From Humisphaera borealis (GTDB taxonomy: Bacteria; Planctomycetota; Phycisphaerae; Tepidisphaerales; Tepidisphaeraceae), in NCBI RefSeq assembly GCF_015169395.1, contig NZ_CP063458.1:4154001-4218000 (forward strand): a DNA stretch of 64,000 bases. The letters run 5' to 3'. Both the position numbers and the translations under genes were made by a program. The notes beneath the pieces are model-generated. The model was not told the origin of the DNA. It was given only the letters and a program-made list of their open reading frames with translations, and ran no database searches. Position 1 is the stretch's first letter. Each line of letters opens with the position of its first letter. Shown in pieces: positions 1 to 64,000 of the stretch.

Positions 1-3000
1 CTTCGCGTTCCTTGCGCAGGTCGTTGGCGAAGGTCACCATCAGGATCGAGTTCGCCGTCGCCACGCCGACCGCCATGATCGCCCCCATCAGGGCCGGCAC
101 GGAAATGGTGGTGCCGGTGGCAAACAGCATCCAGAGAATGCCCGCCGCCGCCCCCGGCAGCGCCATCAGAATGATCAGCGGGTCGAGCCAGCTCTGGAAG
201 TTCACGACCATCAGCAGGTAGACCAGAGCGACGGCAAAGATCAGGCCGATCGCGAGCCCCTGGAACGAACTGCTCATGCTCTCGACCTGTCCACGAAGGG
301 TAATCTTCGATCCCTTCGGTAGCTTCGATTCGTACTTCGCGGTGATCTCGCGCACGTGCTTCGCGGCACTGCCCAGGTCGGTACCGAAGACGTTCATCTG
401 CACGTCCGACGTCCGCAGAATGTTCTGGTGGTTGATGTTGCTTGCCGTCGTCGACCGTTCCAGCGAATCCAGAATGTTGCCCAGCAATTGCGGCTCGGCC
501 GCCGTGCCTTGGCCGTCGCCCGGCGGCTGGATGGGCATGTTCTCCAGGGCATTGATCGAATCGATGCGGTACTGCGGCGTCTGCACGATCACGTTGTAGG
601 TGATGCCCGTCGCCGGGTTCATCCAGTAGTTCGGTGCCGCCTGCAGCGTGCCGCTCAAACTGATCAGCAGATCCTGCGCCACGTCGCGTTGCGTCAGGCC
701 GACCTGCGCCGCTCGCGTGCGATCGACGTTCACCCTAAAGTCCGGGGCGCTGGTCACCTGTGCGATGCGCAGGTCGGTAATCCCCGGCTTGCCGCGCAGA
801 TCGTTCATGATCTGCTTGGCGATCTCGCGATTCTGCTTGTCGTTCCGCAGCGGGCCGGCGATCTCAACATTGATCGGGCTCGACAGCCCGAAGTTAAGCA
901 CCTGCGTCACGATGTCCGGCGGCTGGAAGTAGAAGACCAGCTCGGGAAACTGGCGCGGCAATTCCTTGCGAAGCAGCCGGATGTAATCTTCGGTCGGCTG
1001 GTGACCTTCTTTCAGCGAGATCAGGAACTCCCCTTCGGCCGGGCTGTTAAGTGTTCCGTCCGACAGCGCCAGGTTGATGCCGCTGTTGGGGATGCCCATG
1101 TTGTCGATGACTTCGCCCAGATCTTTGGCCGGGATGAGCTTGCGAATCGCAGCGGTCACGCGGGCGAACTGAACCTCGGTCTGTTCGATGCGCGTCCCGG
1201 CCGGTGTGCGAACGTGCAGCCGCAACTGGCCGGCGTCCACCGTGGGGAAGAAGTCCTGGCCGACGATCGGGAACAACAGAACGCAGGAGAACAGAACGAT
1301 CGCCGCGAAAAACGCCGTCGACCCCAGCTTGTGGTCCAGCGTCCAGTTCAGCAGCGAGCCGTAGCGCCGGCGCATCCGCTCGAACTGGCGGTTGAACGCG
1401 AAATGCACGCGCCAGATCAGCATGTACCGGCTGATGAAGACCAGCAGCGCGATCGACAGGCCGATCGCAATTACCCACAGCGCCGCCCGCAGCGGGCTCT
1501 CGGCGATCCAGCCGGCGATCCCCTGCCAGGCGTCGGCAAGCCAGGGCAGCGAGCCGCTGACGGCCATCGACCGAAGGGCAAACATCAGGACGACCACCGC
1601 GGCGACGCCGACCATCAGGCCGATCCTGGCGGCCGGCTTGCGGAGCCATCCGCGGAATCGTTCCCAGCCTGTCGCGTCGTGTTCGCCGGTCGTGTGGTGT
1701 CGCTTGTGCTCGAGCGCGCCCGCGGCGTGCGGATCGTCGGGGTCCAGCTCGCCGCCGTACATCTCGACTTCGCTCGCGAGCAGATAGTGAACCATCGTCG
1801 GCACGAGCGTTCGGCTCAGCAGGTAGCTGGTCATCATCGCGATGACGACCGCCAGCGCCAGCGGAGTGAACAGGAATCGCGCCGCGCCGCTGATGAATGC
1901 CACCGGGACAAACACGATACAAATACACAGCGTCGCGACGAACGCCGGCACGGCGATCTGCTGGGCGCCGTCGAGAATCGCGCGGACCAGGCGTTTGCGC
2001 TGGTGCAGATTGCGGTGGATGTTCTCGATTTCCACCGTCGCGTCGTCCACCAGGATGCCCACCGCCAGCGCCATCCCACCGAGCGTCATCACGTTCAGCG
2101 TGTAACCGGCGAAGCTCAGGACGATGATCGAGACCAGGATGGATAGCGGGATCGAGATGATCACCACCAGCGTGCTCCGCCAGCTCCCCAGGAACAGCAG
2201 GATCATGAGCGCCGTCAGCCCCGCGGCGATCGCGGCCTCCATGATCACGCCCATCACGGAAGCCCGCACGAACAGCGACTGGTCGAACATCACCTCGATC
2301 TTGAGGTTGTCGCGAATCTCCGGGGCGAGCTGAGCCTGGGCGGCGGGCAGGGCCGCCTTCACCGCCGACACCACGTCCAGCGTCGAGGCGTTGCCTTGCT
2401 TCAGGACCGACATCAGCACGCTGCGTTTGCCGCCGGCGTGGACGACATTGGTCTGCACCTGGAATCCGTCGCGAACATGGGCGACATCGCGAATATAGAC
2501 CACCGTGCCGCGGGTGGTCTTGATCGGCATGTCGTTGATCTGCGCCGCCACGTCGGGGCTGGAGTTCAGCCGGACGGGGTATTCCTGGTCGCCGATCTTG
2601 GCCGTGCCGGCGGGCAGGACCAGGTTCTGCGCCGAGACGGCGTTGCTCACTTCCTGGGCGCTGATGCCCCAGGCACGGAGCTTGTCGGGGTCGAGATCGA
2701 CCATCACCTGCCGCTGCCGACCGCCGTAGGGGAACGGAATCAGCACGCCGGGGATGGTGATGAGTTGGGTTCGAAGCTGATTGATCGTCACGTCAAAGAG
2801 CTGCTGCTCGGGGATCGTGTCCGAGCTGATCGACAACTGCATGATCGGCACGGCACTCGCCGAGTAGCGGATCACCAGAGGCGGCTGCGTGCCGGGAGGC
2901 ATTCTGCCGACGGCGGTTTGCGCGGTCGCCGTGACCTGCGACATCGCCTCTTCGATCTTCGCCCCCTTCTGGAAAAACACCTTCACCACGCCGGTGCCGT

Positions 3001-3259
3001 TCAGCGACTGGCTCTCGATATGGTCGATGTCGTTCACGGTCGTGACGATAAACCGCTCGAACGGCGTGACGATCCTGTTCTCCATCTCGTCCGACGACAT
3101 CCCGCCGTACTGCCAGACGACCGCAACAACCGGGATATCGACATTGGGGAACACATCGGTCGGCGTACGGAAAATGGTCACCACGCCAAGGATCAAGACC
3201 AGCAGCGCAGCGACCACGAACGTGTAAGGCCGGCGAAGGGCTAATCGGACAATCCACAT
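1..3259 (-). CDS. Efflux RND transporter permease subunit (3' end beyond window)
   Basis: Inner-membrane proton-driven pump of the AcrB-like RND superfamily, which normally works with a periplasmic adaptor and an outer-membrane channel. Seen: the protein begins MWIVRLALRRPYTFVV, the usual first RND helix, with GGAG seven bases before the ATG. The proton-relay acid pair lies in GILVDDATVEIENIHR near residue 404, and typical porter-domain stretches follow. No stop is reached before the window edge, so about 1086 residues are visible. Odd: between the sixth and seventh canonical helices there is an extra charged loop plus two additional hydrophobic segments (about 1565-1637 and 1411-1487 on the plus strand), making the protein longer than the roughly 1050 residues usual for the family. 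The marR-type gene lies just upstream on the same strand and is the likely regulator. No adaptor gene is visible upstream; it may lie beyond the window edge. The substrate cannot be told. Confidence 0.93.
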   Translation of the reverse strand, partial: MWIVRLALRRPYTFVVAALLVLILGVVTIFRTPTDVFPNVDIPVVAVVWQYGGMSSDEMENRIVTPFERFIVTTVNDIDHIESQSLNGTGVVKVFFQKGAKIEEAMSQVTATAQTAVGRMPPGTQPPLVIRYSASAVPIMQLSISSDTIPEQQLFDVTINQLRTQLITIPGVLIPFPYGGRQRQVMVDLDPDKLRAWGISAQEVSNAVSAQNLVLPAGTAKIGDQEYPVRLNSSPDVAAQINDMPIKTTRGTVVYIRDVAHVRDGFQVQTNVVHAGGKRSVLMSVLKQGNASTLDVVSAVKAALPAAQAQLAPEIRDNLKIEVMFDQSLFVRASVMGVIMEAAIAAGLTALMILLFLGSWRSTLVVIISIPLSILVSIIVLSFAGYTLNVMTLGGMALAVGILVDDATVEIENIHRNLHQRKRLVRAILDGAQQIAVPAFVATLCICIVFVPVAFISGAARFLFTPLALAVVIAMMTSYLLSRTLVPTMVHYLLASEVEMYGGELDPDDPHAAGALEHKRHHTTGEHDATGWERFRGWLRKPAARIGLMVGVAAVVVLMFALRSMAVSGSLPWLADAWQGIAGWIAESPLRAALWVIAIGLSIALLVFISRYMLIWRVHFAFNRQFERMRRRYGSLLNWTLDHKLGSTAFFAAIVLFSCVLLFPIVGQDFFPTVDAGQLRLHVRTPAGTRIEQTEVQFARVTAAIRKLIPAKDLGEVIDNMGIPNSGINLALSDGTLNSPAEGEFLISLKEGHQPTEDYIRLLRKELPRQFPELVFYFQPPDIVTQVLNFGLSSPINVEIAGPLRNDKQNREIAKQIMNDLRGKPGITDLRIAQVTSAPDFRVNVDRTRAAQVGLTQRDVAQDLLISLSGTLQAAPNYWMNPATGITYNVIVQTPQYRIDSINALENMPIQPPGDGQGTAAEPQLLGNILDSLERSTTASNINHQNILRTSDVQMNVFGTDLGSAAKHVREITAKYESKLPKGSKITLRGQVESMSSSFQGLAIGLIFAVALVYLLMVVNFQSWLDPLIILMALPGAAAGILWMLFATGTTISVPALMGAIMAVGVATANSILMVTFANDLRKERE

Positions 3260-3278
3260 ACAACCACTCCAGCTTCGA

Positions 3279-3335
3279 CCAACCACTTACACTGCGACAA
3301 ACCACTTACACTGCGGCAAACCAATCACACTGCGA
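3279..3335. repeat. Three 19-bp tandem direct repeats upstream of the RND gene
   Basis: Three consecutive 19-bp units (3279-3297, 3298-3316, 3317-3335) share the core CACTGCG; units 1 and 2 also share ACCACTTACACTGCG. They lie 20 bases upstream of the RND start codon and downstream of the marR-type stop. There are no spacers, so this is not CRISPR. Position and regular spacing suggest an operator array or a leader element, but no known site was recognised. Confidence 0.75.
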
Positions 3336-3372
3336 CCAACGCACCCATGCAGGCCGCGACGCCGGCAGCCTC

Positions 3373-3864
3373 TCAGCCGTCGGCGATCTCTTCTTCAGGC
3401 TCCATGGGACCGCCAAACAGTCCGGCGAGCAGTTCCATCGATTGGACGATGGCACCCCGTTCGGAAGCCGAGAGTTCGCGAAGGTGAGTCGCCAGCTCGT
3501 TTTGGGTCTGCTTCCGAGCGAACTCGAGCAGATCCCGCCCCTTGGCCGACAGCAGCAGCGCGACCTGCCGGCGGTCTTCCGAGCAGACCGCCCGGCGGAC
3601 CATGCCCTTGCGAACCAGTCCGGCAACAATTCGCGAAGACGTCGGCAGGGACGCGCCAAGGTTGTCGGCCACGAGCGACAGGCTGGCATTGGGGAAGCGA
3701 TCGAGCAGCACCAGCGTGCGAAACGCCGGCATGGACAAACCGTGCGTGCGATGCCGCCGCATGTACCGGCGGATGTACCACATCACCTGGGGCAGGCCGT
3801 CAAGCATCGCGCGGGCGCAGACTGCGGGCGACGACGAATCAGTTGCCTCAGGCAATCGTTGCAT
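3373..3864 (-). CDS. MarR-family transcriptional regulator
   Basis: Winged-helix repressor or activator of about 163 residues, usual for MarR proteins. Seen: an N-terminal helical part (PQVMWYIRRYMRRHRTHGLS), then the winged helix-turn-helix (LSLVADNLGASLPTSSRIVA, LVRKGMVRRAVCSEDRR, the last being the wing with the D-R-R signature), then C-terminal dimerisation helices. The ATG at 3864 (MQRLPEATDSS) is chosen because the longer reading upstream has no family resemblance. The gene is followed on the same strand by the RND permease after about 110 bp, so it probably controls that pump, possibly through the 19-bp repeats between them. Its ligand is unknown. Confidence 0.9.
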   Translation of the reverse strand: MQRLPEATDSSSPAVCARAMLDGLPQVMWYIRRYMRRHRTHGLSMPAFRTLVLLDRFPNASLSLVADNLGASLPTSSRIVAGLVRKGMVRRAVCSEDRRQVALLLSAKGRDLLEFARKQTQNELATHLRELSASERGAIVQSMELLAGLFGGPMEPEEEIADG

Positions 3865-4475
3865 GTGACAACAGTACGCACCGGGATCGAGTTCGATCAA
3901 CCCGAATAATCCGGAAGGGCATCCGAGGGTCGAGACCAGTTTTCGGTGCGGCAATCGGCGTGCGGGCAACCAGCCTGTAGGGAGGGCGTATTCGCCCACG
4001 CGAGCGGCGAGGCGTGGGCGAGTACGCCCTCCCTACGACCTTGAGCGAGTTGATGGTCGCCTTGAGCCAGTAGGATTCGTTGCGCGATCCGTCGCCACAA
4101 GCGAGAGCGTAGCGGGTGCAGCACAATCACGCGCCGGGTAGAACCGCAGCGATCAAGAAAGCGGCGGTAAATCGTTACCAGTCTGTAGGGCTACAGAATT
4201 GGACCTGTCCCTGTCCCGTTTTCTGTCCAGCGAGTAGAGGCGTGTGCCATGAGATGCTCCGGGGCAAAGCGTGTGGACGTCAGCGTGCGGTGCTGACCGG
4301 CCTAAGACTATACCCACAAGTGGCCCGGAAGTCGGGATAAAATGCCGACGGGCCTCTTCTTCGATCGCGGGGTTCGCAGCCGAACTCACCGGCGTAGGAG
4401 TCGGCCTGCCGTTTGTTGACCGTTTACAACTCTGCCTGGGGCACAACAGTTCCCAACCAGCCGAGCCGCCACTAT
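3865..4475. other. Gene-poor stretch upstream of marR, start of the mobile hotspot
   Basis: No convincing reading frame was found on either strand. It holds one strong palindrome (listed separately). The next feature to the right is the remnant gene broken by a transposase unit. No tRNA or attC-type site was found here. Confidence 0.5.
3977..4036. repeat. 25-bp inverted repeat with 10-nt loop
   Basis: Arms 3977-4001 and 4012-4036 are complementary over 25 bp with one mismatch (which would be G:U in RNA). The core reads GTAGGGAGGGCGTA on one arm and its reverse complement on the other. It resembles dispersed REP-like palindromes rather than a terminator, because no T-run follows. Confidence 0.8.
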
Positions 4476-4851
4476 CTAGGGGAGCGTGCTGTTTCCTTCC
4501 TCATTGACGAAATCGCCCGAACCTTCCGGCTGGCGTCTAGCTGCATCGATTACAAATCGGGGTATCTTTCTGTCACCAAGAAACTGGACCGCATCTTCAA
4601 TGCCGATGTCATCAGATCTCGTAAAACGCATCTCGTCAAGCAATAGAGTTTCCTGAACAGAATCTATGTATCCAACTAAAATAGCCTGACCGATATTGTT
4701 CAGAACCTGTATCTGAAACCATTGACTGTCGAGCTGGCCTGGCCAGCGGTCGCCATGGTGCAAGTGGCTCACAAAGAAGATAGCGTGTCCTTCTGACATG
4801 GGATTCTCGTCAATCATGTATTTGAGAAGGGGGAACCAAGATTTTAGAAGA

Positions 4852-5638
4852 TAAGGGGACATCACTCTTTTCTGTTGACTCCCGCCAACCGTAATGGCTA
4901 TCCTTTCGTCCGTGCCACGTACCGCCCGCTCCATCGCCGCAGGGGGATTCTACCATGTCCTCAATCGCGGCAACGGACGGCAGGCGATCTTCCACAAGGA
5001 CGCCGACTACGACACCTTCTGCCGCATCTTTGCCGACGGGCTGCGGCGATATCCCGTGAAACTCTACTGCTGGTGCCTGATGCCCAATCACTGGCACCTG
5101 ATCCTGTCGCCGGAGGACGCCGACGCCATTGGCAGGCTGCTGGGGTGGGTCGGCGTCACGCACGTGCGTCGGCACCACGCCCATTATCACACTGCCGGCG
5201 GCGGACACCTGTACCAGGGACGGTTCAAGAGTTTCCCGATCGAAGGCGGTAAGCATTTCCGGGCGGTCTGCCGGTATGTCGAGGCCAACCCCCGCCGGGC
5301 GAAACTGGTGAAGCGGGCCGAAGACTGGCGATGGAGCAGCCTGGCGGCCCACGTCGATCCGCCGGCGGCAAGGCCGGAGGATGTCGCCGCCGACGCGTGG
5401 CCGGCGTTGACGCGTTGGCCGGGGAAGAAGCCGGCGGATTGGGAGCAGCGGGTGAACCGCCCGATCGAAGTCGCTGAGGCCGAGGCGATGAAGTTGAGCA
5501 TCGCGCGGGGCCGGCCGTACGGGTCGGCGACGTGGACCGCCGAGACGGCGAAGAAGCTGGGGCTGGAGTACACGCTCCGCGACCGCGGCCGACCGAGGAA
5601 GGAGCGGGAGGATGAGGGAAAAGAGTGATGTCCCCTTA
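4852..5638 (+). mobile_element. REP-associated transposase unit 1 with perfect 20-bp inverted ends
   Basis: The unit is bounded by TAAGGGGACATCACTCTTTT (4852-4871) and its exact reverse complement (5619-5638), and encloses one Y1-type transposase gene. A second unit of the same kind lies 97 bp further on. No target duplication was seen, as expected for Y1/RAYT chemistry. Confidence 0.85.
4894..5628 (+). CDS. REP-associated tyrosine (Y1) transposase, copy 1
   Basis: A 244-residue RAYT-like protein of the IS200/REP transposase group (HUH endonuclease fold), expected to nick and rejoin single-stranded DNA at palindromic ends. Seen: GGFYHVLNRGNGRQ near the N-terminus, the HUH motif in CLMPNHWHLIL (near residue 68), and the helix VTHVRRHHAHYHT with the candidate catalytic Tyr. 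GHLYQGRFKSFPIE and CRYVEANPRRAKLV follow, all standard for this family, and a basic C-terminal tail closes the protein. The gene fills the unit between the inverted ends. It is nearly identical to copy 2, so the duplication is recent. Confidence 0.93.
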   Translation: MAILSSVPRTARSIAAGGFYHVLNRGNGRQAIFHKDADYDTFCRIFADGLRRYPVKLYCWCLMPNHWHLILSPEDADAIGRLLGWVGVTHVRRHHAHYHTAGGGHLYQGRFKSFPIEGGKHFRAVCRYVEANPRRAKLVKRAEDWRWSSLAAHVDPPAARPEDVAADAWPALTRWPGKKPADWEQRVNRPIEVAEAEAMKLSIARGRPYGSATWTAETAKKLGLEYTLRDRGRPRKEREDEGKE

Positions 5639-5735
5639 GTGTGCAAGGAGAAGCTGTATCTGAGATGAGAGTAGGCCTCTCGTAGTCGAGCGACAGGGCT
5701 TGGCTGCAAACCGGCTCAAGCTGCGGTGAGGAATA

Positions 5736-6522
5736 TAAGGGGACATCACTCTTTTCTGTTGACTCCCGCCAACCGTAATGGCTATCCTTTCGGCCGTGCC
5801 ACGTACCGCCCGCTCCATCGCCGCCGGGGGATTCTACCATGTGCTCAATCGAGGCAACGGACGGCAGCCGCTCTTCCGCAAGGACGCCGACTACGACGCC
5901 TTCTGCCACATCCTCGCCGACGGGCTGCGGCGATATCCCGTGAAACTCTACTGCTGGTGCCTGATGCCCAATCACTGGCACCTGGTCCTGTCGCCGGAGA
6001 ACGCCGACTCGATCGGCAGGCTGCTGGGGTGGGTCGGCGTCACGCACGTGCGTCGGCACCACGCCCATTATCACACCGCCGGCGGCGGGCACCTGTACCA
6101 GGGGCGGTTCAAGAGTTTCCCGATCGAAGGCGGCAAGCATTTCCGGGCGGTCTGCCGGTATGTCGAGGCCAACCCCCGCCGGGCGAAACTGGTGAAGCGG
6201 GCCGAAGACTGGCGATGGAGCAGCCTGGCGGCCCACGTCGATCCGCCGGTGGCAAGGCCGGAGGATGTCGCCGCCGACGCCTGGCCGGCGCTGACGCGCT
6301 GGCCCGGCCGGAAACCGGCGGACTGGGCCGAGTGGGTGAATAAGCCGATCGAGGTCGCCGAGGCCGAGGCGATGAAGCTGAGCATCGCCCGGGGCCGGCC
6401 GTACGGGTCGGCGAAGTGGACTGCCAAGACGGCGAAGAACCTGGGGCTGGAGTACACGCTCCGCGACCGCGGCCGGCCGAGGAAGGTGCGAGAAGATGAT
6501 GGAAAAAAGTGATGTCCCCTTT
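5736..6522 (+). mobile_element. REP-associated transposase unit 2
   Basis: Same architecture as unit 1. The left end 5736-5755 is identical to TAAGGGGACATCACTCTTTT. The right end 6503-6522 is its reverse complement with two substitutions. The space between the two units (5639-5735) carries the start of the broken minus-strand gene. Confidence 0.83.
5778..6512 (+). CDS. REP-associated tyrosine (Y1) transposase, copy 2
   Basis: A 244-residue paralogue of the transposase 900 bp upstream, with the same HUH motif (CLMPNHWHLVL), the HARYH-type helix VTHVRRHHAHYHT and the EANPRRAKLV block. It differs from copy 1 at only a small fraction of residues (for example PLFRKDADYDAFCHILADG instead of AIFHKDADYDTFCRIFADG). 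The start ATG follows the same leader. Both copies appear intact. The element lies between the broken hypothetical gene and the attC-like site, within what looks like a former gene-cassette array. Confidence 0.93.
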   Translation: MAILSAVPRTARSIAAGGFYHVLNRGNGRQPLFRKDADYDAFCHILADGLRRYPVKLYCWCLMPNHWHLVLSPENADSIGRLLGWVGVTHVRRHHAHYHTAGGGHLYQGRFKSFPIEGGKHFRAVCRYVEANPRRAKLVKRAEDWRWSSLAAHVDPPVARPEDVAADAWPALTRWPGRKPADWAEWVNKPIEVAEAEAMKLSIARGRPYGSAKWTAKTAKNLGLEYTLRDRGRPRKVREDDGKK

Positions 6523-6736
6523 TCTTCCTCCCTGTTTCGCGCCTCCGACTATCGGGCTAGCCGCCGCATAACGTAAGGCCGTTGAGCGGCCGCGGCGGCG
6601 CACACGCGACGCTCGACCGCAAGTGAACTATACCGCCGCCGCGGTCCGCTCCAGAGAACCCATGCAATCCCGCCGCCGATCTGTGACGATCGGCGACACC
6701 TCTCACCACAAGAGTTCCTTACCACAGGAGGATTGC

Positions 6737-7843
6737 ATGAGCCTCGCAAAGATCATCGCGCTGGACCTGGGCAAGTTCAAGACCGTCTGCTGCGTGATGG
6801 ATGCGGCGACGCGGGAGTCGGCGTTCGAGACGGTTCAGACCTCTCCCACCTCGCTGCACGAGTTGATCGTCAAACAGCTGCCGCCGTCACCTGCCGACGC
6901 GCTCGTGGTCTTCGAGACCTGCGACCTGGCAGGCTGGGTGCACGATCTGTGTCAGGGGCTGGGCGTCAAAGTGATCGTCACCCACGCCAACGGCGAAGCC
7001 TGGCAGTGGCGACGCGTCAAGCGCAAGACCGATCGCGATGACGCCCTGAAGCTCGCGAAGCTGGCGTTGCTCGATCAACTCGGCCCCGTGCACATGCCGT
7101 CGCCCGACCAGCGGCAGCGGCGACGGCTGGTCCTGCACCGCCGATCGGTCGTCAGCCGGCGGACGCAGAGCCGCAACGCGATCCGTGCGATCTTCAACCA
7201 GCAAGGTCTTTCGCTGGCCAAGGGCGGCAAGCAGTGGACGATTGCCGGGCTCGCCCAATTGCGTGAGCACGCGCGGCCGCTCGCCGAATGCGACCTGGCG
7301 GATCTCTGGCGTGGACGGCTGGAGGTCGAGCTGTCGCTGATGCAGGCGGCCGACGCTCAACTCAAAGTCCTCGACGCCAAGCTCGACGAACTGGGAAAGC
7401 ATGATGCGCGGATCCAGTTGCTGCAGACAGTGAAGGGCGTCGGGCCGCGAGTCGCCGAGGTGGTCGTGCTGCACCTGGACGACCCGCACCGTTTCAAGTC
7501 GGCGGACCACGTCGCCGGCTACGCGGGGCTCGTTCCCAAACAGATCGAAAGCGGTCAAATGAGCCGCTTCGGACACATCACCGGGCGAGGGCCGGCGCTC
7601 TTACGGAGCATGCTGGTGGAGGCGGCGTGGGTGGTGTGGCGACACAACGCCTGGGCACAGGCGTGGGTGGCGAAGATCTCGCGCGGCAGCCGGGCGAGGC
7701 GGAAGATCGCGATGGTGGCGCTGGCGCGGAAGCTGCTGACGATGCTCTGGTCGATGATGAAGCACAACCGGCCGTTCCAGACGCCGACAAGCGGTCCGCC
7801 GATGGCGGCGTTACCACTGCCACCGATGTTGGCACTGGCCTGA
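6737..7843 (+). CDS. IS110-family (IS1111 subgroup) transposase
   Basis: A 368-residue DEDD-type transposase/recombinase. Seen: an N-terminal RuvC-like domain with IIALDLGKFKTVCCVMD, VVFETCDLAGWV and RKTDRDDALKLAKLAL supplying the acidic residues. The C-terminal transposase_20 domain (about residues 230-330) has LLQTVKGVGPRVAEVV, YAGLVPKQIESGQMSRFGHI and the serine region of IS110 enzymes. The ATG at 6737 is preceded by AGGAGG at ideal spacing; longer upstream readings run through element ends and are not credible. Family members move as circles and choose targets with a bridge RNA. The position in an attC-like site suggests the attC-targeting branch of IS1111. Confidence 0.93.
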   Translation: MSLAKIIALDLGKFKTVCCVMDAATRESAFETVQTSPTSLHELIVKQLPPSPADALVVFETCDLAGWVHDLCQGLGVKVIVTHANGEAWQWRRVKRKTDRDDALKLAKLALLDQLGPVHMPSPDQRQRRRLVLHRRSVVSRRTQSRNAIRAIFNQQGLSLAKGGKQWTIAGLAQLREHARPLAECDLADLWRGRLEVELSLMQAADAQLKVLDAKLDELGKHDARIQLLQTVKGVGPRVAEVVVLHLDDPHRFKSADHVAGYAGLVPKQIESGQMSRFGHITGRGPALLRSMLVEAAWVVWRHNAWAQAWVAKISRGSRARRKIAMVALARKLLTMLWSMMKHNRPFQTPTSGPPMAALPLPPMLALA

Positions 7844-8245
7844 CGCCGATTGGAAAAACACTGACAAGTTGAACGATCGGGTACGACGACAGCAACGAGA
7901 GAAGACCGAACAAGAGATGAACGCCACGAGATGTTGAAGGTTCCGCCGAAGCTTTGCCAGAAGCGCACCCTCGTGCGAACGAGCCTGCAGACCGCGACTA
8001 ACCAGGTGCACGGGTTGTCGACGTGCGATCCAGCGAATGCGGCGCAGGCCTCGTCTGGGTGAATGCGGCTCCGGACCCTGAGGTTCGGATGACCAGCGAA
8101 TAGTCGTGTGAAGCGCACGCGGACGCGGACGGCAGCGAAAACGGAACCGGAGACGAAGGAATGAATGAAGAGCCGCCGCTGTGCGGCGACGGGAACGCGC
8201 GCTCAAAATTTACTGTTGATCGAGAGCGGGATTCATAGTCGGCGG
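7844..8245 (+). ncRNA. Candidate bridge-RNA region of the IS1111-type element
   Basis: About 400 bases between the transposase stop and the right end contain no credible gene. In IS1111-subgroup elements the bridge RNA is encoded downstream of the transposase, so this is where it should lie. I could not identify guide loops by eye, so the RNA limits inside this stretch are unknown. Confidence 0.4.
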
Positions 8246-8270
8246 GTTATGCGGCGATTGACGTCCCCTT

Positions 8271-8669
8271 TCAAGGTAGCTTAAGCACACCAACGTCTAT
8301 TCCGGACCGTGGCGGCCCTTTTCCGTCGAAACGTAGCCCTCCGCTGACCTGAGTCGTGGGCACCGCTTTGCCACCCGATGTGACGACGACGGTGAAACGG
8401 GGATCGGGAACCCACATCAGCAGGCCGACAGCGGCCACCTCGACCAGCTTGCTCCGCTCGCTTACGCGGAATGTGCCGTCGTTTCGCGTGACTGTGACAG
8501 CGACGTCTTCGCCGCTCCAATCGCGAAGGGAGACCGTCGCGCCGGCAACGGAGGCCGAGGCGTTGTCTACGACCCGCCCGCGAACGGAAGGCACATTCAC
8601 GTACGTCGCGCACCCCGAACACAAGGAGGCTATAGCGAACGCCCAAACGAGGCATTGTCTTCGCCACAT
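8271..8669 (-). CDS. Cassette-borne lipoprotein with carboxypeptidase-regulatory-like domain
   Basis: A 132-residue protein. MWRRQCLVWAFAIASLCSGC is a lipoprotein signal peptide ending in the lipobox Cys. A beta-sandwich follows with GRVVDNASASVAGATVSL and VTRNDGTFRVSE, the pattern of carboxypeptidase-regulatory-like/Ig-like domains in surface proteins. The start codon lies inside the attC-type box: the minus strand reads GTTATGTGG, so the gene begins immediately at the cassette edge, as is frequent in compact integron cassettes. With the IS removed, the cassette from box to box is about 500 bp. The function is unknown; an envelope location is expected. Confidence 0.7.
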   Translation of the reverse strand: MWRRQCLVWAFAIASLCSGCATYVNVPSVRGRVVDNASASVAGATVSLRDWSGEDVAVTVTRNDGTFRVSERSKLVEVAAVGLLMWVPDPRFTVVVTSGGKAVPTTQVSGGLRFDGKGPPRSGIDVGVLKLP

Positions 8670-8750
8670 AACGGACCAACGTTCAATGGCCGGCACCGCG
8701 CCGGTCGGTTTTGATTTTACCGAAAGCTTTAACGCGGGGCCGGTCCATTG
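8666..8750 (-). other. attC-like recombination site 2 (one half, joined to an IS remnant)
   Basis: Outer box ACATAAC (8666-8672; GTTATGT on the minus strand), then 11 bases, then a stem pairing 8684-8700 (CAATGGCCGGCACCGCG) with 8733-8750 (CGCGGGGCCGGTCCATTG). One mismatch and one unpaired T at 8744 interrupt it, and the loop is 32 nt. Spacing and the position of the unpaired base match site 1 exactly, although the stem sequence differs, as expected for attC sites. The second box is missing because the IS copy that follows is truncated. Confidence 0.75.
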
Positions 8751-9244
8751 CAGAGAACCCATGCAATCCCGCCGCTGATCTGTGACGATCGGCGACACCT
8801 CTCACCACAAGAGTTCCTTACCACAGGAGGATTGCATGAGTCTCTCAAAGATCATCGCGCTGGATCTGGGCAAGTTCAAGACCGTCTGCTGCGTGATGGA
8901 CGCTGCCACGCGTGAGTCGGCGTTCGAGACGGTCCAGACCTCTCCAGTCTCGCTGCACGAGCTGATCGTCAAACAGCTGCCGCCGTCGCCTGCCGACGCA
9001 CTGGTGGTCTTCGAGACCTGCGACCTGGCAGGCTGGGTCCACGATCTGTGTCAGGGCCTGGGCGTTCGAGTGATCGTCACACATGCCAACGGCGAAGCCT
9101 GGCAGTGGCGACGCGTCAAACGCAAGACCGATCGCGACGACGCCCTGAAGCTCGCGAAGCTGGCGTTGCTCGATCAACTCGGCCCCGTGCACATGCCGTC
9201 GCCCGATCAGCGGCAGCGGCGACGGCTGGTCCTGCACCGCCGAT
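8751..9244 (+). mobile_element. Truncated second copy of the IS1111-type element
   Basis: It starts with the same left end as the full copy and at the same place relative to the attC stem. Homology to the full element stops abruptly at 9244, where a transposase fragment of the other family begins. Only the leader and about 136 codons of the transposase remain; the right end is lost. Confidence 0.85.
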
Positions 9245-9522
9245 TGGCTACTCTTTCGCCCGTGCCACGTACCGCCCGCTCCATCGCCGCCGGGGGATTC
9301 TACCATGTTCTCAATCGAGGCAACGGACGGCAGGCGATCTTCCACAAGGACGCCGACTACGGCGCCTTTCTGCCGACGAGGCCGCCCGGCGAAGGCGGCG
9401 AGGGCGGAGAATCCCTGGGTCGTGAGCCGTTCTTGGCCTGTTCTGCGTCTCATTTTTCGGTCTACGGGCCGGAAACGGACGGCGGGCAAAAATCGGGTTG
9501 CAACTTTCCGCGCAGGATATAA
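8836..9522 (+). pseudogene. Chimeric ORF: IS110 transposase N-terminus fused in frame to RAYT N-terminus
   Basis: From the ATG at 8836, preceded by AGGAGG, the frame gives about 136 residues of the IS110 RuvC-like domain ending RRRLVLHRR. It then passes without frame change into LATLSPVPRTARSIAAGGFY, the RAYT N-terminus, for about 40 residues, then into unrelated sequence to a stop at 9522. Both catalytic parts are incomplete: the transposase_20 domain and the HUH motif are absent. It is probably a decay product, although the fused frame is open for 228 codons with a good ribosome-binding site. Confidence 0.7.
9245..9376 (+). mobile_element. Truncated third copy of the REP-associated transposase unit
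   Basis: The stretch corresponds to about the first 45 codons of the two intact RAYT genes (GGFYHVLNRGNGRQAIFHKD) and then diverges. The left inverted end and start codon are missing (ATG is replaced by TTG at the junction). Its right limit is accurate to within about ten bases. Confidence 0.8.
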
Positions 9523-9757
9523 CATATACCGTACAAACGTGCCGGCGCCGGTCCGGGTTTCTGCCGCCCCGTCGGCGGGTGATCTCCGTGCGCGGCGCTG
9601 GCGGGTGTGATCCGTTGGCGTGGGCGTCGACTCCGCGGAGAATAATGAGAGCCGGGCGATTGGTGTTGATCGCGCCGGAGGGTCTGGTTTTGGTGGGTCG
9701 GAGACGTGGAGAGCGTAAAAGACGGTGAGACGGGGTGCGCAGGCTGATCGATCACTT

Positions 9758-10139
9758 GGGTTCGTTCGGCGCTGTCGTCTTGGGTTCGTTCGGCTAACAA
9801 GCCGACGGCGCAGCGTACTCGCGGAGCCCCGGGTTTACCGGCGGGATCTCGGGTTCGTTCGGCAGGAGGGCGCCATGTCAGGGACCCTTACGGCTGAATC
9901 AGTGACACGGGCTTCCAGGTGCGTGCGTGCAACGTCGTGGTCGATCGGCGCTCCGAACGACGGCTTCCAACGTCATCATTACCGACCATTTAGTGATTGC
10001 GAAGAGCTGAAGATGCGAAATGAACGGCTACCTTACGAATTATGCACCTCGCACGGGCTGGAAGCCCGTGTCACTGACGGGGTCGTTCGGTAAGAGGCTC
10101 TCGGGTTCGTTCGGCCGGGTTGCGCTGGGTTCGTTCGGC
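9758..10139. repeat. Five copies of a 13-bp repeat GGGTTCGTTCGGC
   Basis: Perfect copies at 9758-9770, 9782-9794, 9851-9863, 10103-10115 and 10127-10139, plus a variant at 10079-10090. All have the same orientation and irregular spacing (about 24 to 250 bp). They are not a CRISPR array, because repeat and spacer sizes are wrong. Role unknown. Confidence 0.85.
10044..10080. repeat. REP-like palindromic repeat, copy 1
   Basis: Contains the palindrome CACGGGCTGGAAGCCCGTG flanked by GCACCTCG and TCACTGACGG. Related copies in this window lie at 9899-9923 (partial, inverted), 10181-10217, 36414-36443 (inverted), 36505-36543 and 43332-43367. Confidence 0.85.
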
Positions 10140-10180
10140 AGAAGTCGGTGATAGAGGATGAGCGGTCTTCGACGTGTGAC

Positions 10181-10217
10181 GCACCTCGCACGGCTTGGAA
10201 AGCCGTGTCACGGACGG
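10181..10217. repeat. REP-like palindromic repeat, copy 2
   Basis: Same frame as copy 1 with compensating changes in the palindrome (CACGGCTTGGAAAGCCGTG). Conservation of pairing despite sequence change suggests that the hairpin itself matters. Confidence 0.8.
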
Positions 10218-10625
10218 CGGGCTGGAGGGTCGCCTCAACACCGGCGTTGGAGGGGCCCATGGCGCAGAAACATCGAATTTCCCAAAACAAAGCCATTGAG
10301 GATCTCCAAAACCTCGTTTTTGGCGTCCAGAAGCGGTGGGGCGATCGCGTGCGTGTTGGCTTTGGGTCGGCGAATGACGCCGGAGCGGCGCTCGGTGCGA
10401 GAAACTGGGTCGGTATTCAGACGCCGGGCGGTTTCGACGGGGCGATGTATTCGGATGATATCCGCGGGCGATCGGAAGGGCCGAGCCGCCTTGCCTCAAC
10501 CCCGGCGTCTCCTTAGGATCGCTCGCTTTCCCGCGGGAATGGCGTGCAGCCCAAGCCGGTTTGCCTGTCCGGCCCGCGAAGCTGAAATAGTCGCTCAATT
10601 TTTTTGATCCGAAGGGACAACCGCC

Positions 10626-12269
10626 ATGCCGCAAGGTGCTGGGCTCAAGATTCTGGTCGCCGACGAACTCGCCAAGGAAGGTCTGGAACTGCTCAAGGAG
10701 TCCGGAATCTCGTTCGATGTGAAGATCGGTCTGAAGGAAGATCAACTCGCCGCCGAGACCCCGAACTACGACGCGATGATCGTGCGTTCCGGTGCGAAGG
10801 TCACCGCCAAGGTGATGGAGAACCCGGGCAAGCTGAAGGTGATCGCCCGTGCCGGCGTGGGTGTGGACAACATTCACCTGCCGACGGCAACCGCCAAGGG
10901 CATCCTGGTGCTGAACACCGCCGCCGCGAGCACGCTCTCGACGGCCGAGCACGCACTGGCGCTGATGATGTCGCTGGCCCGCAAGATTCCCGCTGCCGAC
11001 GCGCACGTGAAGAGCGGCCCGGAGAAGTGGTCCAAGGCCAAGTACCAGGGCACGCAGCTGGCCGGTAAGACGCTCGGCGTGGTCGGCATGGGCCGCATCG
11101 GCCAGACCGTCGCCAGCCGTGCGATCGCGATGGAAATGACCGTCATCGGCTTCGACCCGTTCGTGCAGGCCGAGAGCCTGATGGACGGCAAAGTGAAGAT
11201 GGTGCGCGATTTTGACCAGTTCCTGGCTCAGATCGATGTCATCACCTTTCACGTTCCGGGCGGCGAGGGCACCAAGCACCTGCTGAGCCGGGATCGGCTC
11301 TTTAACAAGTGCAAGCCGAACCTGCTGATCGTCAACGACGCCCGCGGCGAAGTGGTGGACGAGTTCGCGCTCGCCGAGGCGCTGGCCGAGAAGAAGGTGG
11401 CCGGCGCGGCGATCGACGTGTTCATCAAGGAACCGACGCCCGCCGATCACCCGCTGCTGAAGGCCCCCAACTGCGTGCTTACGCCGCACCTGGGTGCCCA
11501 GACGGACGAAGCCCAGACGGCAGTGAGTGTCGAGGCGTGCAAGGCGATCATCGCTTACCTGAACAGCGGCGAGATCCGCGGCGCGGTGAACGCCGGCGGC
11601 ATCAAGCTCGATCTGCCCCCTGACGAGCTTCCGTTCACCAAGCTCGCGAGCCGGGTCGGCGCGTTGCTCGCCGGGCTGATGGACGGCGGCTACAAGACGA
11701 TCACCCTTCGCGTCAGCGGCACCAAGGCACCGAAGCACATGAACACGCTGCTTCGCCTGGCGGCGGTCGAACTGCTGAAGCCGCACCTGGGCGAAGGCGC
11801 GGTGAATGTGATCAATGTCGAGCATCTGGCCCGCAGCCGGGGCATCGATCTGGTGGCGATCCACGAAGAAGCACCGCCGGCCGGGCTGGTAGGCGATATT
11901 GTCGGTGTTCGGGCCGACGGGCCGAATGGCGAATCGCACCGTGTTCTCGGCACGGTGTACGCCGACGGCCTGCCGCGCGTGCTGCGCATTGATAACTACG
12001 CGATGGACATGATTCCCGAGGGGAACATGGTCGTCATCCAGAACGACGACATGCCGGGCATGATCGGCATCGTCGGGACGAGCTTCGGCGACGCCAAGGT
12101 CAACATCGCCGACATGGTTATCAGCCGCGAGTACGACAAGGCCGGCAAGGCGACGGCGTTCCAGGTGATCAAGACCGACAGCTCGCCGGACGCGAAGCTG
12201 CTCGAAAGCCTCAAGGCCCGGCCGGGCATTTTGAAGGTGAAGTCGGTCGCGCTTCCGGCTCGCGGGTAA
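10626..12269 (+). CDS. serA: D-3-phosphoglycerate dehydrogenase
   Basis: A cytoplasmic enzyme that oxidises 3-phosphoglycerate to 3-phosphohydroxypyruvate with NAD+, the first step of serine synthesis. At 547 residues it is the long SerA type. Seen: split catalytic domain, nucleotide-binding loop LGVVGMGRIGQTVASRA near residue 150, catalytic Arg in VNDARGEVVDE, Glu in FIKEPTPADH and His in LTPHLGAQTDEA. An intervening allosteric substrate-binding domain follows (about 330-455), and a C-terminal ACT domain (VVIQNDDMPGMIGIVGTSFG) likely senses serine. AGGGA precedes the ATG. A hairpin just after the stop probably ends the transcript. glyA, which uses the serine made here, is about 41 kb away. 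Confidence 0.97.
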   Translation: MPQGAGLKILVADELAKEGLELLKESGISFDVKIGLKEDQLAAETPNYDAMIVRSGAKVTAKVMENPGKLKVIARAGVGVDNIHLPTATAKGILVLNTAAASTLSTAEHALALMMSLARKIPAADAHVKSGPEKWSKAKYQGTQLAGKTLGVVGMGRIGQTVASRAIAMEMTVIGFDPFVQAESLMDGKVKMVRDFDQFLAQIDVITFHVPGGEGTKHLLSRDRLFNKCKPNLLIVNDARGEVVDEFALAEALAEKKVAGAAIDVFIKEPTPADHPLLKAPNCVLTPHLGAQTDEAQTAVSVEACKAIIAYLNSGEIRGAVNAGGIKLDLPPDELPFTKLASRVGALLAGLMDGGYKTITLRVSGTKAPKHMNTLLRLAAVELLKPHLGEGAVNVINVEHLARSRGIDLVAIHEEAPPAGLVGDIVGVRADGPNGESHRVLGTVYADGLPRVLRIDNYAMDMIPEGNMVVIQNDDMPGMIGIVGTSFGDAKVNIADMVISREYDKAGKATAFQVIKTDSSPDAKLLESLKARPGILKVKSVALPARG

Positions 12270-12306
12270 GCGAGCGCGTCATCGACGCAATCCATGATCT
12301 GGCGAA

Positions 12307-12341
12307 CGCCCTCTCCGGCATCCTGTCGGAGAGGGCGCTTT
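12307..12341 (+). terminator. Hairpin downstream of serA
   Basis: An 11-bp perfect stem (CGCCCTCTCCG with CGGAGAGGGCG, 12307-12317 and 12327-12337) with a 9-nt loop, followed by CTTT. The T-run is short, so termination strength is uncertain. Confidence 0.6.
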
Positions 12342-12407
12342 GATTCTCATCAAGGCACAGACCCCCACTTTCCGATGTGCCGGGTGATCGGATACAAGGG
12401 CGATTCA

Positions 12408-13139
12408 ATGACTCCGCCGCAGCAAACACTCCTGTATCTCATTCCCGTTGCTTACCTGGTAGGGTCGGTGCCGTTCGGGTTGATCGTGGGGAAGATGCGC
12501 GGCATTGACGTGCGCACCGCCGGCAGCGGCAACATTGGCGCGACCAACGTCGGTCGGTTGCTGGGGGCGAAGTACTTTGCGCTGGTGTTCGTCCTGGACA
12601 TGCTCAAGGGGCTGGGGCCGATGGTTGCGGCGGGGGGCGTCCTGGGGTTTGTCGCGAACGATTCCCTCACCTACCTGCTCTGGCTCGCCGTCGGCTTCAC
12701 GGCCATCCTCGGGCACATGTTCAGCGTGTTTCTCAAGTTCAAAGGTGGCAAGGGTGTCGCGACCAGCGCGGGCGTGGTGCTGGGGTTGTTTCCGTACTTC
12801 ACGCTACCGGCGGCAACGGCGCTGGCGATCTGGGGAGCGCTATTCGGCCGCACGAAGATCGTCAGCCTCGCGTCCATCGCCGCGGCGATCGCCTTTCCCC
12901 TGGTCTATCTTGGCTTCGCGATCGCCGGCGACTGGCATCCGTTTGGGGAACAGCTGCCGCTGCTCCTGTTCTCGCTGCTGATGGCCGCGATGATTGTCCT
13001 GCGACACCGGACGAATATCTCCCGGCTGCGGGCCGGCACCGAGCACCGCTTCGGCAAGATCAAGCCGACCACCAACGGCGATCGCCTCGCCAGTGGCAAT
13101 GGTGAATCGGGTGATGCGCACGGGCACAGCCGCGCCTGA
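12408..13139 (+). CDS. plsY: Glycerol-3-phosphate 1-O-acyltransferase (acyl-phosphate dependent)
   Basis: An integral membrane enzyme that acylates glycerol 3-phosphate from acyl phosphate to form lysophosphatidate, the first step in phospholipid synthesis. Seen: about 243 residues with several hydrophobic helices and the three PlsY loops: SGNIGATNVGR, GHMFSVFLKFKGGKGVATSAG (phosphate-binding) and LRHRTNISRLRAGTE. The ATG at 12408 (MTPPQQTLLYLIPVAYLVGS) starts directly before the first helix; upstream readings are hydrophilic and unsupported. The C-terminal tail is a little longer than usual and hydrophilic. The thioredoxin gene follows 26 bp later and may be cotranscribed. Confidence 0.95.
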   Translation: MTPPQQTLLYLIPVAYLVGSVPFGLIVGKMRGIDVRTAGSGNIGATNVGRLLGAKYFALVFVLDMLKGLGPMVAAGGVLGFVANDSLTYLLWLAVGFTAILGHMFSVFLKFKGGKGVATSAGVVLGLFPYFTLPAATALAIWGALFGRTKIVSLASIAAAIAFPLVYLGFAIAGDWHPFGEQLPLLLFSLLMAAMIVLRHRTNISRLRAGTEHRFGKIKPTTNGDRLASGNGESGDAHGHSRA

Positions 13140-13165
13140 GGCAGATCGTTCCTACAATCCTGCCA

Positions 13166-13597
13166 ATGAACGAAGCCTCAAAACCCGTCTGGTTCATCCT
13201 GTTCGTGGTGGTGGGACTGGCGACCATCGTCGTGATCTCCCGGAGCCGTTCGGGCGGCGGCGACGGCCATGGTGCGGTCCCCTGGCAGACCGACCTGCTC
13301 GCCGCCCGCGAGGAGGGTGCCCGCAGCGGCAAGCCCGTGCTGCTCTATTTCACCGCGAGCTGGTGCCCGCCGTGCCAGAAGATGAAGTCGAGCACCTGGA
13401 TGGATTCGGCGGTCGCCGACGTCATCAAGGCCCGGTACATCCCGGTCATGATCGATGTCGATGAACAGAAGTCGGTCGCTGCCGCCTATGGCGTGCAGGG
13501 CATACCAAGGGTGGAAGTGCTGTCGGCCAACGGCGATCGCAAGCTCATCACCGAAGGCTACCTCTCCCCGCAGGACATGGCCGCCGTGCTGCGATAG
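13166..13597 (+). CDS. Membrane-anchored thioredoxin-fold protein
   Basis: A 143-residue thiol-disulfide protein. An N-terminal hydrophobic segment (VWFILFVVVGLATIVVI) anchors or exports it. A thioredoxin domain follows with the active site YFTASWCPPCQKMKS (CPPC) and the cis-Pro region GIPRVEVL. It resembles the C-terminal domain of DsbD and soluble thioredoxin_7 proteins, and probably reduces or transfers disulfides outside the cytoplasm. It lies 26 bp after plsY on the same strand and converges with the lipoprotein gene 11 bp downstream. The partner is unknown. Confidence 0.88.
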   Translation: MNEASKPVWFILFVVVGLATIVVISRSRSGGGDGHGAVPWQTDLLAAREEGARSGKPVLLYFTASWCPPCQKMKSSTWMDSAVADVIKARYIPVMIDVDEQKSVAAAYGVQGIPRVEVLSANGDRKLITEGYLSPQDMAAVLR

Positions 13598-13608
13598 GCG
13601 CGAGGCGG

Positions 13609-14346
13609 CTACTTCAGCAGTTCCGCGTCCGCCGGCGGGACGAACGCCCGCTCCGGCTGGTCGCCGTTGATCTCCAGATCGCGGAGCTCGATGTCGATGG
13701 TTCCCTGTTCGCTCCTGGCGAGCAGGCGGGTGGGATGCAGGATGCCGTTAAACGTCCGGTAGCCACTGACATCGAGCGAGAAGCGTTCGACCCCGGCGGC
13801 GTCGAGTAATCCGTAGCGGCGGGGGGTCAGTGTCGGGCGGTCCACCTGGCAGACCACCGTTCGTCCGTCGGCCAGCGTTCGTCGGACGATCAACTGGCTC
13901 GCCGACGTCTGCACCGCCAGGCCCTGCTCTTCGAACAATCCGCCGGTGAAGGTGGCCCACTCGCGGGCGAAGCGGGCGGCGCTCTGGCTTGCGGGGATGA
14001 TCTTGTCCTTGCGGGCCGGGTCGTCCATCGTCTTGACGAACATGCCCTGCGGGTTGAGCGTCAGGTCGAATACCGTCCGCCCGAACTTGAACGTCTGCAG
14101 TCGCAGGGCATCGGGCGGGCGGGTGGCCATCGCGCCGTCGAACTGCACGCTCTGCCCGTCGGGTTTGGTGAGCGTTACGCCCACCTCGGCCGACGTGGTA
14201 TGAACCGCCTTCGACCGCTCGGCGAGGACTTTGATCGCCGTGGCCTCGTCAACCCAGTCGTACGTCGGCAGATTCTCCGGCGGCGGAGCCGGACGGCAGC
14301 CGCTCATGCAGATTGTCAGTCCGAAAAGGCAAAGCCACAGAGGCAC
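13609..14346 (-). CDS. Lipoprotein, LolA/DUF4292-like
   Basis: About 245 residues with a lipoprotein signal (PLWLCLFGLTICMSGC) and a mature part resembling LolA-like beta-barrel halves (AEVGVTLTKPDGQSVQFDGA, FDLTLNPQGMFVKTMDD, GTIDIELRDLEING). A role in outer-membrane lipoprotein or polymer handling is possible but unproven. Start choice: GTG at 14346, because it begins right at the signal peptide. The frame is open to an ATG at 14526 that overlaps the previous gene's stop, but that extension is built from tandem octamer repeats (RHEGTEARRHG-like). The signal peptide itself lies inside such a repeat. It runs convergent to the thioredoxin gene. Confidence 0.7.
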   Translation of the reverse strand: MPLWLCLFGLTICMSGCRPAPPPENLPTYDWVDEATAIKVLAERSKAVHTTSAEVGVTLTKPDGQSVQFDGAMATRPPDALRLQTFKFGRTVFDLTLNPQGMFVKTMDDPARKDKIIPASQSAARFAREWATFTGGLFEEQGLAVQTSASQLIVRRTLADGRTVVCQVDRPTLTPRRYGLLDAAGVERFSLDVSGYRTFNGILHPTRLLARSEQGTIDIELRDLEINGDQPERAFVPPADAELLK

Positions 14347-14526
14347 AGAGGCATAGAGAGTCGATCGACGTGTCGAGCCAATCTCCAATCTGAAAAACAG
14401 AGTGTGCCGATCCGCAAGCGGGTTCGGCTGCTTCCAACGGCCCTCTGTGCCTCTGTGTCTCTGTGGCTCCCCATTTCCTGCGTCTCCGTGCCTCCGTGCC
14501 TCCGTGCCTTCGTGCCTGGATTTCAT
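14331..14526. repeat. Short-period CTCTGTGC/CTCCGTGC repeats at the lipoprotein 5' end
   Basis: Two clusters, about 14331-14354 and 14440-14520, are made of 8-9-bp units (on the plus strand TGCCTCTG, TGTCTCTG, TGCCTCCG). The same unit type forms the arms of the MITE-like repeat at 22412-22663. The first cluster encodes part of the lipoprotein signal peptide. Confidence 0.75.
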
Positions 14527-16031
14527 GACTCCTCCACCTGCTGCCGCAGCACTTTGCCCGCCGCGGAGCGCGGCAGCGCTTCGCGAAACTCGACGACACG
14601 AGGCACTTTGTACGCCGCTAGCCGGCCGCGGAGGAACTGGCGAATCTCTTCGCCGCCGGCGTTGCTGCCGGGACGGCGCACGACGATCGCCTTGAGCCGG
14701 CTGACGGTCTGCGTCACCGGCAGCGAGACAACGACCGACGCCGCCACCGCCGGATGCTCGGCCAGCACCGCTTCCACCTCCAGCGGGTTGACCTTCAGGC
14801 CGGCGACATCGATCAGCAGCTTCAGCCGGCCGGTGAGCGTGAGATTGCCGACCGCGTCCAAGTGTCCCAGGTCGCCGGTGACGAAGTACCCGTCGAGCAG
14901 CGGAGCAGACGAACCGTCGAGATAGCCGGCGAACATCGATCCGGCTTTTACCGCGACCTGGCCTTCGGCCATTGGCGGCAGGCTGTTGTCGGCGGTCGTG
15001 GCATCGACCGGCAAAATGCGGACTACCACGCCCGCCATCGCCCGCCCGACACTGCCGGGGTTGAAGCCTTCCTTGCGCGGATCACTGTAGGTGACCGAGC
15101 CGATCTCCGTCGCGCCGTAGAGTTGCGTGACGACCAGGCCGAGTGATTCGCGGCAGGCGTCACGGACGGCGTCGGGCAGCGGGCCGCCGGCCGAGTAGGC
15201 GGCGCGCAGATGCGGATATCGCTTGCCGGCGGCCTGGCGGGCGAGCGTTTCGTAGATGAAGGGCACGCCGGGAAAAATCGTCGCACCGGCGTCAAGCTCG
15301 GCCATCACGGTCGGCAGGTCGAACCCTTGGCAGAGCCGTACCGATGAACCCGCCCACAGGGGAGCGAGCAGTCCGTGTTCGATGCCGTACGAATGGCACA
15401 GCGGCACACAGGAAAGCACGCGGTCGCCGGGCCGAAAGTCGATCGCGGCGGCCATCGCGGCGGCGACGGCATCGAGAGACGCCGCGTTCCGAAACACAAT
15501 CTTCGGCAGCCCGGTCGTCCCCGAGCTTTGCAGAAGCAGGCCGCCTTCGTTTACCGGGCGGACCGCAGGTCCCCGCGTTGACGGCGTGATGGCAGTTATG
15601 GCTGCGTTTGCGCTCACCGGCACCCCGTTACCCCGCGGCGCCGACAGCTCGTCCACCGGAATCATTCCGATGCGCAGCCCGCGAAGCGCCGCCTGTGCCT
15701 CGGGCGTCGCCACCGCAAGCCGCGCCGCCGACTGTGTCGCAGCGGCGGCAAGCTCGGCGGGCGTCAAACCCGGCGACACCGGAAAGACCCGCAGCCCCGC
15801 CGCCAGTCCCGCCAGAAACGCGACCACGAACTCAGGCCGGTTCGAACAGCAGATCAGCAGCACATCGCCGGGCGAGGCATCGCGAACCAACCGCTCGGCC
15901 AGGAGACTTGTTCCCGCGTGAAGTTCCGACCAGGTATAGGACAGCCGTTCTGCATTCGCGACCGACCACGCGACGGTGTCCGGACGCTCGCGGGCATGGC
16001 GTTCGAGTTGTTCGAGGAGTTGGAGAGGCAT
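14523..16031 (-). CDS. AMP-binding acyl-CoA synthetase/ligase
   Basis: A 502-residue adenylate-forming enzyme of the ANL superfamily, activating an organic or fatty acid as acyl-AMP, then usually transferring it to CoA. Seen: phosphate-binding loop LLQSSGTTGLPKIV, motif YGATEIGS, YFVTGDLGHLD with GRLKLLIDVAGLKVNP, and the catalytic C-terminal Lys in LPRSAAGKVLRQ. ATG at 16031 (MPLQLLEQLERHARERP) is preferred to the GTG five codons upstream. Its stop overlaps the far upstream ATG of the lipoprotein frame. The sulfatase gene lies upstream on the same strand, separated by a 12-bp perfect palindrome. The acid substrate cannot be inferred. Confidence 0.92.
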   Translation of the reverse strand: MPLQLLEQLERHARERPDTVAWSVANAERLSYTWSELHAGTSLLAERLVRDASPGDVLLICCSNRPEFVVAFLAGLAAGLRVFPVSPGLTPAELAAAATQSAARLAVATPEAQAALRGLRIGMIPVDELSAPRGNGVPVSANAAITAITPSTRGPAVRPVNEGGLLLQSSGTTGLPKIVFRNAASLDAVAAAMAAAIDFRPGDRVLSCVPLCHSYGIEHGLLAPLWAGSSVRLCQGFDLPTVMAELDAGATIFPGVPFIYETLARQAAGKRYPHLRAAYSAGGPLPDAVRDACRESLGLVVTQLYGATEIGSVTYSDPRKEGFNPGSVGRAMAGVVVRILPVDATTADNSLPPMAEGQVAVKAGSMFAGYLDGSSAPLLDGYFVTGDLGHLDAVGNLTLTGRLKLLIDVAGLKVNPLEVEAVLAEHPAVAASVVVSLPVTQTVSRLKAIVVRRPGSNAGGEEIRQFLRGRLAAYKVPRVVEFREALPRSAAGKVLRQQVEES

Positions 16032-16109
16032 CGTGCGACGAAGCACTACTGTACGGACTTGCCCGGTCGGCCGGTACTGGAGAAAGAACGGCGACGTGCA
16101 CTGACTTCC

Positions 16110-16135
16110 GTAGGGTCCGCCAAGGCGGACCCTAC
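16110..16135. repeat. 12-bp perfect palindrome between sulfatase and ligase genes
   Basis: GTAGGGTCCGCC (16110-16121), a 2-nt gap, then its exact reverse complement (16124-16135). It sits one base beyond the sulfatase stop and may act as a transcript end or REP-like element. No T-run follows on the minus strand. Confidence 0.7.
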
Positions 16136-16136
16136 A

Positions 16137-17501
16137 TTAACCTTTGATTCCCTTCAGATCGTCCGGCAACTTGGTGAGGTCGTCTTTGCGCAGGTCGTCC
16201 AGCATCGACCGCATCGCCTTGACTCTGTCCGGCTCGGTTTCGGCCAGGTCCTTTTCCTCGGCGATGTCCACCGCGACGTGGAACAGCTCAGATTTGGCAC
16301 CGCGGGCGATCAGCTTCCATCCATCGTGCAGCACCACCTGCCCGCCGCCTAGGGGGATGTAGATTGGCCGGGGGTCGAGCGTGTCGGTCTTGCCGCTGAT
16401 CACCGGCCAGACGTCGCGGCCATCGAACTTAGGCGTTTCCTTCGGCTGCCAGCCGGCGAGTTTCGTCAGCGTCGGCATCCAGTCGGCCGCATGCATGAAC
16501 GCCGACACCTTGCGCGGCTGGAGCGTTCCCGGCCAGTTGGCAAACGCGCAGACGCGGATGCCGCCGTCGTACAACTGTGCCTTTTGCCCGCGCAGGGGCA
16601 GGTTGCTGCTAAGCGCTGGTGTCGGCGGGACCTGGCTCACGTACGCATTTCCGCCGGAATGAAGTCCGCCGTTGTCGCTGGTAAACACGATGAGCGTGTT
16701 CTTGCGCTGGCCGGTGCGCTCCAGCGCGGCGACGAGATCGCCGACCTTGGTGTCCATCTGCGTCACGAACGCGCCGAAACGCTGGAGCGATTCGTTCTTC
16801 TTCGGGTCGTCGCTGAACCGGGCACCTTCATAGAGCTTCTTATACTCCGGCGGCGTATCAACCGGGATGTGCACCGCCTGGAAGGGCACGTACACCAGCC
16901 AGGGTCCCTTGGCCGATTCGATCCATTTCACGGCCTGGGCGGTAACGAGCTCGGTCGCGTTGCCTTCTTCGTCGATCCGCTGCCCGTTGCGATGCCAGGT
17001 CTTTTCGTACTCCCCTTTGCGGTAACCGTGGGTCCAGGGATCGACCGCGCCCGAGAAGCTGCCGTAGCTCTGGTCGAACCCGTAGTGATTGGGGCCCCAT
17101 TCCTCCCGCGAGCCCAGGTGCCATTTGCCGGACAGGTGCGTGCTGTAACCGGCCTCCTTCAACGCCGAGGCCAATGTCATCGTGCCGCGCGGGAATACCC
17201 GGAGGTTCGACGGCTGCAACGCGTGCGGCCCGAACCGGCTCGTCCAACGACCGCTGAGCAGTGCGGTACGGGTCGGCGTGCAGACCGGCTGGACGTAGTG
17301 CCGATCGAGTTCCACGCCGGTCTTGACGAGTCCGTCGATGACCGGCGTGCGGAACTTCCCGCCGTGGTAGCCCACGTCGGCCCAGCCCAGATCGTCGGCG
17401 ACGATAAGAAGAATGTTGGGTTTGGCGTCGGCGGCGGGAAGCGCCGAGGAAGCGAGGGTCAAGAAGAACAGCAGGAGGAAGGTAGCGCGCGCTGGGATCA
17501 T
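16137..17501 (-). CDS. Secreted sulfatase (arylsulfatase family)
   Basis: A 454-residue formylglycine-dependent sulfatase. Seen: signal peptide MIPARATFLLLFFLTLASSA, metal-binding NILLIVADDLGWADVGYHGG, sulfatase signature CTPTRTALLSGRW with the Cys at residue 74 that is converted to formylglycine, SGKWHLGS, and FTSDNGGLHSGG with the second metal site. The enzyme should remove sulfate from polysaccharides or other esters in the periplasm or outside. No maturation enzyme is nearby. Sulfatases are greatly expanded in planctomycetes. The start is the first ATG before the signal peptide. Confidence 0.95.
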   Translation of the reverse strand: MIPARATFLLLFFLTLASSALPAADAKPNILLIVADDLGWADVGYHGGKFRTPVIDGLVKTGVELDRHYVQPVCTPTRTALLSGRWTSRFGPHALQPSNLRVFPRGTMTLASALKEAGYSTHLSGKWHLGSREEWGPNHYGFDQSYGSFSGAVDPWTHGYRKGEYEKTWHRNGQRIDEEGNATELVTAQAVKWIESAKGPWLVYVPFQAVHIPVDTPPEYKKLYEGARFSDDPKKNESLQRFGAFVTQMDTKVGDLVAALERTGQRKNTLIVFTSDNGGLHSGGNAYVSQVPPTPALSSNLPLRGQKAQLYDGGIRVCAFANWPGTLQPRKVSAFMHAADWMPTLTKLAGWQPKETPKFDGRDVWPVISGKTDTLDPRPIYIPLGGGQVVLHDGWKLIARGAKSELFHVAVDIAEEKDLAETEPDRVKAMRSMLDDLRKDDLTKLPDDLKGIKG

Positions 17502-17785
17502 CCCAGTGATAGCCGGCCCAGACGGTAAATGTTGCCGTGGTGAATGGTCAACACGTGGGAACGTAAGGCTCGCCCCTTAATCTCGCGCTCGTTCTCTGCT
17601 ATCGATTCCATATCGCAATGCTCTCGTATTAGAGGCCAAAGCACAAAACTGCTCGAACATCGGCCCTGATAATGCCGGAGGTCAAAAAACCGCACGTCGG
17701 TCCCTCGTGGTCCCATCGTGGCATCGGTTGAAAAGGTTCGGCAAGCGTTTTTGCACTGCGATTCACGTTCAAAGGGAGAAGAGAA

Positions 17786-19447
17786 ATGTCGATTCGGATT
17801 CAGCGTCTCGCTGCTGCGGCCGCGGTGGGTATTGGCCTCTCACTGTCCGCCGGCACCGCGCTGGGGCAGAACAAGGGGCCCAGCACCGGCTCTACCCCTT
17901 ATGCGGTCCCGGTAGCTCCGAATGTCAGAACCTATTCGATCGCGACGGTCGATAACGTCTCTAGCGCCGACGACACCTTCAACAAGATCGGCGGCGGCAC
18001 CTACGGCATGGTCGGGGTCCCCGACGGCCTGGGCGCGTTCGACAACGGCGACCGGACGTTCACGGTCCTTATGAATCACGAAATCGGGGCCACGTCCGGC
18101 GTGGTTCGCGACCACGGTACGAATGGCTCATTCGTGTCGCGATGGATCATCAACAAGGACACCCTTGCCGTCGTCGGGGCCAAGGACCTGATCCAGAACC
18201 TGAATCTTTGGAACGGAACCGGCTACACCACCTTCAATACGTCGAACCCCTTGGCGTCGGGCGCTGGCATCGGCCGACTCTGCTCGGCGGATCTGGCTCC
18301 GGTCACCGCGTTCTCCAACGGCGCGGTGGGTACGCCCGCCCGCCTGTTCCTCAGCGGCGAAGAGACCGGCGCCGAAGGCCGCGTTTTTGCCCACATTGCG
18401 TCCGGTGCCAACGCCGGTAGCAGCTATGAGCTTCCGCGACTCGGAAAATTCTCCTGGGAGAATGCCGTCGCCAGCCCTTTCCAGCAGAACAAGACCGTCG
18501 TCATCGGCACTGACGACTCCACGCCCGGTCAGGTTTACGTCTACGTGGGCAACAAGACCGGTACGGGCACCGAGGTCGATAAGGCGGGTCTGACCAATGG
18601 CGCACTCTACGGGATCAAGATCCCCAGCGCCCCGCTGGAAGACACGGCCGCGAACGCTGCCCGCAACGCAACGCCATTCGGCATCGGCAAGGGTGGATCG
18701 ACCGCGTTCAGCTTGCAGATCAAGAACACAACCGGCGATGTCTCCGGCCTGACCGGCGCGCAGATTCAGGCCGACAGCGCTGCCAATGCGATCACCGAGT
18801 TCCTCCGCCCCGAAGACGGCGCGTGGGACACCAAGAACGCCAATCGCTTCTATTTCGTCACGACCGACCGCTATGACCAGGTCAAAGATGGCACCGGCAG
18901 CCAGATTGGCCGCAGCAGGCTCTGGGCGCTCGACTTCACCGACATCACCAACCCGACCTCGGGCGGCCAGATCAAGCTTCTGCTGGACGGAAGCGAATCG
19001 CTCGCCAACGGCGGGTTGAACATGATGGACAACATCGGCGTGGACAAGGACGGCAACGTCATCATCGTCGAAGACGTCGGCGGCAACGCCCACAACGGCA
19101 AGATTGCCCGCTACAACCCCACCACTGGTAACGTCGAGATCCTTGCCAAACACGATACCGCGCGTTTCGGCGACATCGGCACCGGTGCCACGGCACCATT
19201 CTCCAACGACGAAGAGTTTTCGGGCGTCATCGATGTCACCGACATCATGTCGGACAGCCTGCTCAGGAACGGGCTTAGCGACGAACGCTGGTACCTGTTT
19301 GACGATCAAGCCCACTATGGAGCAGGAACAACCGCCCAGGTTGAAGGTGGCCAGCTTCTGATCATGGCCGTTCCCGAGCCCGGCACGCTTTGCTTCGTCG
19401 GTGGCATGATCGGCATGGCCACCCTTCGTCGCCGGCGCCGTCGCTGA
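17786..19447 (+). CDS. PEP-CTERM protein, PhoX/DUF839-like
   Basis: A 553-residue exported protein. Seen: signal peptide (LAAAAAVGIGLSLSAGTALGQ), a long beta-propeller-like body with FTVLMNHEIGATSGVVRDHG, NRFYFVTTDRYDQV, IVEDVGGNAHNGKIARYNP and NDEEFSGVIDVTDI, a pattern similar to DUF839/PhoX alkaline phosphatases. The C-terminus VPEPGTLCFVGGMIGMATLRRRRRR is a PEP-CTERM sorting tag, so it is probably processed by an exosortase and held at the surface or matrix. AGGGAGAAG precedes the ATG. Phosphatase activity is an inference only. The next gene also ends in a PEP-CTERM tag, so the pair may act together outside the cell. Confidence 0.88.
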   Translation: MSIRIQRLAAAAAVGIGLSLSAGTALGQNKGPSTGSTPYAVPVAPNVRTYSIATVDNVSSADDTFNKIGGGTYGMVGVPDGLGAFDNGDRTFTVLMNHEIGATSGVVRDHGTNGSFVSRWIINKDTLAVVGAKDLIQNLNLWNGTGYTTFNTSNPLASGAGIGRLCSADLAPVTAFSNGAVGTPARLFLSGEETGAEGRVFAHIASGANAGSSYELPRLGKFSWENAVASPFQQNKTVVIGTDDSTPGQVYVYVGNKTGTGTEVDKAGLTNGALYGIKIPSAPLEDTAANAARNATPFGIGKGGSTAFSLQIKNTTGDVSGLTGAQIQADSAANAITEFLRPEDGAWDTKNANRFYFVTTDRYDQVKDGTGSQIGRSRLWALDFTDITNPTSGGQIKLLLDGSESLANGGLNMMDNIGVDKDGNVIIVEDVGGNAHNGKIARYNPTTGNVEILAKHDTARFGDIGTGATAPFSNDEEFSGVIDVTDIMSDSLLRNGLSDERWYLFDDQAHYGAGTTAQVEGGQLLIMAVPEPGTLCFVGGMIGMATLRRRRRR

Positions 19448-19565
19448 ACCACATCAGTACTGTTGTCACCCGATGCCGGCCGACCTGGTTCACCTGGGCG
19501 GCCGGCATCGGTTTGTTATTGCTGACGCGCCTCTGTGGCGCAACAATCTTCGTACGTCGGGAGAG

Positions 19566-20111
19566 ATGATGACATCCCTGCACCGAATCCTAGCGATCAT
19601 GGCCGTCCTGTGTCTGGCACCTGACGCCGAACCCTGCTCGATACCCCACACGCCGAATGGGCCCTGTGGCTCGTCAACGCTGCAGTGCCACTGCTCGAAA
19701 TTCTCCGTTCAGGCCCCCAGCGCCTTGCAGATGGGCGCAGGTCAGTCCGGTATCGTGGATGTGACCATCCAGAACTTTCGTTTCACCTCGGCGTCGGTGG
19801 TTATTGAGCCTGGCACCACGGTTCGATGGACCAACCTTGATTCGATCGAGCACACCACGACCAGTCAGACCGGCCCGGGAACACTGGTCCCCAGCGGGAT
19901 TTGGAACTCCGGTGCGATGCTGTTGAACGATGTCTTCTCATTTACGTTCAACAATCCTGGTACCTTCTCCTACTATTGCCAACCTCACGGCAGCGGTATG
20001 CAGGGGCTCATCACCGTCATTCCGGAGCCTGCGTCGGTCGCCGCGGCAATGTTGCTGGGTGCCGTGTTGATCGCTCGTCGCCGAGGCGGGCTGATGATGC
20101 GCCTCGGGTAG
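19566..20111 (+). CDS. PEP-CTERM cupredoxin (plastocyanin-like)
   Basis: A protein of about 181 residues: signal peptide (SLHRILAIMAVLCLAPDA), a Cys-rich linker (PCSIPHTPNGPCGSSTLQCH), then a cupredoxin domain. Ligand candidates are His in DSIEHTTTS and Cys, His, Met in YYCQPHGSGMQG, which fits a type 1 blue copper site. The C-terminus VIPEPASVAAAMLLGAVLIARRR is a PEP-CTERM tag. The ATG at 19566 follows GGGAGAG; a second ATG is one codon later. The domain resembles plastocyanin/azurin electron carriers. Anchoring such a protein through an exosortase tag, next to a PhoX-like PEP-CTERM protein, is notable. The redox partner is unknown. Confidence 0.88.
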   Translation: MMTSLHRILAIMAVLCLAPDAEPCSIPHTPNGPCGSSTLQCHCSKFSVQAPSALQMGAGQSGIVDVTIQNFRFTSASVVIEPGTTVRWTNLDSIEHTTTSQTGPGTLVPSGIWNSGAMLLNDVFSFTFNNPGTFSYYCQPHGSGMQGLITVIPEPASVAAAMLLGAVLIARRRGGLMMRLG

Positions 20112-20174
20112 GACCAAAACGGCCTCAAGTCTCCTTGGGCTGCAGCCGACACGCGATTGCAAAGGCCGAATTTA

Positions 20175-20211
20175 AACGACGGTGGACTGCTTACCGCAGT
20201 CCACCGTCGTT
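20175..20211. terminator. Bidirectional terminator-like hairpin between cupredoxin gene and nuoB
   Basis: A perfect 16-bp stem (AACGACGGTGGACTGC with its complement) and a 5-nt loop, lying between two convergent genes. On the minus strand it is followed by TTTAAA; on the plus strand the T-run is poor. Confidence 0.75.
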
Positions 20212-20253
20212 CGATTCTGGGGTACTTCGCGGCCTCAACGACGCGCCGCAGTC

Positions 20254-20826
20254 CTACACCGAAAGCGGCCGGCCACCGATGGTGATCGGGATTCCCGCAG
20301 GCTGCGGCGTGGGGACGTAGCTGGGCTCGACTGCCAGTTGCAGGGGCCGACGCGGGCCCTTGGGCAGGCCGTCTTCGTCGATGATCCTCTGAATCGCCAT
20401 TATGCCTTCAATCAGCGTCTCCGGGCGAGGCGGACAGCCGGGCACGTAAACGTCCACCGGCATGAACTGATCGATGCCCTGGACGGTGGAGTAGGTATCG
20501 AACACGCCGCCGGTGCTGGCACAGGCACCCATGCTGATAACCCACTTGGGCTCGGTCATCTGCTGGTAGATGTGCTGAAGGACGGGCATCATCTTCACGG
20601 TCACCCGGCCGGCGACGATCATGAGGTCGCTCTGGCGGGGGCTGAAGCGCATGGCTTCGGCACCGAACCGGGCCAGGTCGTAGCGGCTGGAGGCGGTCGC
20701 CATCAGCTCGATGCCGCAACAAGCCGTCGCAAAGGGCATGGGCCAAAGCGAGCTTCGGCGTGCCCAGTTGACGACCTTCTTGAGCTGGGTGGTCAGGACG
20801 TTGTCGGGGAGGGTTTGCGTATCCAT
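20254..20826 (-). CDS. nuoB: NADH-quinone oxidoreductase subunit B
   Basis: The complex I subunit carrying iron-sulfur cluster N2, on the cytoplasmic arm next to the quinone site. Seen: 190 residues with the Cys pair in [20 protein letters not shown], the third in [16 protein letters not shown] and the fourth in [15 protein letters not shown], all N2 ligands present. The start is ATG at 20826 with no better alternative. No other nuo gene adjoins it. nuoC is in this window about 37 kb away and is also alone, so complex I genes are dispersed in this genome. Confidence 0.96.
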
Positions 20827-20952
20827 GGTGATGCTCGTTCGCAGGTCCGCAGGGATAATAGTGGCTCGGCAGGCATGCGACCAGAGGCGAAGGTTTCAAT
20901 TTGCGAGAGCAATCGGCCACAAAGGCTAAGATGCCCGACGCGTGATACGGCT

Positions 20953-21447
20953 ATGCGACTTGCGACGATCTACATTTCGGCAGCCCTCGCCTCCGTCTTC
21001 TGGTCGGGGGGTTGCGTTCAGCAAGGGGCGTCCAGTAGGCCACCGATATCGGGGAGTTTCGCAGCAAAACGCGAGTACGAGAGCACGCTGCTGATTACCT
21101 ACCTCAATGCCCATGGACATCGAACTCCACCCATGTACGTCCTAAACGGAGTCGAATTGGGTGTGAGCGACGAAGGCTTTTCTTCCCTGCTCAAAGAGTT
21201 GTCGAAACACCCGGAGAGGTCGGTCCTGAACGACGTCACACCAACAGGCATTCCCATGGTGGACGATGGTGGAGGGTTTTTCCAACGTCCGCCGTATCTC
21301 GCGCGATGGAAGGAGTTGGAACATGTGCTGGCGCAGCGTCGCATGACTTTTGAGAGGGAGGGGCGACAACAATTCCCGCCAGTGCCCGGACAGCCCAAAT
21401 TTCCCGAGGAGTATGGGGTACTGCCCGGTGCTAATGAGAAGCCGTAG
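20953..21447 (+). CDS. Small hypothetical lipoprotein
   Basis: A 164-residue protein with the lipoprotein signal MRLATIYISAALASVFWSGGC. The mature part has no recognised domain; it includes LLITYLNAHGHRTPPMYV and a C-terminal charged part rich in Pro. The start is chosen at the ATG directly before the signal peptide; the frame upstream overlaps nuoB antisense and is not credible. It is divergent from nuoB, with 126 bp between the starts. Confidence 0.65.
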   Translation: MRLATIYISAALASVFWSGGCVQQGASSRPPISGSFAAKREYESTLLITYLNAHGHRTPPMYVLNGVELGVSDEGFSSLLKELSKHPERSVLNDVTPTGIPMVDDGGGFFQRPPYLARWKELEHVLAQRRMTFEREGRQQFPPVPGQPKFPEEYGVLPGANEKP

Positions 21448-21660
21448 GAATGAAATCGCGATGTCCGATCCCGGTAAGTAGGGCGGGCACTGCCCGCCGA
21501 AGAAGGTATCGCCAAGCGAAGGCGTGTCATGTTGGTGGATGCGGGGATGTTACGACCGGTCTTTCCCTCCCTTTAGAAACGAACGGGGCCGCGGCGAAAA
21601 TGGTTCGCCGCAGCCCGTGCTTGTGATGGACGTTGAGTTGAGAGATTCGTCGACGGGGTA

Positions 21661-22119
21661 TTAGTACCGGTCGCCGCGATCGCGGCCGCCGCCACCACCA
21701 CCGCCGCGGCCACCGAAGCCGCCGCGGCCACCGCCACCGCCACCGCCGCCGTAGCCACCACCACCGCCACCACCACCGTAGCCGCCGCGACCACCGCCGC
21801 CGCCGCCGCCACCGTAGCCGCCTCGGCCACCACCACCGCCACCGAACCCGCCGCGACCACCGCCGCCTTCTTCCTTCGGGCGGGCGATATTGACAGTGAG
21901 GGCTCGGCCGTTGTGCTGCTGCCCGTTGAGGGCGGCAATCGCGGCTTCGGCCTCGTTGTCATCGGCCATCTCGACGAAACCGAAGCCTTTGCTTCGGCCC
22001 GACTCACGGTCATTAATGACCTGAGCGGAAAGGACCTGACCATGCGCGGCAAACATCGCTTCGAGCTCCGAGCTATCGACTTGGTAGCTCAGGTTCCCGA
22101 CATACAACTTCTTAGCCAT
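21661..22119 (-). CDS. Glycine-rich RNA-binding protein (RRM)
   Basis: A 152-residue protein: one RNA recognition motif with RNP2 (KLYVGNLSYQV) and RNP1 (GRSKGFGFVEM), then a long Gly-rich tail of GGGGRGG/GGYGG type. Bacterial RRM proteins of this kind bind RNA as chaperones and are often cold-induced. GGAG precedes the ATG. The tail is a low-complexity region and may vary in length between strains. The open frames antisense to it are artefacts of this composition. Confidence 0.93.
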   Translation of the reverse strand: MAKKLYVGNLSYQVDSSELEAMFAAHGQVLSAQVINDRESGRSKGFGFVEMADDNEAEAAIAALNGQQHNGRALTVNIARPKEEGGGGRGGFGGGGGGRGGYGGGGGGGGRGGYGGGGGGGGYGGGGGGGGRGGFGGRGGGGGGGRDRGDRY

Positions 22120-22411
22120 TTGATCTCCTGGAAATGGCTAGACTCCGGCCCTGAAAAAGGAATGGTTCTTTCCGGACCGATCGAAAGAGGTTGACCTGCA
22201 ACCGATGCGGGGAGAAGTGCAGAAGGCTGCAAATGCAGCTTCGGGAGGCACCCCGTGTGCGAACTGGACGGAGGAATGAGCGAACACTCGAGCTTTCCTG
22301 AGGCCTATCGACGAAACCCGCCACCTACTGTTTTTATAACCCGGGGTTAAGGAAATGCAATTGGAATCTGGCGGATTTGTGCGGGGCTTGAGGAGGCGGT
22401 AGGAGGGAGAT
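22120..22411. other. Non-coding stretch upstream of the RRM gene
   Basis: About 290 bases without a credible gene, serving as the 5' region of the RRM gene on the minus strand. Contains the palindrome TAACCCCGGGTTA-like core near 22337-22350 (AACCCGGGGTT). No cold-shock box was recognised. Confidence 0.4.
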
Positions 22412-22663
22412 CACCACGGAGGCACGGAGACACGGAGGGCAACTGGTGGAGTGCGGGCCTTCTTCTGTGCGGACGGACATTCTTGCTGTCACTTGGGTCC
22501 AACGCGGGTCCTTGCACTGAAGGGCGTCTCTTTTGGACCGCTATGGCAAACGAAAGGAAGCACCTTGGGCAACTTGAGCGCCGGCTTTAGACCCGAGAGA
22601 CAGACATCATTCCTCCAGACCAGAGCTCGCACTTAACCAGTTGCCCTCCGTGTCTCCGTGCCT
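22412..22663. repeat. MITE-like element with long inverted ends, right arm split by IS110
   Basis: The left arm 22412-22447 is complementary to 22636-22663 plus the bases 23933-23940 that lie on the other side of the IS110 insertion. Together these give a perfect inverted repeat of about 36 bp. The interior (about 190 bp) has no gene. The arms consist of 8-bp units (CACGGAGG, CACGGAGA), like the repeats at 14331-14526. The continuation of the right arm across the insertion fixes the IS boundaries. Confidence 0.8.
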
Positions 22664-22699
22664 TGTATGTTGGATTCCGTTCCGCCTGATGGTTCAATG

Positions 22700-22900
22700 C
22701 CGCATGCCGCTTCGCGGGCTTCGAAGCGTAGCGAGAAGCCCGCGAAGCGGCGGCGGACGACAGATCGTTCGTGCCCAGACGCCGTCATGGACGTCGTCAC
22801 GGAGCCTGATCGTCGTTCGTCGCGTGCGACTAACCCGAACAGCCGACTGAACCCGTCGCCCCGGCGACGGAGTTCGCATTCGCAAGGCAGGGAAGCCACC
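22700..22900 (+). ncRNA. Putative IS110 bridge RNA
   Basis: Seen, in order: a 5' hairpin (22707-22722 with 22735-22750, 16 bp), then a target-binding loop. Its outer stem 22751-22766 pairs with 22808-22822 (15 bp, one bulged A, two G:U); its inner hairpin is 22778-22785 with 22791-22798. The 5' internal loop holds CGTGCC (22770-22775), identical to the target left of the core. The 3' loop holds ACGGAG (22799-22804), complementary to CTCCGT right of and including the core. Downstream, ACAGCCG (22839-22845) equals the element's right end (23924-23930), as a left donor guide should. The second donor guide is only suggested (CAAG, 22883-22886). The topology equals that published for IS621-type bridge RNAs. 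Confidence 0.75.
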
Positions 22901-23893
22901 ATGCAGCACGAAGCCAACAGCAACGCCGTTCCGTCCGCCGCGGTGTCCGATGTCTCGTTGCCGGTCGCCGGCATCGACGTCGCCAAGGATCAGCTCGACG
23001 TCTTCATTGATGTCGTCGCCCAGCGGCTGCGAGTCAGCAACAACGACGAGGGGGTCGCACGCCTCGTCGCCACGCTGCGTCAGCACAAGGTTCGCCTGGT
23101 TGTCCTGGAGTCCACCGGCCGGTACCACCGCGCCGCGGCCGCCGCGTTGCTTCAGGCCGGCGTCAACGTCTCGGTCGTCAACCCCAAGAACGTCCGCGCC
23201 TTCGCCGTCGCCGACGGCAGGCTCGAGAAGACCGACGCGATCGACGCCCAGGTCATCGCCTCGTTCGGACGGGCGCTCAACCCGCGGATTACCGCCAAAA
23301 CGCCGGAGAAACAGACGGTTCTGGCCGACCTGGTCTCCCGGCGTCGCGGCCTGGTGCAGGTCCGGGTCGCCGAACGCAACCGCGGCCAGGGACAACTGCC
23401 CACGCTGGCGGCCACCCAGTCCACGAAGCTGCTGCGGCTGGTCAACCAGCAGATCGAGGATCTGGACCGCGCGATCGCCAAGCTGATCGAAGGCGACGAC
23501 GACTGGCACAATACGTCGAAGATCATCGACTCGGTGCCCGGCATCGGGCCCGAAACGGCTAACCAGCTGGTCTCCAGCCTGCCGGAGCTGGGTAAACTCA
23601 ACCGCCAGGAGATCGCCAAGCTCGTCGGCTTGGCGCCGCTCAACTGCGACTCGGGCACGCAACGCGGCCAGCGGCATATCCGCGGGGGGCGGGATCACGT
23701 TCGAAACTGCCTGTACATGGCGACGTTCAATGCCCGGCAACGCTGCGACAAGTTCCGGCGTTTCTTCGATGGTCTTGTCGGGCGTGGCAAGCATTACCAA
23801 GTCGCGATGACCGCCTGCATGCGTAAGCTGCTGGTCATCCTGAACGAGATGGTGAAGAACAAGACCCATTGGGACTCGAAGTTCGCGTCATAA
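22901..23893 (+). CDS. IS110-family transposase
   Basis: A 330-residue DEDD recombinase. The RuvC-like N-terminal domain has VAGIDVAKDQLDVFIDVV, LVVLESTGRYHRAAAAAL, VNPKNVRAFAVADG and KTDAIDAQVIASFGRA. The C-terminal transposase_20 domain has IIDSVPGIGPETANQLVSSL, LVGLAPLNCDSGTQRGQRHI and RGGRDHVRNCLYMATFNA, including the Ser region. The ATG follows GGCAGGGAAG. It is only distantly related to the other IS110-family transposase at 6.7 kb. The enzyme should excise the element as a circle and insert it using the bridge RNA encoded just upstream. Confidence 0.95.
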   Translation: MQHEANSNAVPSAAVSDVSLPVAGIDVAKDQLDVFIDVVAQRLRVSNNDEGVARLVATLRQHKVRLVVLESTGRYHRAAAAALLQAGVNVSVVNPKNVRAFAVADGRLEKTDAIDAQVIASFGRALNPRITAKTPEKQTVLADLVSRRRGLVQVRVAERNRGQGQLPTLAATQSTKLLRLVNQQIEDLDRAIAKLIEGDDDWHNTSKIIDSVPGIGPETANQLVSSLPELGKLNRQEIAKLVGLAPLNCDSGTQRGQRHIRGGRDHVRNCLYMATFNARQRCDKFRRFFDGLVGRGKHYQVAMTACMRKLLVILNEMVKNKTHWDSKFAS

Positions 23894-23960
23894 CTTTTCT
23901 GGAGCGTTCACTTGAAAAAGCACACAGCCGCTCCGTGGTGTCTTCTTCTTCCACCCCAGC

Positions 23961-25115
23961 CTAGAACCTTCCCTTCCGCGCCATCAACACCTTCTCCAGC
24001 ACGCGGTCCAGCGTCGCGCATACCGCGAGCACCTGCTTCTCCGTCATCTTTGTGAAGAACGGCAATGCGAGGGTGCGGGAAGACACATACTCGCAGATCG
24101 GGAAATCACCGGCCTTGTAGCCGTACTTCTCCACCATGTACGGCTGCAAATGGATGGGCGGGAAGTAGTTGTTGCAGCCGATGCCTTCCGCCCGCAGCAG
24201 GCGGATGACCTCGTCGCGCTCGCCCGGCTCGAACAGGTCGTTCAGCCTCACGACGAAGACGAACCAGCTCATGTGCAGGTCGTCCATGACCGTCGGCAGG
24301 ATCAGGTACCGGTTGGTCATCAGCCGGTCGAAGTACAGCTGCGCCACCCGCCGGCGGTTTTCGAGCAGTTCTTCCAGCCGCTGACACTGCACGACACCCA
24401 TCGCCGCCGAGAGCTCGTCAAGCCGGTAGTTATAGCCCAGGCGTTGATGGGCGAGCCAACTCATGCCGTCGCGGCCCTGGTTGCGGAGGGACCGGCACAT
24501 CGCAGCGATTTTGTCGTCGTCGGTGACGATCATGCCGCCTTCGCCGGTGGTGATCTGCTTGTTGGGGTAGAAGCCGAACACGCTGGCCCGCCCGAACGAC
24601 CCGATCGCGCGGTCGCCGCGGGGGGTATCGACATGCCCGCCGAAGCCTTCGCAGGCGTCTTCGATCAGGGCAAGTTCGTGCTTTTGCGCGAGTTGCTCGA
24701 GCTCCACCATCCCGCCGGGGTGGCCGAAGCATTCCACCGCGACGATCGCCTTGGTTTTCGGCGTGATTGCCGCCGCCACCTTGTCGACGTCCATGTTCAG
24801 CGTCTTGGGGTCGATATCGACAAACACCGGCTTGGCATCGACGAACAAGATGCTGTTGGCGCTGGCGACAAAGCTGAACGGAGTGGTGATGACCTCATGC
24901 TCCGGCCCGATGCCGCCGGCCACCATCACGCAGTGCAAACCGGCCGTCCCGCTGGAGACGGCGATCGCGTGCCGGCGGCTGCTGATCTTTGCGCACCGTG
25001 CCTCGAACTCCTCCACCTTCGGCCCGATGGAGAGCGTGTCCGAATGCAGGACGTCCAGGACGGCGTCGATTTCGAGCTGGGTAATGTCGGGCTTGGATAA
25101 CGGAATATTGGGCAT
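23961..25115 (-). CDS. DegT/DnrJ/EryC1/StrS-family aminotransferase
   Basis: A 384-residue PLP-dependent aminotransferase acting on nucleotide-linked keto-sugars, typical of lipopolysaccharide, capsule or glycan synthesis. Seen: VSSGTAGLHCVMVAGG (cofactor phosphate binding), LIEDACEGFGGH with the Asp that contacts PLP, and the Schiff-base Lys in FGFYPNKQITTGEGGM; family-typical RLGYNYRLDELSAAMG and IHLQPYMVEKYGY follow. The start is ATG at 25115. No other sugar-biosynthesis gene is adjacent, so the exact sugar is unknown. Confidence 0.94.
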   Translation of the reverse strand: MPNIPLSKPDITQLEIDAVLDVLHSDTLSIGPKVEEFEARCAKISSRRHAIAVSSGTAGLHCVMVAGGIGPEHEVITTPFSFVASANSILFVDAKPVFVDIDPKTLNMDVDKVAAAITPKTKAIVAVECFGHPGGMVELEQLAQKHELALIEDACEGFGGHVDTPRGDRAIGSFGRASVFGFYPNKQITTGEGGMIVTDDDKIAAMCRSLRNQGRDGMSWLAHQRLGYNYRLDELSAAMGVVQCQRLEELLENRRRVAQLYFDRLMTNRYLILPTVMDDLHMSWFVFVVRLNDLFEPGERDEVIRLLRAEGIGCNNYFPPIHLQPYMVEKYGYKAGDFPICEYVSSRTLALPFFTKMTEKQVLAVCATLDRVLEKVLMARKGRF

Positions 25116-25202
25116 GGCGGCTCAGGTCTCCGCGGCGCAAGTCCATTTCAAGCCGCGGCAGATGTCGATTGTGGTGGGCATCGCCCGGACGTCAAGCGGG
25201 GC

Positions 25203-25280
25203 GGAAACGCGGAATTCGGAATGCGGAGTGCTGAATCGCATCTCCAATTCCGCATTCCGCATTTAGCATTCCGCGTTTCC
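25203..25280. repeat. Palindromic repeat built from GGAATGCGGA units
   Basis: Outer arms GGAAACGCGGAAT (25203-25215) and its exact complement (25268-25280). Inside, GGAATGCGG and its complement recur several times. It lies two bases from the stop of the metallo-beta-lactamase gene and may serve as its transcript end. Confidence 0.7.
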
Positions 25281-25282
25281 CC

Positions 25283-26011
25283 TCATTTCCCATCAAACGC
25301 TTCCCGCACCAGCCCCGCCAGGTCGCACAGCGCTTTGCTGCCGTCGCCGACGTAGCTGGAGCCGTGCATGATCGCCAGAGTTTTCGGCTTCAACTCGGCC
25401 ATCCGCCTCAGCAGCGGCTCGGTCTGGCTCGTGTAGGGCATGTAACCGGCCATCGGCCCCGACTGCATCATCTTCATCGCGTCGCGGACATTGCCGATCA
25501 CGTCCGCGTCGGTGACGGCGGGGCGCTGGCCGAAATGATGGAACAGGTCTGAACAAAACAGCGTGCGGTCGGTCTCCTCGAACATCACCCCCGCGTCCCA
25601 CCCGTGCGGCAGGTGCGGCGACGAGATGTACCGGAACCGCCGACGCCCGGTGTTGAGCACATCGTCCGCCCCCAGCGCTCGCGCCGGGCGGATCGAAAAA
25701 TCGTCCACGTTGACGACCTTGCCCACAAAGTTGCACACCGGCTCGGCATTCGGCGCGATGCGCAGCCAGTCATTGAGCGACCCACACTCGTCGGCCTCGA
25801 AGTGGCTCCAACCAATGTACCGCAGCGCCGCCGGGTCAATCAGTGTCGCGACGGCTTCCCGCAGTGGCGCGAACGCGCCCCGGTACCCGGTGTGGAACAG
25901 CAGCGGCGCGTCATCTCGCACCAGGAAGTGGCTGAACTGCATGTCAAACGCCGGCTCATACAGGCAGATGCGAAAGACGTCGGGGGCGATCTCATCAATT
26001 TGTGCGGCCAT
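25283..26011 (-). CDS. Metallo-beta-lactamase-fold protein, flavodiiron (ODP/FprA)-like
   Basis: A 242-residue protein with the diiron beta-lactamase fold of flavodiiron proteins but without the flavodoxin domain. Seen: HFLVRDDAPLLFHTGYRGAF, the metal motif HFEADECGSLNDW (H-x-E-x-D), SSPHLPHGWDAGVMFEE, DLFHHFGQRP and the late His in LAIMHGSSYVG. Such proteins reduce O2 or NO or act as redox sensors. The divergent neighbour is a catalase, which suggests an oxidative-stress role. A decayed copy of its 5' end lies on the other side of that catalase. Confidence 0.88.
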   Translation of the reverse strand: MAAQIDEIAPDVFRICLYEPAFDMQFSHFLVRDDAPLLFHTGYRGAFAPLREAVATLIDPAALRYIGWSHFEADECGSLNDWLRIAPNAEPVCNFVGKVVNVDDFSIRPARALGADDVLNTGRRRFRYISSPHLPHGWDAGVMFEETDRTLFCSDLFHHFGQRPAVTDADVIGNVRDAMKMMQSGPMAGYMPYTSQTEPLLRRMAELKPKTLAIMHGSSYVGDGSKALCDLAGLVREAFDGK

Positions 26012-26176
26012 AACGGGTGACCTCCAAAGCCGGATCGAGCAACCGACGGCATGTTACCGCAACCCTGTGCTCGAGGTCGATTGAAGCCCGAAAAACGCGG
26101 AAAAACTCCAGGAGAATCAGGGCTGCCAGTTCCGAGCGCGAGCTGTACCGTGCTCCACTCAACCAAGGAAACGAGC

Positions 26177-28414
26177 ATGCCAAAGCAACCCCCATCCGAC
26201 TCGACGCGTCGCCAGTTTTTAGCATCTGCCAGCACCGTCGGTGCCGGCCTGATTGCCGCAAACGCCGTTGCCCCTGCGGCAACCGGAGCGCCCGCGGCAG
26301 CAGGTGCCCCACCGACAGATCCTGCCAACGTGCCCACGCCTTCCGGCGACCCCAAAACCGATCCCGTTGCCACCACCACCGGGGCCGGCGGAGAAACGCA
26401 CCAGACGGCAGGCGGCCCGTCCGTGCTCACCACCCAGCAGGGGGTGCCGGTCGCCGACGACCAGAACACGCTTCGGGCCGGCCCGCGCGGACCTGCGCTG
26501 ATGGAAGACTTCCACTTCCGTGAAAAGATGTTCCATTTCGACCACGAGCGCATCCCCGAGCGGGTCGTCCATGCCCGCGGGTTCGGCGTGCATGGCTACT
26601 TCGAGAGCAACGGCGCCCTGGCCAGCGTCAGCCGCGCGGCCGTGTTCGGCAAGGGCGAAAAGACGCCCGTCTTCGTGCGCTTCTCGACCGTCGCCGGCAA
26701 CAAGGGCTCGGCCGATCTGCCCCGCGACGTCCGCGGGTTTGCCACCAAGTTCTACACCAAAGAGGGCAACTGGGACTTGGTCGGCAACAACATGCCCGTG
26801 TTCTTCATCCAGGACCCCATCAAGTTCCCCGACATGGTCCACGCCTTCAAGCAGGAGCCGGACCGCGGCTTCCCACAGGCGGCGACCGCGCACGACAACG
26901 CGTGGGATTTCCTGACGCTGACGCCCGAATCCATGCACATGATCATGTGGGTCATGTCCGACCGAGGTATTCCGCGGTCGCTGCGGTTCATCGAGGGGTT
27001 CGGCGTTCACACCTTCCGCCTGGTCGATGCCGGCGGCAAGAGCACGTTCGTCAAGTTCCACTGGAAGCCGAAGCTCGGCCTTCAGTCGGTCGTTTGGAAC
27101 GAGGCGGTCAAGATCAACGGCGCCGATCCCGACTTCCACCGCCGCGACCTGTGGGACGCCATCCAGGCCGGCGAGCGGCCGGAGTGGGAACTGGGCGTAC
27201 AGCTATTCGATGAAGCATTCGCCGAGAAGTTTGACTTCGACATCCTGGACCCGACCAAGCTCATTCCCGAAGAGCAACTGCCAGTGAAGGTGGTTGGCCG
27301 GATGGTGCTCGACCGCACGGTCGACAACTTCTTCGCCGAGACCGAGCAGGTCGCGTTTTGCACGCAGAACGTAGTGCCCGGCATCGACTTCAGCGACGAC
27401 CCGCTCCTGCAGGGGCGGAACTTCTCGTACCTCGACACCCAGCTCAAACGGCTCGGCGGGCCCAACTTCACCCACATCCCGATCAACGCGCCCAAGTGCC
27501 CGGTCATCAACTTCCAGCAGGACGGCCACATGGCGATGCGCAATCCGAAAGGGCGGGTGAACTACGAACCCAACACCTGGGGCGACCAGGCCGGACCGCG
27601 CGAATCGCCTGAGAAAGGGTTCCAAACCTTCCCGGCGGCGCTCAACGGCACCAAGGTGCGCGCCCGCCCGGAAACCTTCGCCGATCACTACAGCCAGGCC
27701 CGGCAGTTCTTCATCAGCCAGACGCCGGTCGAGCAGGCGCACATCGCCGACGCGCTGATTTTTGAGCTGAGCAAGGTGCAGCGGGTGGACATCCGCGTGC
27801 GGATGGTGTCGCACCTGTTGAACATCGATCAGGCCTTGGCGGACAAGGTCGCCGCCGGGCTGCGGCTGGCCGAAATGCCCAAGCCCATGCCCGCGGCGAA
27901 GCCGACCCGGCAGGATCTCAAGCCGTCGCCTGCGCTTAGCCTCCTGTCGAACGGCCCGAAGTCCTTCGCTGGCCGCAAGGTCGGCGTACTGGTCATGGAC
28001 GGTGCAGACGCCGCGTTGCTGAAGGCGCTCGCCGGCGCCCTGAAGGCCGAAGGCGCGACCCTGAAGTTGATCGCGCCGGAAGTAGGCGGCTTCAAAGCAA
28101 GCGACGGCGTGATGCACCCCGCCGACGAAAAGCTGGAGGGCGCCCCGTCCGTGCTATTCGACGCGGTTGTGATCCTGGCCCCCGAAGGCGGTGCCGCCGA
28201 TCAACTGGCCATGAAGCCGGCGGCCCGCGACTTCGTCGCCGACGCCTTGGCGCACAAGAAGTTCATCGGCTACACGCCGGGCGCGATGCCACTCCTGCAA
28301 AAAGCCGGTGCCCCCGAAAAGCCGGACGGAGGGATGACGTCGCTGAAGGTGGCCGGCGACTGTGACCAGTTCGTCGAGCGGTGCCGGCAGTTGCGGTTCT
28401 GGGCACGGCCGTGA
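26177..28414 (+). CDS. katE: Large-subunit catalase (clade 2, KatE-like) with Tat signal
   Basis: A heme catalase of 745 residues that dismutates hydrogen peroxide. Seen: twin-Arg signal [15 protein letters not shown] at the N-terminus followed by an Ala/Pro/Thr-rich linker, catalytic His in [15 protein letters not shown] (H132), Asn in [15 protein letters not shown], and proximal heme Tyr in [15 protein letters not shown]. The C-terminal flavodoxin/DJ-1-like domain of large catalases runs from about residue 595 ([20 protein letters not shown]). ATG at 26177 follows AAGGAA. Export by Tat is unusual for KatE, which is generally cytoplasmic. It is divergent from the flavodiiron-like gene. Confidence 0.95.
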
Positions 28415-28493
28415 CGGAGTCCGTACCGCCAATCACAATTTGACGAGGAGCGAACCACAAACTTGACCGTGATTCGCGACTTGGCACCGCCGA

Positions 28494-28681
28494 GCGCCTG
28501 CTCGGCTCTGCAGCAGCGGGGCGAACGCGCCCCGCTGCCCGGCGTGGAATAGCAGCGTCGCATCATCCCGCACCAGGAAGTGGCTGAACTGCATGATGTG
28601 GCTTAACTGCGTGTCGAACGTCGGTTCGCAAAGGCAGCTGCGGAAGTCGTCGGGAGCGATTTCGTCGATTTGAGCGGCTAT
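28494..28681 (-). pseudogene. Decayed 5' fragment of the flavodiiron-like gene
   Basis: On the minus strand this stretch encodes AAQIDEIAPDDFRSCLCEP and HFLVRDDATLLFHAGQRGAF, matching the first part of the metallo-beta-lactamase-fold protein 2.5 kb away. The ATG has become ATA, a short in-frame insertion (LSHIMQ) interrupts it, and homology ends after about 60 codons. It is a partial duplication that flanks the catalase gene on the opposite side from the intact copy. Confidence 0.85.
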
Positions 28682-28708
28682 CGTCGGAATCCGCCTGCCA
28701 GGCGATCC

Positions 28709-30016
28709 TCAGTATCCCTTCAGCAGCACCGCGCCGGGATAGGCGTCCTGCACGATCGCCTCGTGCGTCTGCCCTTGCCGTGCCAGGGCTTCAATGCACC
28801 ACTGGCAGAGCCCGACACCGTGGCCGAAGCCGTGCCCTTCCTCAAACCGCACGCTGTTGCCGGCGACGACCGGCGTGACGTATGAGCTGAACAGCTTCGC
28901 GTTGTCGGGGGCATCCCAGTTGACGGCAACGCGGAACTGTTCGCTGCCCAGGATGTACCGGGCACCACGGTTATCCTCGATCGCGAAACCGACCGGCCGC
29001 CCGGCGGCATTGGTCTTGACGATCTCGACCTTCCGCACGCCGACAATGTCCTTCAGCGGCGGGTGCTGCGACTTTCCGAACAGTTTCAGTCGCCGGGCCA
29101 GCTCGTCGCGGGAGACGACGATCGCCGGCCAGTCGAACTTCGCCTTGTACTTCCCGGCCGAGATATCGCACCGCCTGCCGACGGCCTTTGGCATCAGCGG
29201 TGCGATCGGCGTCTCGTCGAACGCGTCCGACGCAGCCTGCGTGGCCCCGCCACAGCAGGAACTGTAGTACGCCTTGAAGATCCGCTCTTTCCCGGGCGGG
29301 CCGAACGCGACGACGATGCCGGCGGTTTCGGAAGCAGCCTGGATGCTCTTGGGTGTCTCCGATTTGATTCCGCCGTACATCTGGCTCCGCACATCGCTGT
29401 GCAGATCCCAGTGCCTGGATTTTGGCGATGTTCGCGAGACAAAGATCGCGTAAGTCCGGGCCGCGATCGCCTGTGCCTTGTAGGCTTCGAGATGGAACTC
29501 GGGGTAAAGCTCGGCCGCGAGCACGCCCTTCAGGTAATCGTCGATCAGCAGATGATTGACGACGTCAAACTCGCCGGTAGTGCCAGCCGTAGTGCCTGTC
29601 GGTACGAGCACCAGCGTGCCGCGATACGGACGGCCTTCGACCGAAAGCGTGCCTTCGGGCTCCGGCTGAAGGGTCAACGTTCCGACACCGAGCGGCGTCT
29701 GACCGATCATCCAACCTTCGGCGGAACGGGTCACCGGTACGGCGGTATTCACGGGGAAGCTCAGCCGTCGGACCTCACCCCCCGAACTGCGAACCACCGT
29801 GGACTTTGAAAGCCCCGACGCCGTCAATCGCACCTGCGACTCGCCCGCAATGATGCGAACACGGACTGTCGGCGGTCCCGACGGCAGCGCATCAACGGTC
29901 GGCGGCCGATCATGGCCACAGCCCAGAGGAAAGACGAAGGCCCCCAACAGCATTGCGATGACAATGCCGGCAGACCAACGTACGGAAGAACGCGCGAGGA
30001 TACGGCGGGCGTCCAT
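28709..30016 (-). CDS. SpoIID/LytB-domain lipoprotein
   Basis: A 435-residue envelope protein. The N-terminal signal SAGIVIAMLLGAFVFPLGCG ends in a lipobox. The SpoIID domain (about residues 150-420) has VNHLLIDDYLKGVLAAELYP, AYKAQAIAARTYAIFV, YYSSCCGGATQAASDAF and GHGFGHGVGLCQWCIEALA. SpoIID proteins are lytic transglycosylases that cut peptidoglycan strands lacking stem peptides; outside spore formers they act in envelope remodelling. Its presence is relevant to the once-debated planctomycete cell wall. It starts at the first ATG before the signal peptide. Confidence 0.9.
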   Translation of the reverse strand: MDARRILARSSVRWSAGIVIAMLLGAFVFPLGCGHDRPPTVDALPSGPPTVRVRIIAGESQVRLTASGLSKSTVVRSSGGEVRRLSFPVNTAVPVTRSAEGWMIGQTPLGVGTLTLQPEPEGTLSVEGRPYRGTLVLVPTGTTAGTTGEFDVVNHLLIDDYLKGVLAAELYPEFHLEAYKAQAIAARTYAIFVSRTSPKSRHWDLHSDVRSQMYGGIKSETPKSIQAASETAGIVVAFGPPGKERIFKAYYSSCCGGATQAASDAFDETPIAPLMPKAVGRRCDISAGKYKAKFDWPAIVVSRDELARRLKLFGKSQHPPLKDIVGVRKVEIVKTNAAGRPVGFAIEDNRGARYILGSEQFRVAVNWDAPDNAKLFSSYVTPVVAGNSVRFEEGHGFGHGVGLCQWCIEALARQGQTHEAIVQDAYPGAVLLKGY

Positions 30017-30156
30017 GCCTGTCCTTGGAGAGCGACTCGTTTCGGCCGACGCGCAATCCGTTGCGGTCGCCAGTCACAAGAATACCCCGGGACCGCTAGC
30101 GGGGGAAGGCAACGCCGACGTGTCGGGACGCGGGCACGCGGTCAATCGATGAAACG

Positions 30157-30190
30157 AAAAAGGAAGGAATGCGGATGCCGCATTCCTTCC
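30157..30190 (-). terminator. Rho-independent terminator of the TPR/alpha-CTD gene
   Basis: A 13-bp perfect stem (30162-30174 with 30178-30190) and a 3-nt loop, followed on the minus strand by TTTTTCGTTTC. It lies 30 bases after the stop of the upstream gene on that strand. Confidence 0.88.
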
Positions 30191-30220
30191 CGTGGCTTGT
30201 AACCCGTGCGCGGGCGAAAT

Positions 30221-31126
30221 CTATTCGTCCAGCTTCCGCAGCGACAGACCGAAGCTGGCCAGCTGCTGCTTGATTTCGTTCAGGCTGGTCTGCCCGAAGT
30301 TCTTGCAGCCCAGCAGTTCGTCTTCCGTGCGAATCGCGAGTTCGTTGAGGGTGTTGATGTTCAGCCGCTGAAGCGCCTTGCGGCTGCGGACGCTCAGTTC
30401 GAGATCCGAGACCGACTTGGCCAGCACCTCGTTGGGGACGTTCCCGGCCGGAACCGGGGCGCGCCGTGCCGCCGAAGTCTTGCTCTCGTCGGCGTTCTGC
30501 CCCAGCCGCATGCCCTTGGCAGCGAGCAAGGTCTTGATCTCGTTCAGGCTCGTTTCGCCGAAGTTCTTATAGCTCAGCAACTCCTGCTCGGTCGTCTTCA
30601 GCAGGTCGCCGAGCGAGCGGATGTTCATCTTCTTCAGGCAGTTGCGCGACCGCACGGAAAGCTCAAAGTCGCTGATGGGGATGTCCATCACGGCATTGCG
30701 CTTGTCGGGCTTGGAGTCGTCTTCGAAATACTGGCCACGTGCCGACTCCACGTCCTTCATGTAGAGGCGGGCGCGCTCGTGATTCGGATTCGTGCGAAGG
30801 ATCGCATCGAGGCAGCGATGAGCCTCTTCGTAGTGGTTGTTGTCCTCGTACAGCACGGCGAGGTTCATCAGGGCGTTGAGATGAACCGGAGCGCTGGTGG
30901 AAATCCGCTCGTAGAGCTCGATCGCGCGGGCGTCCTCGCCGCGCCGATCCACCAGCACGGCCAGTCGGAAAGCCGCCTGTTCGTGGTCGGGGTTCTCATT
31001 AAGAGCGCGCTCGTAGAAATCGAGAGCCTTTTCGTGGTTTCCCTCTTTCTCGGCGTCATGCCCCCGTTTGAAAAACTCTTCGCTTGCGCGTTCGTTGATG
31101 GTCGAAACGTTCAGGTCGGTAGCCAT
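30221..31126 (-). CDS. TPR protein with two RNA polymerase alpha-CTD domains
   Basis: A protein of about 301 residues. The N-terminal half carries tetratricopeptide repeats (AEKEGNHEKALDFYERALNE, DARAIELYERI, LAVLYEDNNHYEEAHRCL). The C-terminal half carries two modules of the RpoA C-terminal type: FELSVRSRNCLKKMNIRSLG with KNFGETSLNEIKTLLAAKG, and LELSVRSRKALQRLNINTLN with KNFGQTSLNEIKQQL. In RpoA this helix-hairpin-helix module binds UP-element DNA and activators. Two copies on a TPR scaffold suggest a DNA- or polymerase-associated adaptor. ATG at 31126 (MATDLNVSTINERASEEF) is chosen; the upstream extension has no repeat structure. It is monocistronic, with its own terminator. Confidence 0.9.
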   Translation of the reverse strand: MATDLNVSTINERASEEFFKRGHDAEKEGNHEKALDFYERALNENPDHEQAAFRLAVLVDRRGEDARAIELYERISTSAPVHLNALMNLAVLYEDNNHYEEAHRCLDAILRTNPNHERARLYMKDVESARGQYFEDDSKPDKRNAVMDIPISDFELSVRSRNCLKKMNIRSLGDLLKTTEQELLSYKNFGETSLNEIKTLLAAKGMRLGQNADESKTSAARRAPVPAGNVPNEVLAKSVSDLELSVRSRKALQRLNINTLNELAIRTEDELLGCKNFGQTSLNEIKQQLASFGLSLRKLDE

Positions 31127-31269
31127 AGTGTTCGATTGGGTCGGCGAGATCAGGCAATCGCGGCGCAGCGAGGCAACGGGCGAACTACCGCCCAGCCGCG
31201 AATCACTAAGCAATACGGGATCAGACGCGAAATGTCAACCGGCAGGGACCGGAGCCCCTGGCCCGTGAC

Positions 31270-31998
31270 CTATTTCACATACGGTTTGGTCAGCGCCACG
31301 CGGATCTTATACCCCTCGGCACTGGGGTGCAGTTTGTCGCTCACGAACAACGCTTCGACGGGCGCGCCATCGGGGCCGAGGTGGGCTTCCCAGATGTCGA
31401 TATAGCTCTGAAGCGGGTCGGTCGCGACGTACGCTTTCACCAAGGCATTGGCCTGTTGTTGCTTTTCCCGCTGCGACCATCGGGCCGGGCTCGGGCCGAT
31501 TCCCATGAACGCAATGCGGACCTTCGGCAGATCGGCACGCAGCAACGCGACAAACTGCTTGTAGTCGGCCAGCACCTGCTCCGGCGACTTGCCCGCGTTG
31601 ATGTCGTTCCCCGCCGCTTGGAAGACAATCAGCCGAGGCTTGTAAGGCAGGACGACGCGTGGGGCGAAGTGGATGCAATCGGAGATCTGCGATCCGCCGA
31701 ACGCGCGGTTGAAGACATCGACCCCCGGGAAGTCTTCCTTCAGTGTCTTCCAGAGCCGGATGCTGCTTGCGCCATAAAACAGCACGGCGCCCTGCGGCGG
31801 CGGGGACATCTTGTCCGTTGCCTCGTAGGCGGCGATGTCCTTCTCGAACCGCGCCGGGCCGGCGGGGGGCTTCGCCTGGTTCGCCGGCTTCGCGGATGGC
31901 TTGGCTGTCGCCGGCGCGTCGGCCGCCGACAACGGCAAGACCACGGCGAGCAAGGAGGATAGAAGGACACCCGATCGAAGGAAGTCGCGGCGGTTCAA
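31270..31998 (-). CDS. Exported SGNH/GDSL-family hydrolase
   Basis: A 242-residue esterase-fold protein. A signal with a twin-Arg-like start (MNRRDFLRSGVLLSSLLAVV) and a Pro/Ala-rich linker precede the SGNH domain. Block I is VLFYGASSIRLW with the nucleophile Ser, GGS lies in FNRAFGGSQISD, GND in VFQAAGNDINAG, and the Asp-His pair in FVSDKLHPSAEGY. It probably deacylates cell-surface or environmental carbohydrates. Divergent from the alpha/beta-hydrolase gene, with about 240 bp between them. Confidence 0.9.
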   Translation of the reverse strand: MNRRDFLRSGVLLSSLLAVVLPLSAADAPATAKPSAKPANQAKPPAGPARFEKDIAAYEATDKMSPPPQGAVLFYGASSIRLWKTLKEDFPGVDVFNRAFGGSQISDCIHFAPRVVLPYKPRLIVFQAAGNDINAGKSPEQVLADYKQFVALLRADLPKVRIAFMGIGPSPARWSQREKQQQANALVKAYVATDPLQSYIDIWEAHLGPDGAPVEALFVSDKLHPSAEGYKIRVALTKPYVK

Positions 31999-32066
31999 GG
32001 AAGTCTCCGTGGGAAAAGGGAAATGGTTTTGGGAGAGCGTGGGGAAAGGATAACGTGGTACACGGC

Positions 32067-32091
32067 GATTTCTGTTCTGAAATCAGAAATC
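32067..32091. promoter_or_regulatory. Small palindrome between divergent hydrolase genes
   Basis: GATTTCTG (32067-32074) and its complement CAGAAATC (32084-32091) with a 9-nt gap, in the divergent promoter region of the SGNH hydrolase and the esterase. It is a possible operator; no known binding motif was recognised. Confidence 0.35.
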
Positions 32092-32240
32092 TGGACATCA
32101 GCATCTGTGCGATCTGCACTCCGTGATCCGGGCTCGCTCAAACGCGTGCCTCATGCAATCCCCTATCACCTAATCCACTGCCAGACGGGCGACAGCACTT
32201 AAACACCGCGGTCGGCCCGCGCGTACATCCGGTTACACCC

Positions 32241-33386
32241 ATGAACACCAGAAAACCCGCTCGCGTTGCTCTCCTCCTCGGCCTGATGGCCGCCGTACAG
32301 CCGGCGATGGCCATTGCACAGGCCGCCCCCAAGCCCGTTGCCCCCGCCGCCAAACCCGCTCGGCCCGCGCCGCCGACGCGCGATCCGAACGCACCTGGGT
32401 TCGTCGCCAAGAAGGAACTGCCGGACGGTCAGATCCCCTCGGCCGATGCCGACGGCAACTTCATCATCGGGCCCACGCACACGAAAGCGCCGGAGATGAC
32501 GGTGAAAGACGGCGTGCCGCAGGGAACGATCTTCAACCTGACGATGAAGTCCACCGACAGCAAGATGTACCCCGGCATCGCCAGAGAGCCGGGGACGTTC
32601 GGCACGGTCGATCCGAAGAACCCCGCCAAGCTGGACGTGCCCACGAGCCACGCCGCGCCGTACACCCGGAAGGTGGCGGTCTATGTGCCCAAGCAGTACG
32701 TCGCGGGGACGGCCGCCCCGTTCATTGTCGGTGCCGACGGGCCGGACAAGAACCTGTTCATCGCGCTCGACAACCTGATCCACCAGAAGAAGGTGCCGGC
32801 GATGGTGGCGATCTCCATCGGCAACGGCAGCGGCGACGCGCAAGGGAGCCAGCGTGGGCTCGAATACGACACCATGTCGGGCAAATACGCAGAGTTCGTC
32901 GAGACCGAGGTCCTGCCGCTGGTCGAGAAGGAGTGCAACGTCAAGTTGACGAAAGACCCCGAAGGCCGCGCCACGATGGGGTGCAGCTCGGGCGCTTCGT
33001 GCGCGATGATCATGGCGTGGTATCGCCCCGACCTGTACCGCCGGGTGCTGAGCTACTCGGGCACGTTCGTGAACCAGCAGTGGCCGCACAACCCCGAGAC
33101 CCGCGGCGGGGCGTGGGAACTGCACGCATCGCTCATCCCCAACAGCCCGCCCAAGCCGCTCCGCATTTGGATGGCCGTCGGCGACCGTGACCTTCTGAAC
33201 CCCAACCTGATGCGCGACGACATGCACGACTGGGTGCTGGCCAACGAGAACATGGCCAAGGCGCTCGCGGCGAAGGGTTACAAGTACCAGTACAACTTCG
33301 TCAAAAACGCCGGCCACTGCGACGGGAACATGAAGGCGCAGACATTGCCGCTGGCGCTGGAGTATGTGTGGAAGGGGTATAAGTAA
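32241..33386 (+). CDS. Secreted alpha/beta-hydrolase, Fes/esterase D type
   Basis: A 381-residue protein: signal peptide (VALLLGLMAAVQPAMAIAQA), a Pro/Ala-rich linker, then the putative esterase domain. Seen: TRKVAVYVPKQYVAGTAAPF, oxyanion region IVGADGPD, the nucleophile in ATMGCSSGASCAMIMAW (G-x-S-x-G), Asp in MAVGDRDLLN and His in VKNAGHCDGNM. The family includes feruloyl esterases and enterochelin esterase; a plant-polymer esterase is likely in a planctomycete. The substrate is not determined. Confidence 0.9.
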   Translation: MNTRKPARVALLLGLMAAVQPAMAIAQAAPKPVAPAAKPARPAPPTRDPNAPGFVAKKELPDGQIPSADADGNFIIGPTHTKAPEMTVKDGVPQGTIFNLTMKSTDSKMYPGIAREPGTFGTVDPKNPAKLDVPTSHAAPYTRKVAVYVPKQYVAGTAAPFIVGADGPDKNLFIALDNLIHQKKVPAMVAISIGNGSGDAQGSQRGLEYDTMSGKYAEFVETEVLPLVEKECNVKLTKDPEGRATMGCSSGASCAMIMAWYRPDLYRRVLSYSGTFVNQQWPHNPETRGGAWELHASLIPNSPPKPLRIWMAVGDRDLLNPNLMRDDMHDWVLANENMAKALAAKGYKYQYNFVKNAGHCDGNMKAQTLPLALEYVWKGYK

Positions 33387-33546
33387 GGCGGGATTCTCGC
33401 CACCCTAACTTCGCGACGTGTAAGCGATTGCGGCGTTGGTACGACATCAATTTGTAAACGGTAGGTCGTTTCGGCGATAACTCTTTGCGTCTCCTGGCGC
33501 GGTTCCGGGATGACGTCTTCGTCTGCGGCCACTTGAAGGACTCTCC

Positions 33547-36357
33547 ATGCTGAACGGGTTGCGTCGGATGGCTCTGGCCGGATTGGCTCTGGGTTCGTTT
33601 TGGGCATCGGCTGCGCCGGTCGTCGCCGCGCCGCCAGTTGTACCCGGGGTGGATCGGCTCAAACCCGGCGATCCGGCTCGGGGCGAACTGTTGCTTGGCG
33701 AGCTTAACTGCATCAGTTGCCACGCCGCTCCGGATGCCCAACGGATCATTCCCCGGCAGGCACCGGATCTGACGCAGGTCGGCAGCCGGGTCACGCCGCA
33801 GTTCCTGACGGCTTACCTCGCCGATCCGCAGTCGGTGAAGCCGGGGACGGCGATGCCCAATGTCTTCCACGCATCGGAACCGGCAGCGAAGCAGGGCGCG
33901 GTCGAGTTCCTGACACACTACCTCGTCTCACTCGGCGGGCCGATCAAGACCTCGACCGAAGAAGGATCGCAGCCGCAGATCGACGCCGGTGATCGGCTCT
34001 TCCATACCGTCGGCTGCGTTGCATGCCACTCGCCGGTGACCAAGACCGGCAAACCCATCGACACAAAGCTGCCGTCCGTGCCGCTGGGAAACCTCGCGAG
34101 CAAGACGACGGTCGACCAGCTCACCAAGTTCCTGCTCGACCCGCACAAGGCTCGGCCGTCGGGCCGGATGCCGCAGTTGTCGTTGACCAGTGACGAGGCC
34201 AAGTCGATCGCCGTGTATCTGCTGCGCGATCAGCTCAGCAATCCCGCCGCGAAGGATGCGCCGCTGATGGCCGTCGCCGGGCTGCGGTACAGCTACTGGG
34301 AGAAGGAAGTCCCCGATTGCAAGATCGAGACGCTCGACGCCCTGGGCGCGCCCAAAAGCGCCGGCCGGGTGAAGAAGATCGACCTCAAGATCCCCGGCCT
34401 GCGAAACCAGAACTACGCGATCAAGTTCAGCGGGCAGATCGATATCGAGAAGGACGGCAAGTACACCTTCCACACCGAGTCGGACGACGGTTCGCGCGTC
34501 TACATCGACGGCAAGTCGGTCGTCGACAACGACGGCATCCATCCGCCGAGCAAGAAGTCGGGCACGATCGAACTGAAGAAAGGTTCGCACGCGTTCGCCG
34601 TGACATTCTTCCAGGGCGGCGGCGGGGCGGAGTTCAAGGTCGAATGGCAGGGCCCCGGATTCAAGAAAAGCGCGATCCCCGCTGACGTCCTGGCCAGCGT
34701 CGATGGCAAGCCCATGATTCCGCTCGGCAGCGAGCCGTTCACTGTCGACCCGGGCAAGGCGCAGATGGGCAAGCAGATGTTCAGCGTGCTGGGGTGCGCC
34801 GCGTGCCACAACATCCCGGCGCAGAAGTCGATGCGGCCGTACAAGCCGCTGGCGGAGCTGAACATGGAATCGGTCGAAGGCTGCCTTGGCGACAACATTC
34901 GCAAAGGCGTGCCGAAGTACGACCTGTCGGCCGATCAGCGGACGGCCATCAAGACGACACTGAAGGACAAGCCGGCGCTGGCCAAGGCGCTGACGCCCAA
35001 GGAGCAGGTCTCGCATTCGATGGCGGCCCTCAACTGCTACGCCTGCCACAAGCGTGACGACATCGGCGGCCCGTCTGAAGACCGTGCCGGTTACTTCACG
35101 ATGACCGCCGAGTTCGACATGGGCGAAGAGGGGACGATTCCGCCGGTGCTCACTGGCGTAGGCAACAAGCTCAAGCCGGCGGCGCTCGGTCAGATCGTCA
35201 ACGAAGGCAAGCTGCACATTCGGCAGGTGCTGGCCACGCGGATGCCGGTGTTCCAGAAGCCGCAGACCGAAGCCCTGCTGACGGCGCTGCCGGTGGTCGA
35301 CACCGCCGCCGCGGCCGCTCCCGCTGAGCCGAAGTTCGAAGAGAAGTCCGCCAAAGACGGCCGCGTGCTCTTCGGCGTGAAGGGGCTGGGCTGCGTGAAC
35401 TGTCACGGCGTTCTGGGAACCAAATCACTGGGCATGCCCGCGCCCGATCTCACCACCGCCCACGAACGCCTGACCTACACCTGGTACAGCAAGTTGATGC
35501 ACGACCCGACGTCCATCAACCCCGGCACCCGCATGCCCGGTTTCTGGCCCGGCGGCGTGGTCGCGGTGAAGGGTTTGGGCGGCGATACCGCCGACGGGCA
35601 GATCAACGCGATGTGGGACTACCTCTCACTCGGTTCGTCGATGGCGTTGCCTGCCGGGCTCGCCCCGACGGGCAGGAGCGAACTGGTCGCGGTCGATGAG
35701 CCGGTGCTGCACCGCACGTTCTTTGCCGGCGTCGGCCCGCGGGCGCTGCTGGTCGGCTATCCCGAGCAGCTCAATGTCGCGTTCGATGGCAACCTCGTCC
35801 GTCTTGCGACGGTCTGGCGCGGGCGATTCTTCGACCCCGCCGGAATGTGGGACGGCCGCGGCGGCAAGGCGAACGGGCCGCTCGGCTCGGCGACTGTCGA
35901 ACTGCCGGCGACGGCGACTTTCGCCACCCTCGCCAGCCCCGGCGATCCGTGGCCCGTCCCGACGAAGAACCCCGACGACGGCGATGTCGCGCGGAATATC
36001 GGCGGCAAGTTCCTCGGCTACGACCTCGACGCCGACAAACGTCCGACTTTCCGCTACAGCCAGGCCGGCGTGGAAATCCGCGAGCAGCCGGTCCCCCGTC
36101 TGCAGCCGGGTGGCGTGCAACTGGTCCGTAAGTTCGAATTGACCGGCAAGGCCGAGAAGTTCCACATGCTCGCCGGCCAGGGAAAATCGATCGAAGAGAA
36201 GTCGCCGGGCGAATATGTCATCGACGGCAAGCAGACGATCCGCCTGCCCGCCGGTTTGAAGGCGACCATCCGCGAAGACGCCGGCGGCAAGCAGTTGATC
36301 GTGCCGATCGACCTGAGCAGCGGCAAAGCGGCGTTCAGCGTTGAGATGTCGTGGTAG
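33547..36357 (+). CDS. Five-heme c-type cytochrome with internal PA14 domain
   Basis: A 936-residue exported protein. A signal peptide (MALAGLALGSFWASAAPVVA) precedes five CxxCH heme-attachment motifs: CISCH (residue 55), CVACH (near 157), CAACH (near 417), CYACH (near 496) and CVNCH (near 615). Between the second and third hemes lies a PA14 domain (about 250-382: KYTFHTESDDGSRVYIDGKS, HAFAVTFFQGGGGAEFKVEW), a carbohydrate-binding or adhesion fold. The C-terminal third lacks heme motifs and is beta-rich. It probably carries electrons from a periplasmic or surface dehydrogenase; the beta-propeller protein encoded next is the candidate partner. The two genes are separated only by REP-like repeats. 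Confidence 0.92.
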   Translation: MLNGLRRMALAGLALGSFWASAAPVVAAPPVVPGVDRLKPGDPARGELLLGELNCISCHAAPDAQRIIPRQAPDLTQVGSRVTPQFLTAYLADPQSVKPGTAMPNVFHASEPAAKQGAVEFLTHYLVSLGGPIKTSTEEGSQPQIDAGDRLFHTVGCVACHSPVTKTGKPIDTKLPSVPLGNLASKTTVDQLTKFLLDPHKARPSGRMPQLSLTSDEAKSIAVYLLRDQLSNPAAKDAPLMAVAGLRYSYWEKEVPDCKIETLDALGAPKSAGRVKKIDLKIPGLRNQNYAIKFSGQIDIEKDGKYTFHTESDDGSRVYIDGKSVVDNDGIHPPSKKSGTIELKKGSHAFAVTFFQGGGGAEFKVEWQGPGFKKSAIPADVLASVDGKPMIPLGSEPFTVDPGKAQMGKQMFSVLGCAACHNIPAQKSMRPYKPLAELNMESVEGCLGDNIRKGVPKYDLSADQRTAIKTTLKDKPALAKALTPKEQVSHSMAALNCYACHKRDDIGGPSEDRAGYFTMTAEFDMGEEGTIPPVLTGVGNKLKPAALGQIVNEGKLHIRQVLATRMPVFQKPQTEALLTALPVVDTAAAAAPAEPKFEEKSAKDGRVLFGVKGLGCVNCHGVLGTKSLGMPAPDLTTAHERLTYTWYSKLMHDPTSINPGTRMPGFWPGGVVAVKGLGGDTADGQINAMWDYLSLGSSMALPAGLAPTGRSELVAVDEPVLHRTFFAGVGPRALLVGYPEQLNVAFDGNLVRLATVWRGRFFDPAGMWDGRGGKANGPLGSATVELPATATFATLASPGDPWPVPTKNPDDGDVARNIGGKFLGYDLDADKRPTFRYSQAGVEIREQPVPRLQPGGVQLVRKFELTGKAEKFHMLAGQGKSIEEKSPGEYVIDGKQTIRLPAGLKATIREDAGGKQLIVPIDLSSGKAAFSVEMSW

Positions 36358-36413
36358 GTCGTAAGCACGGGCTGCCAGTGCTTCCAGCCTGTGGGCTTCT
36401 TAGCGACGCATCT

Positions 36414-36443
36414 GTGACGTGGGCTTCCAGCCCGTGTGAGGTG
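36414..36443. repeat. REP-like palindromic repeat, inverted copy
   Basis: Reverse-oriented copy of the palindrome (GGGCTTCCAGCCC core). With the forward copy 60 bp away it forms an inverted pair between the cytochrome and propeller genes. Confidence 0.8.
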
Positions 36444-36504
36444 TGTTGAAGTAGATCGTCGTTCGACTTGCAGATGAACTGATATTGAATCGATCGGACT
36501 CCAG

Positions 36505-36543
36505 CACCGTTCGCACGGGCTGGAAGCCCGTGTCACTGACGGG
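36505..36543. repeat. REP-like palindromic repeat abutting a start codon
   Basis: Contains CACGGGCTGGAAGCCCGTG and TCACTGACGGG, and ends six bases before the ATG of the propeller gene, so it overlaps the ribosome-binding region (GGGATCTCC). It may influence translation of that gene. Confidence 0.8.
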
Positions 36544-36549
36544 ATCTCC

Positions 36550-38091
36550 ATGAAAAGTATTCTGAATCGTCTGGTGATTGCTGCGTTTGCCCTCTCGGTC
36601 GCTGCACTTCCCGCATTCGCCCAGAAGAACGCGGCGAACGGGCCGATGTACAAGCCCGACGTCGCCGAGGAGGCCAAGTACTACAAGATCGTCACTATTC
36701 CGATCCCCGAAGACATCACGCTGGAAGTCGGCGGCATCGAGTGCATGCCCGATGGCACGCTGATGGTCGGCACGCGCCGGGGCGATATCTACAAGGTCGA
36801 GAACGCCTACTCCGATCCGCCGAAGGACGTGAAGTTCACCAAGTGGGCCACTGGTCTGCACGAGGTGCTGGGCCTGGCGTACAACGCGAAGGATGGCTAC
36901 CTCTACGCCGGCACGCGGCAGGACATCACCAAGCTGAAGGACAAGAAGGGCGTCGGTTACGCCGACACCTACGACATCTTCTGCGACCAGTGGGCGATCA
37001 CCGGCGACTACCACGAGTACGGCTTCATTTCGCCGTTCGACAAAGACGGCAACCTCTACGCCGTGCTGTGCCTGACCGGCTCGTTCAACAGCAACGCACC
37101 CTGGCGCGGCTGGGGCGTGAAGATCACCCCCGATGGCAAGATGCACCCGTTCGCCAGCGGTATTCGCTCGCCTGGTGGTATCGCGTTCGACGGCAGCGGC
37201 AACCTCTACTACACCGATAACCAGGGCCCCTGGAACGGCACCAGCTCGATGAAGCTGCTGAAGCAGGGTGCGTTCGAAGGCCACCCCGGCGGCAACAAAT
37301 GGTACGACCTGCCCATCAACCAGAAGGAGATGGGCAAGCGGCCGACCGACCCGCAGACCAACAGCCGGATCTACATCGAGATGGAGAAGATCCCGGAGTT
37401 CATCCCGCCGCCGATCTGGCTGCCGCATAGCCGGCTCGGACAGAGCGCCAGCGGCATCGCCGCCGATACCTCGGACGGCAAGTTCGGCCCGTACGGTAAG
37501 CAGATCTTTGTCGGCGATCAGCACCACAGCAATGTCGTCCGCTGCTCGCTCGAAACGGTCAACGGCCGCACCCAGGGCGTGGCGATCCCCTTCAAGTACG
37601 GGTTTGGCAGCGGCGTACTCCCGATGAAGCAGGCACCCGACGGATCGATGTGGGTCGGCGGCACCAACCGCGGCTGGGGCTCGGTCGGCCCGAAGCAGTT
37701 CGCCCTCGAACGTCTCGTCTGGACCGGCAAGAACGCGTTCGAGATCTTCGACATGAAGGTGACCGCCGACGGCTTCGAGCTCAAGTTCCTTGAGCCGGTC
37801 GACACGCAGCTCGCGTCCGACCCGGCGACCTGGCAGTTTGAGAGCTACAGCTACCTGTATCGCAGCGACTACGGCAGCCCCGAGGTCGACGCCGGTACGC
37901 CGACCGTGAAGAAGGTCAACGTCCTCGACGGCGGCAAGACCGTCCGGCTGACGGTCGAAGGCATGAAGATCGGCAGCATTCACGAGCTGCACGCCGATAA
38001 GCTCACCAGCAAGGAAGGCCAGAAGCTGCTGCACCCGGTGGCGTACTACACGCTCTGGGCCATGCCCAAGGGGGAGCAGGCGTCGCGGTGA
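36550..38091 (+). CDS. Secreted beta-propeller protein (sorbosone/glucose dehydrogenase-like)
   Basis: A 513-residue protein. A signal peptide (LVIAAFALSVAALPAFAQ) is followed by a propeller of the NHL/sorbosone-dehydrogenase type: GGIECMPDGTLMVGTRRGDI, LGLAYNAKDGYLYAGTRQDI, GIRSPGGIAFDGSGNLYYTD and GKQIFVGDQHHSNVVRCSLE. A C-terminal Ig-like part begins near residue 395 (DMKVTADGFELKFLEPVDT). No heme motif is present. Proteins of this kind are often encoded with planctomycete c-type cytochromes and are thought to oxidise sugars or similar substrates. The neighbouring five-heme cytochrome is the obvious electron acceptor, but the reaction is an inference. Confidence 0.88.
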   Translation: MKSILNRLVIAAFALSVAALPAFAQKNAANGPMYKPDVAEEAKYYKIVTIPIPEDITLEVGGIECMPDGTLMVGTRRGDIYKVENAYSDPPKDVKFTKWATGLHEVLGLAYNAKDGYLYAGTRQDITKLKDKKGVGYADTYDIFCDQWAITGDYHEYGFISPFDKDGNLYAVLCLTGSFNSNAPWRGWGVKITPDGKMHPFASGIRSPGGIAFDGSGNLYYTDNQGPWNGTSSMKLLKQGAFEGHPGGNKWYDLPINQKEMGKRPTDPQTNSRIYIEMEKIPEFIPPPIWLPHSRLGQSASGIAADTSDGKFGPYGKQIFVGDQHHSNVVRCSLETVNGRTQGVAIPFKYGFGSGVLPMKQAPDGSMWVGGTNRGWGSVGPKQFALERLVWTGKNAFEIFDMKVTADGFELKFLEPVDTQLASDPATWQFESYSYLYRSDYGSPEVDAGTPTVKKVNVLDGGKTVRLTVEGMKIGSIHELHADKLTSKEGQKLLHPVAYYTLWAMPKGEQASR

Positions 38092-38145
38092 CTGCGTAGT
38101 GCGGTCGAGCCCTCGGTTGAACACAGTCGCTGCATCGAACCGGGT

Positions 38146-38646
38146 TCAAATCCACTGGTCCCGGAAGACGTGCAACGCATGCCAGTCGTCCTCATGAAAC
38201 AGGTCGGGGCAGCGGTCGCGGTGGCCGAGCAGTTCGTCAAAGAACTTCTCGGCGTCCTCCTCGATCCGTTCCCGGGTGCAGCCCATCTTCAGCCGCTTGG
38301 CGTAGACGTCATCCTCCAGGCTTGCCAGCCGCAGCGCTTCCTGTCCGGCGTGGTCGCGGACCAGTGAGATCAGGCTCTGGTAAAACAGCCAGACCGGCTC
38401 GCTCGGCAACGCCGGCGGATTGCAATGGCGGTGCAGGGCGTGCTCGAAAAAGTGCAGTTTCTTCGGCCAGCGCAGCTTCGGGTCCAGCGCCAGGCTGACA
38501 TACTGGGCCACCTTCAGCGCCTCGTGCAGGTGCACATTGCCGGCCTTGTCGGCCTTATGCACCATCCGGGCGTACTGAGACTCGGGAAGGCCGATGGTAG
38601 GCATCGGCGGAAGCTCGATGTGCTGCGTTGCAATCATGGCCGGCAT
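38146..38646 (-). CDS. Conserved hypothetical protein, possibly DUF4254-like
   Basis: A 166-residue, mostly helical soluble protein without signal peptide or membrane segment. Recognisable stretches are YVSLALDPKLRWPKKLHFFE, LISLVRDHAGQEALRLASLE and DLFHEDDWHALHVFRDQWI; the last two have the look of a folded, conserved protein. I can only suggest resemblance to DUF4254-type proteins that neighbour glycosyltransferases. ATG at 38646 is chosen over the preceding GTG. It converges with the propeller gene. Confidence 0.65.
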   Translation of the reverse strand: MPAMIATQHIELPPMPTIGLPESQYARMVHKADKAGNVHLHEALKVAQYVSLALDPKLRWPKKLHFFEHALHRHCNPPALPSEPVWLFYQSLISLVRDHAGQEALRLASLEDDVYAKRLKMGCTRERIEEDAEKFFDELLGHRDRCPDLFHEDDWHALHVFRDQWI

Positions 38647-38986
38647 CACCTTGTGTGCCGGGCGGCGCGTCGCGAACTTCGAACAACAGCGGCGGTCGTC
38701 CGGGTCGATCGTTGCGATCCACCTTCACGTTCCCCCACGCGGCCGCCGTCGGGATCGAATCCGGGGCCACGGTGAGTACGTCGAGTTCTCCAAAGCCCGT
38801 CGCCGGGATGTGTACCGAGACTTTACTCGGCGGCAACGGACAGCAGATATCTCACGATTATCCTGAGCCTGACGGCACGATTGCAACCGTTTTTTCGCGA
38901 GATTGCACCGCGGCGACTCCAGTACCTTGCAGCGGCAAGAGTTGCCGGAATCGCGATGTAGCGTCACAGTGGGGTTCGGTGATTCC
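38647..38986. other. Intergenic stretch between divergent genes
   Basis: About 340 bases. A minus-strand frame at 38555-38836 starting with TTG is open and has acceptable codon use, but it has no ribosome-binding site and overlaps the next gene by 90 bases, so it is not called. Otherwise nothing recognised. Confidence 0.4.
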
Positions 38987-39877
38987 ATGACCATGTCAGC
39001 GTCCCGTCTTCGTCTGTTCGTCGCAGGAATGATCGCATCATTCGCTGTACACGCCCCCTTCTTCACCGCACGAGTCGTCACCGCCAACGCTCCTGCAACG
39101 CTGCCGGCCCCCGGCTTCCACGCCGGGCGTATCGCCGCCAAGGCGATCACCGAAAGCTCCGGCCTGATCGCCAGCCGGGCCCATCCGGGGGTCTATTGGA
39201 CGCACAACGACAGCGGCAGCCCGGCGGAGATATTCGCGATCGATGCCACGGGAAAGCTCCTCCGCACCTACGCCGTCGCGGCGAAGAACATCGATTGGGA
39301 AGACATCGCGATCGACGACGCCGGAACGCTCTACATCGCCGACACCGGCAACAACCGCCGCGACCGCAGGGAAGTCTATGTCCACGCCGTCGCCGAGCCC
39401 GACCCGGCCAAAGACGCCGGCGCAGCAGCGCTGCGCGTCAAGACCACCTGGTCGCTGCGTTATCCGGGCGACAAACCGTTCGACGCCGAGTGCCTGTTTG
39501 TCGTCGGCGGCAAGGGATACGTCGTCTCGAAGTTGCTGAACCTCGGCCAGGCCGGCCTCTACCGGTTCGATATCGACCCCGCCAAGCCCAGGCAGGTGCT
39601 GGAAGCCGTTGGTGTACTGCCGATCCGCTTCCCTGTGACCGCCGGCGACGTGTCGGCCGACGGCAAATGGCTGGGCATCAATAGCGTCGCCGGGCCGTAC
39701 CTGTTCCGTATTGATGGCGACGTGATGAAGGCACCCAAGGTCGAGCCCAAACGAGTGACGTTTGCCAGCCCGAAGATGGAAGCCTGCACGTTCACCACCG
39801 AAGGTCTACTGGCGACGACCGAGGACAACGACCTGTTTCTATTCCGCTGGAAGGATTTCGGCGTTGATCCGAAGTGA
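38987..39877 (+). CDS. Exported beta-propeller-like hypothetical protein
   Basis: A 296-residue protein with a signal peptide (LRLFVAGMIASFAVHAPFFT) and a repeat-containing body: ESSGLIASRAHPGVYWTHND, IDWEDIAIDDAGTLYIADTG, FDAECLFVVGGKGYVVSKLL and MEACTFTTEGLLATTEDNDL. The SSGL..WTHNDSG and EDIA...YIADTGNN patterns are typical of six-bladed propellers of the SdiA-regulated/esterase-like phytase type. The activity is unknown. ATG at 38987 begins just before the signal peptide. A large palindromic repeat follows the stop. Confidence 0.75.
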   Translation: MTMSASRLRLFVAGMIASFAVHAPFFTARVVTANAPATLPAPGFHAGRIAAKAITESSGLIASRAHPGVYWTHNDSGSPAEIFAIDATGKLLRTYAVAAKNIDWEDIAIDDAGTLYIADTGNNRRDRREVYVHAVAEPDPAKDAGAAALRVKTTWSLRYPGDKPFDAECLFVVGGKGYVVSKLLNLGQAGLYRFDIDPAKPRQVLEAVGVLPIRFPVTAGDVSADGKWLGINSVAGPYLFRIDGDVMKAPKVEPKRVTFASPKMEACTFTTEGLLATTEDNDLFLFRWKDFGVDPK

Positions 39878-39910
39878 GGGATAAGCGTCTCGGGAGCGTT
39901 TTCTCAAATT

Positions 39911-40087
39911 GTCATCCTGAGACGTGTGACTTCTTCAGGAGCCGCGCACGAAGTGTACTCACGGAGTAAGCGGGAACCGTGACGGGTCTGGGTCATCCCC
40001 GCTTACTCCGTGAGTACACTTCGTGCGCTGTTCCTGAAGAAGTCACACGCTCTGAGGTACAAGGTCCTTCACTTCCTTCAGGATGAC
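39911..40087. repeat. Long imperfect palindrome (MITE-like), 177 bp
   Basis: The outer ends GTCATCCTGA (39911-39920) and TCAGGATGAC (40078-40087) are perfect complements. Inside, 39924-39974 is nearly complementary to 39997-40048 over about 50 bp (core GCACGAAGTGTACTCACGGA). It occupies almost the whole gap between the propeller gene and the methyltransferase gene. No coding capacity. Confidence 0.85.
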
Positions 40088-40111
40088 AGTTTATTCCAAC
40101 CGGCCGCCCGC

Positions 40112-40696
40112 ATGCCTGACCACGACGCCCCCATTGACGACCTCGACGAAGACCTGTCGATCCGGGCCGAATACGAGCGGCTTGGCCCGCCCGAGTACTA
40201 CCGCCGCCACGGCCGCGAGTACCGCAACCCGCACGAGCATGCCATCACCCGGGGCCTTGCGCTGGCGGTCGCGCGGTGGTCGCCGGATCTTTCGCACGTG
40301 CTGGACCTGGCCGCCGGCAGTGGGGAAGTCACGCTGGCGCTGCGGTCGGCCAGTGCATCGAAGGTCGACGGTATCGATCCGTACACTTTCGACGCTTACG
40401 CCCGGCGGACGGGACAGCCCGCCGAGCGATTTACCTTCGAAGACATCGCCGCCGGCGTGCTGATTGATCGGCAGTTTTCGCTGATCGTCTGCTCGTTCGC
40501 GCTGCACCTGTGCGAAGAATCCCGCCTGCCCCGCGTCGCGACGCAACTGGCGATGATCGCGCCGATGCTTTGGATCGTGACGCCGCACAAGCGGCCGAGA
40601 CTTCAGCCGGCCTGGGGATGGACGGATGTGGATGAGTTTGTGGTCGAGCGCGTACGGCTGCGATGTCACGTTTCGACGATGTGCTTCAGCGGATAG
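40112..40696 (+). CDS. SAM-dependent class I methyltransferase
   Basis: A 194-residue Rossmann-fold methyltransferase. Seen: motif I HVLDLAAGSGEVTLALRSA, acidic loop KVDGIDPYTFDAYARR, motif II region FEDIAAGVLIDRQFSLIVCS and the post-motif LIVCSFALHLCEESRL. The substrate is unknown. ATG at 40112 (MPDHDAPIDDLDEDLS) begins 24 bases after the palindromic repeat; the upstream frame runs through the repeat and is rejected. The monophosphatase gene follows 89 bp later. Confidence 0.85.
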   Translation: MPDHDAPIDDLDEDLSIRAEYERLGPPEYYRRHGREYRNPHEHAITRGLALAVARWSPDLSHVLDLAAGSGEVTLALRSASASKVDGIDPYTFDAYARRTGQPAERFTFEDIAAGVLIDRQFSLIVCSFALHLCEESRLPRVATQLAMIAPMLWIVTPHKRPRLQPAWGWTDVDEFVVERVRLRCHVSTMCFSG

Positions 40697-40785
40697 AATG
40701 CGCGGCCATTGTCCGCTTCTTCAACCGGAGGTGGGGGCAAAGGCATCACTTGCCCTCGCCGCGTCGCACCTCTACTCTCCGTGCC

Positions 40786-41631
40786 ATGACTTGGGATTCC
40801 TCCGAAAACCTTGCCCATGACCTTCAGTTTGCCGTCGAGCTCGCCCGCGGCGCGGGGAAGATCGTGCTCGATCACTACGGCAAGGTCGAACGCCTGACCA
40901 AGACCCATTCGATGACGACCGCCGAGGCCGTCACCGATGCCGACCGCGCCAGCCAGCGGTTTATCGTTGCGGGTCTGCGCCGGCGGTACGAAAACGACGG
41001 CATCATCGGTGAAGAGAATGACAGCGGGTCTGCGATCACCTTCGAATGCCCGGATCCCAACGGGCGGGTTTGGGTCATCGACCCGATCGACGGCACGAAC
41101 AATTTCGTCGCCGGGCTGGGCAATTTCGGCGTGTGCATCGGCATGATGAAGGAAGGCATGCCCGTGTTGGGTGTGGTGTATGACGTCACCCGGGATGTGA
41201 TGTACACCGCCGCCAAGGGGCACGGGGCGTGGATCGGCAGCCGACGGCTGAGCGTTCAGCCCGGTGCGATGAATGACAGCTCGGTCATCATGCTGACCAG
41301 CAACCTGCTGGATAAGCAGGGGCAGTTGCCGCCGTTCACAACCCGCTGGCTGAGCCAAACGAATTGGAAGATCCGCATGCTCGGCTCGGCCGCGCTGGAA
41401 GCGGTTCAGGTGGCGGCGGGCGTGGCGCAGGGGGCGATTACCATGAACGGCAAACTGTGGGATGTCGCCGCCCCGGCGGCGATCGTGCAGGAGGCCGGCG
41501 GGTTGATCCTCAGCCTGTCAGGCCGGCCGGTGTTTCCGTTCGATCTGCGGGAGTATTCGGGAGCCAAGGTGCCTTTCGTCGCGACAACGCCGGCGGCGCG
41601 GGATGTGATGATGGACGAAGTGGGAAGATGA
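40786..41631 (+). CDS. Inositol monophosphatase family protein
   Basis: A 281-residue Mg-dependent phosphatase of the IMPase/FBPase/CysQ superfamily. Seen: metal-site Glu in GIIGEENDSG, motif VWVIDPIDGTNNFVAG with the three Asp/Thr ligands, and motif B GKLWDVAAPAAIVQEAGG. Possible substrates are inositol phosphate, histidinol phosphate or 3'-phosphoadenosine phosphate; the sequence does not decide. Its stop overlaps an ATG of the next frame (ATGA), so coupling is possible. Confidence 0.92.
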   Translation: MTWDSSENLAHDLQFAVELARGAGKIVLDHYGKVERLTKTHSMTTAEAVTDADRASQRFIVAGLRRRYENDGIIGEENDSGSAITFECPDPNGRVWVIDPIDGTNNFVAGLGNFGVCIGMMKEGMPVLGVVYDVTRDVMYTAAKGHGAWIGSRRLSVQPGAMNDSSVIMLTSNLLDKQGQLPPFTTRWLSQTNWKIRMLGSAALEAVQVAAGVAQGAITMNGKLWDVAAPAAIVQEAGGLILSLSGRPVFPFDLREYSGAKVPFVATTPAARDVMMDEVGR

Positions 41632-41693
41632 AGCGCTGTGGCATGGGCAAGTACGCTTGCCCGTGTCTTCGCGCCGACGAGCGCGACTCAGTC

Positions 41694-42149
41694 ATGGACA
41701 CCAAGCCACCATCGACGACTTCCAAGACTATCGCCGGATGGATTGCGGTATTTGCCACGCCGGCGGCCGTCGTTTTATCGGCGATCCATTTCGGTTTCAG
41801 CGGAACCCATCGCGTGGGCAAATACTGGCTCGACGTCGGGGACCAGATCATCGTACTCGACTATTTTTGGCAACCCGTTCTGAAGATATGGCCGATCCTA
41901 TCGATCATCGTTCTGCTGTCGCCGCTGACCCTCTGGTTCGTCGAGAAGGTGCGGATGAAAAGAGCGATGAACTGGAATCGGTTCAACCTGTCACGTAAGG
42001 GAATCTGCTGGAAATGCGGGTACGACCTCCGCGGAACACGAGAGCACCGTTGTCCCGAATGCGGAAGCATCAACGGCAGAGGCGACCTGATTTGGTCCGG
42101 CTCGTCGGGAATCATGGAGACAACCGACGCAACACAAATGCAAAGCTGA
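41694..42149 (+). CDS. Small membrane protein with CxxCGYDLRG zinc ribbon
   Basis: A 151-residue protein: two hydrophobic segments (TIAGWIAVFATPAAVVLSAI and ILSIIVLLSPLTLWFV), then a C-terminal zinc ribbon CWKCGYDLRGTREHRCPECG with four Cys. This ribbon is a recurrent, uncharacterised planctomycete module on small membrane proteins. ATG at 41694 is chosen because the frame before it crosses a GGGCAAG/CTTGCCC palindrome. An alternative ATG overlaps the monophosphatase stop. Function unknown. Confidence 0.75.
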   Translation: MDTKPPSTTSKTIAGWIAVFATPAAVVLSAIHFGFSGTHRVGKYWLDVGDQIIVLDYFWQPVLKIWPILSIIVLLSPLTLWFVEKVRMKRAMNWNRFNLSRKGICWKCGYDLRGTREHRCPECGSINGRGDLIWSGSSGIMETTDATQMQS

Positions 42150-42235
42150 GATCATGCAATGAAAACTGCAGAATTAAAGAAGCCACTCGACGGCCTCTGA
42201 TCGTTCGCCGTCAACCGATTTCTGCATTTCTCGGA

Positions 42236-43195
42236 TCACCCGAACAGCGCCTCCACAAACCGCTTCGGCTCAAACGTTTCGATGTCCTGAGGCGTCTCCC
42301 CGAGCCCGATGAACTTCACCGGGATGTTGAGCTGCTGCTTGATCGACAGCACCACGCCGCCCTTGGCGGTGCCGTCGAGCTTGGCGAGCAGGATTCCCGT
42401 CACCGCGATCGCCTGCCCGAAGTTCTTGGCCTGCAAGACGGCGTTCTGCCCGGTGGTCGCATCCAGGACGAGCAGCACCTCGTGCGGCGCGCCTTCGATC
42501 CGCTTGGTGACGACGTCGCGGATCTTCGTCAGCTCGCGCATCAGGTGGTCCTGCGTGTGCAACCGGCCTGCCGTGTCGACAATCAGCACGTCGATCCCGC
42601 GCGTCTTGGCCGCCTCGCAGGCGTCGTAGGCGACGGCGGCGGGGTCGGCGCCCTGTTTATGACGGACGATCTCCACGCCAATCCGTTCGGCCCAGATCGA
42701 TAGCTGATGCACCGCGCCGGCGCGGAACGTGTCGCTGGCGCAGACCATCACCTTCTTGCCCATCTCGTTCTTCAACAGCCAGGCGAGCTTGGCGATGCTG
42801 GTGGTCTTGCCCGCACCGTTGATGCCGGCGACGAGAATGACCGTCGGCCCGGCTTCGGCAAAGTGCAATTCGCGGTCGTCCGATTTCGACGGCGGCGCGC
42901 CCTCGGCCGGGGCGGCGGTGAGCATGCCCAGGACTTGTTCGCGGATCACGCCCAGAGCATCCGGTGCGTTCCTGATTCGCCCCAGCCGCCACTTGTCGCG
43001 GATCGCGGTGACGATGCGGTCGACATTGCCCACGCCCATGTCGGCTTGGAGGAGCTTTTCTTCGATCTCGGTGAGGAAGGTATCGTCGATCTGCCGCCCG
43101 GGCACGAAGAGCGTGCGGACGTCGGTATTGAGCACCTCCGCGGTCTTCCGCAGGGCACCTTTGAGCTTGTCGATCGTCTTGGAAAAGAAAGCCAT
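42236..43195 (-). CDS. ftsY: Signal recognition particle receptor FtsY
   Basis: A GTPase that docks SRP-ribosome complexes at the membrane for co-translational insertion. A 319-residue, short type without the long acidic A domain. Seen: N-domain helices (FSKTIDKLKGALRKTAEVLN), P-loop VAGINGAGKTTSIAKLA, DTFRAGAVHQL, G3 VLIVDTAGRLHTQ, AKLDGTAKGGVVLS (G4 variant of TKLDG) and the closing IGLGETPQDIETFEPKRFV. ATG at 43195 is chosen; the frame upstream enters a repeat element. nusB precedes it on the same strand, separated by that element. Confidence 0.97.
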   Translation of the reverse strand: MAFFSKTIDKLKGALRKTAEVLNTDVRTLFVPGRQIDDTFLTEIEEKLLQADMGVGNVDRIVTAIRDKWRLGRIRNAPDALGVIREQVLGMLTAAPAEGAPPSKSDDRELHFAEAGPTVILVAGINGAGKTTSIAKLAWLLKNEMGKKVMVCASDTFRAGAVHQLSIWAERIGVEIVRHKQGADPAAVAYDACEAAKTRGIDVLIVDTAGRLHTQDHLMRELTKIRDVVTKRIEGAPHEVLLVLDATTGQNAVLQAKNFGQAIAVTGILLAKLDGTAKGGVVLSIKQQLNIPVKFIGLGETPQDIETFEPKRFVEALFG

Positions 43196-43233
43196 GGTTG
43201 TGAGGTGGTCAGCGTCTGAGGAAGAAGATTTCG

Positions 43234-43408
43234 ACCACAGATGCACACAGATGAACACAGATAAGAGAAGGCTCCGTCAGTGACAGGGGCTGCCCGTGTC
43301 CTTTTGGATGCTCAACAGCTTCGGCACCCACGCACCTCGCACCGGCTGGAAGTCCGTGTCACCAGCGAGACGCGTTCTTATCTGTGTGAATCTGTGTGCA
43401 TCTGTGGT
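43234..43408. repeat. MITE-like repeat with 33-bp ends between nusB and ftsY
   Basis: Left arm 43234-43266 and right arm 43376-43408 are complementary at 31 of 33 positions and consist of CACAGATG-type units. The interior holds one REP-like palindrome (43332-43367). The right arm touches the nusB stop codon (43409). It fills the nusB-ftsY gap. Confidence 0.85.
43332..43367. repeat. REP-like palindromic repeat inside the MITE-like element
   Basis: GCACCTCGCACCGGCTGGAA-type copy of the family seen at 10044 and 36505, with changed palindrome bases. It shows one repeat family nested in another. Confidence 0.75.
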
Positions 43409-43858
43409 TCAAGTTTCCGGTAACCCGCCGGTCAGCGTTTTCACCTCGCGGAGAACAGCATCCAATACACCATTCACGAACGACGGGCTGTTTTCCGTGC
43501 TGAATCGCTTGGCCAGTTCGATTGCCTCGTCGATGACGACCTTGGGGGGCGTATCGGTGTGGGTCATCTCCCAGATCGCCAGGCGCAGGATATTGCGGTC
43601 CACGGCGGGCTGGCGGCGCGTCGGCCACTGGGGGGCCAGACGCTCGACCCACGGATCGGCCTGGGCCCGGTGAACCCACGCACCCTGCGCATAGGTAATC
43701 GCCAGCCGTTCGGCGGTCTCGTCGCGACTTTCGGTCCGTTCGATGCCGGCGATGAGGGACTCGGCCAGAGCCAGATCGGCCTTGGCGTTGGCATCCCAGA
43801 GAAACAGCACTTGCATCGCCAGTTCACGGGCCTGTTGTTTTCGGATCGGTAGGGGCAT
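43409..43858 (-). CDS. nusB: Transcription antitermination factor NusB
   Basis: A 149-residue all-helical RNA-binding protein that acts with NusE/S10 at boxA in rRNA antitermination. Seen: the N-terminal RKQQARELAMQVLFLWDANA, RLAPQWPTRRQPAVDRNILR, and LAIWEMTHTDTPPKVVIDEA with AIELAKRFSTENSPSFVNGV, the conserved C-terminal block. The start is ATG at 43858, with the cysteine desulfurase gene 52 bp upstream on the same strand. Confidence 0.95.
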   Translation of the reverse strand: MPLPIRKQQARELAMQVLFLWDANAKADLALAESLIAGIERTESRDETAERLAITYAQGAWVHRAQADPWVERLAPQWPTRRQPAVDRNILRLAIWEMTHTDTPPKVVIDEAIELAKRFSTENSPSFVNGVLDAVLREVKTLTGGLPET

Positions 43859-43910
43859 CTACACGACAGTATAGGGGAAATCGCGTGCGGTTGCCGATGG
43901 CCGTTCACGT

Positions 43911-45077
43911 TCAGCCGACCGGCAATACCGCGCGCAGCCGCCGAATGACGCCGGGTACGACGTCCAGGGCGCGATCCACCTCGGCATCGGTGCTGTACCG
44001 GGAGAGGCTGAAGCGTATCGCGCCGTGGGCGAGCTTCTCATCGATTCGCATCGCCCGCAGTACATGCGAGGGCTCAAGGCTTCCGCTGCTGCACGCTGCG
44101 CCCGCGCTGGCACAGACGTCCTGTTCGCTGAGCAGCAGCAGGATCGCTTCGGCTTCAAGGCGGGGGAATGCAATGTTTGTCGTATTGGGCAAACGGTGTT
44201 CGATCGAGCCGTTCACCCGCGTGCCGTCGATCGTTTCGAGAATCGACCGCTCCAGCCGATCGCGGAGCCGGGCAACGCCCGGCATGGCGGCGAGCAATGC
44301 CGCGGCAAGCTCGGCGGCCCGGCCCATGCCGACAACGCCGGGCACGTTTTCCGTCCCGCCCCGGCGGCCCTGTTCCTGCGGTCCGCCGACGATCAGCGGG
44401 CGGACACGCAGTCCGCGCCGCGCGTAGAAGGCACCGACGCCCTTGGGCCCGTGGAATTTGTGCGATGCGAAGCTCATCGCATCGAGGCCGATAGCCTTCA
44501 CATCGATTGGCAGCTTGCCGACGGCTTGCGTGGCGTCGCAGTGAAACGGAACGCGCTTCTCCCGGCAGAGCGCCGCCACCTCGGCGACCGGAAAGAGTAC
44601 GCCCGTCTCGTTGTTGGCCCACATGAGCGTCACCAGTGCGGTGTCGTCGCTGACGGCCGACCGAAGGGCGTCGATGTCGAGCAGCCCCTGTTCGTTGACC
44701 TCGATCGCCACGATCTCGGCACCGTCCCTGGCGAGCTGGGCGCAAAGTTCGCGGGTCGCCGAGTGCTCGACCGTTGTCGTCACGATCCGCTTTCGAGGGA
44801 AACGGGACGCCAGGAGCCCACGGATGACGGTGTTAATCGATTCGGTGCCGCCACCGGTGAAGGTCAGCTCGCTCTCGGCGGAGCCGATCAGCGCCGCGAT
44901 CTGCCCGCGGGCGACATCGATTGCCTGTCGGCTGCGCTGGCCGAAGCGGTGGACGCTGGACGGGTTGCCGTAGAAATCGGTCAGAAACGGCAGCATGGCG
45001 GCGACGACCTCAGGGGCCGGCTGGGTCGTCGCGTTGTTGTCGAGGTACACAAGGTCCACGGCGTGATTGTAGCGCAT
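43911..45077 (-). CDS. Cysteine desulfurase (NifS/IscS type)
   Basis: A 388-residue PLP enzyme that takes sulfur from cysteine for Fe-S clusters and thiolation. Seen: VYLDNNATTQPAPEVV, FTGGGTESINTVIRG, TTTVEHSATRELC, PFHCDATQAVGKLP, PLP-binding Lys in SFASHKFHGPKGVGAF, and catalytic Cys in AGAACSSGSLEPSHVLRAM. No iscU or iscR is adjacent, so it may be a stand-alone housekeeping enzyme or a tRNA-thiolation donor. A shorter start (VDLVYLDNN) six codons in is possible. Confidence 0.95.
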   Translation of the reverse strand: MRYNHAVDLVYLDNNATTQPAPEVVAAMLPFLTDFYGNPSSVHRFGQRSRQAIDVARGQIAALIGSAESELTFTGGGTESINTVIRGLLASRFPRKRIVTTTVEHSATRELCAQLARDGAEIVAIEVNEQGLLDIDALRSAVSDDTALVTLMWANNETGVLFPVAEVAALCREKRVPFHCDATQAVGKLPIDVKAIGLDAMSFASHKFHGPKGVGAFYARRGLRVRPLIVGGPQEQGRRGGTENVPGVVGMGRAAELAAALLAAMPGVARLRDRLERSILETIDGTRVNGSIEHRLPNTTNIAFPRLEAEAILLLLSEQDVCASAGAACSSGSLEPSHVLRAMRIDEKLAHGAIRFSLSRYSTDAEVDRALDVVPGVIRRLRAVLPVG

Positions 45078-45111
45078 CTGCCGCGGTTGGGGTGAGCCGG
45101 GCGGTGGATGG

Positions 45112-46746
45112 TTATGGCTTTGGCGATGCGGGTCGATTGCCGGGGCGGGTTTGCGGTCCGGCTCGGGGCGGCTCGCGGGGTGTCGCCTGGGGCACCAGAA
45201 GCTCCGATCGTTTCCCCAGCGTGATAGGCAACTCCAGGTATTTGCCCTCCCGGCGGATCTTGAGCATCACCTCGTCGCCGGGCTTGAACTGAATCAGCAT
45301 GGGTACGAACGACTGGTAGTCTCGCACCTGCGCGTCGGCGATGCCGACCAGCACATCGCCGTCTTTCAGGCCGGCTTTTGCTGCCGGGCCGTTGGGGACG
45401 ATTTGCTCAATCTTGATGCCGTCGTTGCCGTCGCCGAGCCGCGCGCCGATGACGACACCGTCGCCGCCGGTGCTGCTTGGGACCGGCTTTCGGGCCATCA
45501 TCCAGGCGGTCCAGGTTTTCTCGAATTCGGCCAGCGGCTGCTTGGTCACCGCTTCGAGCGCCAGCTTGCCGCTTTCGTCCTTATCGAACGACTTCTTGTA
45601 GGTGTCGTAGAACGGCCGCAGCAGGTTCTTTTCATACAGGTAAAGCATCACGCTGCTGGCCTGCCCGTAGGCGAGGTTGGCTTTCTTCACGAACTCCGGC
45701 TGCTCCATCGCCATCAGCGCCGCCAGCGGGATGAGCTTTTTGCCGCGATTGGCGTTCTGGAGCATGTTCAGGCGGAAGTTGTCTTTCGGCACGAGTTTCT
45801 CGCCTTCGAATTGCGCCGCTTCGAAGAGCGATGCGATGCCCTCAACGATCCAGATCGGGTGGTCTTGCCCCAGCGGAGCCTTGTCGCCGGCGTGAAGGGC
45901 GTGGGTGAACTCGTGGGTCATCGTCTGGCCCATCCGCTGGCAGATGAGAAGCTTGGCGGTGTCGTTGTAGAACCCGCCGACACCCGGCATCTTCACGATC
46001 TTCTTGTAGTCGGCCGCGGACGGCACCACGACGCTGATATAGGCATCGGGCTTGTGCTCGAAGAGCTGCGCCCACTGGCTGGCGGCCTGCGCCGTGAGCC
46101 AGTGCTTCAGCTCATCGAGTGTCGTCTTGTCGGTATTGGTGGCGAAGATCAGTTTGCGCTCGGCGTCGAGCTCGTAGAGATAGCTGTCGCCGAACTGCTC
46201 GCGGAGGGTCGCGATGACCTTCTCGGCTGACCGTTTCTGATATTGCGGCTTGTTTCCGACAAACTTCTTGAAAGCCGGCAATTCCCGGAGTGAATCAAGG
46301 TCCGGGTCGCGGTCGAGGTGGATGAAATCAACCCAGCCGGCGTCGGCAGCCTTCTCCAGGTAAAGGACCGCGCTGTCCTTTTCGCCCTTCAGGGCCAGAA
46401 GGCAGGCGTAGTTGTACAGGTTGGTGATGTGCGACGGGTCGAGCAGAAGCGCTTCCTTGAGCACCGGTTCGGCCTCGGAGACCTTGTTCTTCTTGAGGAG
46501 GTCGATCGACTTGCGCGTCAGTTCGAGAACCTTCTTCTCCAGTGCCCGGGCTTCGGCCGCCGACAGCTTGTGTGCGGCCGGCTGCGTGGCGGTGGGATTG
46601 GCCGCCAAAGGCTGGCTGGAGGCCGGTTTTGTCGTCGGTGACGTGGCGGGCCGAGTAGCCGGTGCGGCGACGACCGTGCCCGACAGGACGAGCAGCAGTG
46701 CAATGATCGGATTGACAACGGTCCGGGCGATGAAGATCCGTGGCAT
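45112..46746 (-). CDS. Exported TPR-metallopeptidase-PDZ protein
   Basis: A 544-residue protein. Seen in order: signal peptide (NPIIALLLVLSGTVVAA), a Pro/Thr-rich linker, TPR-like helices with EAEPVLKEALLLDPSHITNL, and a peptidase MA-like domain with the zinc motif MTHEFTHALHAGD (HExxH near residue 277) and IVEGIASLFEAAQ as downstream ligand region. A C-terminal PDZ domain (GIKIEQIVPNGPAAKAGLKD) is followed by a Pro-rich tail. It is probably a periplasmic or surface gluzincin. Divergent from the ECF sigma gene, with 108 bp between. Confidence 0.88.
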   Translation of the reverse strand: MPRIFIARTVVNPIIALLLVLSGTVVAAPATRPATSPTTKPASSQPLAANPTATQPAAHKLSAAEARALEKKVLELTRKSIDLLKKNKVSEAEPVLKEALLLDPSHITNLYNYACLLALKGEKDSAVLYLEKAADAGWVDFIHLDRDPDLDSLRELPAFKKFVGNKPQYQKRSAEKVIATLREQFGDSYLYELDAERKLIFATNTDKTTLDELKHWLTAQAASQWAQLFEHKPDAYISVVVPSAADYKKIVKMPGVGGFYNDTAKLLICQRMGQTMTHEFTHALHAGDKAPLGQDHPIWIVEGIASLFEAAQFEGEKLVPKDNFRLNMLQNANRGKKLIPLAALMAMEQPEFVKKANLAYGQASSVMLYLYEKNLLRPFYDTYKKSFDKDESGKLALEAVTKQPLAEFEKTWTAWMMARKPVPSSTGGDGVVIGARLGDGNDGIKIEQIVPNGPAAKAGLKDGDVLVGIADAQVRDYQSFVPMLIQFKPGDEVMLKIRREGKYLELPITLGKRSELLVPQATPREPPRAGPQTRPGNRPASPKP

Positions 46747-46854
46747 ACTTGCGATTTTACGTCAGCCGGGCCGCGGAGTTGCGGAGAATCTTTGCCGATC
46801 CGCCGAAAACCCGACCGTCGGCGGCGTTTTAGGGATGGAAGCACCGAACGAACC

Positions 46855-47406
46855 ATGACCCGAGTGAACCCGGCCATGATCGCCGACTGGTTTGATGCCC
46901 ATGGCCGGGCGCTGGTGCTCTACGCCCGGCAGTTGCTGCCTGAACGCCCGGTCCAGGCCGACGACCTGGTGCAGGACTTGTTCGTCAAACTGCTGGCACT
47001 CGCCGCCGACTGCAACGGAAGTCCGGTTCCGCCCAATCCGGCGGCATGGCTGCACAAATGTTTGCGGAACGCGTGCCTGGATGAGCGCCGTGGCCGCGTC
47101 CGCCGACAACGCCGGGAGCAGTCAGCCGCGACCGACCGGCCCGTCTGGTTCGAGCCCCGCCCGGAGGATCTGATCGACGCCCGGCTGGCTCAGTGTGCCA
47201 TGGAGTCGCTCCCCGAGTTGGCCCGGCAAGTGGTAACGCTGCGTATCTGGTCCGGACTGACACTGGCCGAGGTCGCGGACGTGACCGGGATGGGAGTCTC
47301 GACGGTTCACGATCACTACCGAAAGGCGTTGTCGGCGATGCGATCGATGATCGAAACGCAGGCCGCCGAGCTAAGGAGTCGCCACGATGTCTCGAATCCC
47401 CCATGA
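46855..47406 (+). CDS. ECF-family RNA polymerase sigma factor
   Basis: A 183-residue sigma-70-type factor. Region 2 has ADDLVQDLFVKLLALAAD and NPAAWLHKCLRNACLDERRG. Region 4 has LPELARQVVTLRIWSGLTLA, EVADVTGMGVSTVHDHYRKA (helix-turn-helix). ATG at 46855 is the start before region 2. The next gene overlaps its end by 20 bases and encodes a single-pass membrane protein, the usual arrangement of sigma and anti-sigma. The two exported proteins downstream on the same strand are candidates for its regulon. Confidence 0.93.
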   Translation: MTRVNPAMIADWFDAHGRALVLYARQLLPERPVQADDLVQDLFVKLLALAADCNGSPVPPNPAAWLHKCLRNACLDERRGRVRRQRREQSAATDRPVWFEPRPEDLIDARLAQCAMESLPELARQVVTLRIWSGLTLAEVADVTGMGVSTVHDHYRKALSAMRSMIETQAAELRSRHDVSNPP

Positions 47407-47875
47407 GCCGGAGTACTCGCCCGCTGACCTGGAGTTCGAACGTGCGCTCGGCGCTCTCAGGCCGGGGCCGGCGGCACTGGATCCTCGGTCGGCCATGTTC
47501 GAAGCAGGGCGATCCGTCGGCGAAGCAGCCGGCCGGCACGCGGTGCTGACGTCGGCGCGTGGCGCGATGTCCCGCTGGCGGGCGACGGCCGCGGTGCTGG
47601 CGATCGCCACCGGCGTTTCGGTGACGGCCAACGTGCGGATGATGTCCGGCGAGCGGCCGATTGCCGTCGCACCGCCGCCGGTGGCGGTTGTGCCGTCTGT
47701 GGCGACGGGCGGCGATACGGTTGCGGCGCCTGTGGACGGCTGGCGCGTTGTCCCCGGTCGAGCCGACCTGCTGGCCCAACGCACCCTGGTGCTCGCCGAC
47801 GGCATCGACGCCTTGCCGGCGCAGCGTTTCGGATCGGTCGGAACGCCTTTGCGCGTGGGTGATATGGGGCGCTAG
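47387..47875 (+). CDS. Putative membrane anti-sigma factor
   Basis: A 162-residue protein overlapping the sigma gene. The N-terminal part of about 60 residues is soluble and acidic (EPEYSPADLEFERALGAL). One hydrophobic segment follows (WRATAAVLAIATGVSVTANV) and then an extracytoplasmic Pro/Val-rich tail. There is no zinc-type HxxxCxxC motif. The anti-sigma role is inferred from overlap and topology only; it could also be another membrane regulator. Confidence 0.6.
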   Translation: MSRIPHEPEYSPADLEFERALGALRPGPAALDPRSAMFEAGRSVGEAAGRHAVLTSARGAMSRWRATAAVLAIATGVSVTANVRMMSGERPIAVAPPPVAVVPSVATGGDTVAAPVDGWRVVPGRADLLAQRTLVLADGIDALPAQRFGSVGTPLRVGDMGR

Positions 47876-47999
47876 CAGACGGCGCGATTCTTGGCGTTGA
47901 AGACCACTTGCTCGGGATACCAGATCCTTCGGGGTCCCTCAGGATGGCACATTGCGCGATGCGCGACGGAAAGGTTTCCTTCACTCGGAGATACCACCA

Positions 48000-49526
48000 A
48001 TGACTCAACAGTTGATGATTCGTACCCCAGCAAATCGCACCGGCTTCCGCGTCTTCTCCTCGATCGCGTTGGCGATCTTCACTGTCGCTGCGCCGGTCAT
48101 GGCGCAGGTGCCGGCGGAACCGAGGACCGCCGCGATCTCCGTGTACCCCGCCGCTTCGCCCCGGCCGGCCCTGAAGTACCGGCTCATTCCCGAAGCCGTG
48201 GACAAAGTGCCCGGCGACGCCGCGCCGCTCTACTTGCTGGCGGCTGGGTCATGGATTGACGGGGACCGCAACGCTGCTGAAAAAGCCCTGACCGCCGACG
48301 AATTGGCCGCCCTTAAGCTTCCCCCCGCGCCATACAAGTGGTCGAACGATGGCTCCTTCATCGGCGCGACGGCGATGCTGGAAGTGCCACTGGATCGCCT
48401 GGAATCTCCGAAGCTTCAGGAGGTGCTCCAGACGATCAGCAGCATTTACCCGATGCTCGAGCTCGCCGGCCGGCGCGAGCGATGCGAATGGGGCATTCCG
48501 CTTCGCGAGCAGGGCTTCAGCACGCTGCTGCCCCATCTGGCGAACATGCGTGGCATGACGCGGGTGGTCTGCGTGAAGGCGCGCTGGCACCTGTCGCGCG
48601 GCGAGTGGAATGAGGCGATCGCCGCCTTGCGGACCAACTTCGCGCTGGTAAGCGCTCTGAACCGAGATTCGGTCCTGATCCAGCAACTGGTCGCCGCGTC
48701 GATCGGGTCCATGACGCTGAAGGTCCTGGAGGAGGCGCAGTCACGGCCCGGCTGCCCGAACCTGTACTGGGCGCTGGCAAGCCTGCCGTCGCCGATGCTC
48801 GACCGCCGGGCCAGCCTGGAGATGGAGCGGGCGGCGACGTACTGGTCGCTCCCGGAGATGCAAAAGGTGAAGGACGGCACGTTCACCGAGGCCGACTGGG
48901 GCACAATGCTGAAGCGGATGAACTCGCTCATGAGCGTCGTCGACAAAGAAGCCGGATCGAAGAAAAACACGCTCGGCGAGCAATTGACGATGTTCGGCGC
49001 AGCAGTGCTGATCTATCCGACGGCGAAGCAGTACCTCGTCAGCCGAGGCATGAAAGCCGATGACGTCGAGCGGCTGCCAAAGGTCGTGGCGCTCGGCCGG
49101 TACTTCGTCGAATCGTACGACGAGGTTTTCGACGACATGGTGAAGTGGTCGTCCGTCCCCTACTGGCAGGCAAGGCAGAACGCCAAGGCCCGGGAAGAGG
49201 TGTTTGTCCGGATCAAGAATCTCGGACCGAGCAACCCGTTGATGATGGTCGTGCCGGCCGTCAGCAAGGCGATGGTGTCATTGGTGAAGTTGGACCGCCA
49301 GATCGCCGCACAGCAAACGGTCGAGGCGCTGCGGGCCTACGCGGCCGCCAACGACGGAAAGCTTCCGGCGACACTGGACGCGCTGTCGCAGACCCCGGCG
49401 CCGATCGATCCGATGACCGGCAAGCCGTTCGTCTATAGGGTTGGAGACGGCACCGCCGTGATCGAATCGCCCGACGCCGAACAGCCGAAGGACGCGCTGT
49501 TGCTGAAGGTGACCGTCGTCAAGTGA
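48000..49526 (+). CDS. Exported hypothetical protein of the sigma-factor cluster
   Basis: A 508-residue protein with a signal peptide (RVFSSIALAIFTVAAPVMAQ). The body is helical, with LYLLAAGSWIDGDRNAAEKA, WGIPLREQGFSTLLPHLANM and ARWHLSRGEWNEAIAALRTN (TPR-like). Near the C-terminus VEALRAYAAANDGKLPATLD and PMTGKPFVYRVGDG resemble the segment found at the end of many planctomycete secreted proteins with pseudopilin-like domains. No enzyme motif was recognised. ATG at 48000 is chosen; the first 16 codons of the longer frame are unsupported. Confidence 0.78.
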   Translation: MTQQLMIRTPANRTGFRVFSSIALAIFTVAAPVMAQVPAEPRTAAISVYPAASPRPALKYRLIPEAVDKVPGDAAPLYLLAAGSWIDGDRNAAEKALTADELAALKLPPAPYKWSNDGSFIGATAMLEVPLDRLESPKLQEVLQTISSIYPMLELAGRRERCEWGIPLREQGFSTLLPHLANMRGMTRVVCVKARWHLSRGEWNEAIAALRTNFALVSALNRDSVLIQQLVAASIGSMTLKVLEEAQSRPGCPNLYWALASLPSPMLDRRASLEMERAATYWSLPEMQKVKDGTFTEADWGTMLKRMNSLMSVVDKEAGSKKNTLGEQLTMFGAAVLIYPTAKQYLVSRGMKADDVERLPKVVALGRYFVESYDEVFDDMVKWSSVPYWQARQNAKAREEVFVRIKNLGPSNPLMMVVPAVSKAMVSLVKLDRQIAAQQTVEALRAYAAANDGKLPATLDALSQTPAPIDPMTGKPFVYRVGDGTAVIESPDAEQPKDALLLKVTVVK

Positions 49527-49595
49527 AAGTTGCGAGGGGCGCTCAACCGTTCTGCCGTCGGCGTCACCCACGATGGACCCTTCGGAGGCCTTCGG

Positions 49596-51014
49596 ATGAC
49601 GCGACGATTCCTGCCATTCCTGATTGTGTTCGTGGTGGCCTTTGCCGCGCTGGTCGCCCCGGCCGCCGCGGCGAAGGACGCGAAGCCGACGTTGCCTCCG
49701 CCGCTTCCCGGTGCGGCCAATTTCATCGACGACAAGACGATGATCGTCGGCTACGTGGATGTGCCGGCGGTGGAGCCGGAGGCGCTGCTGAACTGGGTTG
49801 TTACGATGTTGAAGGCGGGTCAGTCCCCGCAGGAGGAGATCGACGGTGCGACATACGCCCTCAGGGGGCTGGTGCCGCCGGCGAAGAAGTGGGTGGGCGA
49901 CTTTGGCCGGGCGGGGGGCAAGGCGTTGTTCGTTGTCGTTTCGTCGGACGCGCTGGTGCCACCGGTGGTCGTTGTACCGGTGGACCGGCGGGCCAACGGC
50001 AACGCACTTGCGGAGCTGCTTAAGTCGCCGTTCGGCGTGCCGCTGCCGTCGGGTTTTATCCCGACGCCGGGCAAACCGGGACCGGGCATTCCGTACGGAT
50101 ATCACGTCGACCGCATCGGCGATGCCCTGGCGCTTGGCAATCCGCAAACGCTTCGAAAAGCCAATGAGCTTTCGCGTCAGCCCGGCCGCCCGGCTCGCCC
50201 GGAACTGACAGCCGCGCTGGCCGACAGCGGCGGGACGGTGCGTGTCGCGTTCGCCATGACCGAGCCGCTGCGGACAATCCTGCGGAGCATCGGCCCGAAC
50301 CTGCCGGCCGAGCTGGGCGGCGAACCTACCGCGACGCTGACCGAGAAGATGTCCTGGGCCACCCTTTCATTCGACGCGCCGGCCGGTCGCAGCACCGACG
50401 CTTCACTGCGACTCTCGATGCAGGCCGTCGATTCGGATGCTGCCAGGCGACTCAAAAACATCGCGGTCGCGGTCTTTCGGACGACGGTCAACGACGGTGA
50501 TCTGGGCAAGCACCCCGACAAGGACAAGGTGCTCACGATGCTCGAGCCGCAGGTGCAGGGGGACAGGGTGGAGGTACGGCTCGACCCGGCGGAAATGAAG
50601 GCATCGGCCGGCATCCTCGGGCCGCTGGCGATCAAGGCTAGAGAGAAAGCCGCCCGCGACGAGTCTGAAACAAAGCTCAAACTTCTGGTGTCGGCGATCC
50701 GGAACTACACCGGCGACACCGGCGGACGTTTCCCGCGGTCGATGGAGGACCCGGAGCTGCTCAAGTACCTCGGCAAGACACCCGCCGAGCACAAAGTGGC
50801 GCTGCTCAATCCCGTCAATCCCGGGCGAGGGTACGTCATGCTCAGCCCGTCGGTGCCGGCAGGCGTCAATCCGTCGGCGGTGCTGCTGGTTTACGAGGGG
50901 TACGACAAGTGGCCTTCGACCGGCATCCAAGGCGGCTTCGCCGACGGGCGGGTCGCCGTCATCAAAACCGAGCCGGAGTTGAAGGCCATGGTCCGTGCGG
51001 CGACGGGTCGGTGA
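49596..51014 (+). CDS. Exported hypothetical protein
   Basis: A 472-residue protein: signal peptide (RFLPFLIVFVVAFAALVAP), then a domain with FIDDKTMIVGYVDVPAVEPE and YGYHVDRIGDALALGN. A C-terminal part follows with LKLLVSAIRNYTGDTGGRFP and AVLLVYEGYDKWPSTGIQGG, the latter recalling DUF1559/pseudopilin-like tails (product GFADGRVAVI). GGAGG precedes the ATG. It lies 69 bp after the previous gene on the same strand and probably belongs to the same unit. No activity assigned. Confidence 0.78.
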   Translation: MTRRFLPFLIVFVVAFAALVAPAAAAKDAKPTLPPPLPGAANFIDDKTMIVGYVDVPAVEPEALLNWVVTMLKAGQSPQEEIDGATYALRGLVPPAKKWVGDFGRAGGKALFVVVSSDALVPPVVVVPVDRRANGNALAELLKSPFGVPLPSGFIPTPGKPGPGIPYGYHVDRIGDALALGNPQTLRKANELSRQPGRPARPELTAALADSGGTVRVAFAMTEPLRTILRSIGPNLPAELGGEPTATLTEKMSWATLSFDAPAGRSTDASLRLSMQAVDSDAARRLKNIAVAVFRTTVNDGDLGKHPDKDKVLTMLEPQVQGDRVEVRLDPAEMKASAGILGPLAIKAREKAARDESETKLKLLVSAIRNYTGDTGGRFPRSMEDPELLKYLGKTPAEHKVALLNPVNPGRGYVMLSPSVPAGVNPSAVLLVYEGYDKWPSTGIQGGFADGRVAVIKTEPELKAMVRAATGR

Positions 51015-51190
51015 GATGTCAGTAGCCGGTAGTCGAGGGTAGAGGAAGTCGGCAACGCCGCATGGCAGTCGAGTTGTGGCCAATTCGATTTTGTCGCAAA
51101 TGCCGATTTGGTAATCTCTTACGCGGACGCTTTTGCGTTCCCGTGCGTTCGGCGTGAACTCCTCTTTTTCGCTTGGTGTAAGCGGAGCCC

Positions 51191-51218
51191 TTGTCATACA
51201 CGCGGAAAATGCTAAGAT
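51191..51218 (+). promoter_or_regulatory. Sigma-70-like promoter of the 102-residue protein gene
   Basis: TTGTCA (51191-51196), 16 bases, then TGCTAAGAT with -10 TAAGAT (51213-51218) and an extended -10 TG. It lies 40 bases before the start codon. Recognised by eye only. Confidence 0.45.
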
Positions 51219-51257
51219 GGCCCGTCTTTCGATTCCTGAATTGTTGCGGAGATACCG

Positions 51258-51566
51258 ATGCCGTTCGAATTTAAGACGGGCACCTCTTTGAAGGTGACGA
51301 TCAACAAGGCCGTCAAGCGTGAGGCTGCTCGCAAGACCCTGGAGCGCCTTTTCCTGGCCGACAAGGCCGTCTCGGGCCCGATCGCGGCCCGCGAGAAGAA
51401 CTTTGCCGACAAGCCCAAGCGTCGCGGCGGCCGTATCTGGACCAAGCGTCCGAACAAGGTCCACCCGGACATCGTTCAGGGCAAGGTCGCGACGATCAAG
51501 GCTACCCCGCAGGTCCTGAAGGACCTTGGCAGCGTCGCCGACATCATCGAAGTGACTGCGGCCTAA
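51258..51566 (+). CDS. Small basic conserved hypothetical protein
   Basis: A 102-residue soluble, Lys/Arg-rich protein without signal or membrane segment (LKVTINKAVKREAARKTLER, KPKRRGGRIWTKRPNKVHPD). No family with known function was recognised. It has its own promoter-like sequence, a clean ribosome-binding site (CGGAGAT) and a strong terminator, which suggests high independent expression, as for small ribosome- or nucleic-acid-associated proteins. This is an inference from charge and gene architecture only. Confidence 0.85.
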   Translation: MPFEFKTGTSLKVTINKAVKREAARKTLERLFLADKAVSGPIAAREKNFADKPKRRGGRIWTKRPNKVHPDIVQGKVATIKATPQVLKDLGSVADIIEVTAA

Positions 51567-51592
51567 GCCTTCACCATTGTCTATACCAATAC

Positions 51593-51641
51593 GACCAGAC
51601 GCGCAAGTTGCCTAGGGCGACTTGCGCGTCTGGTCTCGTTT
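51593..51641 (+). terminator. Strong rho-independent terminator
   Basis: A 16-bp perfect stem (51593-51608 with 51620-51635) and an 11-nt loop, followed by TCGTTTT. It lies 27 bases after the stop of the small basic protein. The stem also lies between this gene and the convergent response-regulator gene. Confidence 0.92.
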
Positions 51642-51711
51642 TGGTCACTATTGTCAGCGACTTCGATGCCGTAGAGGGTATCGACAGGTCGGGTACTGCG
51701 GTGGAAAGCCG

Positions 51712-52098
51712 TTAATTCGGTCGGCCGCCGAGCATGTCTAGAAGGGTATCGATGTTGAACGGCTTGGGGAGGAACTGCACCGCGGCACGGCCATGAAGGG
51801 CACCGGCTTCGTACTCACCACTGATGGCGATGACGCGGGCGGGGCGGTGGCTGGCGGGGAGGTTCTCGGCTTGGGTGAGCAGTTCAAAGCCGTCGAGCTT
51901 CGGCATGCGAAGATCGGTCAAAAGGACGTCAAACTTCTGCGTAAGCAGGTAGCCGAGCCCCTCTTCACCATCGCGGGCCGCGGTCACATCCGCGCCGGCA
52001 TCGCGGATGAGCTTGATCATGGCCAGGCGCGTAGGCGTATGATCCTCAACGATGAGGATCTTCAGCTTAAGCCGACCCTTGTCTGAAAGTTCATCCAT
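51712..52098 (-). CDS. Stand-alone response regulator receiver protein
   Basis: A single CheY-like REC domain of about 128 residues. Seen: acidic pocket ILIVEDHTPTRLAM, phospho-acceptor Asp in VLLTDLRMPKLDGFELL, Ser/Thr position in VIAISGEY and conserved Lys in VQFLPKPFNIDTLL. No output domain, so it probably acts by protein contact. ATG at 52098 is chosen; an in-frame ATG seven codons upstream is possible. No histidine kinase is adjacent. Confidence 0.92.
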   Translation of the reverse strand: MDELSDKGRLKLKILIVEDHTPTRLAMIKLIRDAGADVTAARDGEEGLGYLLTQKFDVLLTDLRMPKLDGFELLTQAENLPASHRPARVIAISGEYEAGALHGRAAVQFLPKPFNIDTLLDMLGGRPN

Positions 52099-52302
52099 TG
52101 CGAGGGTGTGGTATGGCATACGGCACGGACACACGAGGCCCGTATCCAAGGTTATACCGTACCAAGGGTAACCCCGCGAGCCCGGTAATTTCGGAGTTCG
52201 CGTTGCCGGTCCACAAGCCGGCGATCAGAACAGTTTAGTTTATTGCTGCGCCCTGACCAGTATCTGAGGTATCGCATCTTGGGACAGTGGAAGCCACAAC
52301 CA

Positions 52303-53088
52303 TCAGTCCGCACCACGGTTTCGCCAGATTCCATCAGGATGCAGTATTTGGTGCGGCTTGTATGACGACTTGTAGTCCATCGTTGTGCACTGGTCAACCC
52401 AATAGCCCAAATAATAGTAAGGGATGCCCCGGTCGATACAGTCGCCGATCTCCCGGAGTGCGCTGAAGGTGCCCAGGCTGCGGTGTGACTCGTCCGGGTC
52501 GTGGTAGAAGTAAACGCTGCTGAGCGATTGGGGCGACAGGTCGCATATCCCCACGCCGATCAGCCGCCCGCCCTGGTCGCGGTACTGGTACTCGACCGTG
52601 TCGACGGGCGATTCGTACAGGAACGAGCAAAACGATTCGTACGGGTCTTCCGGGTCGTCCGCTGGTTTCTTGCCGTGCCACTGCGTTACGTACTTCTGGT
52701 ACAGGGCGAATCGCTCGGCGTCCGGCTCCGGCGGGCCGATCGCTACCCGCAGGTCGTCGTTCCGTCGAAGGCAGCGGCGCTGAGACTTGCTCGCCCGGAA
52801 CTCCTTCACCGGCACGCGGATCGATATGCACTGACGACACCCGCGGCAGACCGGCTGGTAGACAAACTTGCCGCTTCGGCGGAAGCCGGCGTCCATGAAG
52901 GCGTGGTACACCTCAGGCGGAATCTGTTCCGCCCAGAACGCTCGATTGCTCGACATCCGCCCGGGCAGATAAGGGCATGCGTGTTCGCCGGTGTTAACCA
53001 GCGACAGCCGGATCGGCGGTGGGATGGCGGGATAGCAGGAGAAGGTGGCGGGATGGTCGGGTGGATGGGTGGCGCGGTTGCTGCTCAT
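52303..53088 (-). CDS. bpt: Aspartate/glutamate leucyl(arginyl)-transferase
   Basis: A 261-residue GNAT-fold enzyme that adds Leu (or Arg) from aminoacyl-tRNA to N-terminal Asp/Glu, marking proteins for ClpS/ClpAP degradation (N-degron pathway). Seen: CPYLPGRMSSNRAFW, the Cys cluster FVYQPVCRGCRQCISIRVPV, FLYESPVDTVEYQYRD, VYFYHDPDESHRSLGTFSAL, YYYLGYWVDQCTTMDYKSSY and the end PHQILHPDG. The N-terminus before residue 35 is variable; the duplicated MSSNRA shows an alternative start. It lies 75 bp downstream of glyA on the same strand. Confidence 0.93.
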   Translation of the reverse strand: MSSNRATHPPDHPATFSCYPAIPPPIRLSLVNTGEHACPYLPGRMSSNRAFWAEQIPPEVYHAFMDAGFRRSGKFVYQPVCRGCRQCISIRVPVKEFRASKSQRRCLRRNDDLRVAIGPPEPDAERFALYQKYVTQWHGKKPADDPEDPYESFCSFLYESPVDTVEYQYRDQGGRLIGVGICDLSPQSLSSVYFYHDPDESHRSLGTFSALREIGDCIDRGIPYYYLGYWVDQCTTMDYKSSYKPHQILHPDGIWRNRGAD

Positions 53089-53162
53089 GATATTGGCGTT
53101 CTCGCCAGCCGATCACGGGCTGCCACCGCGCCACTCCACCCATCCGCTCCGACATCTCCCGA

Positions 53163-54407
53163 TCAGTGCGGCATCGCGAACTTCTCGCAAAGCGTCGCGA
53201 CTTCGCGGCGGATCTTCGCCAGTTCGTCGGCATTGTCCTTCGCGCCGATCGCGCGATCAAAATAGCTTGCCACGAGCGGCATCTCGGCTTCCTTCAGGCC
53301 ACGCGTCGTGACGGCCGGCGTGCCCAGGCGGATACCGCTGGTCAGCTTCGGCGGACGCGGGTCGTTCAGGATCGCGTTCTTATTGGTGATGATCCCCGCC
53401 CGCTCCAGCGCCTTCTCGGCTTCTGCGCCGGTGTAGTCGGCATTGCGGGCGGTCAGGTCGACGAGCATCAGGTGGTTGTCAGTACCGCCCGATTGCAGCC
53501 GGTAGCCGAGCTTCGACAACGCATCGGCCAGCGCTTTGGCGTTCTTCACGACCTGCTGGGCGTAGGTCTTGAACTCGGGCCGCAGCGCTTCGCCGAACGC
53601 GACGGCCTTGCCGGCGATCACGTGCATGAGCGGGCCGCCCTGGCTGCCGGGGAAGACGCTTCGGTTGATGGCTTTGTTCAGCTCTTCGGTGTCGCACAGG
53701 ATCAACCCGCCGCGCGGGCCGCGGAGCGTCTTGTGCGTGGTTGTCGTCACCACGTGGGCGTGCGGGAACGGGCTGGGGTGTACGCCGCCGACGATTAGGC
53801 CGGCGATGTGCGCCACATCGGCCATCAGGTACGCGCCGACTTCGTCGGCGATCTCGCGGAATTTTTTGAAGTCGATGATGCGCGGATACGCGCTATAGCC
53901 GCAGAGAATCGCCTTGGGCTTGATTTCGTGCGCCTTCCGGCGGACCGAATCGAAGTCGATTGTCTGGGTATCGGGGTTCAGCTCGTAGTGATGGGGCTTG
54001 TAGAAGACGGCCGATGCGTTGAGCTTCATGCCGTGCGACAAGTGCCCGCCGGACGAGAGGTTCAGCGACAGGAAGTTGTCGCCGGGCTGCATCATCGCCA
54101 TGAACGCGGCGAGATTGGCGTTGGCACCGCAGTGGGGCTGCACGTTGGCAAAGCCACAGCCAAACATCTGCTTGGCGCGGTCGATCGCGAGGGTTTCAAT
54201 CTGGTCGTAGTACTCGCACCCGCCGTAGTAACGCCCGCCCGGATAACCCTCGGCGTATTTATTGGTAAGCACCGTGCCGACCGCTTCGATGACGGCGGTC
54301 GACACATGATTCTCGCTGGCGATCAACTCAAGGGTGGTCTCCTGCCGCTTCTGCTCCTTCTGGATGAGGTCGAAAATCTGGGGGTCGGTCTGCTTGAGGG
54401 TTGGCAT
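53163..54407 (-). CDS. glyA: Serine hydroxymethyltransferase
   Basis: A 414-residue PLP enzyme interconverting serine and glycine with tetrahydrofolate as one-carbon acceptor. Seen: [71 protein letters not shown], the PLP-binding Lys in [18 protein letters not shown], and [19 protein letters not shown]. Complete. The upstream region shows no glycine riboswitch. It is functionally linked to serA at 10.6 kb. Confidence 0.98.
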
Positions 54408-54541
54408 CGGGGGCTGGCTCCGGAAAGAAGTCTGGCGATCGCCGATAACGAACGACCACCGGCGAGCGAAAGATTATAGCGGAAGCCGCCGCAACTGCCC
54501 AAATCGCCGGGAGTTTTGAAGGGGTTGCGTGAATTCGGGTG

Positions 54542-54955
54542 TTATCTGCTGAACAGCCCCTCGAAGAGCAGAAGCATCGGCGAGACCGTTGCCAGCACAA
54601 ACCAGACGATTGCCAGGCCCGCAAGAAGCAGCAGTGCGACGGTCGCGCGGAAACGCACCTCGCGGTCGAGGCGTACGAGCCAGAGCGGTATCAGAAGTGG
54701 AATCAGCCAGATCCAGAATCGTGCCCCGAACTGGTTCAGCGTACTGTAAAGATCGATCAGAAGCTGTGTAGACCCGGGGAGCTTGAGCTTGAGATCCTCG
54801 TAGATGTTCCTGAGCCTATCGATGATGAGCAGCGGAGCGGCCAGCACCCCCACCACGAAGCCGACGACGGCGGCAAACATCAGGTAATCCCCAGTGGGGA
54901 AGCGTCTTCGCACTTCGGGCGATGCGTACTCGGCCACAGGGACTGGCGAAGCCAT
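54542..54955 (-). CDS. Small hypothetical membrane protein
   Basis: A 137-residue protein with three hydrophobic segments (MFAAVVGFVVGVLAAPLLII, FWIWLIPLLIPLWLV, ATVALLLLAGLAIVWFVLAT). There is an amphipathic linker (RLRNIYEDLKLKLPGSTQLL) and a short loop between the second and third segments. No family was recognised; the linker plus PGSTQLL recalls type II secretion F-type inner-membrane proteins, but that is weak. It lies between the HEAT lipoprotein and glyA, all on the same strand. Confidence 0.7.
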   Translation of the reverse strand: MASPVPVAEYASPEVRRRFPTGDYLMFAAVVGFVVGVLAAPLLIIDRLRNIYEDLKLKLPGSTQLLIDLYSTLNQFGARFWIWLIPLLIPLWLVRLDREVRFRATVALLLLAGLAIVWFVLATVSPMLLLFEGLFSR

Positions 54956-55019
54956 GTCAGATTCCCTCCTGGAGTCTCAATGCAGACCTCGTACGCGTGC
55001 GGAGTTGTAAGCCGCCCCT

Positions 55020-56132
55020 TCAGTTCACGACCTTACCTTCGCGGTTGAACTTCTTCGGGGCCTTGGCGATCTGCAGGATTGCCGTGGCCGCTGCGGCGCG
55101 GACTTCGCTGTCAGAGTCCTTGAGAAGCGTCGCAAGGAACGGTTGGGCGTCGGGCCGGCCGATGGTTCCGAACGTGGCCGCCGCCAGCATGCGACGCCGT
55201 GCGCCCAGTTGCGGGTCTTTATCGGCCATGCCCTTCATGGCGACTCCGTACCCGTCGTCGGCGCCCATCGCGCCGACCGCCATCGCCGCCGCCAGGCCGA
55301 CTTCCAGGTAGCCTTTCGACGCGTCATTGGCTTCTGACAGTTTGGACCACGCGTAGAGCTTGAGGCCGGGATCTTTCTTCTGCGCCAGGGCCCGCATGGC
55401 GAAAATGACGTCGTCGGGATGGCTGCTGGTGGTGTAGCCGAGGATCGCATCGCGACCGCGGGTGTCATCGAGCAGAAAAAGCGCCTCATCGGCCTGCTGG
55501 CGCACTTCCGGGCGGGCGTCGGCGCGCAGCAGTCGCAGGATGCCCTTGGCGGTCGGTTCATTCAGCCGGCCGAGGACCATGGCGGTCGAGCCGCGGACTT
55601 TCGGGTCGCCGTGCGTCGCGAACTTCTCCAAATCCTGTGTGTGCGTGGTATCGCCGATCTTGTGCAGCGCATAGCGCACCGCGACCTGCACACGCGGGTC
55701 AGGGTCGTTCACCATATCGAGGAGTTTGGGCTTTGCGGCTTCGAGCTTCAGATCGCCGGCTGCCATCGCGGCGGCGAATCGAACTGCCTGCGCCTTTACG
55801 CTGAGCTGCGCGATGATCGGTTCGGAGGCCTTCTCGCCCTCAACGTAGCGAAGCCCCTCAATGGCATAGACGCGATCGAACGCCAGTTCCGCGGCGAGCA
55901 GCTTGTCGAGTTCCGCCTTGGCCGACGCGACCAGTTGCGGATCGATGGGAACGTCGCGAGGCGGTGGGAAGCCGCGCGGGGGTTCCGACGGTGGCGGGGC
56001 GATGCCGCCGCGACCTGCGTTGCCGCCGCCGCCGCACCCGGCCAGGAGCAGCGCTGTCATGAACAGAAAATGGATAGTCACGAGGCGCAAACGTTGCTTC
56101 AGCGCATCGGGGGAGCAATCGGCGGATTCCAT
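55020..56132 (-). CDS. HEAT-repeat lipoprotein
   Basis: A 370-residue protein: lipoprotein signal HFLFMTALLLAGCGGGG, a Gly/Pro-rich linker, then tandem HEAT/armadillo-type helices across the rest (LLDMVNDPDPRVQVAVRYAL, GDPKVRGSTAMVLGRLNEPT, DARPEVRQQADEALFLLDDT, LKDSDSEVRAAAATAILQIA). Such repeats bind proteins. The protein should be periplasmic and membrane-anchored. Partner unknown. Confidence 0.88.
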   Translation of the reverse strand: MESADCSPDALKQRLRLVTIHFLFMTALLLAGCGGGGNAGRGGIAPPPSEPPRGFPPPRDVPIDPQLVASAKAELDKLLAAELAFDRVYAIEGLRYVEGEKASEPIIAQLSVKAQAVRFAAAMAAGDLKLEAAKPKLLDMVNDPDPRVQVAVRYALHKIGDTTHTQDLEKFATHGDPKVRGSTAMVLGRLNEPTAKGILRLLRADARPEVRQQADEALFLLDDTRGRDAILGYTTSSHPDDVIFAMRALAQKKDPGLKLYAWSKLSEANDASKGYLEVGLAAAMAVGAMGADDGYGVAMKGMADKDPQLGARRRMLAAATFGTIGRPDAQPFLATLLKDSDSEVRAAAATAILQIAKAPKKFNREGKVVN

Positions 56133-56369
56133 ATCTGTGGGTGTTACCCGTTGGCCGGGGCGGTTGGCAAATCGTCGACAACAGAATCGCGGGGCGGACC
56201 GAAAATAACACGAACAGATGTCCGATAAATGATCCGATCAAAAACCGAACGGATTTTGTTCTGATTTCGTTCGGTTCCGGTCGAAAAAGCAAAGGTCGAG
56301 CCGCAGCATCGAGGGCCCCGGAGCTGCGATCAAGTCCTCTGTAGTCCACGCAATTTCGGAGTATCAGCC

Positions 56370-56684
56370 ATGAACGATTCGCGCCAGTCGATGAGTGATG
56401 TTTGCCCGGTCCGTGAGGCAGGCTACCCCGCAAGTCGCACCCGTGAGGTGCTCATGATCGAGCGGACATTCGCCGTGAGAGGTGCCGGTCGTGCCGCGGG
56501 GCACGCATGGGAGGCGGAGCAGATTGCGGTCGTTCGGCGGCGGATCGGGCATCGTCGCGTCGCCATGCAGGCGCGACATGTCGCTGTCGACGATCGTGCG
56601 CCGAGCGTCGTTAAGGATCGCATTTCCGAGCCGCCGATCGAAGACCTTTACGAGGACGCCGAGCGATGGGACGGCATGGCGTGA
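56370..56684 (+). CDS. Small hypothetical protein
   Basis: A 104-residue frame (MNDSRQSMSDVCPVREAGYP, ending EDLYEDAERWDGMA) with GGAG upstream and codon use like real genes here (GC-rich third positions). No signal, no membrane segment, Arg-rich middle. No family was recognised. It lies between the divergently oriented HEAT lipoprotein gene and the convergent pseudopilin gene. It could be spurious. Confidence 0.4.
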   Translation: MNDSRQSMSDVCPVREAGYPASRTREVLMIERTFAVRGAGRAAGHAWEAEQIAVVRRRIGHRRVAMQARHVAVDDRAPSVVKDRISEPPIEDLYEDAERWDGMA

Positions 56685-56712
56685 TCTCCAGATCGATTGT
56701 GCAGGCCCACGC

Positions 56713-57507
56713 TCACTCGGCCCGCAAGAGAGCCTTCTTGTCGTGAGCGACACGGCGGGAGATGAACTCGGCGTGGCCGTCGCAGAATGCCGCGTTACCC
56801 CGGCGGTCGCCGTTGGGGTGCGTGGAGATCTGTTGGTCGCGAGGATCGGGGATCTGTTTTCTGCTGTCGTGTCGGATACCCAGAAGATCGCGTGCCGTGG
56901 CCGTTTGTGTGATATCACCACCGCCGGGTGCCCAAAGGCCGTCGTTGATCGAGTTCTCGTCCTCTTCGGCAAGAATAATCTTGTCCGGCGCGTTGCGGAT
57001 CTGTGTGATCTTTACCTTGGAACGACCTTCAAAGTTTCCGTTCATCGCATAGCTGTACAAGTATTTTCCGCTGGGGGCGGCCGTCACATGGGCGGCGTAG
57101 TCGTCCGAGGGGCATCGGAACACCTCCGCGGTGAACCCGCCGATGTACGGCACGATCGCCGACTGTTTCACGTCGGCGACGGGACGTCCGGGTGCCGGCG
57201 CAATACCGGCGACGGGCGCTTCCTGATACCAGATCCAGTCCTCGTTAAAGACCAGGTCGGCCGGATAGCGCGAACCGAAGGGGAAGTAGCCCTTGTTCTG
57301 GTTCGTGTACATGATCATCCCCATCCCCAGTTGCCGCAGGTTGCTCAGGCACTTGACCTGGTTGCCCTGCTCGCGGGCTCGGGCCAGCGAAGGCAGAAGA
57401 ATTGAAATCAGCAGGGCAATAATGCCAATGACCACCAGCAACTCGACGAGTGTGAATGCGCGCACTCCACGCGACAACGGCCGGACGGAATGGGGCTTGG
57501 GGTACAT
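56713..57507 (-). CDS. Type II secretion-like pseudopilin (prepilin N-terminal motif)
   Basis: A 264-residue secreted protein. After a short leader, [20 protein letters not shown] is a class III/type IV prepilin signal (cleavage before Phe, Glu at position 5) that also forms the hydrophobic helix. The downstream part [20 protein letters not shown] and the late [16 protein letters not shown] (product of the planctomycete H-x9-DG type) are typical of the very large pseudopilin family of Planctomycetota. Processed by a prepilin peptidase; the function is unknown. Regulatory region upstream is shared with divergent nuoC. Confidence 0.92.
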
Positions 57508-57777
57508 CGTGATCCTCAGAAAAGACTCGCGCCAGACGGCGAAATGGGTACGACTTCCGATGCAGAGAGATGTGTAACTACTTCCTCAGTTTTTACGCTA
57601 CTTTGGGGGATCCGTGCTAGGTAAAATTCCCTTAAGGGTTTTTCCGTCCCGGGGCGGTCTCCTTCTCCCCTGATAGACCTATACCGACTCCTCGCCCCAC
57701 CGGGCACCGCCGTGGCCGGCGATCTTGACCTTCAACCCGTACCCTCTACCATTCCAAGCGACCGCCACGGTCACCCT

Positions 57778-58365
57778 ATGTCACGTACCATCGAACACCC
57801 CGCGCTTCAGCCCCTCAAGGCTCAGTTCCCCGACATCCAATTCTTCGTCGGCGAGTTCCGCGACATGATTACTGTCGTGGTGCCTCGCGAGCAGATCGTG
57901 CGCGTTTGCACGTTCCTGCGCGACGACCCGAACCTTCGGTACGACATGCTGGCCGAGATCAACAGCGTGGATTACCTCGGCTACCCCAACGCCAAGCACC
58001 GTTTCGCCGTCAATTACGGCTTGACGAGCATCCCGCACAACAACCGGCTGTGGCTGAAGGTGTTCCTCGATCCCGCTCACGACACGGCACCCGGCAGCGA
58101 GTGGAATAAGTTCCGCGACGAAGAAGTCGTCGAGAAGGGCGACCCCGGCCTGAAGCTCGACAGCGTCTGCTGCCTCTGGCCGGGCGCTGAATGGATGGAG
58201 CGGGAAGTCTACGACATGATGGGCATCATCTTCGTCGGCCACCCCGACCTGCGGCGGATCCTGACGTGGAACGGATTCGGGAACTATCCGCTCCGCAAGG
58301 ACTACCCGATGCGCGGCGTGGGCGAGCGGGAGAATTACAAGGTGATCACGCGCGAAGGGGCATGA
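57778..58365 (+). CDS. nuoC: NADH-quinone oxidoreductase subunit C
   Basis: A 195-residue complex I subunit of the peripheral arm (30-kDa family). Seen: LRYDMLAEINSVDYLGYPN, FAVNYGLTSIPHNNRLWLKV, PGAEWMEREVYDMMGIIFVG, HPDLRRILTWNGFGNYPLRK and DYPMRGVGERE, the family signature. ATG at 57778 begins near the usual N-terminus; the upstream in-frame region is not conserved-looking. As with nuoB, no other nuo gene adjoins. Confidence 0.96.
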   Translation: MSRTIEHPALQPLKAQFPDIQFFVGEFRDMITVVVPREQIVRVCTFLRDDPNLRYDMLAEINSVDYLGYPNAKHRFAVNYGLTSIPHNNRLWLKVFLDPAHDTAPGSEWNKFRDEEVVEKGDPGLKLDSVCCLWPGAEWMEREVYDMMGIIFVGHPDLRRILTWNGFGNYPLRKDYPMRGVGERENYKVITREGA

Positions 58366-58392
58366 CGCCTGCCGCGAGGGGAAATTGCCACA

Positions 58393-58893
58393 ATGCATCT
58401 TGCCGTGCGACCCCTGATCGTTCTATGCATCTGGGGCGGTGTCTGTGCGCTGGCCGCGGTACCCAGCTTTGTCATCGCGCGGGAACAGAACTTTGAGACT
58501 CTCGGCATGGTGTCCGGGGTCGTCGTCTTCGTCGTTGCTTACACCGTGATCAGCGGTAGCCCGGGGTTCCGGCGGACATGGGGTCACGACCGCGCGTTTC
58601 GAATTGCGATGTTCATCTCGTACGGTATTCGCATCGCAATTGGCGTCGTATATCCACTCGGATTTCTTGTCGATCTGATTCCCGGCATGATGAGCGTGGG
58701 GATCGTCGAGCGGCTTGAAGTGCCTCGCTGGACATTCATCAATTCCTTCCTCACGACGTTGATTCAAGGTGCGTTTCTCAGCGTTGTTTTTGCCTTCCTG
58801 ACCTGGTTGCTTCACGTCATTGTGCGACGCTTTGTCCGATCGCAAGAACCGCCGCGTGGTTTTGCCGTTGTTCCGATCACCCCTGAACGATGA
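58393..58893 (+). CDS. Hypothetical integral membrane protein
   Basis: A 166-residue protein with four hydrophobic segments (LIVLCIWGGVCALAAVPSFV, LGMVSGVVVFVVAYTVISG, IAMFISYGIRIAIGVVYPLG, TLIQGAFLSVVFAFLTWLLH) and a basic C-terminal tail. No family was recognised. It starts 27 bp after nuoC on the same strand and may be cotranscribed, but nothing links it to complex I. Confidence 0.75.
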   Translation: MHLAVRPLIVLCIWGGVCALAAVPSFVIAREQNFETLGMVSGVVVFVVAYTVISGSPGFRRTWGHDRAFRIAMFISYGIRIAIGVVYPLGFLVDLIPGMMSVGIVERLEVPRWTFINSFLTTLIQGAFLSVVFAFLTWLLHVIVRRFVRSQEPPRGFAVVPITPER

Positions 58894-59023
58894 CACCGAC
58901 TCAAGTGCCTTGCCAAACGCCTGCCGCCGATATGACTCGGGCGGCAATGACCCGACGCGTGTTTCATTTGTGGCGCGCCTCGCATGACAACCCGACGCCG
59001 CACGCATTAGAATCGCGTAAACA

Positions 59024-60721
59024 ATGTTTGAAGCGCTGACCCAGCGTCGCTACCTCCTCCCCTTCAAAGCCTCCCGCCTTCCGCAGCAGTTCACCGACGT
59101 CTTGGTGATCGGCGGCGGCGTTGCCGGGCTGCGGGCTGCCATTGCCGCCGCCGATGGCGGATGTGACGTCCTGCTGTTGACCAAAGACACCATCGACGAA
59201 TCCAACACTTGGTATGCCCAGGGCGGCATCGCCGCCGTGCTTCAGCCGGCCGACAGCTACGCCTCGCACGTGAGCGATACGGAAAAAGGTGGCGCAGGGC
59301 TTTGCGATCACGAGGCCGTTGAGATCGTCGTCAAGGAAGGCCCGCAGCGTGTCCTGGAGCTGTTGCAGTGGGGCATCAATTTCGACAAGGACGCCAGCAA
59401 AGCCCACGGCCTGGCGTTCACGCTGGAAGGGGGGCACTCGTTCGCGCGCATCCTTCACGCCTACGGCGACTCCACCGGTAAAGAGCTGGCGCAGACGCTG
59501 ATCAACACCGTCCGAGCGCGCGAGAACATCCGTATCGGCGAGAAGACATTTGTCGTCGATCTGATCACCGACGATCACGCCCAGGCGCACCAGCCACCCG
59601 GACGGTGCGTCGGCGTCCTGGCGCTGGTGCGGGGGCAGCTCAACATCATCTGGGCCAAGACGACCATCCTGGCCAGCGGCGGGGCGGGACAGCTCTACCG
59701 CGAAAGCACCAATCCCAAGATCGCCACCGCCGACGGCCATGCCATGGCCTGGCGTGCCGGGGCGGCGGTGAAGGACATGGAGATGGTGCAGTTTCACCCG
59801 ACGACGCTCTACGTCGCCGGTGCCAGCCGCGCCCTGATCACCGAAGCCGTGCGCGGCGAAGGCGCGTACCTCGTCGATCGCAACGGCTATCGCTTCATGA
59901 AGGACTACCACGAAATGGGCGAACTCGCCCCACGTGATGTGGTCAGCCGGGCGATCGTCGAGCAGATCCGAAAAACGAACTTCACGCACGTTTATCTCGA
60001 CGTTCGCCACCTGCCGCCCAAGGAGTTCCGCGAGCGGTTCCCACAACTTGCCAAGCTTGTCGATCAGTTCGAAATCGACCCTGCGAAAGACGTGATCCCC
60101 ATTCACCCTGCGGCGCATTACATGATTGGCGGCGTCGATGTCGATCTCCAGGGCCGCAGCAGCCTGGCCGGGCTCTACGCCGTCGGCGAGGCCAGTTGTA
60201 CCGGACTGCATGGCGCCAACCGCCTGGGCAGCAACTCGCTGCTGGAGGGCCTGACGTTCGGTGCCCGCGCCGGCCTCGACGCGGTGACGGCGGTCCGGGA
60301 GTTGGGCGCTTACAAGTTCCCTCAAACGCTCGAGCACCGTGTTCCCAGGAGTACCAAGACCGAGCTCGACATCATCGACGTCAAGAGCAGTCTTCGCAGT
60401 GTGATGTGGCGAAACGTCGGCATCGAACGCACCGGCGACCGCCTGGCCGAAACGCGCGAGATCATTGCGTTCTGGAGCCGCTACGTGATGGACAAGGTCT
60501 TCGATCCGCAGGTGTTGGGCGAGGCGACCGCGGTTCAGGGGTGGGAAGTGCAGAACATGCTCGCCGTCTGCGCCCTCATCACTAGCGCCGCCTATACCCG
60601 CACCGAAAGCCGCGGTGCGCATTATCGGATGGATTACCCCACTCGCGACGATGCGCACTGGCGGCTGCATCTGCTCTGGCGCAGGCCGATGGAGACGCCG
60701 ATTCCCTCGATGGTGGATTGA
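59024..60721 (+). CDS. nadB: L-aspartate oxidase
   Basis: An FAD enzyme that oxidises L-aspartate to iminoaspartate, first step of de novo NAD synthesis. 565 residues. Seen: LVIGGGVAGLRAAIAAADGG (FAD), ESNTWYAQGGIAAVLQPADS, EGGHSFARILHAYGDSTGKE, MEMVQFHPTTLYVAGASRAL, AAHYMIGGVDVDLQGRSSLA, and LYAVGEASCTGLHGANRLGS. The fumarate reductase-like C-terminal helical domain follows. nadA and nadC are not in the window. Confidence 0.97.
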   Translation: MFEALTQRRYLLPFKASRLPQQFTDVLVIGGGVAGLRAAIAAADGGCDVLLLTKDTIDESNTWYAQGGIAAVLQPADSYASHVSDTEKGGAGLCDHEAVEIVVKEGPQRVLELLQWGINFDKDASKAHGLAFTLEGGHSFARILHAYGDSTGKELAQTLINTVRARENIRIGEKTFVVDLITDDHAQAHQPPGRCVGVLALVRGQLNIIWAKTTILASGGAGQLYRESTNPKIATADGHAMAWRAGAAVKDMEMVQFHPTTLYVAGASRALITEAVRGEGAYLVDRNGYRFMKDYHEMGELAPRDVVSRAIVEQIRKTNFTHVYLDVRHLPPKEFRERFPQLAKLVDQFEIDPAKDVIPIHPAAHYMIGGVDVDLQGRSSLAGLYAVGEASCTGLHGANRLGSNSLLEGLTFGARAGLDAVTAVRELGAYKFPQTLEHRVPRSTKTELDIIDVKSSLRSVMWRNVGIERTGDRLAETREIIAFWSRYVMDKVFDPQVLGEATAVQGWEVQNMLAVCALITSAAYTRTESRGAHYRMDYPTRDDAHWRLHLLWRRPMETPIPSMVD

Positions 60722-60841
60722 GGCGGTAAGCGACCGAAAGACCCTATGACCCGGCGACGAACCGAAACGACAACAGGATGAAAGTCCTGGTTGCCCACGT
60801 CGTCTGTCCATCGCTCCCTTCCGCCGTCTCTTTCGCCTCGC

Positions 60842-62266
60842 TTACTTTCTCTCTGCTTTCAAAAGGTCCAGCGCTGCTGCCGTCATCGCCGTGACGCCGG
60901 TTTCGAGCGTCGGCCGGCTGTCGGGCAGGTACTTCGACGAATGCAGCGATGGCAACGCCGCGCCCTGTTCCCGGGCGGCCTTCATCTTCGCCGGCGGCAC
61001 GCTGCCCAGACGGAACATGAAGATCGGGATTTTCGGCTCGGCCTTCCCGTAGCGGGCGAAATCTTCGCCGCCCATCGTCGGCTCCCGTTCGACGACATTG
61101 TCTTCGCCGAACGTCCTGACGAATACGCCCTTCACCTGCTGGACCAGTTCCGGAGAATTATAGAGCGCGGGTGTGAACTCGTCTTTGAGCGTGACGACCG
61201 GTTCCAGTTCCTTCGGGACGCCGGCGGCGATCGCGATGCCCTTGCTGATGCGCTCGACTGCCGCCAGCACCTTGGCGCGGACGTCGTCCTTGTAGGTGCG
61301 AATCGTCAACTGCAGCGTGACGCTGTCGGGAATGATGTTGTGCTTGGTTCCGCCCTGGATCGAGCCTACCGTGACGACCACGGGTTCCCGCGGGTGGACT
61401 TCACGGCTGCGAATGGTCTGCAGGGCCAGCACGATCTGGGCGGCGATGACGACGGGGTCCTTCGTGGATTGTGGTTGTGCGCCGTGCCCGCCTACGCCGC
61501 GGACCACGATGTCGACCGAATCGACATTCGCGGTCGAAAACCCCGCGACCCAGCCGACTTTGCCTGCCTCCAGTTCGGCGTCTACGTGAAGTGCCAGGCC
61601 GATATCGGGCCGAGGGAATCGTGTGTACAGGCCATCCGACAGCATCGCGGCGGCGCCGTGGCCGATTTCCTCGGCGGGCTGGCCGATCAGCACGAGCGTG
61701 CCCGACCACCTGTCTTTGGTCGCAACCAGTGCCTTGGCCGTGCCGACGAGCACAGTCATGTGAATGTCGTGTCCGCAGGCGTGCATGACTGGGACGGTGC
61801 GCCCCTGCGGATCTTTCTCGGTGACGGTGCTTGCATATGCTGCCTTGGATTCTTCGCGCACGGGCAGCGCGTCGAGATCAGCGCGGATCAGGAGTGTCTT
61901 CCCCGGACCGTTTTTGAGCACCGCTACAACGCCGTGTCCACCGACGCCAGTCGTCACTTCGAAGCCCGTGCCTTTCAAGTTCTCTGCCAGTCTGTGAGCG
62001 GTCTCTTTTTCGTGAAGCGAAAGCTCGGGGCTGGCATGAAAGGACTGGTACAGTTTCTCAAGCGCAGGTGTCTCTCGGTCGACGATAGGTCGGAGCAACT
62101 CGGCCGCCGCGACAGGCTCGACGGGTTTCCGTGTCGGCGCGGCAGAATCGGCAAAAACCTCCGATCCTCCCAGAAGCACCGTCGTAATAACTGAGCCAGG
62201 CAGCCATGCGGCACACCAACGCAGAATGCCTCGGCCGCAGACACATTTCGAATAACGAGTGTTCAT
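60842..62266 (-). CDS. Exported M20-family amidohydrolase/peptidase
   Basis: A 474-residue metallohydrolase of the M20D type (hippurate hydrolase/aminoacylase-like). Seen: an N-terminal signal-like hydrophobic segment (GSVITTVLLGGSEVFADS), metal motifs LLIRADLDALPV and MHACGHDIHMTVLVGTAKAL, QPAEEIGHGAAAMLSDGL with the catalytic Glu, VGGHGAQPQSTKDPVVIAAQ, and EPTMGGEDFARYGKAEPKIP with the last metal His/Glu region. It should cleave N-acyl amino acids or amides in the periplasm. It converges with nadB. Confidence 0.93.
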   Translation of the reverse strand: MNTRYSKCVCGRGILRWCAAWLPGSVITTVLLGGSEVFADSAAPTRKPVEPVAAAELLRPIVDRETPALEKLYQSFHASPELSLHEKETAHRLAENLKGTGFEVTTGVGGHGVVAVLKNGPGKTLLIRADLDALPVREESKAAYASTVTEKDPQGRTVPVMHACGHDIHMTVLVGTAKALVATKDRWSGTLVLIGQPAEEIGHGAAAMLSDGLYTRFPRPDIGLALHVDAELEAGKVGWVAGFSTANVDSVDIVVRGVGGHGAQPQSTKDPVVIAAQIVLALQTIRSREVHPREPVVVTVGSIQGGTKHNIIPDSVTLQLTIRTYKDDVRAKVLAAVERISKGIAIAAGVPKELEPVVTLKDEFTPALYNSPELVQQVKGVFVRTFGEDNVVEREPTMGGEDFARYGKAEPKIPIFMFRLGSVPPAKMKAAREQGAALPSLHSSKYLPDSRPTLETGVTAMTAAALDLLKAERK

Positions 62267-62520
62267 AGCGTTGCTCCGTCAAAGCGTGGATTTCAGCCGA
62301 GGCCGCGGAAGTCTAAACTTTTTCTTGTTTTGCAGGTCGATCTTGCGTGTTTTCCATAGTTGAGCACGGTAACTAGATCACTAAGCGACACTTTCGACCT
62401 TCCTGGTCGGGGAGTTTGTTGGCCCTGTTCTTTTCGGTAACGGACGCCGTGGCTGTTGTAGGGCCCGGCGGGCGATCCGTTCCTTTCGACGTACGGTCCA
62501 CATTCAGACAGGTGATGTTC

Positions 62521-64000
62521 ATGCCGCGTTTGTATTCTGCGGTCCTGCGCCATTTCCCAGCCCTGAGCCTTCGAAACCATCGCGTTCACCGCGCTGTCAT
62601 CGATACGCTCGAAAGCCGTTCGCTGATGTCCGTTTCATTGGACGCCAGCGGCTTTACGGTCGTTACGCCCGGCGTTTTAGACCGGGTCGTTTACGTCAGT
62701 TCATCCAGCGGCGACGACTCAAACTTCGGCTATTCCGCAGTGGCACCTGTCCGGACGATCGGCCAAGCCAAGTCGATGCTCCGCTCCGGGTACGGCGACC
62801 AGATGCTGCTCAAGCGGGGTGACACGTTTTACGAGCCTCTGGGCACCTGGGTCAAAGGAGGCCGCAGCGCCGGCGAACCAATGGTCATCGGTACCTACGG
62901 CGTCGGCAATCGTCCGGTGCTGGCCACGGGTATCGCCAATGCACTGACGACCGGCACCAGCTCCGTAAAAACGGTCAACCACCTGGTTATCCAGGGCCTT
63001 AAGTTCTGGGCAAATCAGCGAGACCCTTCCGGTGGCGGCTTCACCGGCACGGCCGGGAACGAGGGGCTGCGGCTGTTGTCCGGCACCAACGACCTGCTGC
63101 TCGAGGACGTCGAAGTTGACAGTTACACCACGAACATCACGGCGGCGGGTTTCATCGGGCCGGCAAGCAACATTCGCATTCGCCGAAGCATCATCACCGA
63201 TGCCTACAACACCTCGGGTAACTCGCAGGGGCTGTATATCGAGAATGTCAGCGGATTCACGCTCGAAGACAACGTGATCGACCACAACGGGTGGAACGAC
63301 GCCGTCAGCGGCGGCGGCCGGACCCAGTTCAACCACAACGTCTACATCAAAGAGTCGGTCGGGGGTTTCGTCGCCCGTGGCAATCTGATCTCCAACGCCT
63401 CCAGCCACGGCCTGCAGGCAAGAGCCGGCGGGGTCATCGAGAACAACACGTTCCTCGACAACCCGCTGCACATGAGCTACGGCCTGGTCAACGGCGGGCC
63501 GGTGAAAGCAGGCGGCGTCACCGGACGCATCACCAACAACGTCTTCCAGGGCGGGGGAACCATCGGCTCGCTCGTGCGCGGTTGGGCACTGGACATGAGC
63601 AACGTCGCCTCGGCGACCGTCAGTGGCAATGTCTTCACCGACTCGCCCGCCGCCAGCGGAATGGCCATTTCGCTGAACGTCGTGTCCGGCGTGACAAACC
63701 TCGGCAGCGCGGTCGGGGTGAACAACCTGCTGGTCGAGAACAACGTCATCAACAACTGGACCAAGGGATTGCAGATCGCCGAGGGTCTTGTGGTCGGCGG
63801 CAGCGGGGCGACGGGGCTCAACAACTTCACGTTCCGCAATAACGACATCCAGAACTCGCAGAAGACGACGGTCATGCACGTCGGCGCCGATTTCTCGACC
63901 AGCGAGATCCACCTCTCTGGCAACCGATACCACAGCCCGGCCGGCACGGCGCTGGTCAACATCGGCGGTCCGTCCGCCAAATGGTATCAGTGGGCGCCGG
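62521..64000 (+). CDS. Right-handed beta-helix surface protein (3' end beyond window)
   Basis: At least 493 residues are visible, with no stop before the window edge. The N-terminus has VIDTLESRSLMSVS, the planctomycete LExRxLLS-type anchor/export motif that opens many large surface proteins. A parallel beta-helix follows, with repeated Asn ladders: LEDNVIDHNGWNDAVSGGG, FNHNVYIKESVGGFVARGNL, IENNTFLDNPLHMSYG, VENNVINNWTKGLQIA and FRNNDIQNSQKTTVMH. Such proteins are polysaccharide lyases, glycoside hydrolases or adhesins. The start may instead be the ATG two codons upstream. Confidence 0.88.
   Translation, partial: MPRLYSAVLRHFPALSLRNHRVHRAVIDTLESRSLMSVSLDASGFTVVTPGVLDRVVYVSSSSGDDSNFGYSAVAPVRTIGQAKSMLRSGYGDQMLLKRGDTFYEPLGTWVKGGRSAGEPMVIGTYGVGNRPVLATGIANALTTGTSSVKTVNHLVIQGLKFWANQRDPSGGGFTGTAGNEGLRLLSGTNDLLLEDVEVDSYTTNITAAGFIGPASNIRIRRSIITDAYNTSGNSQGLYIENVSGFTLEDNVIDHNGWNDAVSGGGRTQFNHNVYIKESVGGFVARGNLISNASSHGLQARAGGVIENNTFLDNPLHMSYGLVNGGPVKAGGVTGRITNNVFQGGGTIGSLVRGWALDMSNVASATVSGNVFTDSPAASGMAISLNVVSGVTNLGSAVGVNNLLVENNVINNWTKGLQIAEGLVVGGSGATGLNNFTFRNNDIQNSQKTTVMHVGADFSTSEIHLSGNRYHSPAGTALVNIGGPSAKWYQWAP

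What the first reader, a model, noticed from the sequence alone, without database searches (positions are those of the whole stretch)
6566..8750. Integron-type cassette with two attC-like sites and no integrase in view
Two sites share the same layout: a 7-bp box of GTTATGY type, 11 bases, and an imperfect stem with one unpaired T at the same position, seven bases from the stem end. The loops are 37 and 32 nt, while the stem sequences themselves differ. Between the sites is one minus-strand lipoprotein gene whose ATG overlaps the box GTTATGT. Without the IS the cassette is about 500 bp, a normal cassette size. Gene direction agrees with the site polarity deduced from the unpaired base. This looks like part of a cassette cluster lacking an integrase (CALIN), here carrying an envelope protein.
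Basis: partly seen in the sequence, partly recalled or inferred. Interest (0 to 1): 0.85.

Follow-up and report, generated by a model that had tools for sequence, protein, structure and literature searches.

The report
Integron cassette remnant hit by RNA-guided IS
The two sites are genuine integron recombination sites (attC) around one gene cassette in a planctomycete chromosome, each split by the same IS110-family insertion sequence that specifically seeks attC sites, with the matching integron integrase 1.86 Mb away in the same genome.

Summary
A covariance model built from seven uninterrupted sites elsewhere in this genome finds both window sites genome-wide (49.0 bits, E=1.4e-10; 35.3 bits, E=2.7e-6). 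The genome holds 19 such sites at E<=1e-3. Eleven of 26 genomes of the order carry them, often every 400-600 bp, and the stem covaries strongly. A true integron integrase (TIGR02249, 347 bits) lies 1.86 Mb away beside a perfect 100-nt attC; relatives have complete integrons with the same sites. The window is therefore a two-attC CALIN with one 522-bp cassette encoding an orphan lipoprotein.

Every copy found in this genome, and three diverged relatives (77, 72 and 50% identical), sit in attC in one orientation. Their ends and downstream noncoding region resemble IS1111-type, seekRNA-guided elements. In nine related elements the three bases after GRATAG in that region match the target's right flank (26 of 27). 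Such insertions probably freeze cassettes. This is a new planctomycete member of known kinds (CALIN; attC-targeting IS).

The parts
6566..6572 (+). attC site 1, R' box (GCATAAC on +, the inferred bottom strand; GTTATGC on -)
   Evidence: R1 model hit 6566-6665, 49.0 bits
6573..6653 (+). attC site 1: 11-nt spacer, stem arms with extrahelical T at 6645, loop; ends where the IS begins
   Evidence: fold; R1 hit
6654..8238 (+). IS110-family insertion sequence, complete copy, 1585 bp (left end GAGAACCCATGCAATCCCGC, right end GCGGGATTCATAG; ends uncertain by 1 bp)
   Evidence: comparison with the copy at genome 7162651-7164261 (94% identical) and with empty attC sites
6737..7843 (+). IS110 transposase, 368 aa (DEDD_Tnp_IS110 + Transposase_20)
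   Evidence: Pfam; NF033542 214 bits, above its cut-off; PDB relatives IS621 and ISCro4
7983..8118 (+). candidate seekRNA / bridge RNA in the downstream noncoding region (inferred); closing helix CGACTA (7995-8000) with TAGTCG
   Evidence: conserved among four related elements, consensus fold with 8 pairs changed on both sides; positions
8098..8106 (+). GAATAG^TCG: inferred right-target guide; TCG equals the right flank at 8239-8241
   Evidence: 3-nt rule in nine related elements, 26/27 matches
8239..8252 (+). attC site 1, remaining spacer and R'' box (GTTATGC 8246-8252), cut off by the IS
   Evidence: flank comparison
8271..8669 (-). cassette gene: 132-aa predicted lipoprotein, weak CarboxypepD_reg match (31.1 bits, cut-off 32.3), no homologue found in 293 other genomes of the phylum
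8666..8672 (+). attC site 2, R' box (ACATAAC on +; GTTATGT on -), overlapping the gene's ATG
8673..8752 (+). attC site 2: 11-nt spacer, stem arms with extrahelical T at 8744, loop; R'' box missing
   Evidence: R1 hit 8680-8755, 35.3 bits; fold
8753..9247 (+). truncated second copy of the same IS, in the same place and orientation in site 2; runs into a Y1-transposase (RAYT-like) fragment
   Evidence: 94% identical; alignment

Best explanation
The region is a small cassette cluster without integrase (CALIN) in a planctomycete chromosome. It holds one 522-bp gene cassette (an orphan lipoprotein gene on the minus strand, followed by its own attC, site 1), preceded by the attC of a neighbouring cassette (site 2). 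Shown: the sites belong to a family of about 100-nt attC sites found in arrays, some next to a bona fide IntI. Shown: an IS110-family element with IS1111-type layout has inserted twice here, at the same point of attC between L'' and R'' and in the same orientation, and in every other attC where its remains or close relatives were found. Inferred: the cassette was placed here by the genome's IntI, now 1.86 Mb away, acting in trans or before rearrangement. Inferred: an RNA from the noncoding region downstream of the transposase gene guides insertion into attC. Inferred: by pulling R'' away from L'' the IS stops the single-stranded attC from folding fully, so IntI can no longer excise or reinsert the cassette.
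For: attC: a model from seven uninterrupted sites scores both window sites; 19 sites genome-wide; 11 of 26 genomes of the order, up to 34 matches each, in arrays; 55 distinct sites give a covariation score of 0.318 against 0.135 shuffled and at most 0.064 slid. Integrase: TIGR02249 347.5 bits (cut-off 265), best PDB relative VchIntI4 8e-59, aligned through the IntI-specific region; perfect 100-nt attC about 1 kb from it; all 4 genomes with IntI above cut-off carry the sites; named Phycisphaerae MAG locus L109 has IntI plus seven attC in a row. IS: complete copies in two attC, truncated copy in a third, right-end remnant in a fourth; relatives L094, L095 and L097 also flanked by attC halves. 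Guide: the three bases after GRATAG match the right flank in 26 of 27 positions over nine elements, permutation 36/362,880; 2/720 with one element per target or lineage.
Against: The attC model came from this genome, not from a published attC model, so the name rests on structure, arrays and IntI neighbourhood. Recombination was not tested. No guide for the left half of the target was found, and the guide motif was chosen after looking at the sequences. The copy at genome 7162651 matches the guide in only two of three bases. The order genomes are mostly drafts, so missing IntI there means little.
Confidence: 0.9

Rival explanations
1. The two sites are a repeat family unrelated to integrons (REP/BIME-like palindromes spread by the Y1 transposases nearby), with cassette-like spacing by coincidence.
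For: Two Y1 (IS200-like, RAYT-type) transposase genes lie just upstream and GGGACATCACT repeats flank some sites.
Against: The sites are about 100 nt with paired R boxes, extrahelical T and G after AAC; they occur in arrays adjacent to IntI in several genomes. The GGGACATCACT motif is absent from five of the seven attC loci checked for it.
Confidence: 0.03
2. The sites are simply the ends or target duplications of the IS110 element, carried with it.
For: The IS abuts both sites.
Against: About sixteen sites without the IS exist in the same genome, some 79-93% identical to one another, and the IS ends are defined by comparison with empty sites.
Confidence: 0.02
3. The IS insertions in attC are incidental hot-spot effects of hairpin DNA rather than RNA-guided targeting.
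For: Structure-targeting elements are known; the left-flank guide was not identified here.
Against: Insertion point and orientation are constant; all detected copies are in attC; the right-flank bases match the NCR motif across elements with different targets; the seekRNA mechanism is demonstrated for IS1111-type elements aimed at attC (PMC11187229).
Confidence: 0.15

Closest known systems
CALIN (cluster of attC sites lacking integron-integrase; IntegronFinder 2.0, PMC9024848)
   Same: Two attC about 2 kb apart, no integrase in the window, a small one-orientation cassette gene between them.
   Different: Both sites are interrupted by an IS, so software scoring whole sites might miss the second; a matching IntI exists elsewhere in the chromosome.
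Planctomycete chromosomal integrons / attC sites (taxon-specific attC models in PMC8352920 include Planctomycetes)
   Same: Same phylum, IntI plus attC arrays; closest named planctomycete IntIs found here are from Phycisphaerae-class MAGs (58-63% identity).
   Different: Sites dispersed over about a dozen places in one chromosome rather than one long array; whether that published model covers these sites was not tested.
IS1111-attC group (ISKpn4, ISPst6; Tetu and Holmes 2008, Post and Hall 2009, cited in PMC11187229)
   Same: IS110/IS1111-type transposase, downstream noncoding region, insertion at one end of attC in one orientation.
   Different: Distant transposase: best plasmid relative is 46% identical (Acaryochloris) and the next about 31%; identity to ISKpn4 itself not measured; exact insertion point relative to that group not compared because those papers are not held.
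IS621 / bridge RNA system (PMC11208160)
   Same: Related transposase (PDB 8wt6, E=4e-14); RNA-guided target choice.
   Different: From established knowledge, IS621 is IS110-type with its noncoding region upstream; here it is downstream, as in IS1111-type elements.

Membership tests
Integron attC site | R box pair (RYYYAAC / GTTRRRY) flanking an L stem, on one folding strand | tested here: met
   Site 1 R boxes GCATAAC/GTTATGC pair 7/7 in the joined flanks; the A at the third position of RYYYAAC departs from the strict consensus. Site 2 has lost one box.
Integron attC site | Extrahelical base(s) on the R''-L'' arm and G after AAC of R' on the bottom strand | tested here: met
   Unpaired T at 6645 and 8744; AACG in both sites; rule from PMC2727003
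Integron attC site | Conserved structure with divergent sequence, in arrays of cassettes | tested here: met
   Covariation 0.318 vs 0.135; arrays
Integron attC site | Recombined by IntI as single bottom strand | not testable with these tools
   needs a conjugation or excision assay
CALIN | At least two attC sites and no nearby IntI | tested here: met
   Two sites; none of the own-genome integrase hits lies in the window; definition from PMC9024848
Integron integrase (gene elsewhere in this genome) | TIGR02249 above cut-off with the IntI-specific region | tested here: met
   347.5 bits vs 265; aligned through the IntI-specific region to VchIntI4
IS110 family | DEDD_Tnp_IS110 plus Transposase_20 domains | tested here: met
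   NF033542 above cut-off
IS1111-type (vs IS110-type) | Long noncoding region downstream of tnp | tested here: met
   about 395 nt downstream against about 83 nt upstream
IS1111-type (vs IS110-type) | Subterminal inverted repeats of 11-13 bp with 7-bp left and 3-bp right extensions | tested here: inconclusive
   CATGCAATCCCGC (left) against CTATGAATCCCGC (right) needs a 1-nt gap; relatives show CTATG(N)AAGCCGGG at both ends
IS1111-attC group | Specific insertion in attC in one orientation | tested here: met
IS1111-attC group | Close transposase relationship to ISKpn4/ISPst6 | not tested
   those sequences were not identified among the plasmid hits
[quoted passage not shown]
   right-flank match supported; left-flank match not found; RNA itself not observed

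The most novel reading that the evidence does not exclude
A separate lineage of RNA-guided IS110-family elements in Phycisphaerae has specialised on planctomycete attC sites independently of the proteobacterial IS1111-attC group. By inserting between L'' and R'' it freezes cassettes in place, making it a recurrent cause of dispersed, immobile cassette clusters.
Probability: 0.4. Interest if true: 0.5.

Novelty: new member of a known kind. Interest (0 to 1): 0.4.

Why it matters
It documents integrons with dispersed cassettes in a little-studied planctomycete order, and shows that attC-seeking, probably RNA-guided insertion sequences exist outside the proteobacteria. The nine related elements with different targets give a simple, testable 3-nt rule for where the right-target guide sits in this group's RNA. 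The interrupted sites offer a test of whether such insertions immobilise cassettes.

Tried and rejected
RF01161 was tried as a possible attC entry but is SNORD5. A simple R-box/fold scan gave many false hits but did find the perfect site beside IntI. A single-protein scan of genome contigs for the transposase found nothing; the genome search gave relatives instead. The Tetu and Holmes paper is not held. For the left-target guide, AATGC in GCGAATGCGG looked complementary to GCATT of the target, but GAAT is conserved in relatives with other targets, so it was dropped; CCGGACC (complement of GGTCCGG) is not kept in the same place in L094 and L095. A REP origin of the sites was considered and rejected because of the IntI-linked arrays. 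The idea that every such IS110 in the class aims at attC was rejected: L099/L106 sit in what reads as an IS3-type transposase gene, and no attC match above noise was found by L100-L105.

Full report
Observation. The sequence at 6566-8750 is as described. Site 1 starts GCATAAC (6566-6572) and site 2 ACATAAC (8666-8672); each is followed by 11 bases and an imperfect stem with one unpaired T (6645, 8744). Both fold. The minus-strand gene starts at 8669 inside GTTATGT and codes for 132 aa with an LCSGC lipobox. It has a sub-threshold CarboxypepD_reg match and no homologue in 293 other genomes of the phylum; orphan ORFs are common in cassettes (general knowledge).

Are the sites attC? A scan of fetched regions found a 100-nt hairpin with matching R boxes about 1 kb from an integrase gene. 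Similar sites elsewhere in the genome gave seven uninterrupted examples, aligned, folded and made into covariance model R1. Neither window site is in the model. Searching the 7.19-Mb genome, R1 finds 19 sites at E<=1e-3, among them site 1 (49.0 bits, E=1.4e-10) and site 2 (35.3 bits, E=2.7e-6). They lie in about a dozen places: singles, pairs (2106 kb; window) and short arrays (574-577 kb, 5095-5097 kb). In the order, 11 of 26 genomes carry them, many in arrays every 400-600 bp. On 55 distinct sites, 90.9% of pair cells are standard pairs and the covariation score is 0.318, against 0.135 when shuffled and at most 0.064 when slid (the alignment was fitted to the model, which favours the structure, and relatedness inflates the shuffle contrast).

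Integrase. The genome encodes one IntI (genome 6021297-6022262, minus): TIGR02249 347.5 bits against a cut-off of 265, aligned to VchIntI4 through the IntI-specific region. It is transcribed away from a gene that ends at the perfect attC. Four of the 26 genomes have IntI above cut-off and all four carry the sites. A named Phycisphaerae MAG (L109) has IntI with seven attC in a row. No IntI lies in the window, so by the definition of at least two attC without integrase (PMC9024848) this is a CALIN.

Polarity. Extrahelical bases lie on the R''-L'' arm, and the base after AAC of R' is usually G (PMC2727003). Both fit the plus strand being the bottom strand, so cassette genes should run on the minus strand, as the lipoprotein gene does. 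The cassette is then the gene plus site 1, 522 bp without the IS.

The insertion sequence. Comparing the window copy with a 94%-identical copy at 7162651-7164261 and with empty sites puts the IS at 6654-8238, 1585 bp. It lies inside site 1; the second R box is at 8246-8252. Site 2 is hit at the same point by a fragment of a second copy (8753-9247) that runs into a Y1-transposase remnant; its second R box is lost. A right-end remnant at genome 577095 also abuts an attC half. Thus every copy or remnant found in this genome is in attC, between L'' and R'', in one orientation. Relatives L094 (72%), L095 (77%) and L097 (50% identical transposase) in two other genomes of the family are also flanked by attC halves. 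More distant relatives (39-47%) sit elsewhere.

How the IS probably finds attC. The element has IS110 domains but a long noncoding region downstream and near-matching subterminal repeats, as in IS1111-type elements. For these a seekRNA from that region was shown to select the target, including attC for ISKpn4 and ISPst6 (PMC11187229). In four related elements the region has a conserved fold with 8 pairs changed on both sides. In nine elements with several different targets, the three bases after the last GRATAG equal the three bases flanking the right end in 26 of 27 positions; permuting flanks reaches this in 36 of 362,880 orders, and in 2 of 720 with one element per target or lineage. Two further copies of these elements (L015, L106) match in two of three bases. 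The motif was picked after looking at the sequences, so these figures are optimistic. No left-flank guide was found.

Consequence (inferred). Moving R'' 1.6 kb from L'' removes the R-box pairing of the folded site, so IntI should no longer recombine it; the cassette here is flanked by two such sites and is probably frozen.

Known or new. CALINs, planctomycete attC (PMC8352920) and attC-targeting IS1111 elements are known. What is added is a planctomycete lineage of attC-targeting elements, and a comparative rule for one guide.

Noticed in passing
window 4894-5628 and 5778-6512: Two near-identical Y1 (IS200-like, RAYT-type) transposase genes, each bounded by GGGGACATCACT / AGTGATGTCCCC repeats, directly upstream of site 1.
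   Followed up: partly
L031 and L036 (genome about 162-164 kb): The same GGGACATCACT repeat unit interrupts or abuts attC sites there, so RAYT-type elements may also land in cassette arrays.
   Followed up: no
L099 and L106: Related IS elements (47% identical transposase) are inserted in what reads as the DNG codons of an IS3-type transposase gene, resembling the target reported for ISEc21.
   Followed up: partly
L108: A contig labelled Methylococcaceae carries an IntI 58% identical to this planctomycete one plus four attC of the same family: horizontal transfer or mis-binning.
   Followed up: no
G022:C383 (L095 region): Truncated copy of the attC-targeting IS, an IntI-like fragment (9262-9495) and several attC on one contig: probably a decaying integron.
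   Followed up: no
window 9756-9866 and L017 2689-2797: Repeated TTGGGTTCGTTCGGC-like motifs near cassette regions, shared between the window and the 577-kb array.
   Followed up: no
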